Source of the DNA: Methanoregula sp.
GTDB taxonomy: Archaea > Halobacteriota > Methanomicrobia > Methanomicrobiales > Methanospirillaceae
NCBI RefSeq assembly: GCF_003170075.1
Contig: NZ_PMZU01000009.1
Coordinates: forward strand, 1 to 41,144
DNA length: 41,144 bases
Reading direction: 5' to 3'
In this document: positions 1 through 41,144 of the stretch, in pieces
How positions within the stretch are numbered: the first letter of the stretch is position 1
Layout: the number at the start of each line of letters is the position of its first letter
Made by a program: the position numbers and the translations under genes
The notes under the pieces: model-generated
What the model was told of the DNA's origin: nothing
Seen by the model: only the letters and a program-made list of their open reading frames with translations
Databases searched by the model: none

Positions 1-189
1 TGAATAAGGTACTTGGTAGTATCCGGTGAATACACGTAAACGCACCCCCATGTATCATGCGATGGATGAATTGCCTGATCATAGGTATAAAATATATATA
101 ACGTGTGGAATTACTTAAAGTGTAGGTTCGTGCTCAGGCCTTTTTTCACACGGTTCAAAAAAACAGTGCCCGTTTAACCATGTACTGTT

Positions 190-218
190 AATAATCTGAC
201 GGGATCTCCCGGATTATT
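190..218. repeat. Inverted repeat at the 3' end of the DUF167 gene
   Basis: The arms at 190-196 plus 200-204 and 207-218 are perfect complements apart from a three-base bulge (TGA, 197-199), with a two-base loop. This gives a stem of about 12 bp. It covers the stop codon of the DUF167 gene. On the + strand it is followed by a short T-rich tract (219-225), so it looks like a hairpin terminator reading rightwards, although no + strand gene is seen to its left. It may instead stabilise the 3' end of the minus-strand transcript. Confidence 0.45.
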
Positions 219-537
219 CTTTTTCTCTACCCGCACAGATCTGCCCGGCAAGCTGCGCTCTGGTGACACCGGCGATCCGTACCTTCTTCTGAGACGAGGT
301 GAGCCCGGACACAATAGAAACTGCGGAGGCCGGCACCCCGATCGTGGTGCTGATAAGCCCGATCACCGCTTTGTTTGCCTTCCCGTCAACCGCAGGAGCC
401 GTGACCCGGCAGCCAATTGCCTTTCTCCATTCGTTGTAGCCCGCAGGAAAGAGTGCTGATTTTGCACCGGGAGAGACCTCGATGACAATCAGTGTACCGT
501 TACGGTCATCGAAAAGTGCATCTGTCATCGTTGACAT
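214..537 (-). CDS. DUF167 (YggU/UPF0235) family protein
   Basis: A 107-residue protein matching the small DUF167 family in length and in its conserved core: a beta strand near residues 15-25 followed by PGA, then CRVTAPAVDGKANKAVIGLI (about residues 43-62), where the PAVDGKAN segment is the family signature, and a C-terminal GLTSSQKKVRIAG strand. The family has a small alpha/beta fold. Its biochemical role is unknown, though it is widespread in bacteria and archaea. The ATG at 537 is preceded by GAGG about nine bases upstream; a second ATG lies three codons in. It lies downstream of pyrC on the same strand, but a gap of about 300 bases makes co-transcription uncertain. The family assignment is confident; no function can be read from the sequence. 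Confidence 0.85.
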   Translation of the reverse strand: MSTMTDALFDDRNGTLIVIEVSPGAKSALFPAGYNEWRKAIGCRVTAPAVDGKANKAVIGLISTTIGVPASAVSIVSGLTSSQKKVRIAGVTRAQLAGQICAGREKE

Positions 538-841
538 GGAGCATCCTCACGAGAAAGGAAATGTCGCCCGGCTTAAACACACACGGATCACCAGTGGCTG
601 CTGCCGTCCTTCACCGGTGGATAAAACCCTCGGCCGGGCGATGCCTGTCGCGCACCCGGGTTGTCCCATGGATCACGTCCAGACACTTGTCAATCGATCA
701 CCCGGGGACCTATGGGTGCGCTATATCGGCACCCTCTTTCATCTGTTCTCCGGGTTCTTTATCGTTTCGTGGCCAAAACCCCATCCGAAGCCCACCGTGT
801 CCTTTGCACAGTCAGGTACAACTTGCCCGGCAAAAATCCGC
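538..841. other. Gene-free gap between pyrC and the DUF167 gene
   Basis: About 300 bases between the pyrC stop and the DUF167 start. Frames on both strands are open for short stretches, but the + strand ones continue into the antisense of pyrC and none gives a recognisable protein. On the minus strand a stretch of about 30 codons (roughly 590-680) reads without stops but resembles nothing I know. I see no clear TATA box, tRNA or strong hairpin. It may be an untranslated spacer or decayed sequence. Confidence 0.5.
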
Positions 842-2107
842 TCACGTATCCGTGGGAGTGTAGCCCCGGCCGGCAAACCAGACCGGCTCTCTGCGACAGA
901 ACTCTCCATGATCATATACCACGGTCCCGCCCCGGATCACGGTCCGGGGAAAGACCGCCCGGTGCCCTTCAAATGGTGTCCAGCCGCACCTGCTATGCAG
1001 AAGTTCCGGCTCCACAGTCACCGCAGCATGAGGGTACAGTGCAAAATCTGCCCGGTCACCGGGTGCAAAACCTGCCGGTGGAATGCCGATGAGCGCGGCA
1101 GGTGCGGTTGCGGTCTTCCGGATCAGGTCAGGCAGGGTGATCCGCCGGTCGAGCACCTCAGCCATGAGAAGGGGCACCATAGTTTCCACGCCCGGGACCC
1201 CGGAAGGTGCCTTTTCGAAGGGGTGCGATTTTTCAGCCTTCGTGTGGGGGGCGTGATCTGAGGCAATCATATCAATCCGGTTCCAGTGTGCCCAGAGGTC
1301 CTTTCGCTCCCTCTCGCTCCTGACCGGGGGGTTAACCTTGAACCGCGTGTCGGCGGCCCCGGTTTTTTCCCGGGAGAGGAAGAGGTGATGAGGTGTCACT
1401 TCTACAGTTCCCCGTGCGGCATCGATCGCTGTGGCCGTGCTCATGTGGCAGAAATGGATCCGGCAGCCGCCCGGATTACTGGCCTGCACCGCGATCACTG
1501 CCTCCCGCTCGCGTTCAGGTGAGCGCAGGGCATCGTGGGTGGCAAGATCAATATCCTGTCCCGGAGCAACGCCTTCTGCATGGATCGTGGCCAGTCCTCC
1601 GAGAGCCCGGATACGACCAAGCGCACGGGAGAGTTCCAGGGTGCCCAGTGCCTCGCCGTAGCTTGAAGGTGCAAAAAAGGTCTCGCCAAAAGCCATCGCC
1701 CCTGCCGCCCACATCGCCTCAAACGGGGTATCCGGGGTGACTCCGCTGTTTATTGCAAAACTGCAGAACGAGTGTGCCTGTGCCTCGCGGACCCGGGCCA
1801 AAAACGCTTCTGGTGTCGTCAGCGGCGGGACCGTGTTTGGCTGGTCGACGACAACGGTCACCCCCCCGGCAAGGGCGCTCATGCTTCCGGTTGTCCAGTC
1901 CTCCTTTGCCGACTGGCTCCCGCCCCGCATGTGGACATGGACATCGACAGCCGCCGGCAGGACAAAAAGGCCTGTGCAGTCGATCACCCGGTCGGCTGCT
2001 GTCCCGGCGCCGGTGTGAACGACCCGGCCATCCCGGATCGTAATATCCGCTCTGCGGCCTTTGGGAAGCTGGACGTTTGCGAGCACGAGAGCGGGACGGC
2101 GTTCCAT
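842..2107 (-). CDS. pyrC: Dihydroorotase
   Basis: A zinc amidohydrolase that cyclises N-carbamoyl-aspartate to dihydroorotate, the third step of pyrimidine synthesis, in the cytoplasm. The protein shows the metal-binding DVHVHMRGG motif after the first strand pair (near residue 55), a GGVTVVVDQPNTVPP segment, a histidine near IHAEG, HFCHMST, and the late SDHAPHTKAEK aspartate/histidine motif. The TIM-barrel order and length (421 residues) fit type I dihydroorotases. I chose the ATG at 2107 because the family begins only a few residues before the first strand (LVLANVQL). A GTG 15 codons upstream at 2152 would add an unusual leader. The other pyrimidine genes of the window, pyrD and pyrK, lie about 23 kb away, so the pathway is not in one operon here. 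The identification is firm; the start is less so. Confidence 0.93.
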   Translation of the reverse strand: MERRPALVLANVQLPKGRRADITIRDGRVVHTGAGTAADRVIDCTGLFVLPAAVDVHVHMRGGSQSAKEDWTTGSMSALAGGVTVVVDQPNTVPPLTTPEAFLARVREAQAHSFCSFAINSGVTPDTPFEAMWAAGAMAFGETFFAPSSYGEALGTLELSRALGRIRALGGLATIHAEGVAPGQDIDLATHDALRSPEREREAVIAVQASNPGGCRIHFCHMSTATAIDAARGTVEVTPHHLFLSREKTGAADTRFKVNPPVRSERERKDLWAHWNRIDMIASDHAPHTKAEKSHPFEKAPSGVPGVETMVPLLMAEVLDRRITLPDLIRKTATAPAALIGIPPAGFAPGDRADFALYPHAAVTVEPELLHSRCGWTPFEGHRAVFPRTVIRGGTVVYDHGEFCRREPVWFAGRGYTPTDT

Positions 2108-2289
2108 GCAGATATGATCGGCACCGGACCATATAGTCGTGCTGTTTTTCACAGGAAACCGTCAGGACGCTCTCGGGGAATACAATGTTTTTTCTGTTGC
2201 GTCCCGGAATAGTATGATATCGTGCCGGAGAAGCCGGGCCTGTCTTATACCGGCACTCCTGCGGTGGATCCGGCACCACGGGGGAGATC

Positions 2290-3036
2290 ATGGATAAGAT
2301 CATTAAAATCACGCTGGGGCTCTTCATCCTTATTCTGGTACTTTTTGTTGCCGTTGTCTCGTATACGTCATATATCGATACAACATACAGGAACTCGCTC
2401 ACCGGCACCTATGCATACAGCTGCACCATTACGACCGATACCGTCCTTTCAAACGTCACGCTTTTTTTGCCGGTGCCTGCAGACCTGAACGGGAACTCAC
2501 CGGTGGTTGCACAGATCAGCGGCAAGCATGTCTCCGGGGTTCCCGGCGACTGGACGGTCACACTGTATGATACCGGCAAGGCAACGCTCCTGAAAGTCTC
2601 TGCCCCGACAATCGGGCAGCCTGCCGTCAACGGGAGCGCACGGACGACCGCCATCACACTTGTCGTGAACGCATCGTCGCATACGCTGATCGACACGCGC
2701 TCGCCCGTTGAGAATGCGGCCGTGTTCCGCCCGGTTCAGGGAATCCATACGGTGGCATGTCCTGCCAGCGATACAAAAACCGGAGGTAATCCGGAGTGCT
2801 TTGAGTATCTCACCAGTACCTATGCCAATTATACAGCCGCACCTTCGGCAAGTGTAAGCATCAGCGCCAGTCTGGAGGCGACAAATTCCTGGACGATCTT
2901 TACACCGGAGTCCAATGCATATGAAAACCGGATCACCGTGCTGACGATGCATGGGGAAAATCATGGGTGGTTGACCACTCTCGGCTGGATCGAGTCCGGT
3001 ATCGGTGCGTACGATGCACCAACGACAAGCTCATAA
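2290..3036 (+). CDS. Membrane-anchored hypothetical protein
   Basis: A 248-residue protein of unknown function. Residues 6-28 form one strongly hydrophobic helix after a short basic start (MDKIIK), consistent with an uncleaved signal anchor. The remaining 220 residues would lie outside the cell; they are rich in Ser, Thr and beta-branched residues with several NxS/T sites (for example NVT, NGS, NAS, NYT), as is common for archaeal surface proteins. There is no lipobox cysteine and no second membrane helix. Paired cysteines occur near residues 157 and 168. The ATG at 2290 follows a GGGGAG ribosome site about four to nine bases upstream. It is divergent from pyrC. I recognise no named domain. 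Confidence 0.7.
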   Translation: MDKIIKITLGLFILILVLFVAVVSYTSYIDTTYRNSLTGTYAYSCTITTDTVLSNVTLFLPVPADLNGNSPVVAQISGKHVSGVPGDWTVTLYDTGKATLLKVSAPTIGQPAVNGSARTTAITLVVNASSHTLIDTRSPVENAAVFRPVQGIHTVACPASDTKTGGNPECFEYLTSTYANYTAAPSASVSISASLEATNSWTIFTPESNAYENRITVLTMHGENHGWLTTLGWIESGIGAYDAPTTSS

Positions 3037-3116
3037 TTTTTTACCTGCATTTTAAAAACGACATCATTACCGGGATATTCCGGTCTCCCATATCTGAACA
3101 TATTCTGCACATTCCC

Positions 3117-3362
3117 ATGGAAAACCGACCTGACCCGATAACCAGTGGAAAATGCCGTGACGCAATCTATCCTGGCTGCACAGTCGATATAATCCTCAAG
3201 GCCGACCAGCGGAGCGGAAAACTCACACGGGGAATCGTGCAGGAGATCCTGACAAATTCCTCGTTTCACCCGCACGGCATCAAGGTCCGGCTCAGGGACG
3301 GGTGTGTGGGACGGGTTGCAGGGATTATCGGTCAGGATTCTCTTGGAACTCCCAAACGCTGA
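3117..3362 (+). CDS. YwbE family protein
   Basis: An 81-residue protein that matches the YwbE family over its whole length: IYPGCTVDIILKADQRSGKL near residues 16-35, then TRGIVQEILT and SFHPHGIKVRLRDGCVGRV, a small beta-rich fold of unknown function best known from Bacillus. The same frame stays open upstream to 2967, but the family begins only about ten residues before the YPG motif, so I use the ATG at 3117. The upstream part overlaps the preceding gene. It ends about 30 bases before the convergent small gene at 3395. The family is mainly bacterial, so a past transfer is possible, but base composition is not clearly different from its surroundings. Confidence 0.85.
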   Translation: MENRPDPITSGKCRDAIYPGCTVDIILKADQRSGKLTRGIVQEILTNSSFHPHGIKVRLRDGCVGRVAGIIGQDSLGTPKR

Positions 3363-3394
3363 ATACCACCATATCTAAAAAAGCATTACCGGTT

Positions 3395-3649
3395 TTATTT
3401 CCAGTCCCGGGTGATGATGGTACACCCCTCTTCTTTCCGTTGCGCGATCTGTTCTTTAAGGGTTGCGAGCATATCAGGGGTGATCAGATCTCCGGTCATC
3501 ACATACAGCGACTTCTTTTTGGTTTCAGGATCGGTTTCATAGGTCACGATGAAATCTTCGTGATTGGCCAGAGCGGAAACTACCATCTCCGGAAGGGTGT
3601 CGGTCAGGGATTTCTTTGTTCGTAATCTGTGTTTTTTCACCAGAGTCAT
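3395..3649 (-). CDS. Small hypothetical protein
   Basis: An 84-residue soluble protein that I do not recognise. It has a basic N-terminus (VKKHRLRTKK), a predicted helix ending in LANHEDF, two predicted strands separated by a charged turn (TYETDPETKKKSLYVMTGD), a helix (MLATLKEQIAQRKEEG) and a last strand (CTIITRDW). This is a compact alpha/beta arrangement. I prefer the ATG at 3649: a TATA-like tract on the minus strand near 3676-3684 lies about 27-35 bases upstream, as expected for a leaderless or short-leader archaeal mRNA. A TTG at 3676 could add nine residues. The gene lies downstream of tRNA-Leu on the same strand. Confidence 0.65.
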   Translation of the reverse strand: MTLVKKHRLRTKKSLTDTLPEMVVSALANHEDFIVTYETDPETKKKSLYVMTGDLITPDMLATLKEQIAQRKEEGCTIITRDWK

Positions 3650-3686
3650 ACAGGAGTGTATCCTGCTATGAGCCAATAAGGACTTT

Positions 3687-3708
3687 CCCGGTTGGGCGCC
3701 AACCCGGG
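3687..3708. repeat. GC-rich hairpin between tRNA-Leu and the small gene
   Basis: The arms at 3688-3695 and 3699-3707 pair as CCGGTTGG with CCAACC(C)GG, with a three-base loop and one unpaired C. The hairpin is about 40 bases past the tRNA-Leu 3' end on the minus strand and just before the promoter region of the small gene. It may end or protect the tRNA precursor. No long T-run follows it on either strand. Confidence 0.45.
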
Positions 3709-3746
3709 GCCGGACACAGGATGTACATACAAGAAAACAGGACTTA

Positions 3747-3829
3747 TGCGAGGGATGGGAGTCGAACCCATGAATCCCTGCGGAACTGGATCTTAAGTCC
3801 AGCCGAGTTGGCCACTTTCGTACCCTCGC
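3747..3829 (-). tRNA. tRNA-Leu, anticodon TAA
   Basis: The minus strand folds as a class II tRNA. The acceptor stem GCGAGGG at 3829-3823 pairs with CCCTCGC ending at 3748, with A at 3747 as discriminator. The anticodon stem CTGGA/TCCAG encloses the loop CTTAAGA, giving anticodon TAA. A long variable arm follows, and the T arm carries GGTTCGACTCC. The long variable arm and the anticodon both indicate leucine (codons UUA and UUG). CCA is not encoded; the bases after the discriminator are TAA. There is no intron at the usual position after base 37. Confidence 0.95.
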
Positions 3830-3852
3830 GCTCTATAGTATTTCGTCTGTAC

Positions 3853-3861
3853 GATAAAAAG
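3853..3861 (-). promoter_or_regulatory. Box A of the tRNA-Leu promoter
   Basis: The minus strand reads TTTTTATCG here, centred about 27 bases before the tRNA 5' end at 3829. That is the standard distance from an archaeal TATA box to the transcription start. Confidence 0.55.
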
Positions 3862-4013
3862 AATCGTGACCGGGGGAGTGCCGGTCGGCAGAAGCCCATG
3901 GCACGATACTCCGTCCAGAATATGCATTTTTCCCGCGGATTCTCACCGGTTCCCCAGTACTCCTGAACCCTGCCTCCACCCGGATCTGGTGCTACCTCAT
4001 TGCCACGCATTAT

Positions 4014-5054
4014 ATGCATATCCGGTACCATACACTATCCGGCGAGTGCATAACCTTGTTTCAGTCTACAGGCTGGGTCGAGCTTAACGGTAACAGGCTC
4101 TCCATGGCTGATGTTGAGAAGATCGTACAGGCAGATCCGGAAAAGATCCGCACCTTCGGTGGCGAGTTTGCACTCTCGTTTGATACCTGCCATGCACGCG
4201 ACCATTTCGGCATTATCCCGGGCCCGGGTCCGAAAGGTACGCTTGTCTGCAACGGGCAGGTGCGGTTTTCGATCGATCCCGATCCTGCACCCTGCACACT
4301 GGACGAAGCGATTGTAACGGCAGTCCGCCTCAGGAGCGATGAGGGCGTGACTGCGTTCTCGGGAGGGGTGGATTCAAGCCTCGTTGCCGCACTCGCGCAG
4401 CGGGAATGCGTGGCAGTCGGCCGTGAAGGATCTCACGATCTTGCACAGGCCCGGCATGCAGCAGAGCTGCTTGGTCTTTCCTGCACCGAAGTGGAGATAA
4501 CCACAGATGAGATTGCAGACGCGCTCCCCGAGGTTATTTCCGCGATCCCGAAAAAAGACCCGGTCAACACCAGCATCGCAGTCACCCAGTACTTCATCGC
4601 CCGGTGGGCGGGGACGCACGGGTACCGGCGCATCATCACCGGACAGGGAGCTGATGAACTCTTCGGCGGCTACGCCCGGTACCTCTCCTCTCCCACGCTC
4701 GAAGAGGATCTCGCCCGTGATGTTCTTGGGCTTGAGGCACAGGCAGAACGGGACCAGGCAGTTGCCGCCCTTCACGGCACGTACCTCTCCATGCCTTACC
4801 TTGATATCCGGGTTGTGCGCGCTGCACGCGCGATCCCGGCTCATGAGAAGGTGCACGACGGGCAGCGGAAGATCCCGCTCCGGGAGGTTGCAGAGCGCCA
4901 TATCCCGCCAGAACTGGCAGGATATGGCAAAAAGGCCATGCAGTACGGGAGCGGGGTCTGGGGAGTATTGAAGAAGCTTGCCCGTAAAAATGGTTATAAA
5001 ACGTCCGTGCAAGATTACATAGACCACATCGGACGGGTGGAACATGGTCACTGA
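4014..5054 (+). CDS. Asparagine-synthetase-like amidotransferase lacking the glutaminase nucleophile
   Basis: A 346-residue protein with the synthetase half of the AsnB family: the PP-loop SGGVDSS (residues 116-122), which binds ATP to activate a carboxylate, and the GQGADELFGGY motif (about 210-220). Normal AsnB is over 500 residues and starts with Met-Cys, the cysteine being the glutaminase nucleophile. Here only about 80 residues precede the PP-loop domain. They keep traces of the end of the glutaminase domain (FGGEFALS, then RDHFGIIPG) but no N-terminal cysteine. It should therefore use free ammonia or a partner's ammonia, or act on another substrate. Its end overlaps gatC by 11 bases. 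The start is uncertain: a box A-like TTATAT at about 4010 would favour an in-frame TTG at 4056 or the ATG at 4104. The family is confident; the reaction is not. Confidence 0.8.
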   Translation: MHIRYHTLSGECITLFQSTGWVELNGNRLSMADVEKIVQADPEKIRTFGGEFALSFDTCHARDHFGIIPGPGPKGTLVCNGQVRFSIDPDPAPCTLDEAIVTAVRLRSDEGVTAFSGGVDSSLVAALAQRECVAVGREGSHDLAQARHAAELLGLSCTEVEITTDEIADALPEVISAIPKKDPVNTSIAVTQYFIARWAGTHGYRRIITGQGADELFGGYARYLSSPTLEEDLARDVLGLEAQAERDQAVAALHGTYLSMPYLDIRVVRAARAIPAHEKVHDGQRKIPLREVAERHIPPELAGYGKKAMQYGSGVWGVLKKLARKNGYKTSVQDYIDHIGRVEHGH

Positions 5055-5313
5055 AAAAGACGTGGAACATATCGGTGAACTTGCCGATATCGGCATCGAT
5101 ACCTCCGAACTGGCCATTTTTACCGGCCAGTTCAACGCCATTGTGGAATATTTTGACGTGCTTGACCGGGTGCATGGCGATGACGCGGTCGCCCGGGATC
5201 TCTATAACGTGATGCGGGAAGACGTGGTCGAACCCTCCCTTTCGCAGGATGAAGCGACACGAAATGCCGGTGCACAGGAAGACGGTTTTATCAAGGCACC
5301 CCGGGTGATGTAG
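5044..5313 (+). CDS. gatC: Glu-tRNA(Gln)/Asp-tRNA(Asn) amidotransferase subunit C
   Basis: An 89-residue GatC. It wraps around GatA and GatB and stabilises the heterotrimer that converts mischarged Glu-tRNA(Gln) or Asp-tRNA(Asn) to the amide. The sequence shows the family plan: an N-terminal helix with DVEHIGELADIGID, a second helix with FTGQFNAIVEYFDVLDRV, then the extended arm with DVVEPSLSQDEATRNA and a C-terminal FIKAPRVM (the usual FkvP-like ending). The ATG lies inside the end of the asparagine-synthetase-like gene, and the stop TAG shares one base with the GTG of gatA, so translation of the three genes is probably coupled. Confidence 0.93.
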   Translation: MVTEKDVEHIGELADIGIDTSELAIFTGQFNAIVEYFDVLDRVHGDDAVARDLYNVMREDVVEPSLSQDEATRNAGAQEDGFIKAPRVM

Positions 5314-6617
5314 TGGCCGTGCACACGATCAACTTCGAGCCCGACGACCGGTACAACGCCTTCTTAAAAGTCTGCGCAAAGCCTTCCCACAGCGAGGGAA
5401 AACTTGCTGGGATCGCGGTTGCGGTCAAGGACAATATCTCGACACAGGGGATCGAGACCACCTGCGCCTCGAAGATCCTCAAAGGATACGTCCCGCCGTA
5501 CGATGCGCACGCGGTCGGCCTCATAAAGAACGCCGGTGCCGCAATCGCCGGCAAGACAAACATGGACGAGTTCGGGATGGGGACGAGTACCGAGAACTCG
5601 GCGTTCGGCCCCACGCTCAACCCCTGCGACACGGGCCGTGTGCCCGGCGGATCCTCCGGGGGCAGCGCGGCGGCGGTAGCGGCAGGCATGGTACGGATGG
5701 CCCTTGGTACCGATACCGGCGGCTCGATCCGGTGTCCTGCCGCATTCAGCGGGATCGTGGGGTTCAAGCCCACGTACGGCCGGGTCTCCCGGTATGGCCT
5801 GATCGCGTACGCGAACTCGCTGGAAACGATCGGGCCGATGGCAACAAATGTTTCTGATGTCTCGCTCCTCATGTCGGTGATCTCCGGCAATGACCGGAAG
5901 GATACCACCTCGTATGACAAGCCCTACGCCCACACCCCGTCCGCTGACATAAAGGGGCTCCGGATCGGTATTCCCGAGGAATATTTCGGAAAAGGTGTCG
6001 ACCCCGATGTTGGAACCGTCGTACGGCGTGCAATCGCCCGGCTCGAAGAACTCGGTGCCGTCACCGTCCCGTGCAGTATTCCTTCGATGGAATACGCCCT
6101 TGCCGCCTACTACGTAATCTGCACGAGCGAGGCCAGTTCCAACCTCGCACGGTTCGATGGCGTGCGGTACGGCCCTGCCGCAGACACCAAAAAATCGTGG
6201 CATGCGGCATACCAGGACGTGCGAAAGCAGGGGTTCGGCCCCGAGGTCAGGCGCCGGATCATGCTCGGGACGTTTGCCCTCTCATCGGGCTACTACGGCA
6301 AGTACTACGCAAAGGCGCAGGTCGCCCGGGAGAATGTAAGAAAGGACTTCACCCGGCTCTTCTCCGATGTGGATGTGCTCTGCGGCCCGACGATGCCCAC
6401 GATTGCGTTTAAATTCGGTGAGAAAAGCGACCCGCTCTCCATGTATCTCTCCGATATTCTCACGGTGCCGGTCAACCTTGCCGGTATCCCGGCGATCTCA
6501 GTTCCCTGCGGGAAGGTGCAGGGTATGCCGGTCGGTCTCCAGGTCATGGGCAGGCCGTTTGAGGACGAGCGCGTCATCGATGTTGCGTATGCCTACGAGC
6601 AGGCGGTGAAGCCATGA
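5313..6617 (+). CDS. gatA: Glu-tRNA(Gln)/Asp-tRNA(Asn) amidotransferase subunit A
   Basis: A 434-residue amidase-signature enzyme that releases ammonia from glutamine for the GatB site. The Ser-cisSer-Lys catalytic triad can be read directly: Lys39 in AVAVKDN, Ser114 in PGGSSGGS and Ser138 in DTGGSIR. The spacings of 75 and 24 residues are those of known GatA proteins. The GFKPTYGRVSRYGL segment follows, as usual. The protein is slightly shorter than bacterial GatA (about 480), mainly at its N-terminus. The start is a GTG overlapping the gatC stop by one base, and its TGA overlaps the gatB ATG by four bases. Archaea usually make Gln-tRNA with GatDE, so GatCAB here probably makes Asn-tRNA(Asn); this is inference. 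Confidence 0.96.
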   Translation: MAVHTINFEPDDRYNAFLKVCAKPSHSEGKLAGIAVAVKDNISTQGIETTCASKILKGYVPPYDAHAVGLIKNAGAAIAGKTNMDEFGMGTSTENSAFGPTLNPCDTGRVPGGSSGGSAAAVAAGMVRMALGTDTGGSIRCPAAFSGIVGFKPTYGRVSRYGLIAYANSLETIGPMATNVSDVSLLMSVISGNDRKDTTSYDKPYAHTPSADIKGLRIGIPEEYFGKGVDPDVGTVVRRAIARLEELGAVTVPCSIPSMEYALAAYYVICTSEASSNLARFDGVRYGPAADTKKSWHAAYQDVRKQGFGPEVRRRIMLGTFALSSGYYGKYYAKAQVARENVRKDFTRLFSDVDVLCGPTMPTIAFKFGEKSDPLSMYLSDILTVPVNLAGIPAISVPCGKVQGMPVGLQVMGRPFEDERVIDVAYAYEQAVKP

Positions 6618-8062
6618 TCGACGCCGATGTCGTTGTAGGTCTCGAAGTCCACTGCCAGCTCGACACAAAGAGCAAGCTCTTCTGCGGCTGTTCGACCGAT
6701 TACCGGAATGACGGCCCTAACACCCACGTCTGCCCGGTCTGCCTCGGTCTTCCCGGCACGATGCCAGTACTCAACAGGAGGGCAATCGAGTACGCAATGC
6801 GGGTAGCAAAAGCCCTCAACTGTACGGTTATTCCCGAGTCCGAGTTTTCGCGGAAGAACTACTTTTATCCCGACCTCGACAAGGCCTACCAGGTCACGCA
6901 GTACGACAAGCCGCTTGCCCTGGGGGGATATGTGGGGATCGAGGGGGACGACGGGAAGGAGCGGAGGATCCAGCTCACCCGCATCCACGTCGAGGAAGAC
7001 CCGGGCCGGCTCGTGCATATGGGTAACGCCGAACGCGGCCGGTACTCTCTCGTGGACTACAACCGTGCGGGCATCCCGCTTATCGAAATTGTATCAGAAC
7101 CGGAGATGCGCTCGCCAAAAGAGGCGCGCAAGTTCTTAAACAAACTGCGGGCCACGCTCGAATACCTCGGCGTTTTTGATCCCGAAAAAGAAGGCTCGCT
7201 CCGTGTCGATGCAAACATCTCGCTCCGGGGCAGCGAGCGGGTCGAGATCAAAAACATCACCTCATACAAAGGGGTTGAGAGGGCGCTTACGTTCGAGGTG
7301 ACCCGGCAGAAGAACCAGCTCCGGCGCGGCCTTAAAGTCGATCGCGAGACCCGGCACTACCTTGAGGCCCGGGGGATCACCCAGTCGGCACGGTCAAAGG
7401 AACAGGAGAACGACTATCGGTACTTCCCGGAGCCGGATCTCCGCCCGCTCCGCGTCCAGTCCTGGGTAAAAGACGTCAAGCTCCCCGAGCTCCCCGATGC
7501 CCGGCGCGAGCGCTTCGTGCAGCAGTACGGGTGTTCCTTAAACCACGCCCGCACCCTCACCGGCGAACTTAAGATGGCAAACTTTTTTGAGGCTGTCGTT
7601 GCAGGGGACGGGAACGGGCTCTGTAAACTCGCGGCAACCTGGATTGCCGATACACTTGCCGGCGAACTCAACTACCGAAGCATGGGTATTGATGCGCTGG
7701 ACGCAAAAAGGTTCACCGGCCTGCTGGTGCTCTTAAAAGCAGGGACGATCACCGACAAGAGCGGTATCGAGGTCATGCGGGTAATGCTCGATGAGCGACT
7801 CAAGGGTGAGACGGTCGAGACACCTGAAGCGATTGTTTCCCGCTTAAACCTTGCAAAAACCACGGGCGACGATGCGGCGCTTCTGGGTGCCGTCCACGAT
7901 GTCATCACAGAGAACCCGAAAGCCGTCGAAGATTACAAGGCCGGAAAGAACGGGGCCTTGAACTTCCTTGTCGGCCAGACCATGAAAAAGACGAGGGGCC
8001 GCGCCGATCCGGGCGAGCTCAACCGGCTGATGGTTGAGGCCCTTAAGAGTGCGGAGCAGTGA
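6614..8062 (+). CDS. gatB: Glu-tRNA(Gln)/Asp-tRNA(Asn) amidotransferase subunit B
   Basis: A 482-residue GatB, the subunit that activates the tRNA-bound carboxylate with ATP and adds ammonia. The N-terminal catalytic part shows VVGLEVHCQLDTKSKLFCGC, the zinc cysteines C24, C26, C40 and C43, the CLGLPGTMPVLN segment and the YFYPDLDKAYQVTQYD motif. ENDYRYFPEPDL follows in mid-protein. The C-terminal part is the helical tail and YqeY-like domain that binds tRNA (FLVGQTMKKTRGRADP near the end). Length and order are standard. The ATG overlaps the gatA stop, and topA starts six bases after its stop, so all belong to one operon. Confidence 0.96.
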   Translation: MIDADVVVGLEVHCQLDTKSKLFCGCSTDYRNDGPNTHVCPVCLGLPGTMPVLNRRAIEYAMRVAKALNCTVIPESEFSRKNYFYPDLDKAYQVTQYDKPLALGGYVGIEGDDGKERRIQLTRIHVEEDPGRLVHMGNAERGRYSLVDYNRAGIPLIEIVSEPEMRSPKEARKFLNKLRATLEYLGVFDPEKEGSLRVDANISLRGSERVEIKNITSYKGVERALTFEVTRQKNQLRRGLKVDRETRHYLEARGITQSARSKEQENDYRYFPEPDLRPLRVQSWVKDVKLPELPDARRERFVQQYGCSLNHARTLTGELKMANFFEAVVAGDGNGLCKLAATWIADTLAGELNYRSMGIDALDAKRFTGLLVLLKAGTITDKSGIEVMRVMLDERLKGETVETPEAIVSRLNLAKTTGDDAALLGAVHDVITENPKAVEDYKAGKNGALNFLVGQTMKKTRGRADPGELNRLMVEALKSAEQ

Positions 8063-8068
8063 CCTGAC

Positions 8069-10897
8069 GTGCACCTGATCGTTGCAGAAAAGAACATCTC
8101 GGCCCGCAGGATCGCCCAGATCCTTGCCGGGGGACAAAAAGTCGTCGAGAAGAAGGATGCCGGGGTCTCGACCTACAGTTTCGGCGACACGACAACCGTG
8201 GGGCTACGCGGCCACGTTGTCGAAGTCGACTTCGAGCCCGGCTACGAGAACTGGCGCAGTGAAAAGTACACCCCCCGCAGCCTGATCGATGCAAAGACCA
8301 TCAAGGTGCCAACCGAGAAAAGGATCGTCGCGCTCCTCCAGAAACTGGCCCGTCACGCAGAGCGTGTCACCATTGCAACCGATTTTGATACCGAGGGGGA
8401 GCTAATCGGAAAAGAGGCGTACGAACTGATCCGGGCCGTCAACCGGAACGTGAAGGTCGACCGGGCCCGGTTCTCTGCGATCACCCCGCAGGAAATAAAA
8501 AGCGCGTTTGCGAATACGACCGATCTTGACTTCGCGCTTGCCTCAGCAGGCGAGGCACGGCAGTCCATCGACCTGATGTGGGGCGCGTCGCTGACCCGGT
8601 TCATCTCGCTTGCCGCACGCCGGGGGGGAAATAACATCCTCTCGGTCGGCCGGGTGCAGAGTCCCACGCTCTCCATGATCGTCGACCGGGAAAAGGAGAT
8701 CGAGAAATTTGTCCCGGAGAAGTACTGGCAGCTCGGCCTTATGACCGAGAAGGCCGGGGAGCAGATCGAGGCCCGGCACACGAACGGCCGGTTCAAGGAC
8801 CAGAAAACCGCAGAACTCGCCCGCGACCGGACAAAAGAACCGCTGGTCGTGACTGAGATCAGGGAAGGGACCAAGCAGGACCGGTCCCCCTCGCCATTCG
8901 ATACGACAACCTATATCGTTGCCGCCGCCCGGCTCGGTTTTTCCGCGGCAAATGCAATGCGGATCGCCGAAGAATTATACATGAACGGGTACATCTCATA
9001 CCCGAGGACCGATAACACGGTCTATCCGGCATCACTTGACTTAAACGGCGTGCTTGCGACTATCCGGAATTCACCATTTAAAAAAGATGTGGAGTGGACG
9101 ATCGCCCACCGGCGCCCGGAGCCGACCCGGGGCAAGAAGTCCACCACCGACCACCCGCCAATCCACCCGACCGGGGTTGCCACCCGGGATGGGATCGGGG
9201 ACGATGCATTCCGGATCTACGAACTCGTGCTCCGCCGGTTCCTTGCGACCCTGGCTCCGGACGCGCTCTGGCAGACCTTAAAAGTTAATTTCGATGCCGG
9301 CGGCGAGCCCTACACCACGACCGGAGGGTATCTGATCGAACCGGGCTGGCATGAGGTCTACCCCTTCTCCGAGGCAAAGGAGACGATCCTCCCGGCGTTT
9401 GCTGCAGGTGAGAAACTGCCGATCCGCAAGGTTTCCCTCGATGAAAAGGAGACGATGCCCCCGGCCCGGTACACGCAGAGCAAGCTTATCCAGAGAATGG
9501 AGGAACTCAGTCTCGGGACAAAGAGCACGCGGCACGAGGTGATTGCGAAACTCGTCTCCCGCAAGTATGTGGAAGGAAACCCGCTGCGCCCGACCCTTGT
9601 GGGCCGTGTCGTGACCGAAGCGCTCGAACACCATGCCGATGCGATCACCAAACCCGACATGACCCAGACGATCGAGTCGCACATGCAGCAGATAAAGGAG
9701 AGCAAGAGCACCAGCGACGACGTCGTAAAAGAGTCCCGCAGCATGCTGCACGCGGCATTCGACCAGCTCGAGGCAAACGAACAGGTGATAGGGGACGACA
9801 TCCGGAACCGGACCGCAGAAGAGCTCAACCTCGGCAAATGCCCGGTCTGCGGCGGGACGCTCGCGATCAAGCACCTGCGGGGCTCGACCCAGTTCATCGG
9901 GTGCTCCCGGTACCCCGAGTGCACGTTCAACATCGGCCTCCCGGTCACCATGTGGGGCTGGGCAGTACGCACCGATGACATCTGCGAGAAGCACCACCTC
10001 CATTTCGTACGCCTCGTGAGAAAAGGCGCCCGTCCCTGGGATATCGGGTGTCCGCTCTGCCATCACATCAGTTCCAATACAGAATCACTCACCGAGATCC
10101 CCTCTATGAATGAGGCTCTCCTGGAAAAAGCCCGGTCCCGGCACATCTACACCGTTGCCGAGATCGCCCGCAGCGAGCCTGAACGCCTTTCTAAAACCCT
10201 TGAACTGGCACCGGAGGCAGCGCAGAAACTTAAAACCGAGGCAGAAGGCGTGCTCGAAAAACTGCGCCGGCGCTCCGAGTGCCGCAAGTTCATGCGAAAC
10301 CACTTGATCCCAAGAAAAGGGCGCAGTTATTCAAAGATCATGACGGCCTTGAAAGAGTCCGGGGTGTCAGATCTTGCCGACCTCGCAAAGGCAGACCCGG
10401 GCACCCTCCAGAAAGCCGGTATCGGCGAGAACGAGGCACACGACCTCCTGACCGAAGCCCGGATCACCTACAACGGGCAGCTCTTAAAGGTGATGGGCAT
10501 TCCAGCGGTAAGCCTCAAGAAGTACATCGCGGCAGGGATTATCAGCCCGGATGAATTTGTTTCAACCACGCCTGAAAACCTGAGCAAGAAGACCGGCATG
10601 AGTACCGGTACCGTGAACCGGCACGTGGCGCTTGTCTGCGAATACCTGCACCGGCCCGTGCCCGTAAAGGTCCCCCGTGTTCGGAGTGAGAAAGGGCGAA
10701 AGGAACTGCTTTCGGTGAAGGGCCTGACCGAGACCGTGGCAGAGAAATTTGCCGGTGCCGGGGTCATCAACGGGGACAACCTGCTCGCTGCGGATATACA
10801 GCAGCTCAGTGCCACCACCGGGATTGACGCAGACAAGATCCGGACTTACCAGACCCTCTTACAAAAGAAACGCGAAAACGCGATCATCAGGATCTGA
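8069..10897 (+). CDS. topA: DNA topoisomerase I (type IA)
   Basis: A 942-residue type IA topoisomerase, which relaxes negative supercoils by passing one strand through a break in the other. The N-terminal Toprim domain carries Glu7 (VAEKN) and the DxDTEGE motif at 105-111. The active-site tyrosine is Tyr311 in GYISYPRTDN. After the core come two zinc-binding segments, CPVC...CSRYPEC (591-618) and CEKHHLHF...CPLC (639-664), and then a long C-terminal stretch with helix-hairpin-helix-like repeats (about 680-930, each with LAKADPGTLQKAGIGE-type turns). The start is GTG at 8069, giving the proper MHLIVAEKN opening. It is the last gene of the gat operon and is followed by a T-run. The repeat-rich tail is longer than in bacterial TopA but known in archaea. 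Confidence 0.95.
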   Translation: MHLIVAEKNISARRIAQILAGGQKVVEKKDAGVSTYSFGDTTTVGLRGHVVEVDFEPGYENWRSEKYTPRSLIDAKTIKVPTEKRIVALLQKLARHAERVTIATDFDTEGELIGKEAYELIRAVNRNVKVDRARFSAITPQEIKSAFANTTDLDFALASAGEARQSIDLMWGASLTRFISLAARRGGNNILSVGRVQSPTLSMIVDREKEIEKFVPEKYWQLGLMTEKAGEQIEARHTNGRFKDQKTAELARDRTKEPLVVTEIREGTKQDRSPSPFDTTTYIVAAARLGFSAANAMRIAEELYMNGYISYPRTDNTVYPASLDLNGVLATIRNSPFKKDVEWTIAHRRPEPTRGKKSTTDHPPIHPTGVATRDGIGDDAFRIYELVLRRFLATLAPDALWQTLKVNFDAGGEPYTTTGGYLIEPGWHEVYPFSEAKETILPAFAAGEKLPIRKVSLDEKETMPPARYTQSKLIQRMEELSLGTKSTRHEVIAKLVSRKYVEGNPLRPTLVGRVVTEALEHHADAITKPDMTQTIESHMQQIKESKSTSDDVVKESRSMLHAAFDQLEANEQVIGDDIRNRTAEELNLGKCPVCGGTLAIKHLRGSTQFIGCSRYPECTFNIGLPVTMWGWAVRTDDICEKHHLHFVRLVRKGARPWDIGCPLCHHISSNTESLTEIPSMNEALLEKARSRHIYTVAEIARSEPERLSKTLELAPEAAQKLKTEAEGVLEKLRRRSECRKFMRNHLIPRKGRSYSKIMTALKESGVSDLADLAKADPGTLQKAGIGENEAHDLLTEARITYNGQLLKVMGIPAVSLKKYIAAGIISPDEFVSTTPENLSKKTGMSTGTVNRHVALVCEYLHRPVPVKVPRVRSEKGRKELLSVKGLTETVAEKFAGAGVINGDNLLAADIQQLSATTGIDADKIRTYQTLLQKKRENAIIRI

Positions 10898-10902
10898 TCT
10901 CC

Positions 10903-10909
10903 TTTTTTT
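10903..10909 (+). terminator. T-run terminator after topA
   Basis: Seven T residues begin six bases after the topA stop codon, with no strong hairpin, as is usual for archaeal intrinsic termination. Confidence 0.55.
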
Positions 10910-10987
10910 GTGAACTCATAATGTCCCGCGGCGGGGACATAGCACCGTTTTATTGAGATAAACAACACATGTACTTCTGATACTGAC

Positions 10988-11674
10988 ATGAAGTGGAAAG
11001 ACTGGGTGCATGTGACCAAACTCGACCCTGACAAGCAGCTCAAAGCCGGTGACATCGATGCGATCGCCACGAGCGGGACCGACGCACTGATGCTCTCGGG
11101 CACGCTGAACGTGACCAAAGAGAACCTGCTTTCCCTCCAGAAGCAGCTCGCCGCGTACGACCTGCCGCTCGTGATGGAACCCGCCGGTCCCGAGGCAGTG
11201 CTCCTCGATGGGATCGATTATGTCTTTGTGCCCAGCGTGATGAACACGACCGACGTGCAGTGGATCGTCGGGAAGCACCGTTACTGGGTGCAGCAGCAGA
11301 ACGGCCGTATCCCGTGGGATGCAGTCGTTCCCGAGGCATACATCGTACTCAACCCCAACTCATCGGTGGGCCGGGTTACAAAGGCGATCTGTGACCTCAA
11401 ACCTTCCGAGGTGGCGGCGTATACCTCCGTCGCGGACCACTACTTCCATTTCCCGATCGTCTATATCGAATACTCCGGGACGTACGGCGATCCCGCGGTC
11501 GTGAAAGCGGCCTCCGAAGCGCTTGACCAGTCGATCCTGTACTATGGCGGCGGGATCAATTCGGCTGAGAAAGCCGCTCTTATGGGGAAATACGCGGATA
11601 CGATCGTGGTCGGGAACGCAGTCTATGACCAGGGCGCCGCCGTCCTCAAGGCAACCGTGGACGCGGTCCAGTAA
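10988..11674 (+). CDS. Geranylgeranylglyceryl phosphate synthase
   Basis: A 228-residue TIM-barrel prenyltransferase of the PcrB/GGGPS family. It joins sn-glycerol-1-phosphate to geranylgeranyl diphosphate, the first committed step of archaeal ether lipid synthesis. The sequence shows the family order: [10 protein letters not shown] at the first strand, [14 protein letters not shown] (about 26-39), [13 protein letters not shown] (77-89), [11 protein letters not shown] near 155-165, [13 protein letters not shown] (phosphate-binding loop) and [13 protein letters not shown]. It belongs to the short soluble group. The ATG at 10988 lies about 35 bases after an AT-rich box A-like tract (TTTTATTG, about 10948-10955), so it probably has its own promoter with a short leader. 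trmJ follows nine bases after its stop. Confidence 0.93.
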
Positions 11675-11683
11675 CCTTTTTTT

Positions 11684-12469
11684 ATGCCTGAAATTGACAT
11701 CGTGCTCGTGGCCCCTCTCTATGAGGGAAATGTGGGGTTTGCCGCCCGGGCGATGAAAAATTTCGGGTTTACCCGGATGGTGCTCATCGATCCCTGTAAA
11801 CTCGGGAACGAGGCGAAAGCCCGCGCCTCCCATGCGCAGGATGTCCTGGAGAATGCGGAGGTCTGCACTATCGAGGATGTGTTTGCCCGGAGCAGTATCG
11901 TGGTCGCGACGACCGGGCAGGTTAGTAAATCAGTTTGCACCCCGATGAGGATGCCCTTCTATTCCCCCCATGAACTCCGGGAGCGGATCGGCACTGCGGA
12001 GGGGAGGGTCTCGATCCTCTTCGGGCGCGAGAACTGGGGGCTCAATAACGACGAGGTGAAGAAGAGCGACATAATCTGCACAATCCCGACTGCGGACGAT
12101 TACCCGATCATGAACCTCTCCCATGCGGTCGGTATTGTCTGCTACGAGCTCACGAACCTCCCGAGCAAGGAGTACCGGCTCGCCTCGCCCTACGAGATGG
12201 GATACCTGTACCGGCATATCGACCGGTTCCTTGATGAGGTGCACCACCCGGCGTTCAAGCGCGAGAATACGATGATCATGATCCGCCGCATTCTCGGGCG
12301 GGCCGGCCTTACGACCCGGGAGGCAAGCACCGTGCACGGCCTCCTGCGCCGGACCGAGTGGCACATCGATCCCGATGCGCTCGACAGGGAAAAAGAGGCC
12401 CAGCGGCGGCACAAGAACCAGCACGCTGAGGGGGAGGCCGACCGGGTTCCGAATACAGGTAAGGAATAG
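11684..12469 (+). CDS. trmJ: TrmJ-like SPOUT RNA 2'-O-methyltransferase
   Basis: A 261-residue SPOUT methyltransferase resembling TrmJ, which uses S-adenosylmethionine to methylate the 2'-OH of tRNA position 32. The SpoU motifs are clear: NVGFAARAMKNFGF (16-29, motif 1), SILFGRENWGLNNDEV (motif 2) and the knot segment IPTADDYPIMNLSHAVGIVCYEL (motif 3). A helical C-terminal extension (about 170-261) includes a region rich in charged residues, as in TrmJ. The final residues are highly charged and probably disordered. The ATG immediately follows a run of seven T residues (11677-11683), so most expression probably comes by read-through from the GGGP synthase gene. It could alternatively modify rRNA, but the match to archaeal TrmJ is good. 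Confidence 0.88.
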   Translation: MPEIDIVLVAPLYEGNVGFAARAMKNFGFTRMVLIDPCKLGNEAKARASHAQDVLENAEVCTIEDVFARSSIVVATTGQVSKSVCTPMRMPFYSPHELRERIGTAEGRVSILFGRENWGLNNDEVKKSDIICTIPTADDYPIMNLSHAVGIVCYELTNLPSKEYRLASPYEMGYLYRHIDRFLDEVHHPAFKRENTMIMIRRILGRAGLTTREASTVHGLLRRTEWHIDPDALDREKEAQRRHKNQHAEGEADRVPNTGKE

Positions 12470-12474
12470 ATCAC

Positions 12475-12482
12475 TTTTTTTT
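12475..12482 (+). terminator. T-run terminator after trmJ
   Basis: Eight consecutive T residues follow the trmJ stop by five bases. This is the longest T-run near that gene and it precedes the convergent peptidase remnant. Confidence 0.55.
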
Positions 12483-12586
12483 GTTGCCTACCGGGTTTCT
12501 CCTGTGACCGGCACAGATAGTGATATAATTACCGTAAAAATATGATAATTTCAGGCTGGCGACGTTTTCCGGTGTAACAAAAAAAG

Positions 12587-12895
12587 TTACCAGATGATTT
12601 GCTTCTCGCTGACATTCCGGTACAAAGCGTCACCGGGCTGGATCTCCGGGAATGCGTCGTAGAATTCCGGAATATTGAACAGGGCGCCGTCCACCCGGTA
12701 TCTGGCCGTGGTATGGGGATCAGTATATACCTGGTTGCGTAACGCCTCCTCCCGGTAATTTGCCCGCCACATTTGTGCAGCCACGAAGAAGAACTGCCGG
12801 TCCGCAGTATAATTGGATACTTCGTAACCTGATGACTGGTTTTCTGTATCCTTCCATGCATGATAGGCAGGCGTCAGGCCACCCTCTCCAGGTAT
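12587..12895 (-). pseudogene. C-terminal remnant of an M13 (neprilysin-family) metallopeptidase
   Basis: The last about 100 residues of this frame match the end of M13 peptidases: GGLTPAYHAWK, then QFFFVAAQMWRANYREEALR, VYTDPHTTARYRVDGAL (the family has a conserved YRVNG there), FNIPEFYDAFPEIQPGDALY and a closing IW just before the stop, as in the family. M13 enzymes are about 650-700 residues. The zinc HExxH motif and the GENIAD helix are missing, and upstream of about 12892 the frame runs into unrelated sequence and the thrS promoter. The frame is open to 13081, but that part does not resemble the family. The remnant is richer in A and T than its neighbours. It is very unlikely to be an active peptidase; expression of a small orphan domain cannot be excluded. 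Confidence 0.8.
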
Positions 12896-12985
12896 CACGA
12901 GAATAAGAAATAATGTAATTCTCTCAGGGATGCCCGGAACCAACCAGGTGTCGGGGGCAATGAGGGTATATACATTAAGAACCCA

Positions 12986-13015
12986 TTTTATACGAATAAT
13001 CGTTCCGGACTGGAG
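12986..13015 (+). promoter_or_regulatory. thrS box A and ribosome binding site
   Basis: A TATA box (TTTTATA, 12986-12992) lies about 35 bases before the thrS ATG, and a GGAG Shine-Dalgarno at 13012-13015 lies eight bases before it. The predicted transcript would start close to the Shine-Dalgarno. Confidence 0.6.
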
Positions 13016-13023
13016 ATGAAGCA

Positions 13024-14871
13024 ATGCGACTTCTTCTGATACATTCAGATTACATCGAATACGAAGCAAAAAAGAAAACAAAGATGGCCGAGGAGGGAGG
13101 CGTCCTCGCGGATCGCGAAGAAGACGCGCTCACCGTATTCTCTGCGGTAGAGTCCGTTGACCAGGAAGATATTGAAGGCGTGATCGCCCAGGCCATTGAT
13201 GAAATAAAGAAGACTGCGGGCCAGGTTCATACGGAAAAGATCGTCATCTACCCGTATGCACACCTCTCAAGCGATCTCGCACCCGCCAATGTCGCGGTGC
13301 CGGCCTTAAACGCGATAAAAGATGGCCTTACCGCAGAAGGGTTTGCCGTCAAACGTGCGCCGTTTGGCTGGTACAAGTCTTTCAAAATCTCGTGCAAGGG
13401 CCACCCGCTCTCCGAGCTCTCAAAGACGATTGTGCCCGGCGGCGAAGAAGGAGAAGCCATCTCTATAAAGAAGGGCAAGAAAGAGGTCACCCACGACTGG
13501 TTTGTCCTCACTCCTGACGGGAAGTCCCACGACTACCACGAATATCTCGACAACACGCCGTTTGGCTGCCTCGTGAAAAAGGAGCTCGGTGTCGCAGAGC
13601 CGACCGGCGGCGAACCGGCCCATGTCGGCCTGATGCGCGCTAAGGAGCTCGTCGATTACGAACCGGCAAGCGATGTCGGCTGCCTGCGCTGGATGCCCAA
13701 GGGCAAGCTCGTCCGCGATCTGCTGGCCGATTACGTCCTTACCATCCTGCTCCCCTACGGTGCGACCCCGGTCGAGACCCCGGTGATGTACGACCTTGGC
13801 GACAAGGCAATCTGCGAGCACGCGGCCAAATTCGGCGAGCGGCAGTACCGGTTCAAGAGCAACAACCGGGACATGATGCTCAGATTTGCTGCATGCTTTG
13901 GCATGTTCTCGATCATGCGGGACATGCACATCTCGAAAAACACCCTCCCCTTAAAGATGTACGAGCTCTCCACCTACTCCTTCCGGCACGAACAGAAAGG
14001 TGAAGTGATCGGGTTAAAGCGCCTGCGCTGTTTTACGATGCCCGACATGCACACGCTCTGTACTGATATGCCCGAGGCAATGAAGTGCTTCGAGGAGCAG
14101 CTTGCCATCGGCTGGCAGACCGGCCGGGACTTTGAAACAAAACTCGTCGCTGCATTCCGGTGCACAAAGAAGTTCTACGATGAGAACGAGGCATGGGTCA
14201 AAAAGATCGTGAAAGAATCTGACTGCCCGATGCTTCTCGAGATCCTCTCCGAGCGTATCCACTACTGGGAAGCCAAGATCGACCTTGCGGCGATCGACGG
14301 CCAGAACCGCCCGATCGAGAACCCGACCGTCCAGATCGATGTCGAGAGTTCGACCCGCTTTGATATCAAATACTTCAAGGATGACGGAACCCCGGTTCAC
14401 CCGCCCATCCTTCACTGCTCCCCAACCGGAAGTGTCGAGCGCGTGATCTGTGCGATCCTCGAAAACATCTCGACCCAGAAAGTCCCGGCCCTGCCGACCT
14501 GGCTCTCACCGACACAGGTGCGTGTCGTACCGGTTGCCGAGCGCCACACCGCGTATGCACAGGAAGTCTGCGACGCCCTTAATGCACAGAGCATCCGCTG
14601 CGACATCGATGACCGCGAGGAAAGTGTCGGAAAGAAAGTCCGTGAAGCCGGAATGGACTGGGTTCCGTACGTGATCGTGGTCGGCGATGACGAAGTCGCA
14701 TCGAAGAAGCTGACCGTGACCGTCCGGAAGAAATCGCAGCCCAACAAGCCATTCAAGGAGCAGATGACCGTGGATTCCCTTGCTGCTGCCGTAAAGAAAG
14801 AGATTGCTGAGAAGCCGTTCTGTCCACTCTATACCCCGCGCAAACTCTCCTTAAAAGCGCGGTATATCTAA
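13024..14871 (+). CDS. thrS: Threonyl-tRNA synthetase, archaeal type
   Basis: A 615-residue class II synthetase that charges tRNA(Thr). The first about 145 residues ([19 protein letters not shown] at the start, [13 protein letters not shown] near 78-90) form the archaeal editing domain related to D-aminoacyl-tRNA deacylases, which removes mischarged serine. It replaces the bacterial N2 domain. The catalytic core follows, with motif 2 around [19 protein letters not shown] and DMHTLC, and motif 3 in [17 protein letters not shown]. The anticodon-binding domain is at the end ([28 protein letters not shown]). The ATG has a good ribosome site. The gene stands alone with its own promoter and a T-rich terminator. 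The assignment is firm. Confidence 0.97.
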
Positions 14872-14874
14872 ACC

Positions 14875-14892
14875 TTTTTTCTTTCTTTTTTT
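14875..14892 (+). terminator. T-rich terminator after thrS
   Basis: Three T-runs of six, three and seven bases, interrupted by single C residues, start four bases after the thrS stop codon. Confidence 0.6.
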
Positions 14893-15072
14893 CGGAATGT
14901 CTGTTTTGAGGTTACCGACCGTTTGAACGGATATCAGGATAAGGTCAGGATCAGAGGGATCGTATCGGTCCCCCCGCAATCACGGAAATAAAGACATAAA
15001 TTATCAGTATCATGGAAAACCGGGGCTCTCTTTGCGCCGGGGCGCACTCCTTCATGAAAAGAGTGCCCATGA

Positions 15073-15492
15073 CTACTCCGCCGGTGCAATTCTCCACTTC
15101 CCCGGAGGAATGACTCCCTCGAACCGCGAGCCCACCCCGGGTATCCCGGTCTCTTTTATAGTAATGCCAGTGATGGCAAGAATGTCCCGGACCAAAAGCA
15201 GGCCAAGGCCGGATGACGTTGTGGGACCGGGCGAGGTGGTAAGACCGCGTTCGAAGATCAATTTCTTCTTGTCCTGCGGAATTCCTATCCCGTCGTCCTC
15301 AGAGATAAGCATGCACCCGGTCTTTACAGGTTCGCGGTGTATCCGCGGTATGACGGGCATGTACCCCGGCGAGTTGTCGCAGAGGTTGTACAGCACTTTG
15401 GCAAACATCGGGTCGGCAAAAATGGCAAAACCCGGCGCCGGCCCGGCATCGTGGCGTACCTGGAAAAAACCCTGATAAACACGCGCAGGTAA
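15073..15492 (-). pseudogene. Remnant of a histidine kinase (ATPase domain only)
   Basis: The frame keeps the second half of a histidine kinase. From about 15480 leftwards it reads FAIFADPMFAKVLYNLCDN (N box), then SEDDGIGIPQDKKKLIFERG (G1 and F boxes) and SGLGLLLVRDILAITGI (G2 box), ending PPGKWRIAPAE. This closely follows the end of the intact kinase at 23384-24859. Upstream the frame is closed by a stop at 15493-15495, and no histidine-box, PAS or membrane part is found before the receiver gene at 15536. The usual N-box glycine region is also altered (NSPGYMPV). The missing phosphoacceptor domain and the stop make this a decayed 3' fragment. An alternative is an orphan ATPase protein starting at the ATG at 15408, but that would lose part of the fold. 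Confidence 0.75.
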
Positions 15493-15535
15493 TTATTCAC
15501 AAAAAAGGTCGCCATGTTCCCGGTGTCCGGGAAAA

Positions 15536-15901
15536 TTATGCAAGAAATTGTTGGAGGGTGGTTTTGAGTTCGTCGAAGGTGACCGGTTTCTGGAGAATTC
15601 CCAGTTTCGGGTCATGAAGTTCTGCCATTCTCTCGGCACCAACGGGTGAGGCGGTAAAGAGGATCACGGGGATCTCCCGCTGGTTGTATTCCGTTCGCAG
15701 CCTGTCCAGGAACTCCCAACCTGAAAGGGGCGACATCATGATGTCAAGGAGGATCAGGGCCGGCGGCTCTATTCTGACATAGGTTAGGGCGTCGAGTCCG
15801 TTAGGGATCAGTACAGGATCGTATCCCAGTTTTTTCAGCAGGATATCCATAAGGTCGAGGATAGGCTGATCGTCCTCGACTACCACAATCTTAGGTTTCA
15901 T
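15536..15901 (-). CDS. Response regulator receiver protein
   Basis: A stand-alone CheY-like receiver of 121 residues from the ATG at 15901. The acidic pair EDD follows the first strand. The phosphoacceptor is the aspartate in LILLDIMMSPLSGWEF (residue 53 from this start), the Ser/Thr switch is in VILFTAS, and the conserved lysine is in ILQKPVTFDEL. It has no output domain, so it must act by protein contact or in a phosphorelay. The ATG at 15901 is preferred over the GTG at 15910 because AGGTGATC lies correctly upstream. The start overlaps the end of the sensor kinase gene by 11 bases, which makes that kinase its likely partner. Confidence 0.9.
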   Translation of the reverse strand: MKPKIVVVEDDQPILDLMDILLKKLGYDPVLIPNGLDALTYVRIEPPALILLDIMMSPLSGWEFLDRLRTEYNQREIPVILFTASPVGAERMAELHDPKLGILQKPVTFDELKTTLQQFLA

Positions 15902-17693
15902 GGCGATCACCTTGATCTAGTCGTTTTTTTGGTATATGGATGGTAAACGTACTCCCGATATTCAAGATACTGTCCACGCTGATGTACCCCCCGTGAATCT
16001 GGACATACTTCTTTCCAATTGCAAGCGACAGCCCGGGCTCCCCGGTGCTGTGCCCGAGGGAACCGGCGCTCCCGTCGTTTTCGGGTTTGAAAATCTTATC
16101 GAGCTGGGCCTCGGTGATACCTATCCCGTTGTCCTGTATTGCAAGCCGGTGAAACGGGAGGGCAGACGAGCCCCGGTACGTGATCCAGATCTTCTTTGGC
16201 GGTTTGGAATAGGTCACGCCGTTTGCGACCAGCGCATTGATAACATAGGAGAGTTTCTGGCGGTCGGCCTCAAAGGTGAGGTTAGGTGGGATATCAATTA
16301 CAATCTCTGCCTTGATGGCATACCCCCCGCTCGCGATGACGGCATTGACCATCCCCAGCACGGAAAAAACAGAATAGTCAAGACTGATTACCTCCCCCTC
16401 CACCACCGAGACTTCGAGCATCTGGTTGATAATCTGGCGCTCCTGGTCGACACTTTTTGTGCACCGGTCGAGGATCTGCCGGGTCTCGTCAGTTACTCCG
16501 AAAGAGTGTGGATCATGAAGAAGCAGGTTGAGGTACCCCATGATCGGCTGGAGCGGCGTCCTGAGCTCGTGGGCAACGGCACGCATCATTTCGCGCCGCC
16601 GTTCTTTGGTCTGCTCAACCTGCTCGCGGTATTCTTCCCATTCGGTGTTGTCGATAATGTTGATGAGCCCGGCCGGCTTGTTGTTCCGGGTGATAGGAGT
16701 AAAGTAGAGAACCGCCCGCCGGATCTCACCGCTCTTTGTGGCAAACCGGAACTCCGCCCGGTCCGGTACCGGCGTTGCTGCGTTCCAGCGGCCGGCAAAA
16801 GTCATGAACCTTTCCCTGTCCTGATCAAGAACACTGTCGGCAAGGTCCCTGCCTGTGCATTCGGCCGGTTCGTACCCGGAGAAGGAGGAGAATGCCGGGT
16901 TGGCAAATTGGATTCTCGTGTGTTCTGTGATCACCATGCCGGTGGGAGAGTTCTCGGTCACCTGCCGGTACTGGGTTAAGCTGTCGGCAGCTACCTGCCG
17001 GGCGAGTTTCTCGGCATTGATATCGATGACCGCACAGCTGACCACGGTGTCGTCGATCCGGCTCCAGGAGAGGTTGACCCAGTGAGGCTCCTTTGTTTTT
17101 GTGGCAAAGCAGGTCTCGAAATTCCTGATGTCCTCCCCTGATCCCACGCGCTCAAAGAACTGGCGCTGAAAGTCGCGGGAGAAGAAGAGATCCGAAAAGG
17201 TCATCTGTCCGAGCTCTTCGGTTGTATGTCCGAGCATCTCTGCAACCTGCTGGTTGGCAAGCTGGATCGTAAAACTATTCTTGTCAAAAAGGATGACTCC
17301 CATAAGCGAGTTCTCAAAGATGCTGCGGTAACGGGCTTCTGAGATCCGGATCTTGTTGGTGAAGTACGCGACTGCGAGCGCGACGCAGATAAAGAGGACT
17401 GCTTGGCCGGTGGCCGACAGGAGGGCGAACATGTCCGGAAAGAGCGAGAAGTACACAAGACATTCATACACGATTCCGCACAGGCCGGCGAGAATGATCC
17501 CGCGTCGGGGATAGAAATAGGCCGCATACAGGATAGGGAAGTATAAGAGCTGGGAATAGAGTGTGCCAATATTCCGGGAGAGAGCGATCGCCGTAATCAG
17601 GATGGAGGAGAGCGTAAACGACGCAATAACTGTGAAGCGGACAATATCGGTGTGAGAGAACCGGTGTTCCCTGAGGGTGATCTGCCGCTCCAT
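15891..17693 (-). CDS. Membrane-bound PAS sensor histidine kinase
   Basis: A 600-residue kinase from the ATG at 17693. Residues about 15-115 contain four or five hydrophobic helices (including YFPILYAAYFYPRRGIILAG), the short membrane domain shared with the other sensors of this window. Two PAS domains follow (about 120-230 and 240-350; YRSIFENS and YRQVTENSPTG open them). The HisKA helix carries the phosphoacceptor in AVAHELRTPLQP (His375), and the ATPase domain has AIQDNGIGI (G1) and a somewhat altered G2 (GEPGLSLAIG). It overlaps the receiver gene, forming a two-component pair. A minus-strand TATA box at 17721-17727 predicts a start a few bases before this ATG, against the TTG at 17705. 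The signal sensed is unknown. Confidence 0.92.
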   Translation of the reverse strand: MERQITLREHRFSHTDIVRFTVIASFTLSSILITAIALSRNIGTLYSQLLYFPILYAAYFYPRRGIILAGLCGIVYECLVYFSLFPDMFALLSATGQAVLFICVALAVAYFTNKIRISEARYRSIFENSLMGVILFDKNSFTIQLANQQVAEMLGHTTEELGQMTFSDLFFSRDFQRQFFERVGSGEDIRNFETCFATKTKEPHWVNLSWSRIDDTVVSCAVIDINAEKLARQVAADSLTQYRQVTENSPTGMVITEHTRIQFANPAFSSFSGYEPAECTGRDLADSVLDQDRERFMTFAGRWNAATPVPDRAEFRFATKSGEIRRAVLYFTPITRNNKPAGLINIIDNTEWEEYREQVEQTKERRREMMRAVAHELRTPLQPIMGYLNLLLHDPHSFGVTDETRQILDRCTKSVDQERQIINQMLEVSVVEGEVISLDYSVFSVLGMVNAVIASGGYAIKAEIVIDIPPNLTFEADRQKLSYVINALVANGVTYSKPPKKIWITYRGSSALPFHRLAIQDNGIGITEAQLDKIFKPENDGSAGSLGHSTGEPGLSLAIGKKYVQIHGGYISVDSILNIGSTFTIHIPKKRLDQGDRHET

Positions 17694-17720
17694 TACAAAT
17701 GTCAATTAACGTTGGTAACG

Positions 17721-17727
17721 TATAAAT
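17721..17727 (-). promoter_or_regulatory. Box A before the sensor kinase operon
   Basis: ATTTATA on the minus strand is centred about 31 bases upstream of the kinase ATG at 17693, giving a predicted leader of only about five bases. Confidence 0.5.
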
Positions 17728-17773
17728 CTGTCATTATTGTTCCTGCACATTGCATAGAATAAAATACGGGAGA

Positions 17774-19114
17774 TCACCGTACAAGGGGCTGGAGCTTTTC
17801 AATCACCCGGTTGACCTGCGCGACCGAAGTGCCGATATAGGCATCAGGTGCGAGGAGGGTAACGAGATCATCCCGCGAACAGAACCGGATCACTTCCGGG
17901 TCTGCCCCGAGCACATCAACAAGCGACCGGCTTTCGGCAAGCGCCTGCATGCTTGCCATCCGCACGCGTTCGTGGGCGTCCTGCCGGTTCATGCCGCGCC
18001 GGGTGAGTTCGATCATCACGGATTCTGCCATATTGATCCCGTGGAGGAACGCGAGGTTGCGCCGGATCGCTGCACGGTTGATCACCAGCTTGTCGAGTAC
18101 TGTCGTCATGAGCCGGAGACAGTGATCGGTAAGGATGGATGCTTCGGGAAAGATCACCCTTTCACAGGAAGAGTTGGTGAGGTCCCGTTCGTCCCAGAGA
18201 GTATTGTTGAGGAGCGCCGGCTCGACGGAGGAACGGATAATCCGCGCAAGGCCGCAGACCTGCTCGGATTTTATAGGATTCCTCTTGTGGGGCATCGTGG
18301 ACGAGCCCACCTGTGTTGCGCCAAATGCCTCTTCCACCTCGCCAATCTCGGTGCGCTGGAGCGAACGGATCTCGACACCAATCTTGTCGAGCGTTGTTGC
18401 GACATTGGCAAGAAACATGAAGTATTCCGCGTACCGGTCCCGTGCGATCACCTGGTTTGAGACATCCACGGAAGAGAGATGGAGCTGCTGCATCATCGTC
18501 CTCTGAACATCCATCCCCTTTGGCCCGATCGCTGCCTGCGTCCCCACCGCGCCGGTCATCTGCCCGACGGTAACCCGGGGGCGCAGCTGTTCCAGCCGTT
18601 CGATATGCCTTCCTACCTCGCTTGCCCAGATGGCAAACCTGAGGCCGTACGTTGTCGGCACACCCTGCTGCCCGTGGGTCCTCCCGACGGCCACAAGGGT
18701 CGTTGTCTCCGTGGCCCTCTGAATCAGCACCCCAAGGAGTCTACGCAGTTTTGCATCGATAAGGTCCAGTGCCTGCGCCAGCTGGAGGCCGGTCGCCGTG
18801 TCGAGGATATCGTTTGAGGTGGCACCGTAGTGCACCCACCGCCCGGACTCACCGCAGACCTCGGAGATCGCTTTCACGATTGCCATCATGTCGTGGCTGA
18901 TCTCTGCTTCGATCTCCTTTGCACGGGCAAGGGATGCCTTCTGCGCGTTCTGTGCGATCTCCCCGGCCGCAGCCTCGGGGATCAGGCCATGTGCTGCCTC
19001 TGCCTGCGCCAGCGCGACTTCCGCGGCAACAACACAGGAGAACCGGTTCTCCTCGCTCCAGACTGCTCGCATTTCCGGTGTGCCGTACCGGTACTCGATG
19101 GGGTGGACTGCCAT
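17774..19114 (-). CDS. purB: Adenylosuccinate lyase
   Basis: A 446-residue member of the fumarase/aspartase superfamily. It splits SAICAR and adenylosuccinate, releasing fumarate, in purine synthesis. The superfamily signature GSSTMPHKRNPIKSEQ, with the catalytic serine loop, is clear near residue 270. The N-terminal opening MAVHPIEYRYGTPEM, the HYGATSNDILDTAT segment and VGRTHGQQGVPTTYG (catalytic histidine) are all present in order. I chose the ATG at 19114; the frame opens 11 codons earlier, but the family starts here. It is divergent from the XPD-like helicase gene, with about 100 bases between them holding both promoters. Confidence 0.96.
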   Translation of the reverse strand: MAVHPIEYRYGTPEMRAVWSEENRFSCVVAAEVALAQAEAAHGLIPEAAAGEIAQNAQKASLARAKEIEAEISHDMMAIVKAISEVCGESGRWVHYGATSNDILDTATGLQLAQALDLIDAKLRRLLGVLIQRATETTTLVAVGRTHGQQGVPTTYGLRFAIWASEVGRHIERLEQLRPRVTVGQMTGAVGTQAAIGPKGMDVQRTMMQQLHLSSVDVSNQVIARDRYAEYFMFLANVATTLDKIGVEIRSLQRTEIGEVEEAFGATQVGSSTMPHKRNPIKSEQVCGLARIIRSSVEPALLNNTLWDERDLTNSSCERVIFPEASILTDHCLRLMTTVLDKLVINRAAIRRNLAFLHGINMAESVMIELTRRGMNRQDAHERVRMASMQALAESRSLVDVLGADPEVIRFCSRDDLVTLLAPDAYIGTSVAQVNRVIEKLQPLVR

Positions 19115-19191
19115 ACGAACAGATGGGTTGTGCGGGAATATTAGCATTGAGCCTGTTCACGTGCAAAATCATGCGTGTCCTATCCGACGCC

Positions 19192-19198
19192 CATAAAA
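19192..19198 (+). promoter_or_regulatory. Box A of the XPD-like helicase gene
   Basis: CATAAAA on the + strand lies about 22 bases before the ATG at 19217. This spacing predicts a leaderless mRNA and supports that start over the frame opening at 19175. Confidence 0.45.
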
Positions 19199-19216
19199 CC
19201 CTCCAGCGCCAATCAT

Positions 19217-21232
19217 ATGCCAGCAATGGACAGTTTCGATCCCTTCTTCCCGTACGCGGAATACCGCCCCCACCAGCGCGAGATGCTCGCATTTGCCGCA
19301 GAGGTTGCCCGTGAGGGCGGGATTGGCATGATCGATGCGCCGACCGGAAGCGGGAAATCGAGTGTGGTCGCGTCCCTTCTTGCCGAACGCAAAAACCGGA
19401 AAATTGTAATCGCCGTCCGCACAGTCAGCCAGCTCACCACCTTTATACGGGAACTTGCGCTTGTCAAAAAGAAGCAGCCAACGTTAAAGACCGTGTATCT
19501 CGTCGGGAAAAAGAGCATGTGTCCTCTGGGTGGAGAAGGGGACGTGTACCGGCGCTGCGAGGGGGTCAAGACCTTCTCGTCCGCACTCATGCGCGAACGG
19601 GCGGAGAAAGGGGCCCTTGTCCCGATAAAAGATCCGTTCATTGTCCAGCAGATACGGAGGATGGACCGCGAGCACCCGATCATCTGCCCGTATTTTATCG
19701 CGAGCCGGATGTTCGTGCCCGGGGACACCGGCGGCCTCAAAATGGTACCTTCGATGACGGTGCGCTCGAAATCAGAGCGGGTGCTCACCGATCCTGTCCG
19801 GCCGCAGGAACTGGCCGGTTTTGCCGGTGATATCTGCCCGTACGAGCTGATGATGCACGCGGCAAAGAATGCTGATGTGATCATCTTAAATTATTACCAC
19901 CTTTTCGACCGCGAGATCCGGGAGCAGCTCTACGCGAACCTCAATGTCGAGTCCCAGGATATAATGCTCCTGATTGACGAGGCCCACAACTGCGGGGATA
20001 CTATCCAGTCGATCGAGAGTGTCGGACTCGCGGAAAAGGATCTTGAACAGGCAATCCGCGAGCTCTCGGGCATGAAACGCCACCACAAGGGAGCAGAGGC
20101 CGTTCAGCACGTCCTTCCACGGCTCACCGAGTTTATCCGGGGCCTCGCCAACTCGACAGAACCCGAGGACTGGTTCGATCCCGGAATCTTTGACCGTATG
20201 GTCGTCCGCGGCTCGCTCTGGAAGGACATGGACGATATTGTCGATGAACTCATGGGTCTTGCCGAGACGATCCGGGACAGGAACCAGAAGGCCGGGGAGT
20301 TCCGCGAGACGGCGATCGAGCGTCTGACCGTTTTTCTGTACCGGCTCTCGCAGTCCTCTAATAACCCTGCATACCTTACGGTTTACAAAAAGACCGAGGA
20401 GGGGATCATCCTTGAGGTGCGAAACATCGACCCGTCCGCCCCGCTCACCGAGATCTGCTCCGCGCATGCCTGCTGCATCATGATCTCGGGCACGCTCTCA
20501 CCGGTCGAAAGTTACCGGCGCCTCTATTTCAACAATGCAAAGGTGTCCACCCTTGCGCTGCCCAATTCGTTCCCAAAGGAGAACCGGCTCATTTGTTGCG
20601 CAATCGATATCACCACTGCTTATTCCCTCCGGCAGAACAAGGAGAACACGGACCGGATCGTGCGGTATATCACCGCATTTGCGGCGCTCAAAAAGAACCG
20701 GGCGATCTACTTTCCCAGTTACCAGATCCTCGAATCCTACGCTTCGCTTGCTGCCGGGACAATCAGCCGGCGCAAGATCTACATCGAGCCCCGCGATACT
20801 GCAGGGGCCGGCGCTGCGCTCAACGAGTTTCTCTCGCTTCCCTCGCAGGGCGAATCCGGTATTATGTTTGCGGTGTGCGGCGGCAAATGGAGCGAAGGAC
20901 TGGACTACCGGGGCGAGATGCTCTCCGGGGCGATGGTGATCGGTCTCCCGCTTGCCCCCTTTAACCGGGTACGAAAGATGGTCATCGAGTACTTCCGGCA
21001 CAAGTACGGCGAGGAGGGGGAGTTCCTCTGCTACACGCTGCCGGCGATAAACCGGGCGCTCCAGGCGATTGGGCGTGTGCTGCGCACCCCGGAGGATCGC
21101 GGGGTGCTGGTGCTCGGCGAGCGCAGGTTCCTTGAAAAACGCGTGAAATCGGCGCTACCTGTCTGGATACAGGAAGAGATGATCGAGTGCGACAGCGCAC
21201 AGTTCCGCGAGGTGATCGCGAAATGGAAGTGA
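19217..21232 (+). CDS. XPD/Rad3-like iron-sulfur DNA helicase
   Basis: A 671-residue superfamily 2 helicase, predicted to unwind DNA 5' to 3' in repair. Walker A is APTGSGKS (41-48) and the Walker B DEAH is in LLIDEAHNCGD (about 254-257). Between them are four cysteines, C102, C114, C157 and C207 (in MCPL, RRC, IICPY and DICPY), matching the [4Fe-4S] domain of XPD. The C-terminal helicase half has MISGTLSP, CGGKWSEGLDYRGE and AIGRVLRTPEDRG (motif VI). The stop overlaps the next gene, an alkyltransferase, which suggests a joint DNA-repair transcript. The ATG at 19226 is an alternative start. DinG-type helicases are related, but the length and cysteine pattern fit archaeal XPD. Confidence 0.92.
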   Translation: MPAMDSFDPFFPYAEYRPHQREMLAFAAEVAREGGIGMIDAPTGSGKSSVVASLLAERKNRKIVIAVRTVSQLTTFIRELALVKKKQPTLKTVYLVGKKSMCPLGGEGDVYRRCEGVKTFSSALMRERAEKGALVPIKDPFIVQQIRRMDREHPIICPYFIASRMFVPGDTGGLKMVPSMTVRSKSERVLTDPVRPQELAGFAGDICPYELMMHAAKNADVIILNYYHLFDREIREQLYANLNVESQDIMLLIDEAHNCGDTIQSIESVGLAEKDLEQAIRELSGMKRHHKGAEAVQHVLPRLTEFIRGLANSTEPEDWFDPGIFDRMVVRGSLWKDMDDIVDELMGLAETIRDRNQKAGEFRETAIERLTVFLYRLSQSSNNPAYLTVYKKTEEGIILEVRNIDPSAPLTEICSAHACCIMISGTLSPVESYRRLYFNNAKVSTLALPNSFPKENRLICCAIDITTAYSLRQNKENTDRIVRYITAFAALKKNRAIYFPSYQILESYASLAAGTISRRKIYIEPRDTAGAGAALNEFLSLPSQGESGIMFAVCGGKWSEGLDYRGEMLSGAMVIGLPLAPFNRVRKMVIEYFRHKYGEEGEFLCYTLPAINRALQAIGRVLRTPEDRGVLVLGERRFLEKRVKSALPVWIQEEMIECDSAQFREVIAKWK

Positions 21233-21672
21233 CCGGGGGATCGTGCCGGCTCGGACTCTGGCATGTCCATGTCTGGTGGAGCGGGCATACGATTCATCGG
21301 GTTCGTTTCGCGTCCACGGGTATCCCCGGCCCGGTCCCGGCGCCGATCCTGAAATACTGCGCCGGCCAAGCTGTGGATCTGACGGGGCTCGCGACCATCG
21401 CCTGCGAAGGAGATGCTATCTCCGCCCGGATCTACCGGGCCGTCCGGGAGGTGCCGTATGGCAGCACCGCAACGTACGGGCAGATCGCAGCACTGGTGGG
21501 CACCTCGCCGCTTGCGGTGGGGCGTGCGATGGCACATAACCCGACACCGCTTGTCGTGCCCTGTCACCGGATCGTGGCAGCGAAGGGTATCGGCGGTTTC
21601 TCTCCGGCACTCGAGATCAAGGAACTGCTTCTCGCGCTGGAACAGAAAGGCAAAAAACGGGCGGAGCAGTGA
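21223..21672 (+). CDS. ogt: Methylated-DNA-protein-cysteine methyltransferase
   Basis: A 149-residue suicide repair protein that transfers alkyl groups from O6-alkylguanine to its own cysteine. The active-site motif is PLVVPCHRIVAAKGIGGFS, with Cys114 in PCHR. Upstream are VPYGSTATYGQIAALVG (helix-turn-helix that inserts into DNA) and RAMAHNP with the conserved asparagine hinge. The N-terminal about 60 residues form the small regulatory domain. The ATG lies ten bases before the end of the helicase gene, so the two reading frames overlap and translation is likely coupled. The frame is open 12 codons further upstream, inside the helicase gene, but that part does not fit the family. Confidence 0.93.
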   Translation: MEVTGGSCRLGLWHVHVWWSGHTIHRVRFASTGIPGPVPAPILKYCAGQAVDLTGLATIACEGDAISARIYRAVREVPYGSTATYGQIAALVGTSPLAVGRAMAHNPTPLVVPCHRIVAAKGIGGFSPALEIKELLLALEQKGKKRAEQ

Positions 21673-21757
21673 ACAGGCTGTGCGATCATCTGCCGGAATC
21701 TTTCGGTATCTCTAATTGCCATCCGAAAAAATACTCTAATGGTTCCGGAGTACCCTG

Positions 21758-22375
21758 ATGCGATCTGCGATAATACTTGCGGGGGGCGAGGCACGACGGG
21801 CAAACGGCCAGGAAAAATATTTCTTTACCTACGAGGGAAAGACGTTCATCGAACGGCTGGTCGGATCGCTCTCGGGTGTTGTGGATGAGATCGTTATTGT
21901 CGCCCGCGACCCGGTGCAGTGCACCCGTTTCCGGGAGATCGGCGGCATTACCTGCATTAACGACATCCGGCAGGGTCTCGGTCCTATCGGTGGGCTTCAT
22001 GCCGGTTCCCTTGCTGTTAAGGGGGAACTTGTCTTTGTATCGGCCTGCGATATGCCCTGCATCGATGCCGCAGTGGTCTCATACCTCTTCGAGGCCATTG
22101 GCCAGCACGAAGCTGCCATCCCGCAGTGGAATGAGTGGATGCTTGAACCCCTCCATGCGGTTTACCGGCGGACAGCCCTCCTAGCTTATCTCGAAAGTCA
22201 CACCTCTCTCTCGCTGCGTGCCATGATCCAGTCAATGGACACCCGGTACATCCCGGTTGATGAACTGCGGGCGTTCGATCCGGATCTCAGAACGTTCACG
22301 AATATCAACAAGCTCGAAGAACTGGAGCATATCAATCGCTCTTCATCAGAAGAGCCCGGGCAACCAATCCCGTAA
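21758..22375 (+). CDS. mobA: Molybdenum cofactor guanylyltransferase
   Basis: A 205-residue nucleotidyltransferase that adds GMP to molybdopterin, giving the guanine dinucleotide form of the cofactor used by formate and formylmethanofuran dehydrogenases of methanogens (the latter is inference). The N-terminal loop SAIILAGGEARRANGQEKYF holds the GG, Arg and Lys of the GTP-binding signature, although the usual GxS is changed to GEA. QGLGPIGGLHAG and VSACDMPCID (metal-binding Asp) follow, as does EPLHAVYRR near residue 128. The ATG at 21758 has a GGAG site about nine bases upstream. It stands between the alkyltransferase and a sensor gene, with no molybdopterin gene next to it. Confidence 0.9.
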   Translation: MRSAIILAGGEARRANGQEKYFFTYEGKTFIERLVGSLSGVVDEIVIVARDPVQCTRFREIGGITCINDIRQGLGPIGGLHAGSLAVKGELVFVSACDMPCIDAAVVSYLFEAIGQHEAAIPQWNEWMLEPLHAVYRRTALLAYLESHTSLSLRAMIQSMDTRYIPVDELRAFDPDLRTFTNINKLEELEHINRSSSEEPGQPIP

Positions 22376-22444
22376 GTGCCCCGCAGGAACCGGGTGATCT
22401 CCTGCCAAATCTCCCGTTCATTTCCCGAATCCCTTCCTCTAACA

Positions 22445-22450
22445 TTATAT
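22445..22450 (+). promoter_or_regulatory. Box A before the tandem sensor genes
   Basis: TTATAT in an AT-rich patch just after mobA; initiation would be near 22473. That leaves a leader of about 57 bases to the preferred ATG at 22530. Confidence 0.45.
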
Positions 22451-22529
22451 GTATTAAGATCCACAGTAGAGTAACGAACGTGTAGTGGCAGGTGCGTCTT
22501 GTCCCTGTCACTTGGGAGCATGCAAGTAC

Positions 22530-23381
22530 ATGGGACTGATCTCATGCGATAAGAGGGAAATGCTACGGTTCTTTATTGTGGCCATAGCATCGATCAGTGC
22601 GATCCTCGGCACCATCTTCTCCCTCACCCATGGTATCTCGTCAGTCTTCCAGTTCCTCTATATCCTCCCCATCATCTGTGTCATCTATTTCTATCCAAGG
22701 CGTGCCGTCCTCTTCGCGCTTGCCATCAGTATTATCTATATCTGTCTTGTGTACGTGCTCGGAGCGTTCGATCCCATCCTTGTTGCCATCTCCACCGCAT
22801 GGTTTGCCATTTTTATCACCCTTGCTGTGGTAACGTCTTCCTACGCGAACGGGCTCCTGGAAGAAAAAGCGCGGATCCGGTATATCATAGAGAATACCCG
22901 GGATGGTATCTTCTGTTTTGACCCCGGCACCCAGCGTATTCTGGGGGTCAACCAGAAATGTGCTCAGTGGCTTTTGTATTCCCGGGAAGATCTGGATGGC
23001 GGACCGGTCAGTACCGTGTGGACGGATGCGGATGCCCAACAGCGGTTCAGGGAAGAGGTAAAGGTAAGAAAAACTGGCGTGATGTTCGAATCCCTTTTCC
23101 GGCAGAAAAGTGGTGGCACACTGCGCTGCATCATTTCCCCCCTCTACGTGACAAAGGATACAGTGCTCTGCTCGGTCGCCAACGTTGCGGATGCAAAGGT
23201 TGCTGATGAGGAGATCCGCCAGACGCTCGAAGATCTTGAACGGCAGGTGCGGGAACGCACCGTGTATCTCGAACAGGTAAATGATGAACTGCGGGCCGAG
23301 ATTATAGAGCGTCGCAGTCTTGAACGTACCCTCCTGTCCGGAGAAGTCAGGGCAATTCCGGGTTCAAAGGGGGAGAACTAA
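22530..23381 (+). CDS. Membrane PAS protein without a kinase domain
   Basis: A 283-residue paralog of the kinase that follows it. About five hydrophobic stretches fill residues 12-105 (for example FQFLYILPIICVIYFYP), then one PAS domain (about 110-215, opening IRYIIENTRDGIFCFD) and a charged coiled coil (LEDLERQVRERTVYLEQVND). The protein ends just where the next gene's phosphoacceptor helix would begin. It has no HisKA and no ATPase domain. The stop is two bases before the ATG of the full-length kinase, so both are probably made together and could form mixed dimers. The start is uncertain: a GTG at 22485 and an ATG at 22560 are in frame; I prefer 22530 because GGGAG lies about 12 bases upstream. 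A truncated tandem duplicate is the simplest origin. Confidence 0.8.
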   Translation: MGLISCDKREMLRFFIVAIASISAILGTIFSLTHGISSVFQFLYILPIICVIYFYPRRAVLFALAISIIYICLVYVLGAFDPILVAISTAWFAIFITLAVVTSSYANGLLEEKARIRYIIENTRDGIFCFDPGTQRILGVNQKCAQWLLYSREDLDGGPVSTVWTDADAQQRFREEVKVRKTGVMFESLFRQKSGGTLRCIISPLYVTKDTVLCSVANVADAKVADEEIRQTLEDLERQVRERTVYLEQVNDELRAEIIERRSLERTLLSGEVRAIPGSKGEN

Positions 23382-23383
23382 CC

Positions 23384-24859
23384 ATGATCATTGACATCTC
23401 TCCGGCAAAAAAGCAGCAGATATACTGGACGGCTACGATTCTCATTGCGATCATCATCACCTTATTATCGACGATCTACTCCCTCTCCCACGGCATATAC
23501 GAAGTTTTCCCGTTCTTCTATATCCTCCCCATAATCTGTGTGGTCTATTTCTACCCGAACCGGGGGGTGCTCTTCTCCCTTGGGATCAGCACGGTGTACA
23601 TCCTGCTCGTTTACTTTTACAGCGGTTTTGGCCCGAATGCCGTGGCGATCTCGACCGCGTGGTTTGTGGTGTTCATTACCATTGGGGTTGTCACTTCCTC
23701 GTTTGCCATGGGACTGCGCGAGGAAGAGCGGAAATACCGGGGTATCTTTGAGAATTCACAGGCCGGTATCTTCACATTCGATCTGGACAGCAAGAAGATC
23801 ACCGAGATCAACAGGAAATGTGCGCAGATGATCAGGTATGAAAGTGAGGAACTGACCGGTGCGGATCTGTCGTGCATCATAGCCGATGCAGAAAACCGTG
23901 ACCGGTTTGTCCGGCAGATTCGGGAAGGCAGGGAGACCGGAGACATTGAATTGCTCTTTACCACCCGCGACAAAACGATACGCCAGTTCCTGGTCTCTGC
24001 ATCGGTAATCCTTGAGAATGTCGTGATCTGCTCTGCGATCGATATTACTTCCCGCAAAATGGCAGAACAGGTGATCGAGAGGGCACGGGACGACCTTGAG
24101 CGCCGGGTGAACGAACGGACCCGGGAACTTCTACACGCAAATGAGGAACTCACGGCCGAGATCGAGGAACGCAAACGTTTCGAGGCAGCGATACATCTGG
24201 CCAACAAGAAACTCAATGTGCTCACCAGTCTCACCAACCACGACATCCTCAATCAGATTACCGCAGTGGTGATGTACCTCGCGCTCATCCGGGAAGCGGA
24301 GACCGACCCGGCCGTCATCGAGTATCTCGGAAAAATCGAGGAAGTCACCCAAATGATCCAGAAGCAGATTCAGTTCACGCGTGATTTCCAGGACATCGGG
24401 GAGACCCGGCCCCGCTGGCACAACATCGGCGCGACGATCACAGGGGAAATTGTCGGGATCGATCTCAAAGATGTGGCGCTTGACCTGTGTGTTGACGATC
24501 TTGAGATCTTTGCAGATGCAGGCCTTCCGAAGGTATTTGCTAACCTGATTAAAAATGCGCTTATCCACGGGGAGCTCGTAACTGTGATCCGGTTCTTTTA
24601 TAATGAAACCGAAAACGATCTCGTACTCTCATGCGAAGACAATGGGGTCGGTATCCCCGAGGGTGCAAAGGAGCGGATATTCCAGCGTGAATATTCCCGC
24701 AATACCGAATATGGGCTGTTTTTGATCGTGGAGATCCTTGGTATTACCGGACTTTCCATCAAGGAGACCGGCACGCAAGGGAGTGGGGCAAGGTTTGACA
24801 TTCATGTCCCCAAAGGAAGTTACCGGTTTGCCCCCAAGACCGAGAGACCGGCCTCCTGA
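23384..24859 (+). CDS. Membrane-bound PAS sensor histidine kinase
   Basis: A 491-residue kinase. Hydrophobic helices cover about residues 13-105 (PFFYILPIICVVYFYP is nearly the same as in the preceding protein). A PAS domain spans about 115-220 (YRGIFENSQAGIFTFD), then a coiled coil (225-275). The phosphoacceptor region is NHDILNQITAV with His286, a variant of the usual HExxxP type. The ATPase domain has NLIKNALIHG (N box), CEDNGVGIPEGAKERIFQRE (G1/F boxes) and a short G2 (EYGLFLIVEILG). It ends with PKGSYRFAP, as in related methanogen kinases. No receiver gene is adjacent, so its partner is unknown. It starts two bases after the kinase-less paralog. Confidence 0.92.
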   Translation: MIIDISPAKKQQIYWTATILIAIIITLLSTIYSLSHGIYEVFPFFYILPIICVVYFYPNRGVLFSLGISTVYILLVYFYSGFGPNAVAISTAWFVVFITIGVVTSSFAMGLREEERKYRGIFENSQAGIFTFDLDSKKITEINRKCAQMIRYESEELTGADLSCIIADAENRDRFVRQIREGRETGDIELLFTTRDKTIRQFLVSASVILENVVICSAIDITSRKMAEQVIERARDDLERRVNERTRELLHANEELTAEIEERKRFEAAIHLANKKLNVLTSLTNHDILNQITAVVMYLALIREAETDPAVIEYLGKIEEVTQMIQKQIQFTRDFQDIGETRPRWHNIGATITGEIVGIDLKDVALDLCVDDLEIFADAGLPKVFANLIKNALIHGELVTVIRFFYNETENDLVLSCEDNGVGIPEGAKERIFQREYSRNTEYGLFLIVEILGITGLSIKETGTQGSGARFDIHVPKGSYRFAPKTERPAS

Positions 24860-24960
24860 CACTGATGCACCGGTACTATCCCTGATTGTTTATGCGAAAA
24901 TCGCCACAGGACCCGGGAGTTCCCAAAAGAGGCCTGTTCTTTCCGTGGGAATAGTGCCGG

Positions 24961-25725
24961 TCAGATATTCTTCTTCCTGCCGCTTGCGTCCCGCAGGTAG
25001 TGCCCGAACTCACTTTTTTTGAGTTGATCCCCGGAAAAGATTGGCCCGTCCCGGCAGACCCGCAGGCCGTCCGGGTCGATACAGCAGGAACCGCAGATCC
25101 CCACCCCGCATTTCATGTACCGGTGGAGGGAGAATTCTGTTCTCGCCGTAAATCCCAGACCCTCAATTTTTGCAAGCACTGCTCGCATCATCGGTTCCGG
25201 CCCGCAGACTGCGATCCGGTCGTAGGTGGCAAGGTTAAGGTCGTTCATAAGGTCAGTCACGAACCCGTGTTGTCCCAGCGTTCCGTCGTCGGTTGCGATC
25301 AGGACATCGGTGTTTTCGTCCAGCTGGTCGATAAAGAGAAGTTCTTTCTCGGTCCGTGCGCCCAGAAGCATCGTCATTACGCAATCTGAACAGGCGAGCG
25401 GGAGGAGTGGGGCCGCCCCAACACCCCCGGCGATGGCCAGCATTTTCTCGCCTTTGGTAAACCCGTTCCCGAACGGCCCCCGGATGCCCAAAGATTTACC
25501 CGCCACAAGATTGAACATGGCCCCGGTCGCGTCGCCGACCTTCTGGACGGTGATGCCGTTTGCCGAGGAAAGTGCCATGGGTACTTCGTCCACGCCCGGC
25601 ACCCAGACCATGACAAACTGCCCGGGTTCAAAGGGGAACTCACGGTCAAAGAAGAATGTCTTTACCGAGGGCGTCTCGTTTTTGATCTCTGCGATGGAAA
25701 CCTGCACTGGTAACTGGTCACTCAT
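24961..25725 (-). CDS. pyrK: Dihydroorotate dehydrogenase, electron transfer subunit
   Basis: A 254-residue iron-sulfur flavoprotein of the ferredoxin-NADP reductase superfamily that passes electrons from PyrD to NAD or another acceptor. It shows the FAD region PFEPGQFVMVWVPGVDEVPM with ALSSA, the nucleotide-binding loop AIAGGVGAAPLLPL (about 97-110), CGPEPMMRAV, and the C-terminal [2Fe-2S] cluster cysteines C206, C211, C214 and C224 in MKCGVGICGSCCIDPDG and LRVCRDGP. The ATG lies inside the end of pyrD (eight-base overlap), so the two subunits are translationally coupled. Length and cysteine spacing are normal. Confidence 0.95.
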   Translation of the reverse strand: MSDQLPVQVSIAEIKNETPSVKTFFFDREFPFEPGQFVMVWVPGVDEVPMALSSANGITVQKVGDATGAMFNLVAGKSLGIRGPFGNGFTKGEKMLAIAGGVGAAPLLPLACSDCVMTMLLGARTEKELLFIDQLDENTDVLIATDDGTLGQHGFVTDLMNDLNLATYDRIAVCGPEPMMRAVLAKIEGLGFTARTEFSLHRYMKCGVGICGSCCIDPDGLRVCRDGPIFSGDQLKKSEFGHYLRDASGRKKNI

Positions 25726-26605
25726 GGGCGCACCCCACGATCTCTTCGGGTGCGATGCCTTTTTTTGCGTACAGCTCGCTCTTTATGGTCTCAAAGATCC
25801 CGATATCCCGTTGAACCGCACTGCCAATTTCGACGGCCCGGGCGCCGGCCATCATCATCTCGATCACATTGTCGGCAGTCGAGACTCCCCCGCACCCGAT
25901 GATGGGGATGGTGCAGGCCTCGTAGAGTTCGTAAACGCAGCGGACAGCGACCGGGAAGATCGCGTCTCCCGAGAGCCCACCGTACCGGTTGCCGAGCACG
26001 GGGCGCCTGAGTGCCGTCGATATGCGCATGGCTTTTACCGTGTTGATGGCGACGATTGCAGTCGCCCCGCCACGTTCCGCCGCCTTTCCGATCGTGGTAA
26101 TATCGATCACGTTCGGGGTAAGTTTCACCCATGTCGGCATCCCGAGCGCACTCACCGCGCGGGTGCACGCCTCCACGAGCGCGGGATCGATACCGATCGC
26201 CGACCCATAGCCTTCCGCATGGGGACAGGAAAGGTTGAGCTCAAAACCTGCGGCTTTCCCCTCAAACCACCCGGCGACTTCGGCAAATTCCTTCGGGTTC
26301 CCCCCGAAAATGCTGACGATCACCGGTTTATTGCCGAGCGGTTGTAGTTCCTCGGTAAAATCCCTGGACGGGTTCGGGAGCCCCATAGCATTTAAGATCC
26401 CGTTGTCGAGGATAGCAACACAGGGGCCGGCATGTCCGTTCTTTGGCTGTGGGCCGATCGATTTGGTCACCACGCCACCTGCGCCACGGGCAAGCATCCG
26501 TGAAAGGGACGCCCCCGTTGTCCCGAGAACCCCGGCGGCAAGAATGAGGTGGTTGTCGAGTGCCACGCCACCGACCGCCACCGGGCCCGTCCTGAGTACG
26601 ACCAT
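25718..26605 (-). CDS. pyrD: Dihydroorotate dehydrogenase, catalytic subunit (class 1B)
   Basis: A 295-residue FMN enzyme that oxidises dihydroorotate to orotate. The class 1 catalytic cysteine is in FELNLSCPHAEGYGS. The FMN- and substrate-binding segments NPILAAG-like (NHLILAAGVLG), TKSIGPQPKNGH, LNAMGLPNP, WVKLTPN and IPIIGCGGVSTADNVIEMMMAGA are in the expected order. The pairing with pyrK and the cysteine base identify class 1B. The start codon lies about 27 bases after a minus-strand TATA box, giving a probably leaderless message, and inside a perfect 6-base inverted repeat. Confidence 0.96.
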   Translation of the reverse strand: MVVLRTGPVAVGGVALDNHLILAAGVLGTTGASLSRMLARGAGGVVTKSIGPQPKNGHAGPCVAILDNGILNAMGLPNPSRDFTEELQPLGNKPVIVSIFGGNPKEFAEVAGWFEGKAAGFELNLSCPHAEGYGSAIGIDPALVEACTRAVSALGMPTWVKLTPNVIDITTIGKAAERGGATAIVAINTVKAMRISTALRRPVLGNRYGGLSGDAIFPVAVRCVYELYEACTIPIIGCGGVSTADNVIEMMMAGARAVEIGSAVQRDIGIFETIKSELYAKKGIAPEEIVGCAHE

Positions 26606-26637
26606 CCATCACAAGATGGACGTGATGTATTATAAAG
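26605..26637 (-). promoter_or_regulatory. pyrD promoter with inverted repeat at the start site
   Basis: Box A reads CTTTATAATA on the minus strand (26628-26637). Between it and the pyrD start is a perfect inverted repeat, TCCATC-ACAA-GATGGA (26605-26620), that covers the predicted transcription start and touches the start codon. A repressor bound there would block initiation. Confidence 0.45.
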
Positions 26638-26721
26638 GGCATCTTTTTTTAGAGGACTGGCTTTTACCCAGTCGGCAGTCACTTAAATTCAGGAGATTCA
26701 TACCTAATATTGGACAAGAGA

Positions 26722-27588
26722 ATGGCGCGGCTTGCGGTGGTGGGTGTCGGGAGAATCGGCGGGGAGGTTGCCTACCTTGCTGCCGCGCTGGGACTCGTGG
26801 ACGAGCTTGTCTTGTATGATCGCACCAGCATTCTCCTCAAGGCTCAGGTGCTCGATATCCGGCATACCGGCCTCCCGATCGATATCATGACAGATACCTC
26901 CGCCATCCGGGACGCTGATATCTGCGTCTTTGCGGCCGGCAGGCCCCGGACACCTGCCGTGAAGACCCGGGCAGACCTGCTTGCCGAAAACCTTCCCGTG
27001 ATCCGGCAGTGCGCCCGGCTGTTCGATGGGTTTTCCGGCATTCTTGTCACGGTGACAAACCCTATGGACGTGAACAATTTTCTCCTGCACCACCTCACCG
27101 GCATTCCCCGGGAGCGGTGCATCGGGTTTGGCGGCCAACTGGACAGTGCGCGATTTACCCTTGCTCTCCGCAGGCAGAATATGGAGGGCCCGGCCGTTGT
27201 CCTTGGCGAGCACGGGGAGTACCAGGTACCGGTCTTTTCCCGGCTCCAAAAAACGGTTGCCAATGAGCGGCGCGATGAGATCACGAGAGAACTCCGGGGT
27301 ACAAGTATGGAAGTGATCAAGGGCAAGGGCGGGACGGTCTTTGGCCCGGCATACCACATCGCTTCCCTCATCCGGATGCTGCTTGCCGATACACAGGATA
27401 CGGTTCCCTGCTCCGCGGTGCTTGACGGCGAGTATGGTATTTCCGGGTGCTCGCTTGGCGTACCGGTCAGGGTCGGGCGTTCCGGTATCCACGGGATCGT
27501 GCAATGGGATCTTGATGCATGGGAAGCGGCAGGAATGGATCAGGCCGGGACATTTGTCCGGGATCTCTGCCGCACGGTGGTGCCGTAG
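26722..27588 (+). CDS. mdh: Malate dehydrogenase
   Basis: A 288-residue NAD(P)-dependent dehydrogenase of the lactate/malate family, converting malate and oxaloacetate. The Rossmann loop is VVGVGRIGGEVA, with Asp33 after the second strand (LYD) suggesting NAD preference. The mobile loop GRPRTPAVKTRADLL has an arginine (Arg76) where malate enzymes need one; lactate enzymes have Gln. TNPMDV, the DSAR motif (141-144) and the catalytic His164 in LGEHGEYQVPVFS follow. It is somewhat shorter than typical (about 310). I use the ATG at 26722; a TTG four codons earlier is possible. DNA polymerase B starts three bases after its stop, an unusual pairing. Confidence 0.92.
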   Translation: MARLAVVGVGRIGGEVAYLAAALGLVDELVLYDRTSILLKAQVLDIRHTGLPIDIMTDTSAIRDADICVFAAGRPRTPAVKTRADLLAENLPVIRQCARLFDGFSGILVTVTNPMDVNNFLLHHLTGIPRERCIGFGGQLDSARFTLALRRQNMEGPAVVLGEHGEYQVPVFSRLQKTVANERRDEITRELRGTSMEVIKGKGGTVFGPAYHIASLIRMLLADTQDTVPCSAVLDGEYGISGCSLGVPVRVGRSGIHGIVQWDLDAWEAAGMDQAGTFVRDLCRTVVP

Positions 27589-27591
27589 ATC

Positions 27592-30057
27592 ATGCCTGCA
27601 CAGGTCATGAGATCCTCAGAAACCCTGACCGTCCCCAGCACCCATGAGGAGTCCGGTGTACTGACCATTGCGATCAACCAGGTGGAGTACAGCAACAGTC
27701 CCGACGGGCCAATTATCCATATCTTCGGGCGGGACACGGGGGGTTCGGCGCACCGGATTGATGTGACCGGCTTTCTGCCGTACTTCTACGTGCCCGAAGA
27801 GCAGATCGGCCAGACGCACCCTCCACAGGTAACGGTCGAGCCCGACACGACATACCGATCGATCCGGGGCGAGAAACTCAAACGGCTGTATACCGTCCGT
27901 CCGGGTGATGTGCGGGAGGTGAGGGAGCGGTACCGGCATTTCGAGGCCGATATCCCCTTTACGACCAGGTTTATGATCGACTGCGGGCTCACCGGGGCCG
28001 TATCAACCGCGGAAACGACCGTGGATTACCACGCACTCGTGCCCACCGAGGTTGACGCGCCGGCCCGGGTCTGCATGATCGATATCGAGTGCGAGGACGA
28101 GCGGGGATTCCCGGATACCCAGCGGGATGCAATCATCTGCATCACCTGCCATGACTCGTTTGACGATGATTACACTACCTTTTTGTTCGGGGGTAAGGCG
28201 ATGCCTGCCGAGATCTCGGAAAAGGAAACAGCCGGCGGTCTGAAGAATGGCTGTTTCCGGAAAGGCACTCATACGATCTGCACGTATGCCAACGAAGTTT
28301 CCATGCTCAAAGCGTTCGCTGCGTATATTGCCGAGCGCGATCCCGATATCCTTTCGGGCTGGAACTTTGTCGAATTCGATATGCCCTATATTACCGGGAG
28401 GATGGAGAAACTTGGTCTCTCGCCGGTCATGCTTGCCCGCCTGCCCGGGATGACCGAGAGAAACGCGCTCCGAGGTCGGGCGCTCTTTGATCTGCTCACC
28501 GGCTACAAGAAGATGCATTCGACCCAGAAGGAATCCTACCGGCTCGATGCGATTGCCCAGGAGGAGGTCGGGGAGAGCAAGGTGAGGTACACCGGCACTG
28601 TCTCTGATCTCTGGAAGAAGGAACCGGCGCTTCTTGTCGAATACAACTACAAAGATGTCGAGCTTTGCGTTGCGATCAACAAAAAGGATAACATCGTCGG
28701 TTTTTACCGGGAGATCGCCCGCTACGTCGGCTGTCCTCTGGATAAGACCCTGAACTCCTCAAGCGTGATCGATGTCTATATCTTAAGAAAGGCACACGGG
28801 AAATACGTCCTGCCCTCAAAAGGCTTTGCAAATGCTGAGGAGTTCGAAGGCGCGACGGTCTTTGAGCCGAGCAGAGGTGTGCGGGAAAACGTGGTGGTGC
28901 TCGACTTAAAATCGCTCTACCCTATGGCGATGATGACGATCAACGCCTCGCCCGAGACAAAAGACCCCGACGGCGAACTTTTGGCCCCGAACGGCATCCG
29001 GTTCAAAAAACAGCCTGATGGGCTGACGCGGAGTATTCTCTCGGAACTTTTAAAGGAGCGGGACGCGAGAAAAAACCTCCGAAATACCTTCCCTTACGGC
29101 TCACCGCAGTACCTTCTCTACGATATGCAGCAGAATGTACTCAAGGTGATCATGAACACCTACTACGGGGTCTCGGGTTATACCCGGTTCCGGCTCTTCG
29201 ACCGGGAGATCGGCGCTGCAGTCACCTCGGTGGGCCGGGCGATCATCGAGCACACCCGGCGCGTCATCGAACAGCAGGGCTATAAGGTGATCTACGGCGA
29301 TACAGATTCCTGCATGGTGCAGATCCCGCCGCTCGACCGGGAAAAAACCATTGAAACTGCACGGATGCTCGAAAAAAAGCTCAACGAGAGTTACTCGGCA
29401 TTTGCCAAACGGGAGCTCAACGCTGACACCCACTACTTCTCGATCAAGTTCGAGAAGATCTATGCACGGTTCTTCCAGGCCGGAAAGAAGAAGCGGTACG
29501 CAGGACGACTTGTCTGGAAGGAAGGAAAAGATGCGGACCAGATCGATATTGTCGGTTTCGAGATCCGGCGCAGCGACACGCCGCAGATCACAAAAACCGT
29601 CCAGTCAAAAGTGATGGAGATGATCCTCGACGGTGCGGAATATGCGGACATCAAGACTTACCTTGGCGGTATCATTACAAAGTACCGGGCCGGGAAGTTC
29701 ACTCTTGACGAGGCCGGCATACCCGGCGGGATCGGCAAATCCCTTAACGATTACGAGACCGATGATGCTCAGGTCAGGGGTGCCCGGTACGCCAACCAGT
29801 ACCTGCACACGGAGTTTGGCAAGGGCAGCAAGCCAAAGCGCGTCTACATAAAAGCCGTGACCGGGAAGTATCCCAAGACCGATGTGCTCTGCTTCGAGTA
29901 TGCGGATCAGGTGCCAAAGGAATTCATCCCCGACTGGGAACTGATGCTTGAAAAGACCATCGAGCAGCCGATCTCCCGGATCATTGAGGCACTCGGCTGG
30001 ACATGGAAGGATGTCGATCCCTCGCACACGACGCTTGCCCAGTGGGGTTTCGGGTAA
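27592..30057 (+). CDS. polB: DNA polymerase family B
   Basis: An 821-residue replicative-type polymerase with proofreading. The exonuclease motifs are MIDIECE (Asp164 and Glu166), GWNFVEFD (about 256-263) and YNYKDVE (351-357). Polymerase motif A is DLKSLYPMAMM (Asp438), motif B is KVIMNTYYGVSGY (from 518) and motif C is YGDTDS (568-573). A KKKRYAGR-type segment follows motif C as usual. The N-terminal region (VEYSNSPDGPIIHIFGRD) matches the archaeal group. No intein is seen at the usual positions in motifs A, B or C. The ATG is three bases after the malate dehydrogenase stop. Confidence 0.97.
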   Translation: MPAQVMRSSETLTVPSTHEESGVLTIAINQVEYSNSPDGPIIHIFGRDTGGSAHRIDVTGFLPYFYVPEEQIGQTHPPQVTVEPDTTYRSIRGEKLKRLYTVRPGDVREVRERYRHFEADIPFTTRFMIDCGLTGAVSTAETTVDYHALVPTEVDAPARVCMIDIECEDERGFPDTQRDAIICITCHDSFDDDYTTFLFGGKAMPAEISEKETAGGLKNGCFRKGTHTICTYANEVSMLKAFAAYIAERDPDILSGWNFVEFDMPYITGRMEKLGLSPVMLARLPGMTERNALRGRALFDLLTGYKKMHSTQKESYRLDAIAQEEVGESKVRYTGTVSDLWKKEPALLVEYNYKDVELCVAINKKDNIVGFYREIARYVGCPLDKTLNSSSVIDVYILRKAHGKYVLPSKGFANAEEFEGATVFEPSRGVRENVVVLDLKSLYPMAMMTINASPETKDPDGELLAPNGIRFKKQPDGLTRSILSELLKERDARKNLRNTFPYGSPQYLLYDMQQNVLKVIMNTYYGVSGYTRFRLFDREIGAAVTSVGRAIIEHTRRVIEQQGYKVIYGDTDSCMVQIPPLDREKTIETARMLEKKLNESYSAFAKRELNADTHYFSIKFEKIYARFFQAGKKKRYAGRLVWKEGKDADQIDIVGFEIRRSDTPQITKTVQSKVMEMILDGAEYADIKTYLGGIITKYRAGKFTLDEAGIPGGIGKSLNDYETDDAQVRGARYANQYLHTEFGKGSKPKRVYIKAVTGKYPKTDVLCFEYADQVPKEFIPDWELMLEKTIEQPISRIIEALGWTWKDVDPSHTTLAQWGFG

Positions 30058-30354
30058 GGCCGTAATCGCGTACGACCGGTTCCGTATCCGGCATCTCTTT
30101 TCGTGGCATGCTAACTGATCCCTGTGAACCGGTGAAATGCCCGGTATCTCCTGGTAATGGGACAAATATCCAAAAACACGGTAGTTTATCAACCCCTGTT
30201 CAAATGCTGCTTTCATTATTTGTCTTTGGCTCTTCGTAAACCAAAAATTATTAATGCGCATTTGTGCAATGTGGAACCATAGACGGGGAAGGAACGAGGA
30301 GAGCACCCATAAGGCTTTTCTTACGTATGGGTTCATTCCCGACGGTGTGAGTCG

Positions 30355-31701
30355 ATGACAGGATCTATATCTCCCATTGGGGAACGCGAAGAAAGTTTTG
30401 TGGATTCCTGGTTTTTTATTATCGTCACCACAACTATCCTTGCGCTCCTCGTAAACATCCTTGCGCTCCATTACGGTACCTCGGCTGTCGCTACAAACCT
30501 TCTCTATATACCAATCGTGATCGCGGCGTACTGGTATCCCCGCTGGGGAGTCTGGTATGCCGCCGTGGTTGCTGTCTTCTACATTGGGATAATCGCTGTT
30601 ATCACGGGCGGATCTCTGGGAGAACTTGCTGCCGCGTTTATCACCTGCCTTGTCGTGATAGGTGTTGCCGCCGTGGTCGCACGCCTTGCCATCCATATGC
30701 GCAGGAACGAAGTGAAATACCGGGGCATCTTTAACCACTCTGAAGCCGGGATAGGCGTCGTGAACAGTTCCGATCACATGATAAAGGAAGTAAACCGGCG
30801 GTTCGCGGACACACTTGGTTATGATCCTGCAGAGATTGTAGCCATACCCTTCACCCGGATCTGGTCCGACCCGGTCGACCGGGATAGTTTTTTCCAGATT
30901 CTTTCCGATCAGGGAAATGTAGAAAATCTTGAGACCCGGTTTATGACAAAGATCGGGACATCCCGGTGGGTTCTGCTCTCTGCCGGTATGCTCCCGGACA
31001 ACCAGTTTGTCTGTACCATTGTGGATATCACAGCCAGAAAGCAGGCAGAGGAGGCGCTCATCATAAAAGATCATGCGATCAGTTCCTCTATCAATGCGAT
31101 TGCCATCATGGACCTTGACTTTGCGATCTCCTACGTGAATCACTCACTTTTAACAATGATGAAATACAACGACGCACAGGAATTCTTTCATAAAATTCTG
31201 TGGGAATATGTTGCGTCCAAAGATGGGATTGACACGATAAAGGATGAACTCCACAGGAAAGGAAGCTTTTTTGGGGAGATCCTCCTTTATAAAGCCAACC
31301 AGACACCGTTTTTTGTCCTGCTCTGGATCAACCTCGTGAAAAATGAAAAAGACAATCCCGTCTGCATCATGGCCTCATTTATTGATATTACTGACAGGAA
31401 GCAGATGGAGGCGGTAAAGAGATCGGCACTCGAACAGATCGAAAAAAATATCGAGCAGTTTGCCATCCTCGGAGACCATATCAGGAATCCTCTTGCCGTG
31501 ATCGTGGGGCTTTCGAGCCTTGCCCCTGGGGATATCACCGATAAGATTATCCTTCAGGCCCGGGAGATCGACCGGATTGTTACCCAACTTGATCAGGGAT
31601 GGATCGAATCAGAGAAAGTGCGGGAGTTTATCAAGCGTTACTACATGGTCGGTGTCCCGGACAATGGTGAGATCGGGGTTGCCAAGGATATGGCCAAATA
31701 G
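30355..31701 (+). CDS. Membrane PAS protein with a DHIRNPL motif and no ATPase domain
   Basis: A 448-residue sensor-like protein. Hydrophobic segments at about 18-110 form the same kind of membrane domain as in the other sensors. Two PAS domains follow (about 120-230 and 235-350; YRGIFNHSEAGIGVV opens the first). Then comes a helical stretch EQFAILGDHIRNPLAVIVGL, with His375 placed as in a phosphoacceptor helix, a second helix (REIDRIVTQLDQGWIESEKVREFI), and the end. No N, G1 or G2 box is present, so it cannot bind ATP in the normal way. The same ending occurs in other methanogen PAS proteins from general knowledge. It stands alone with a leader of nearly 300 bases after polB; the leader holds an AT-rich box (about 30243-30254) and a hairpin at 30306-30331. 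Confidence 0.85.
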   Translation: MTGSISPIGEREESFVDSWFFIIVTTTILALLVNILALHYGTSAVATNLLYIPIVIAAYWYPRWGVWYAAVVAVFYIGIIAVITGGSLGELAAAFITCLVVIGVAAVVARLAIHMRRNEVKYRGIFNHSEAGIGVVNSSDHMIKEVNRRFADTLGYDPAEIVAIPFTRIWSDPVDRDSFFQILSDQGNVENLETRFMTKIGTSRWVLLSAGMLPDNQFVCTIVDITARKQAEEALIIKDHAISSSINAIAIMDLDFAISYVNHSLLTMMKYNDAQEFFHKILWEYVASKDGIDTIKDELHRKGSFFGEILLYKANQTPFFVLLWINLVKNEKDNPVCIMASFIDITDRKQMEAVKRSALEQIEKNIEQFAILGDHIRNPLAVIVGLSSLAPGDITDKIILQAREIDRIVTQLDQGWIESEKVREFIKRYYMVGVPDNGEIGVAKDMAK

Positions 31702-31928
31702 CCGGGTTATCTTTTTTAAAAACAGATCTTTCTATACATCATGGGACACTCTTCCGGTATCAGGCTTTCAGGCACACTGCCCAGAATCTTCGGAGACTGA
31801 TGCAATGGCCCCTCATATGAAGTGCGATCCTGCAAGCAGTTTTTATGTGATGGTATCGTGGGTGTCTGTGAGATAAATCCGTCGATCTGGTGATTTTTGG
31901 GACGTTACGATGAATTCCTTAATCGTGC

Positions 31929-33875
31929 TCAAGGGTGTGTCCCCCCGTGTTTAAGCCGCTCATTGAGTTTTTTTACTTGTTCGCGGAGCGCGATCGCCCG
32001 CTCGAAGTCAAGGTTGTCTGCCGCATCCCGCATCTGTTTTTCGAGTTCGATGACAACGTTTGGGATCTCAGCCTTGGGAACATATTTTGTATTCTTGATC
32101 TCGACCTCTTTCTCTTTTACCGGCTTTATGATCGTCTGCGGGATGATGTGGTGTTTTTCGTTGTACGCGATCTGCATCTCGCGCCGGCGCTTTGTCTCGG
32201 AGATCGCGGTCTTCATCGAATCGGTCATTGAGTCTGCATAGAGTACGACTTTCGCGTTCACATTCCGTGCGGCCCGGCCAATGATCTGGATCAGGCTTCG
32301 TGCGTCCCGGAGGAACCCTTCCTTGTCCGCGTCGAGGATGCCGATGAACCCAACCTCCGGGATGTCGAGACCCTCCCGCAAAAGGTTGATCCCGACCAGC
32401 ACGTCAAATTTGCCCAGCCTGAGCTCCCGTATGATCTCGGTGCGTTCGAGCGTCTGGATCTCCGAGTGGAGATACCGGGTGCGGATGCCCCGGTCGGCAA
32501 GGTACTCGGAGAGTTCTTCGGCAAGTTTTTTGGTAAGCGTGGTCACGAGCACCCGGTCGCCGCGTGCGATGGTCTTTTTTGTTTCAGTTATCACGTCGAG
32601 CGTCTGTCCCTCGATTGGCCGGACTTCGATTGCCGGGTCGACAAGGCCGGTCGGCCGGATGATCTGCTCTACGAGCTGCGTGGAGTGCTTTAATTCGTAG
32701 GGTCCGGGTGTCGCCGAGACAAAGATTACCTGACGCATGTACTGCTCGAACTCGTGGAATTTCAGGGGACGGTTGTCGAGCGCGGAGGGAAGCCGGAACC
32801 CGTAATTCACCAGCGTCTCCTTCCGCGACCGGTCACCGTTGTACATCCCGTGCAGCTGCGGGATCGTCTGGTGGCTCTCATCAATGATAATCAGGAGATC
32901 TTCCGGGAAATAATCGAGCAGGCAGTACGGCTTCTCACCGGCTTTCCTCCCGTCGAAATGTCGTGAATAGTTCTCAATCCCCTTACAGGAGCCGGTTTCC
33001 TGGATCATTTCGAGGTCAAAGTTTGTCCGTTGCCGGAGCCGGTGCGACTCGATGAGTCCCAGCGTGGGGAGCACCTCTTCGAGTTCCTCCCGGATGGATA
33101 CGATTGCGGCTTTCTGCGCACTCTCCGGGGTGACAAAGTGGCGTGCAGGGTAGACATAGAAATACTTCATCTCCTCTTTTTTTGCCCCGGTATTCTTGTC
33201 AACCTCCCGGATACGTTCGATCTCGTCGCCGAAGAGTTCGATCCGGATAATATCGTTATAGTACCCCGGCACGATATCGATGGTGTCACCCTTGACCCGG
33301 AACCGGCCCGGGGAGAGATCGATGTCGTTTCGCTCGAACTGGATGTCCAGGAGCCGGCTCATGATCTCGTTTCGGGTGATCTTCTGGCCGACCGACATGT
33401 CGAAGCCGAGGTTCCGGAAGTTTTCCGGGTTCCCGAGGCCGAAGATGCAGGAGACCGATGCGACCACGATCACGTCGCGCCGGCACGAGAGCGAAGCGGT
33501 GGCGGAGAGCCGGAGCATCTCGATTTTGGGATTGATTGCGGAGTCCTTCTCGATATACTGGTCTTTTGCCGGGATGTAGGATTCGGGTTGGTAGTAATCG
33601 TAATACGAGACAAAGTACTCGACCCGGTTTTTCGGGAAAAAGTCACAGAACTCCTGGTAGAGTTGTGCGGCAAGCGTCTTGTTATGGGCGATGACAAGGG
33701 TTGGCTTGTTTGCCGCCGCAATCACGTTTGCCATTGTGAATGTCTTGCCGGAGCCGGTAACGCCAAGGAGCGTCTGGCACCGGGTGTTGTCCGCCAGTCC
33801 GTCATTGAGTTTTGCTATCGCCTCCGGTTGCGATCCGGCCGGGGGAAAGGTGGAGACGAGCTGGAATTCTGTCAC
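31929..33875 (-). CDS. uvrB: Excinuclease ABC subunit B
   Basis: A 648-residue UvrB, the helicase-like subunit that verifies DNA damage and recruits UvrC in nucleotide excision repair. Walker A is GVTGSGKT (38-45), the beta-hairpin that probes the damage is in [16 protein letters not shown], and DEAH-like [46 protein letters not shown] and IGRAARN complete the helicase motifs. The C-terminal UVR segment ([27 protein letters not shown]) binds UvrC. The start is a GTG. uvrA and uvrC are not in the window. This bacterial system is found in many methanogens, and here it coexists with an XPD-like helicase. Confidence 0.96.
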
Positions 33876-33898
33876 GGTGCTTAAGTGTTTTTGCCGGG

Positions 33899-33907
33899 AT
33901 ATAAAAA
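33899..33907 (-). promoter_or_regulatory. Box A of uvrB
   Basis: TTTTTATAT on the minus strand is centred 27 bases before the uvrB GTG, and no ribosome site lies between, so the uvrB mRNA is predicted to be leaderless. Confidence 0.55.
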
Positions 33908-33938
33908 GGAATTGGGATGCGGCATGAAGGTAATCCCG

Positions 33939-35231
33939 TCACTTCGGTTTATAGTAACCCCACTTCTCGAGAGCTTCCCTGAGTTCCGCTGCTTTCTTTG
34001 CCTTCTCGTCAAGTGTTACGCCCTCCTGCCATGCCTCGATTGCCTGCATGGTTGCCCGTGCCCCGGCCCGGGTACCCTTCGGGTGGCCGTGGATGCCACC
34101 TGAAACCAGCAGTATGAGATCCTTACCGTAGATGTCAAGCACATCGGGAACGAGACCCGGGTGCAGTCCGCCAGACGAGACCGGAAACGCAGTCTTGATG
34201 GAACCCCAGTCCTGATCGAGGCACTGGTGAGGCACTTCCGCGATTTTTCTCTTGCGCAGCAGGTCGGCAAGGAGGATCGATTCGGTCTTTGTGCCGGTCA
34301 GTTTGCCGACAGCAGTCCCGGTGTGGATCTGAGATACGCCGATAAGACGCATGAGCTTCGCGAGGAAATACATCGTCATGCCGTGCTTTTTGTTTCGGTC
34401 AAAGGTCGCATGGAACGCCCGGTGAGCGTGGATTGCGAGGCCCAGATCCGAACAGTAGTCCCGCATCGTCATGACGCTCGCGTTTCCTGCGACCACCACA
34501 TCGATCATCGCATAGTTCCAGCCGTACTTCGCGAGCAGGTCGGCACGCTTCTTCATGGTCTCCACATCGGCGGAAATATTCAGGAATGCCGATTTCTTTT
34601 CGCCGGTCTCCTGCTCGGCCTTGTCCCGGAGTTTTGTCATATATTTTACCCGGTCATCGAACTGGTTGAAGGATGTCGATGTGAGGTTCTCGTCGTCTTT
34701 CACGAAATCAAACCCGCCCATCCATGTCTCATACCCGACCTCCGCATGCTCTTTTGCGGAGAAACCGATCTTGGGCTTGGGCACCGCGCCGGTGAGCGGC
34801 CTGTCGTAGACCTTCATCATCTTCCGGATCCCGTCCATCCCGAAATGCGGCCCTTTGAACCCCCGGAGATAGGCTGACGGGAGCGTGGCATCGAGGAGAC
34901 GCAGGTTTTTGAGCGCCTTCATCCCGAAGATATTCCCCGCGATCCCGCTCATCAGCTGCACGGCGTTGCCCTCCTCCCAGAGTGCGAGAGGATAGGCGAT
35001 CTTAACAAAGTTTTTGTCTAATTCAAACGCGGTGGCCTCCAGTTTTTTCATCCTCGGCGGCATTGTAAAAAGCGTCGTCCAGGTACCGGTTGAACTCTCA
35101 GATGCGATCCGGCCGGCCGCCTCTTCCTTTGTGATCCCTGCAGCCGGTTCAAAATAATAGAGACAGATAAGGTCGTCTTTTGCCGGCTCGTAATTCGTAT
35201 CGACAAACTCGGTGTACCAGTCAATTGCCAT
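33939..35231 (-). CDS. rbcL: Ribulose-bisphosphate carboxylase, form III
   Basis: A 430-residue archaeal RuBisCO that fixes CO2 onto ribulose 1,5-bisphosphate, giving two 3-phosphoglycerates. The carbamylated lysine is K178 in GGFDFVKDDENL, with the metal-binding DDE after it. H270 precedes an arginine in IHAHRAFHA. The mobile loop 6 lysine is K310 in GTAVGKLTG, and SSGGLHPG is the C-terminal phosphate loop. All catalytic residues I can place are present, so this is not a RuBisCO-like protein of form IV. In archaea form III works in nucleoside salvage or, with phosphoribulokinase, in a reductive hexulose-phosphate pathway; no partner gene is in the window. I use the ATG at 35231; the frame opens ten codons earlier. 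Confidence 0.95.
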   Translation of the reverse strand: MAIDWYTEFVDTNYEPAKDDLICLYYFEPAAGITKEEAAGRIASESSTGTWTTLFTMPPRMKKLEATAFELDKNFVKIAYPLALWEEGNAVQLMSGIAGNIFGMKALKNLRLLDATLPSAYLRGFKGPHFGMDGIRKMMKVYDRPLTGAVPKPKIGFSAKEHAEVGYETWMGGFDFVKDDENLTSTSFNQFDDRVKYMTKLRDKAEQETGEKKSAFLNISADVETMKKRADLLAKYGWNYAMIDVVVAGNASVMTMRDYCSDLGLAIHAHRAFHATFDRNKKHGMTMYFLAKLMRLIGVSQIHTGTAVGKLTGTKTESILLADLLRKRKIAEVPHQCLDQDWGSIKTAFPVSSGGLHPGLVPDVLDIYGKDLILLVSGGIHGHPKGTRAGARATMQAIEAWQEGVTLDEKAKKAAELREALEKWGYYKPK

Positions 35232-35308
35232 AGCTCTTCCCGTACCTATCAATGCGTGCATGATTCAAAAATCTTCAGATAGGAAACGGAAAGAAACTCT
35301 CATGCGGT

Positions 35309-35440
35309 TTACCCCCCGGATGTGACGACCCGGTCATCGGGCAATCTTTTTTTATGAGCTCCCAGAGCAAATGCAATAGTGTCGACAAGTTCCTGCAGGG
35401 GATGGATCTCATGATCGTTAAAAAAAATACGGTTCGCCCG
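35309..35440 (-). pseudogene. Possible C-terminal remnant of an NAD-dependent sugar epimerase
   Basis: Between the RuBisCO and dtxR starts, the minus strand reads RIFFNDHEIHPLQELVDTIA, then FALGAHKKRLPDDRV and a stop. The pattern (a strand, then a helix with PLQELVDTIA and ALG, then a basic LPD segment) resembles the end of extended short-chain dehydrogenases of the GalE/NAD-epimerase type. The frame continues to an ATG at 35512, but the upstream part does not resemble the family and would run through the dtxR operators. I regard it as a decayed fragment; the family match is from memory and tentative. Confidence 0.35.
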
Positions 35441-35493
35441 GGTGGAATCGCATGGCGCCGATACAGATAATGTATGGTGTGAGATAGCATGCT

Positions 35494-35507
35494 TTAGGTC
35501 AACCGAA
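35494..35507. promoter_or_regulatory. DtxR-type operator, upstream copy
   Basis: TTAGGTCAACCGAA is a near-perfect palindrome (one mismatch in six base pairs) of the TTAGGT type known for DtxR-family regulators. Its centre is 25 bp, about two and a half DNA turns, from a second palindrome nearer the gene. Confidence 0.55.
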
Positions 35508-35518
35508 ATCATTTTTAT

Positions 35519-35532
35519 TTAGGGTATCCTAA
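35519..35532. promoter_or_regulatory. DtxR-type operator, promoter-proximal copy
   Basis: TTAGG-GTAT-CCTAA has perfect five-base arms. It immediately follows the box A-like tract TTTTTATTT (35512-35520) and precedes the dtxR ATG by 11 bases, so a bound repressor would cover the transcription start. Together with the copy at 35494 it flanks the TATA box, the layout expected for autorepression by the gene's own product. Confidence 0.65.
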
Positions 35533-35543
35533 TTATTGATCAG

Positions 35544-36269
35544 ATGGCACAGGAACAAGTCGAAGAATACCTCGAAGCGATATACGATATTGCAGGTACT
35601 GAAGGCGCCGCAAAAACCACGACAATTGCAAAATGCCTCAAGGTTGCTCCGGCGAGTGTAACCGAGGCGCTCCAGAACCTTGCCGAGAAAAATCTTGTGA
35701 ACTACGAACCGTACCGGGGCGCAAGCCTGACCGGGGACGGAAAGAAGATCGCAGAGACGATCAAACGAAAGCACCGTCTCCTTGAAGTGTTCCTTGCCGA
35801 TGTCCTGCATATCAACCGGGCCAAGGTGCACGATGAGGCGTGCCGGATGGAGCATACGATCTCGGAAGACACCGAGAACGCGCTCTGCCGGATGCTCAAT
35901 GCCCCGGCGCGCTGTCCCCATGGGAGCCCTATTTCACCCTGTGCCAAGGGGATCGGGAGCTGCAGCGAGTGCGATGCGGTAACCGGTTCTGTCATCCCAT
36001 ACCCGGAAGGAATCAGGACCGATGCAATTATTCCCATTACCGATCTTGGTGCACAGGAAAAAGGAACGATTGCATTTATCCGGGGGGACTGCAAGGTCGT
36101 CCAGCGGCTTTCTGATCTCGGCCTTACGCTCGGGACTTCTGTATCGGTCACGCGCAAGGCCCCCATGAACGGACCGGTCGAAGTGTTCGTGCGCAGGACA
36201 AAACTGGCAATCGATCACGCTATTGCGGAAAATATTTTTGTGAATGCAATTAAGGGTGGGGCACCGTGA
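35544..36269 (+). CDS. DtxR-family iron-dependent regulator with FeoA domain
   Basis: A 241-residue metal-dependent repressor. Residues 1-62 are the winged helix (EEYLEAIYDI, then APASVTEALQNLAEKNLVNY, the recognition helix). About 65-140 form the metal-binding and dimer domain (HRLLEVFLADVL, EACRMEHTIS). About 160-236 form an SH3-like FeoA domain (LGAQEKGTIAFI, LSDLGLTLGTSVSV, AENIFV). Between the last two is a cysteine-rich segment with C124, C133, C140 and C143. The stop overlaps the feoB GTG by four bases, with no separate feoA gene. It probably represses its own operon when Fe2+ is plentiful through the two palindromes upstream. Manganese rather than iron is possible, but the feoB partner favours iron. 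Confidence 0.92.
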   Translation: MAQEQVEEYLEAIYDIAGTEGAAKTTTIAKCLKVAPASVTEALQNLAEKNLVNYEPYRGASLTGDGKKIAETIKRKHRLLEVFLADVLHINRAKVHDEACRMEHTISEDTENALCRMLNAPARCPHGSPISPCAKGIGSCSECDAVTGSVIPYPEGIRTDAIIPITDLGAQEKGTIAFIRGDCKVVQRLSDLGLTLGTSVSVTRKAPMNGPVEVFVRRTKLAIDHAIAENIFVNAIKGGAP

Positions 36270-38257
36270 GCGGGTGTGGGGGATGCAGGGAGTGCGACCC
36301 CAAAAAGGAAAGCACCATAAAAAATGTGGATTACACCATTGCCCTTGCCGGTAATGCAAATGTCGGCAAGAGCGTAACCTTCAACCAGTTAACCGGCGTC
36401 GACCAGATTATCGGGAACTGGCCGGGCAAAACGGTCGAGCGTGCCGAGGGTCTCCTCCAGTACAAGGGTAAACGGATTCGCGTGATCGACCTGCCGGGGA
36501 TCTACTCGTTTTCCACATACTCGATGGAGGAACTGGTATCAAGGGAGTACATCGCGCTCGAGCACCCGGATGCGGTCGTAAATGTTATCGATGCATCCGC
36601 ACTGGAACGCAACCTTTTTTTTACCATCCAGTTAATGGAGCTTGCTCCGCCGCTGCTCGTCTCGGTCAACCAGATCGATCTTGCCGAAAAAAAAGGGATC
36701 AGCATCGATACAAAAAAACTTTCCGCGCTGCTTGGCGTCCCGGTCATCCCGACGGTGGCCATCCGGGGAAAGGGCATTTCCAATCTCACCGAAGCGATCC
36801 TCGATCTCGTGCACGATCGCCCGGTCCCGCCGGTCCTTACGTACGGCAGAGAGATCGAAGAGCGCATTGGCAATATTGTTTCCCGGATGGGATCGGTAAC
36901 TACCCCGTACCCGGTCCGCTGGATTGCAATAAAACTGCTGGAGCGCGATCCCGAGGTTACCCGCATCGTCGGTTTACAGGATCCATCCATCATCGCTGCT
37001 GCCGGAAAACTTTCCGAAGAGATTGAGGCGCTGCACGGTGAAACGGTCTGCGTGGTGATGAGCGCGGAACGGTACCAGATCGCAGACCGGATCGCCGCAG
37101 AGGTCATTACCTTCAGGACACCGGACGACGGCTCGATTAAAAAAAGCCTGACCGACCGGATCGACAGCCTCGCGCTGCACCCGTTTTTCGGGTACCTCAT
37201 GGTTATTGCCGTCATCGGCGGCCTCCTTGTCTGGACGTTTCTGATCGGCGCACAGATATCCGCCCTCATTGCGAATTTCTTCTCGCAGTTCGGGCAGTAC
37301 GAACCGGTGATCAGCGGTTCGCTTGCAAGCGTTCTCTGGAACGGGGCCTATACCGGGGTTGTCGCAGGGCTCACGCTGGTTATTCCCTATGTCCTGCCGT
37401 TTTATCTGATCCTTGCCGTCATCGAGGACTCAGGATACCTCACAAGGATTGCGGTGATGCTGGACCGGGGCATGCACAAACTGGGGTTGCACGGCAAGGC
37501 GATCATCCCGATTATCCTCGGGTACGGGTGCAACGTGCCGGCCTGCTACTCGTGCCGTATCATGGAGTCGCCTAAACAGAAACTCCTTGCCGCGTTTCTC
37601 GTGACCCTCGTCCCCTGCACGGCGCGGACGGTCGTGATCCTTGGGCTTGTCGCCGCGTTTGTCAATATCTGGTGGGCGCTTGCGCTCTATGCATTTGACA
37701 TTCTCTTAATCATCGTTGCCGGTCGTCTTGCGTTCCGGGTGATGCCCGGCGAATCGGTGGGTCTGATCATGGAGATGCCGGACTACCATGTCCCCTCACT
37801 CTCCGTGGTGCTCAAGCAGACTTGGGCACGCACAAAGTCGCTCGTATGGCTTGTCTTCCCTGCATATATCATCGGAAGCGCCCTTATCCAGGCTGTGTAC
37901 TGGGCCGGCTGGCTGACGCCGGTGAACACGGCGCTCGCGCCGGTGACAACCCTCTGGCTGGGGCTCCCGGCCATCGTCGGCATCACACTCATCTTCGGGA
38001 TCGTGAGAAAAGAGATGACGATCCTGACCCTTGCCGTGCTTCTGGGGACAACAAACTTTGCCGCGGTCCTCACGCCGGTCCAGCTCATTGTCCTTGCACT
38101 GGTCACCATGATCTACATACCCTGCATATCCGTTATCCTTGCACTTGCGTCGGAATTCGGCTGGAAAAAATCGCTTGCGATCACGCTCGTGGAAGTTGTT
38201 GCAGCGACCGTGATCGGGGGAATCGCGTTCCGGGTGCTCAGCCTGTTTATGGGCTAA
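36266..38257 (+). CDS. feoB: Ferrous iron transport protein B
   Basis: A 663-residue membrane GTPase that imports Fe2+. The G domain has G1 GNANVGKS (29-36), G3 DLPGIYSFS (from 75) and G4 NQID (135-138, in place of NKxD). A helical linker follows, then the membrane part from about residue 300 with some eight helices, including the conserved core [16 protein letters not shown] and [14 protein letters not shown]. Before the G domain is a short cysteine cluster, [10 protein letters not shown], not part of the usual FeoB. The start is a GTG overlapping the regulator's stop by four bases, so the two are co-translated and under the same DtxR-type control. The assignment is firm. Confidence 0.95.
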
Positions 38258-38426
38258 ATGCACAGCCTGACGACACTTTTTATTCCGCAGTTCCTAAAAA
38301 AGGAGACTGGTAGTAGGGTTTCCGGGTGCCGAAAAACCGGCTCGCTTTTTTGGAGGACTCCTCAAGGCATTGCCTAAAACAGGACCGGATGTCAGACAGT
38401 CGGATCCGGGCGATAACCGGAAAACT

Positions 38427-40235
38427 TCATGTAATAATGGTAGTAACCGGCACGTAAGGCGCTTTTCCTGTCTTTGGATCGACAAGAATTGCAATTGTTC
38501 CGCTTGGGGTACGCTTGGTGACCTGCGTGACCATTGTACCGTTATTATAGACTTCAACGGTCAGGCTGTCCCCGGAATAATCCAGTTTCCGGAACGAGGT
38601 CTGCACGAGATCATTGCTGTTCTTGATGGGGTACAGCTGCTCCCCGGTCCCCCGCACTTCTTTAAGTTCACCCGGGTTCCCGTAGGTTCCTACAAAGGTT
38701 CCGTTATACGTCACCTTCACCCATACCCCTTCGGCAGGGATCACCATTTCGGAGACCGATGTAGTCGGCAGGGGGGTGAGTGTGGGGGAAATCGTTACGG
38801 GGAGGTCAGGCTGCTGGCTGTTTCCCCCCGGATGTAAGAGGATGATTGCAGTTCCCCCAAGCACCACCAGAATCACGAAGATAATCGCATACATCCATAC
38901 GGGTTTTTTCCTAGGGCCAAGAGGGGGTGTTCTGGCAGCGTCCTTTCCTGCCTGAAGGGGGTGCACCGGGGTTTCCGGTGCGGGACCGGACGATGCATCA
39001 GGAATAACCGGAAAAACAACCGTATCCGGCAATCCTGCCCGTACGCTGCTCTCATCCCGGGGGGGTGCTGGCGTATCCGGCAGGTCGGAGCCCGGGGCTG
39101 AGGGTTCAGGAAGCATCCCCTCAGATACCTCATCTGCCGGCCCCCGGGGCATCATGCCGGCATTTTCTTTAGGCAGGAATATTTCCCGAGGCCCCTGCTC
39201 CAGTGCGTAATCCGGGGGCACCGGGGGTTCCGGCAGCATAATGGTAACCGGGATCTCAGCATCTTTTTTTGGTTCTGCGGCACCGGTATCTGGTAGGAGT
39301 GCTGCCACCGTTTCTTCGGGCGCCGGTGCTGCATGATCCTTGCCGCCTTTCTTTGAAGATTGAGGTGTGGCTGATTCCGGATCAGCCCCGGTCGATTCGG
39401 ATCCTCCCGCGGCAGAGCGTCTTGCCGGGGCTGCCCCTTTCTTCGATCGTCTGCGTTTCTTTGGCTTTCCTGCATCCTGAACGACCGCTGCGGGACCGTC
39501 CTGTTCAGGAACAAACGGCGGGCTCCGGACTTCCTCATGTTCAACCGGTTGTTCTGGTCTCGCCTCCTGCATCAGATCGACCGGTTTGGATACCATGGCC
39601 GGGGGGATATCCTCATCAGCTGCGGGGACCTGCTGCACAGGTTCCGGCACAGGGGGAGTAGTAGATTGCCGGGTTTCCGCGGTCTGTGCTTTTCCCCCGG
39701 TGTCAGGTGTCTCCCATGAGGTACTCTGCATAGCGGAGAGCAGTTTCTCTGATGGCCGATGATTCTTCTGGGTTACCTGCGAATGGGGCTGTGGCACCTC
39801 GGGAGCTTCAAAGCGGCGGACCGTGGGATGCATGTCTTGGGATTTTACTGAAACCTGTTGCTTTCCGGCTGGCACAGGCTCCTGCCGGATGGACACTATA
39901 TTTTCAATCAGTTTTTTTACCCAGGTATCGCATTCAGGGCTCCGGTCTTCATAGGGTTGCTGGGAAAAGATCAGATCAAGGGTTTTTGAGTCTTCAAGGC
40001 CGATCGGGTCGATAACTGTAAGGGTGATGAACGGCTCGCGTGCCGGGGTGGTTCCCCCTTTTACGGACAGGATGGTGGCAAACGGGATCACCGGCTGCTG
40101 CTCGCTGGTATGGCCGCTGTCGACAAGGGCAAGGCGCTGGCTGGTAAGAATAACATCATACTCACTATCGTCGATCAGCACCCGATCCGTTGTCAGGATA
40201 ATGGATTCACCGCTTTTCAGGTACGGGCCAGCCAT
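38427..40235 (-). CDS. Large single-pass protein of unknown function
   Basis: A 602-residue protein with four parts. Residues 1-120 are a compact beta-rich domain (SGESIILTTDRVLIDDSEYD, TSQRLALVDSG, IPFATILSVKGG) that looks like a PH-type domain. About 120-440 is a low-complexity linker rich in Pro, Glu, Ala and Gln with one basic patch (KPKKRRRSKKG). One membrane helix (WMYAIIFVILVVLGGTAIILL, 447-467) is preceded by RKK, placing the N-terminus inside. About 490-602 is an external domain (VWVKVTYNGTFVGTYGNPGE, LDYSGDSLTVEVYNNGT). The ATG at 40235 has GGAG ten bases upstream; the ATG at 40244 would have it too close. I recognise the layout from other methanogen proteins of unknown role. It is convergent with feoB. 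Confidence 0.8.
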   Translation of the reverse strand: MAGPYLKSGESIILTTDRVLIDDSEYDVILTSQRLALVDSGHTSEQQPVIPFATILSVKGGTTPAREPFITLTVIDPIGLEDSKTLDLIFSQQPYEDRSPECDTWVKKLIENIVSIRQEPVPAGKQQVSVKSQDMHPTVRRFEAPEVPQPHSQVTQKNHRPSEKLLSAMQSTSWETPDTGGKAQTAETRQSTTPPVPEPVQQVPAADEDIPPAMVSKPVDLMQEARPEQPVEHEEVRSPPFVPEQDGPAAVVQDAGKPKKRRRSKKGAAPARRSAAGGSESTGADPESATPQSSKKGGKDHAAPAPEETVAALLPDTGAAEPKKDAEIPVTIMLPEPPVPPDYALEQGPREIFLPKENAGMMPRGPADEVSEGMLPEPSAPGSDLPDTPAPPRDESSVRAGLPDTVVFPVIPDASSGPAPETPVHPLQAGKDAARTPPLGPRKKPVWMYAIIFVILVVLGGTAIILLHPGGNSQQPDLPVTISPTLTPLPTTSVSEMVIPAEGVWVKVTYNGTFVGTYGNPGELKEVRGTGEQLYPIKNSNDLVQTSFRKLDYSGDSLTVEVYNNGTMVTQVTKRTPSGTIAILVDPKTGKAPYVPVTTIIT

Positions 40236-40457
40236 CGTGAGCATTCTCCGGATCCATTTTCGTTGTCTGTAGTGATATGCTTTTTAGGTGTGCTTCATTT
40301 TCAGGGCACTCCTTTCATTCTCCAGACCCGCAAGAGGGCCCTCCCCGGCAGCAGATATAATCGCTGGCACCGTCATCAGGAGTTTCCCGGATTTCCCGAT
40401 CCATTCTCCAGATGCCCTGTCCGGCTCCCGACATCCTCCCCGGGAGAATAATCCGGA

Positions 40458-40476
40458 GTTCCTTTGATATAGGAAC
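40458..40476 (+). promoter_or_regulatory. Inverted repeat around the queC box A
   Basis: GTTCCT (40458-40463) and AGGAAC (40471-40476) are perfect inverted arms around the AT-rich core TTGATAT. The core is about 43 bases before the queC ATG and is the best box A candidate. A dimeric regulator binding here would compete with TBP. Confidence 0.35.
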
Positions 40477-40510
40477 CTGAAGATACCGTTAACCGGGCGA
40501 TGATACCTGT

Positions 40511-41144
40511 ATGAAAGCGGTGCTCATTTTTTCCGGGGGGATGGACAGTACCACCCTCCTCTACGATCTGATCCACGAGGGATATGAGGTTAGTGCGATC
40601 ACGTTCGATTACCGCCAGAAACACCATAAAGAGATCCGGTGTGCAGAAAAGACCTGCAAAAAACTCCAGGTTCCCCACAAAATTATCGATGTTTCGGTCT
40701 TGAACGACCTTGCCCCGTCAAGCCTGACCCGGGCACAGTGGGACGTGTCCGAGGGCAATTATGCAGAAGAGACGATGAAGCAGACGGTCGTCCCGAACCG
40801 GAACATGGTTTTCTTAAGCCTTGCGGCATCGTATGCCATCGGCATCGGGGCAAAGGATCTCTTTTATGCGGCCCATGCCGGGGATCACGCGATCTATCCG
40901 GACTGCCGGCCGGCGTTTGTAAGCGCTATGACAACTGCCCTGCATCTCTGCGACTGGAACGATGTGACCCTCCATGCACCCTACCTGATGATCAGTAAGG
41001 GAGATATTGTCAAAAAGGGACTGGCCCTTAACGTGGATTACGTGGATACGTGGTCATGCTACAAGGGAGAAGACCTCCCTTGCGGAAAGTGCGGCGCCTG
41101 TACCGAACGGCGCGAGGCATTCGGACTGGCGGGTGTCGCTGACC
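40511..41144 (+). CDS. queC: 7-cyano-7-deazaguanine synthase (partial at window end)
   Basis: The frame from the ATG at 40511 is open for 211 codons to the window end. It encodes QueC, which converts 7-carboxy-7-deazaguanine to preQ0 with ATP and ammonia; in archaea preQ0 goes on to archaeosine in tRNA. The PP-loop is SGGMDST at residues 8-14, followed by ITFDYRQKHHKE, VPNRNMVFLS and AAHAGDHAIYPDCRP. The zinc-binding cysteines are in WSCYKGEDLPCGKCGACTER near the end. The family is about 220-230 residues, so only some 10-20 residues are missing. Confidence 0.95.
   Translation, partial: MKAVLIFSGGMDSTTLLYDLIHEGYEVSAITFDYRQKHHKEIRCAEKTCKKLQVPHKIIDVSVLNDLAPSSLTRAQWDVSEGNYAEETMKQTVVPNRNMVFLSLAASYAIGIGAKDLFYAAHAGDHAIYPDCRPAFVSAMTTALHLCDWNDVTLHAPYLMISKGDIVKKGLALNVDYVDTWSCYKGEDLPCGKCGACTERREAFGLAGVAD

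Follow-up and report, generated by a model that had tools for sequence, protein, structure and literature searches.

A Methanoregula PAS sensor ends in a HisKA-like module with aspartate at the position of the phospho-accepting histidine

Sensors with a HisKA domain and no HATPase domain have been described from Archaeoglobi and Methanomicrobia as 'nonenzymatic HK-like proteins' (Galperin et al. 2018; PMC5847659). By that account the class has a conserved histidine, phosphoacceptor or phosphatase roles are proposed for it, and most of its members are said (section 7) to be misannotated as histidine kinases. Thus, the kind of protein treated here, with HisKA and without HATPase, is already known. 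As the class is described there, our family shares with it the PAS/GAF sensors, the C-terminal HisKA-like domain, the missing HATPase, the lineages and the suggestion of a phosphatase. It differs in that the paper gives the class a conserved histidine (the column is not named), whereas the modules of our family have aspartate at the acceptor position and a histidine that is not conserved. The Asp-for-His exchange, the unconserved histidine and the family signature are what is new beyond that account. Among the papers listed by full-text literature searches, with subscription papers and preprints mostly outside their range, none reports in its title or the beginning of its abstract an aspartate at the acceptor position of this module family.

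The module can also be compared with HisKA sensor kinases (CrdS, HK853, EnvZ), with which it shares homology of the helix hairpin, the R-N/T-P motif and a Thr or Asn at +4. Unlike these kinases, the sensor lacks the acceptor histidine, the acid at +1 and the ATPase, and it adds a conserved LDxGWxESEKVRxF end. Kinase and phosphatase residues have been separated in CrdS by Willett and Kirby (PMC3510030), who report that the acid after the histidine serves the kinase reaction only and N375, at +4, the phosphatase reaction only. According to the same study, the H371A variant of CrdS still dephosphorylates its partner, with a half-life of 2.6 min compared with 53.5 for the partner alone and 0.7 with the wild type.

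The window analysed here is a stretch of 41,144 nucleotides from Methanoregula sp. One of its open reading frames encodes a genuine sensor of 448 amino acids, in which membrane segments, two PAS domains and a two-helix module of about 80 residues are followed by the stop codon (Table 1). The features that the initial annotation had read from the letters, namely GDHIRNPLAVIVGL at residues 373-386 with its histidine 375, and WIESEKVREF towards the C-terminus, are all present in the frame, and the second helix proposed there is also predicted. An AlphaFold2 model of the PAS and module region (mean pLDDT 84.7) has a PAS domain and then two long helices, at residues 346-389 and 395-430. The second PAS domain of the model matches LOV/PAS structures, and the best Foldseek matches of the whole model are LOV-histidine kinase chimeras, which cover most of its length (residues 5-203 in 8a7f and 4-199 in 8a3u, with an rmsd near 11 Å).

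Table 1. Features of the sensor gene, in positions of the window
Feature	Coordinates	Strand	Basis
Sensor protein gene	30355..31701	+	ORF, 448 aa, stop included
N-terminal hydrophobic region, aa 14-116, several likely membrane-spanning segments	30394..30702	+	hydropathy scan only
First PAS domain, aa ~117-235	30703..31059	+	TIGR00229 and PAS_9 above cut-off
Second PAS domain, aa ~236-348	31060..31398	+	second PAS stretch; PAS fold in model
C-terminal pseudo-DHp (HisKA-like) module, aa 351-430, two-helix hairpin	31405..31644	+	sequence and model helices
Asp374, aligned on the phospho-acceptor His position of HisKA kinases; D in 102/104	31474..31476	+	alignments
His375, aligned on the acidic position after the phospho-His; H in 41/104	31477..31479	+	alignments, conservation
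Asn378, aligned on the Thr/Asn position, phosphatase-specific in the HisKA kinase CrdS as given in PMC3510030	31486..31488	+	alignments
Conserved end of helix 2, LDQGWIESEKVREFI, aa 412-426	31588..31632	+	conservation, 104 modules

The sensor gene lies between a B-family DNA polymerase gene (polB, 27592-30057, +; score below its model cut-offs) and a convergent uvrB (31929-33875, -), which is followed by type III RuBisCO. Among 15 relatives' loci chosen for comparison, uvrB lies downstream of the sensor in all 15 and a polB homolog upstream in 14, the exception being L087; in several of them the gap between polymerase and sensor reaches about 3.5 kb. In L079 the sensor gene is divided between two frames, and in L094 and L095 it is shorter, with one PAS domain fewer. 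The closest named record among the best 80 of 161 loci is Methanoregula sp. L078, with 95% identity over the module. Three sensors of the window, at 15891-17705 (-), 23384-24859 (+) and 30355-31701 (+), have a common membrane-PAS input region and different outputs. The output of the first is a HELRTPL kinase, that of the second an HDILNQ kinase and that of the third the ATPase-free module of the Asp type. Just downstream of the first kinase and a receiver gene (15536-15910) lies an ORF of 111 amino acids with HATPase_c alone (15073-15408, -; 38.6 bits), which represents either the decayed end of a kinase or an ATPase that stands alone.

Modules were collected in several sets. Across all loci, 245 profile matches gave 204 distinct modules, of which 192 passed the filter. 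Fourteen genomes were searched whole with an alignment bearing His in 8 of its 9 rows, and the 108 places fetched left 104 distinct modules past a score and length filter. Whole proteins (ORFs closed at both ends, at most 1300 aa) were scanned with Pfam in 84 of 86 cases, omitting one pseudogene fragment and one weak match. A further set, the best 80 of 161 loci, was found by a pair of peptide patterns, one of them spelling GD[HN], and was ranked by likeness to a His-bearing query. Since these patterns and this ranking inflate His375, all conservation figures below are taken from the 14-genome set.

Downstream of the module, no HATPase_c was found by domain scan in the sensor protein (30355-31701). 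Its stop codon (31699-31701) lies 227 bp from the end of uvrB, and the plus-strand frames that run past it (31520-31876, 31897-32241 and 31935-32231) gave no ATPase match in Pfam. The protein thus lacks an ATPase domain, as had been noted from the sequence, and a domain hidden behind a frameshift beyond 31701, which had been named as one of two outcomes that would refute the earlier reading, is rejected on these grounds. Close relatives end in the same way: in 12 of the 12 ORFs listed (L001-L012, L001 being the sensor gene itself) the stop falls 18-28 residues past the module. In 201 ORFs with a closed 3' end, the tail after the module has a median of 9 residues and a 90th percentile of 32; in the 14-genome set the median is 8 residues in 102 closed ORFs, four of which have a tail of more than 100 residues. 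Pfam found HATPase_c in 2 of the 84 whole proteins, and a home-made profile found it in 4 of 192 module ORFs, never directly behind the module (once before it and three times more than 500 residues after it).

Longer proteins also occur. In genome G154 (L205, L216, L218 and L219) the module stands in the middle of proteins of 1000-1800 residues, with further sensor-like stretches after it, two of the proteins being cut at the end of the stretch. A distant C-terminal HATPase_c lies behind the module in L205, in L218 and in one of the two L216 proteins, and all five G154 modules listed have Gly in the column of His375. Six relatives (L063, L126, L122, L128, L140 and L030) carry a tail of about 160 residues behind the module, and the two tails that were scanned, those of L063 and L126, match Pfam RyR (70.1 and 69.2 bits), an unusual fusion of sensor to RyR in methanogens.

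By sequence comparison, the C-terminal module is homologous to HisKA. The Pfam HisKA model is matched by all 56 modules of one set (A5, without one module cut by a contig end) at E<=0.1, with a best value of 2.1e-10, and by 49 of the 84 whole proteins at E<=0.001. The sensor itself scores 21.9 bits as a whole protein and 25.5 bits as module alone, below the cut-off of 26.9, and HHalign of the family profile against eight true HisKA domains gives a probability of 94.4%. Within the order, 148 of 199 genomes carry the module, in up to 22 copies each. It is also present in 109 of 392 genomes of a phylum sample, where copy counts per genome are to be read as at least the number found. The search covered the phylum, with a peptide-pattern scan beyond it. 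All but three of the 109 genomes belong to the six families of the order or to family f9, which contains Archaeoglobus; a locus of Archaeoglobus sp. JdFR-27 (L150) is among the module matches. The input domains of the 84 whole proteins vary (PAS, GAF, CHASE4, SBP_bac_3, HAMP, PocR and MEDS in Pfam). The sensor's own genome carries the module once, together with nine receivers and 12 matches to HATPase_c, of which not all are kinases.

The alignments place Asp374, and not His375, on the phospho-accepting histidine. When the family profile was searched against PDB chains with hmmsearch, the aspartate fell over the histidine of 4jas (SHELRTPL), bacteriophytochromes, 8u4x and EnvZ, the acceptor motifs paired with it being those of SHELRTPL, GHDLRNPL, SHDLRNPM and SHDLRTPL kinases; these matches are weak (E 0.02-0.2) and so indicate the register, not homology. 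HHalign to the eight true HisKA domains gives the same register, and BLASTP against the window kinase at 15891 aligns ILGDHIRNPL to AVAHELRTPL without a gap. In an ungapped register scan, Asp374 on the histidine scores 22.1 and the next register -12.1. After removal of the His, +1, +3, +4 and +5 columns the scores are 10.7 and 0.2, and the register with His375 on the histidine is outside the best five. The module thus reads D-H where kinases read H-D/E; the second window kinase (23384-24859) has NHDILNQ. Searches with the hairpin alone gave no Foldseek match at E<=0.001, although the top rows include several LOV-histidine kinase chimeras (E 0.2-0.7). VIA-align listed generic helical pairs (Z 9-10), so that the register rests on sequence. 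On that basis we place Asp374 at the phospho-His position and His375 at the neighbouring Glu/Asp position. The likeness to a histidine kinase helix proposed in the initial annotation therefore stands for the module as a whole and not for its histidine, which is off the acceptor position now taken by Asp374.

Conservation follows the same division. Asp374 is D in 102 of the 104 modules (entropy rank 3 of 80 columns), Arg377 is R in 101 and Pro379 is P in 103 (rank 1). The column of Asn378 (rank 15) is Asn in 89 modules, Gln and His in 7 each and Gly in one, which bears out the earlier remark that the Asn and Pro after the histidine resemble an H-box. An aspartate with N or Q four residues on occurs in 95 of the 104 modules. 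Conservation in the module is also among the strongest where helix 2 ends (LDxGWxESEKVRxF; D413 in 102 and S419 in 101 of 104), and we know of no kinase counterpart for this stretch.

His375 behaves differently. Its column holds H in 41 modules, Q in 20, E in 18, G in 9, S, N and K in 4 each, R in 3 and D in one, and ranks 52 of 80. An acid thus stands at the position after the acceptor in 19 of 104 modules, where the window sensor has His. No module of the 104, nor any of the 192-module set, has His at the acceptor position itself. One suggestion of the initial annotation was a phosphotransfer module, with His375 receiving phosphate from a separate kinase, and a lack of conservation of this histidine, as now observed, had been named there as a refuting outcome. 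The histidine is present in the window sensor and in 16 of the 17 other close relatives among those listed, and section 7 of PMC5847659 gives such proteins a conserved, possibly phosphate-accepting histidine. Against this, none of our alignments puts it on the acceptor position, its column is H in 41 of 104 modules only, and Asn replaces it in L012 (the contig of L091), a relative that also lies between polB and uvrB. On register and conservation we reject His375 as phospho-acceptor, and a module of the phosphotransfer kind, with Asp374 at the acceptor site, a variable His375 and an acceptor histidine in none of the 104 modules, is very improbable.

Another reading is that the module is a structural end only, which would tie PAS dimers together and leave the output to other components such as partner proteins. 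Such a role would suit its occurrence mid-protein, between PAS domains or before a RyR domain. It does not suit the C-terminal position in most proteins (the short tails of the 201 ORFs given above), nor most conserved residues that include polar ones of the H-box (Asp374 and Arg377) besides those of the core, and we consider it improbable.

A look for co-occurring receivers was among the checks named in the initial annotation. At the level of genomes, none of the 109 module-bearing genomes is among the 28 receiver-less genomes of the phylum sample of 392 (20 listed as receiver-less and 8 absent from the list, compared by eye). Because of shared ancestry this co-occurrence is weak evidence, and it is also confounded by reduced genomes. 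At the level of loci, neighbouring receivers are the exception: a receiver gene lies within 3 kb at 18 of 103 loci and an HATPase gene at 25 (home-made profiles, no chance level), and no constant receiver neighbour was found among these 103 loci of relatives with the home-made receiver profile. Both profiles were made from the sensor's genome, and the ATPase profile includes a gyrase-like sequence. A receiver adjoining the sensor gene was also rejected, the window's receiver (15536-15910) being about 14 kb off. In some proteins a receiver is part of the same chain (15 of the 84 whole proteins by Pfam; 19 of 192 module ORFs by the home-made profile).

Such fusions would suit the phosphatase reading given below, and also a pseudo-kinase that docks or sequesters, binding response regulators or pairing with the bundles of true kinases and altering their activity with no chemistry of its own. 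The shared HisKA register and the conserved motif are consistent with this, and His or Gln in place of Asn378 in 14 of 104 modules fits binding better than catalysis. The strict D-x-x-R-N-P at positions that are catalytic in kinases would, in turn, exceed what a binding surface usually needs. We regard plain docking as rather unlikely, and as the main rival of the mechanism that we prefer, a signal-gated response-regulator phosphatase.

CheZ, CheX and the HisKA_3 phosphatases are of folds or families different from the HisKA-like module, and the likeness between them and the module is one of motif only. As PMC3510030 describes them, these phosphatases (NarX for HisKA_3) carry an acid and an amide in one helix, and the D-x-x-x-N/Q of the module resembles their DxxxQ. 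Judged from its residues, the module of the sensor is a pseudo-DHp output, and neither a kinase nor a His phosphotransfer domain of the usual sort. With no ATPase and with Asp for the acceptor histidine, it would probably act on partner regulators by binding them, and perhaps by removing their phosphate, not by phosphorylating them. Among the options that had been offered for this protein, a non-phosphorylated signalling output is the best fit to the evidence.

We propose that a signal at the membrane and PAS part would alter the dimeric helix bundle, which would then dock response regulators on the same face as in kinases and, most likely, promote the loss of their phosphate. Asp374 and Asn378 would both point at the receiver: Asn378 may position a water molecule and Asp374 may contact the active site of the receiver, as in the D-x-x-x-Q motif of CheZ and HisKA_3. 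The putative phosphatase would oppose the cell's true kinases. The amide at +4 is kept, two kinase residues and the ATPase are lost and the spacing is DxxxQ-like, which makes a signal-gated phosphatase the most economical reading. Several observations count against it. The Asn position is Gln in 7 and His in 7 of the 104 modules, and in PMC3510030 the N375Q variant of CrdS is reported to lose phosphatase activity and the H610A variant of PleC both phosphatase and kinase activity. The catalytic histidine of HisKA kinases is also thought to help activate water, according to PMC7005713, and the module has Asp there. The small share of loci with a receiver gene nearby and the lack of a significant structural match for the hairpin alone, both given above, also count against it. 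Weighing both sides, we give about even chances to the full description of the protein as a membrane-anchored PAS sensor with a kinase-dead, HisKA-derived DHp output that most likely promotes phosphate loss from response regulators.

If the acceptor site is an aspartate, the module proteins would be excluded from the usual His-Asp phosphorelay route, and the role given to their histidine needs correcting. With a prediction at the level of residues (Asp374 and Asn378), the older suggestion of a phosphatase can be tested directly in a large family of signalling proteins. More tentatively, Methanomicrobiales and Archaeoglobaceae may have converted the dimerization domain of kinases to a response-regulator phosphatase that stands alone, is gated by a signal and has an Asp-x-x-x-Asn site convergent with CheZ. 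It would be used as a general output of many sensors, up to about 20 per genome. If this is true, sensing in these archaea would often be wired as the controlled removal of phosphate.
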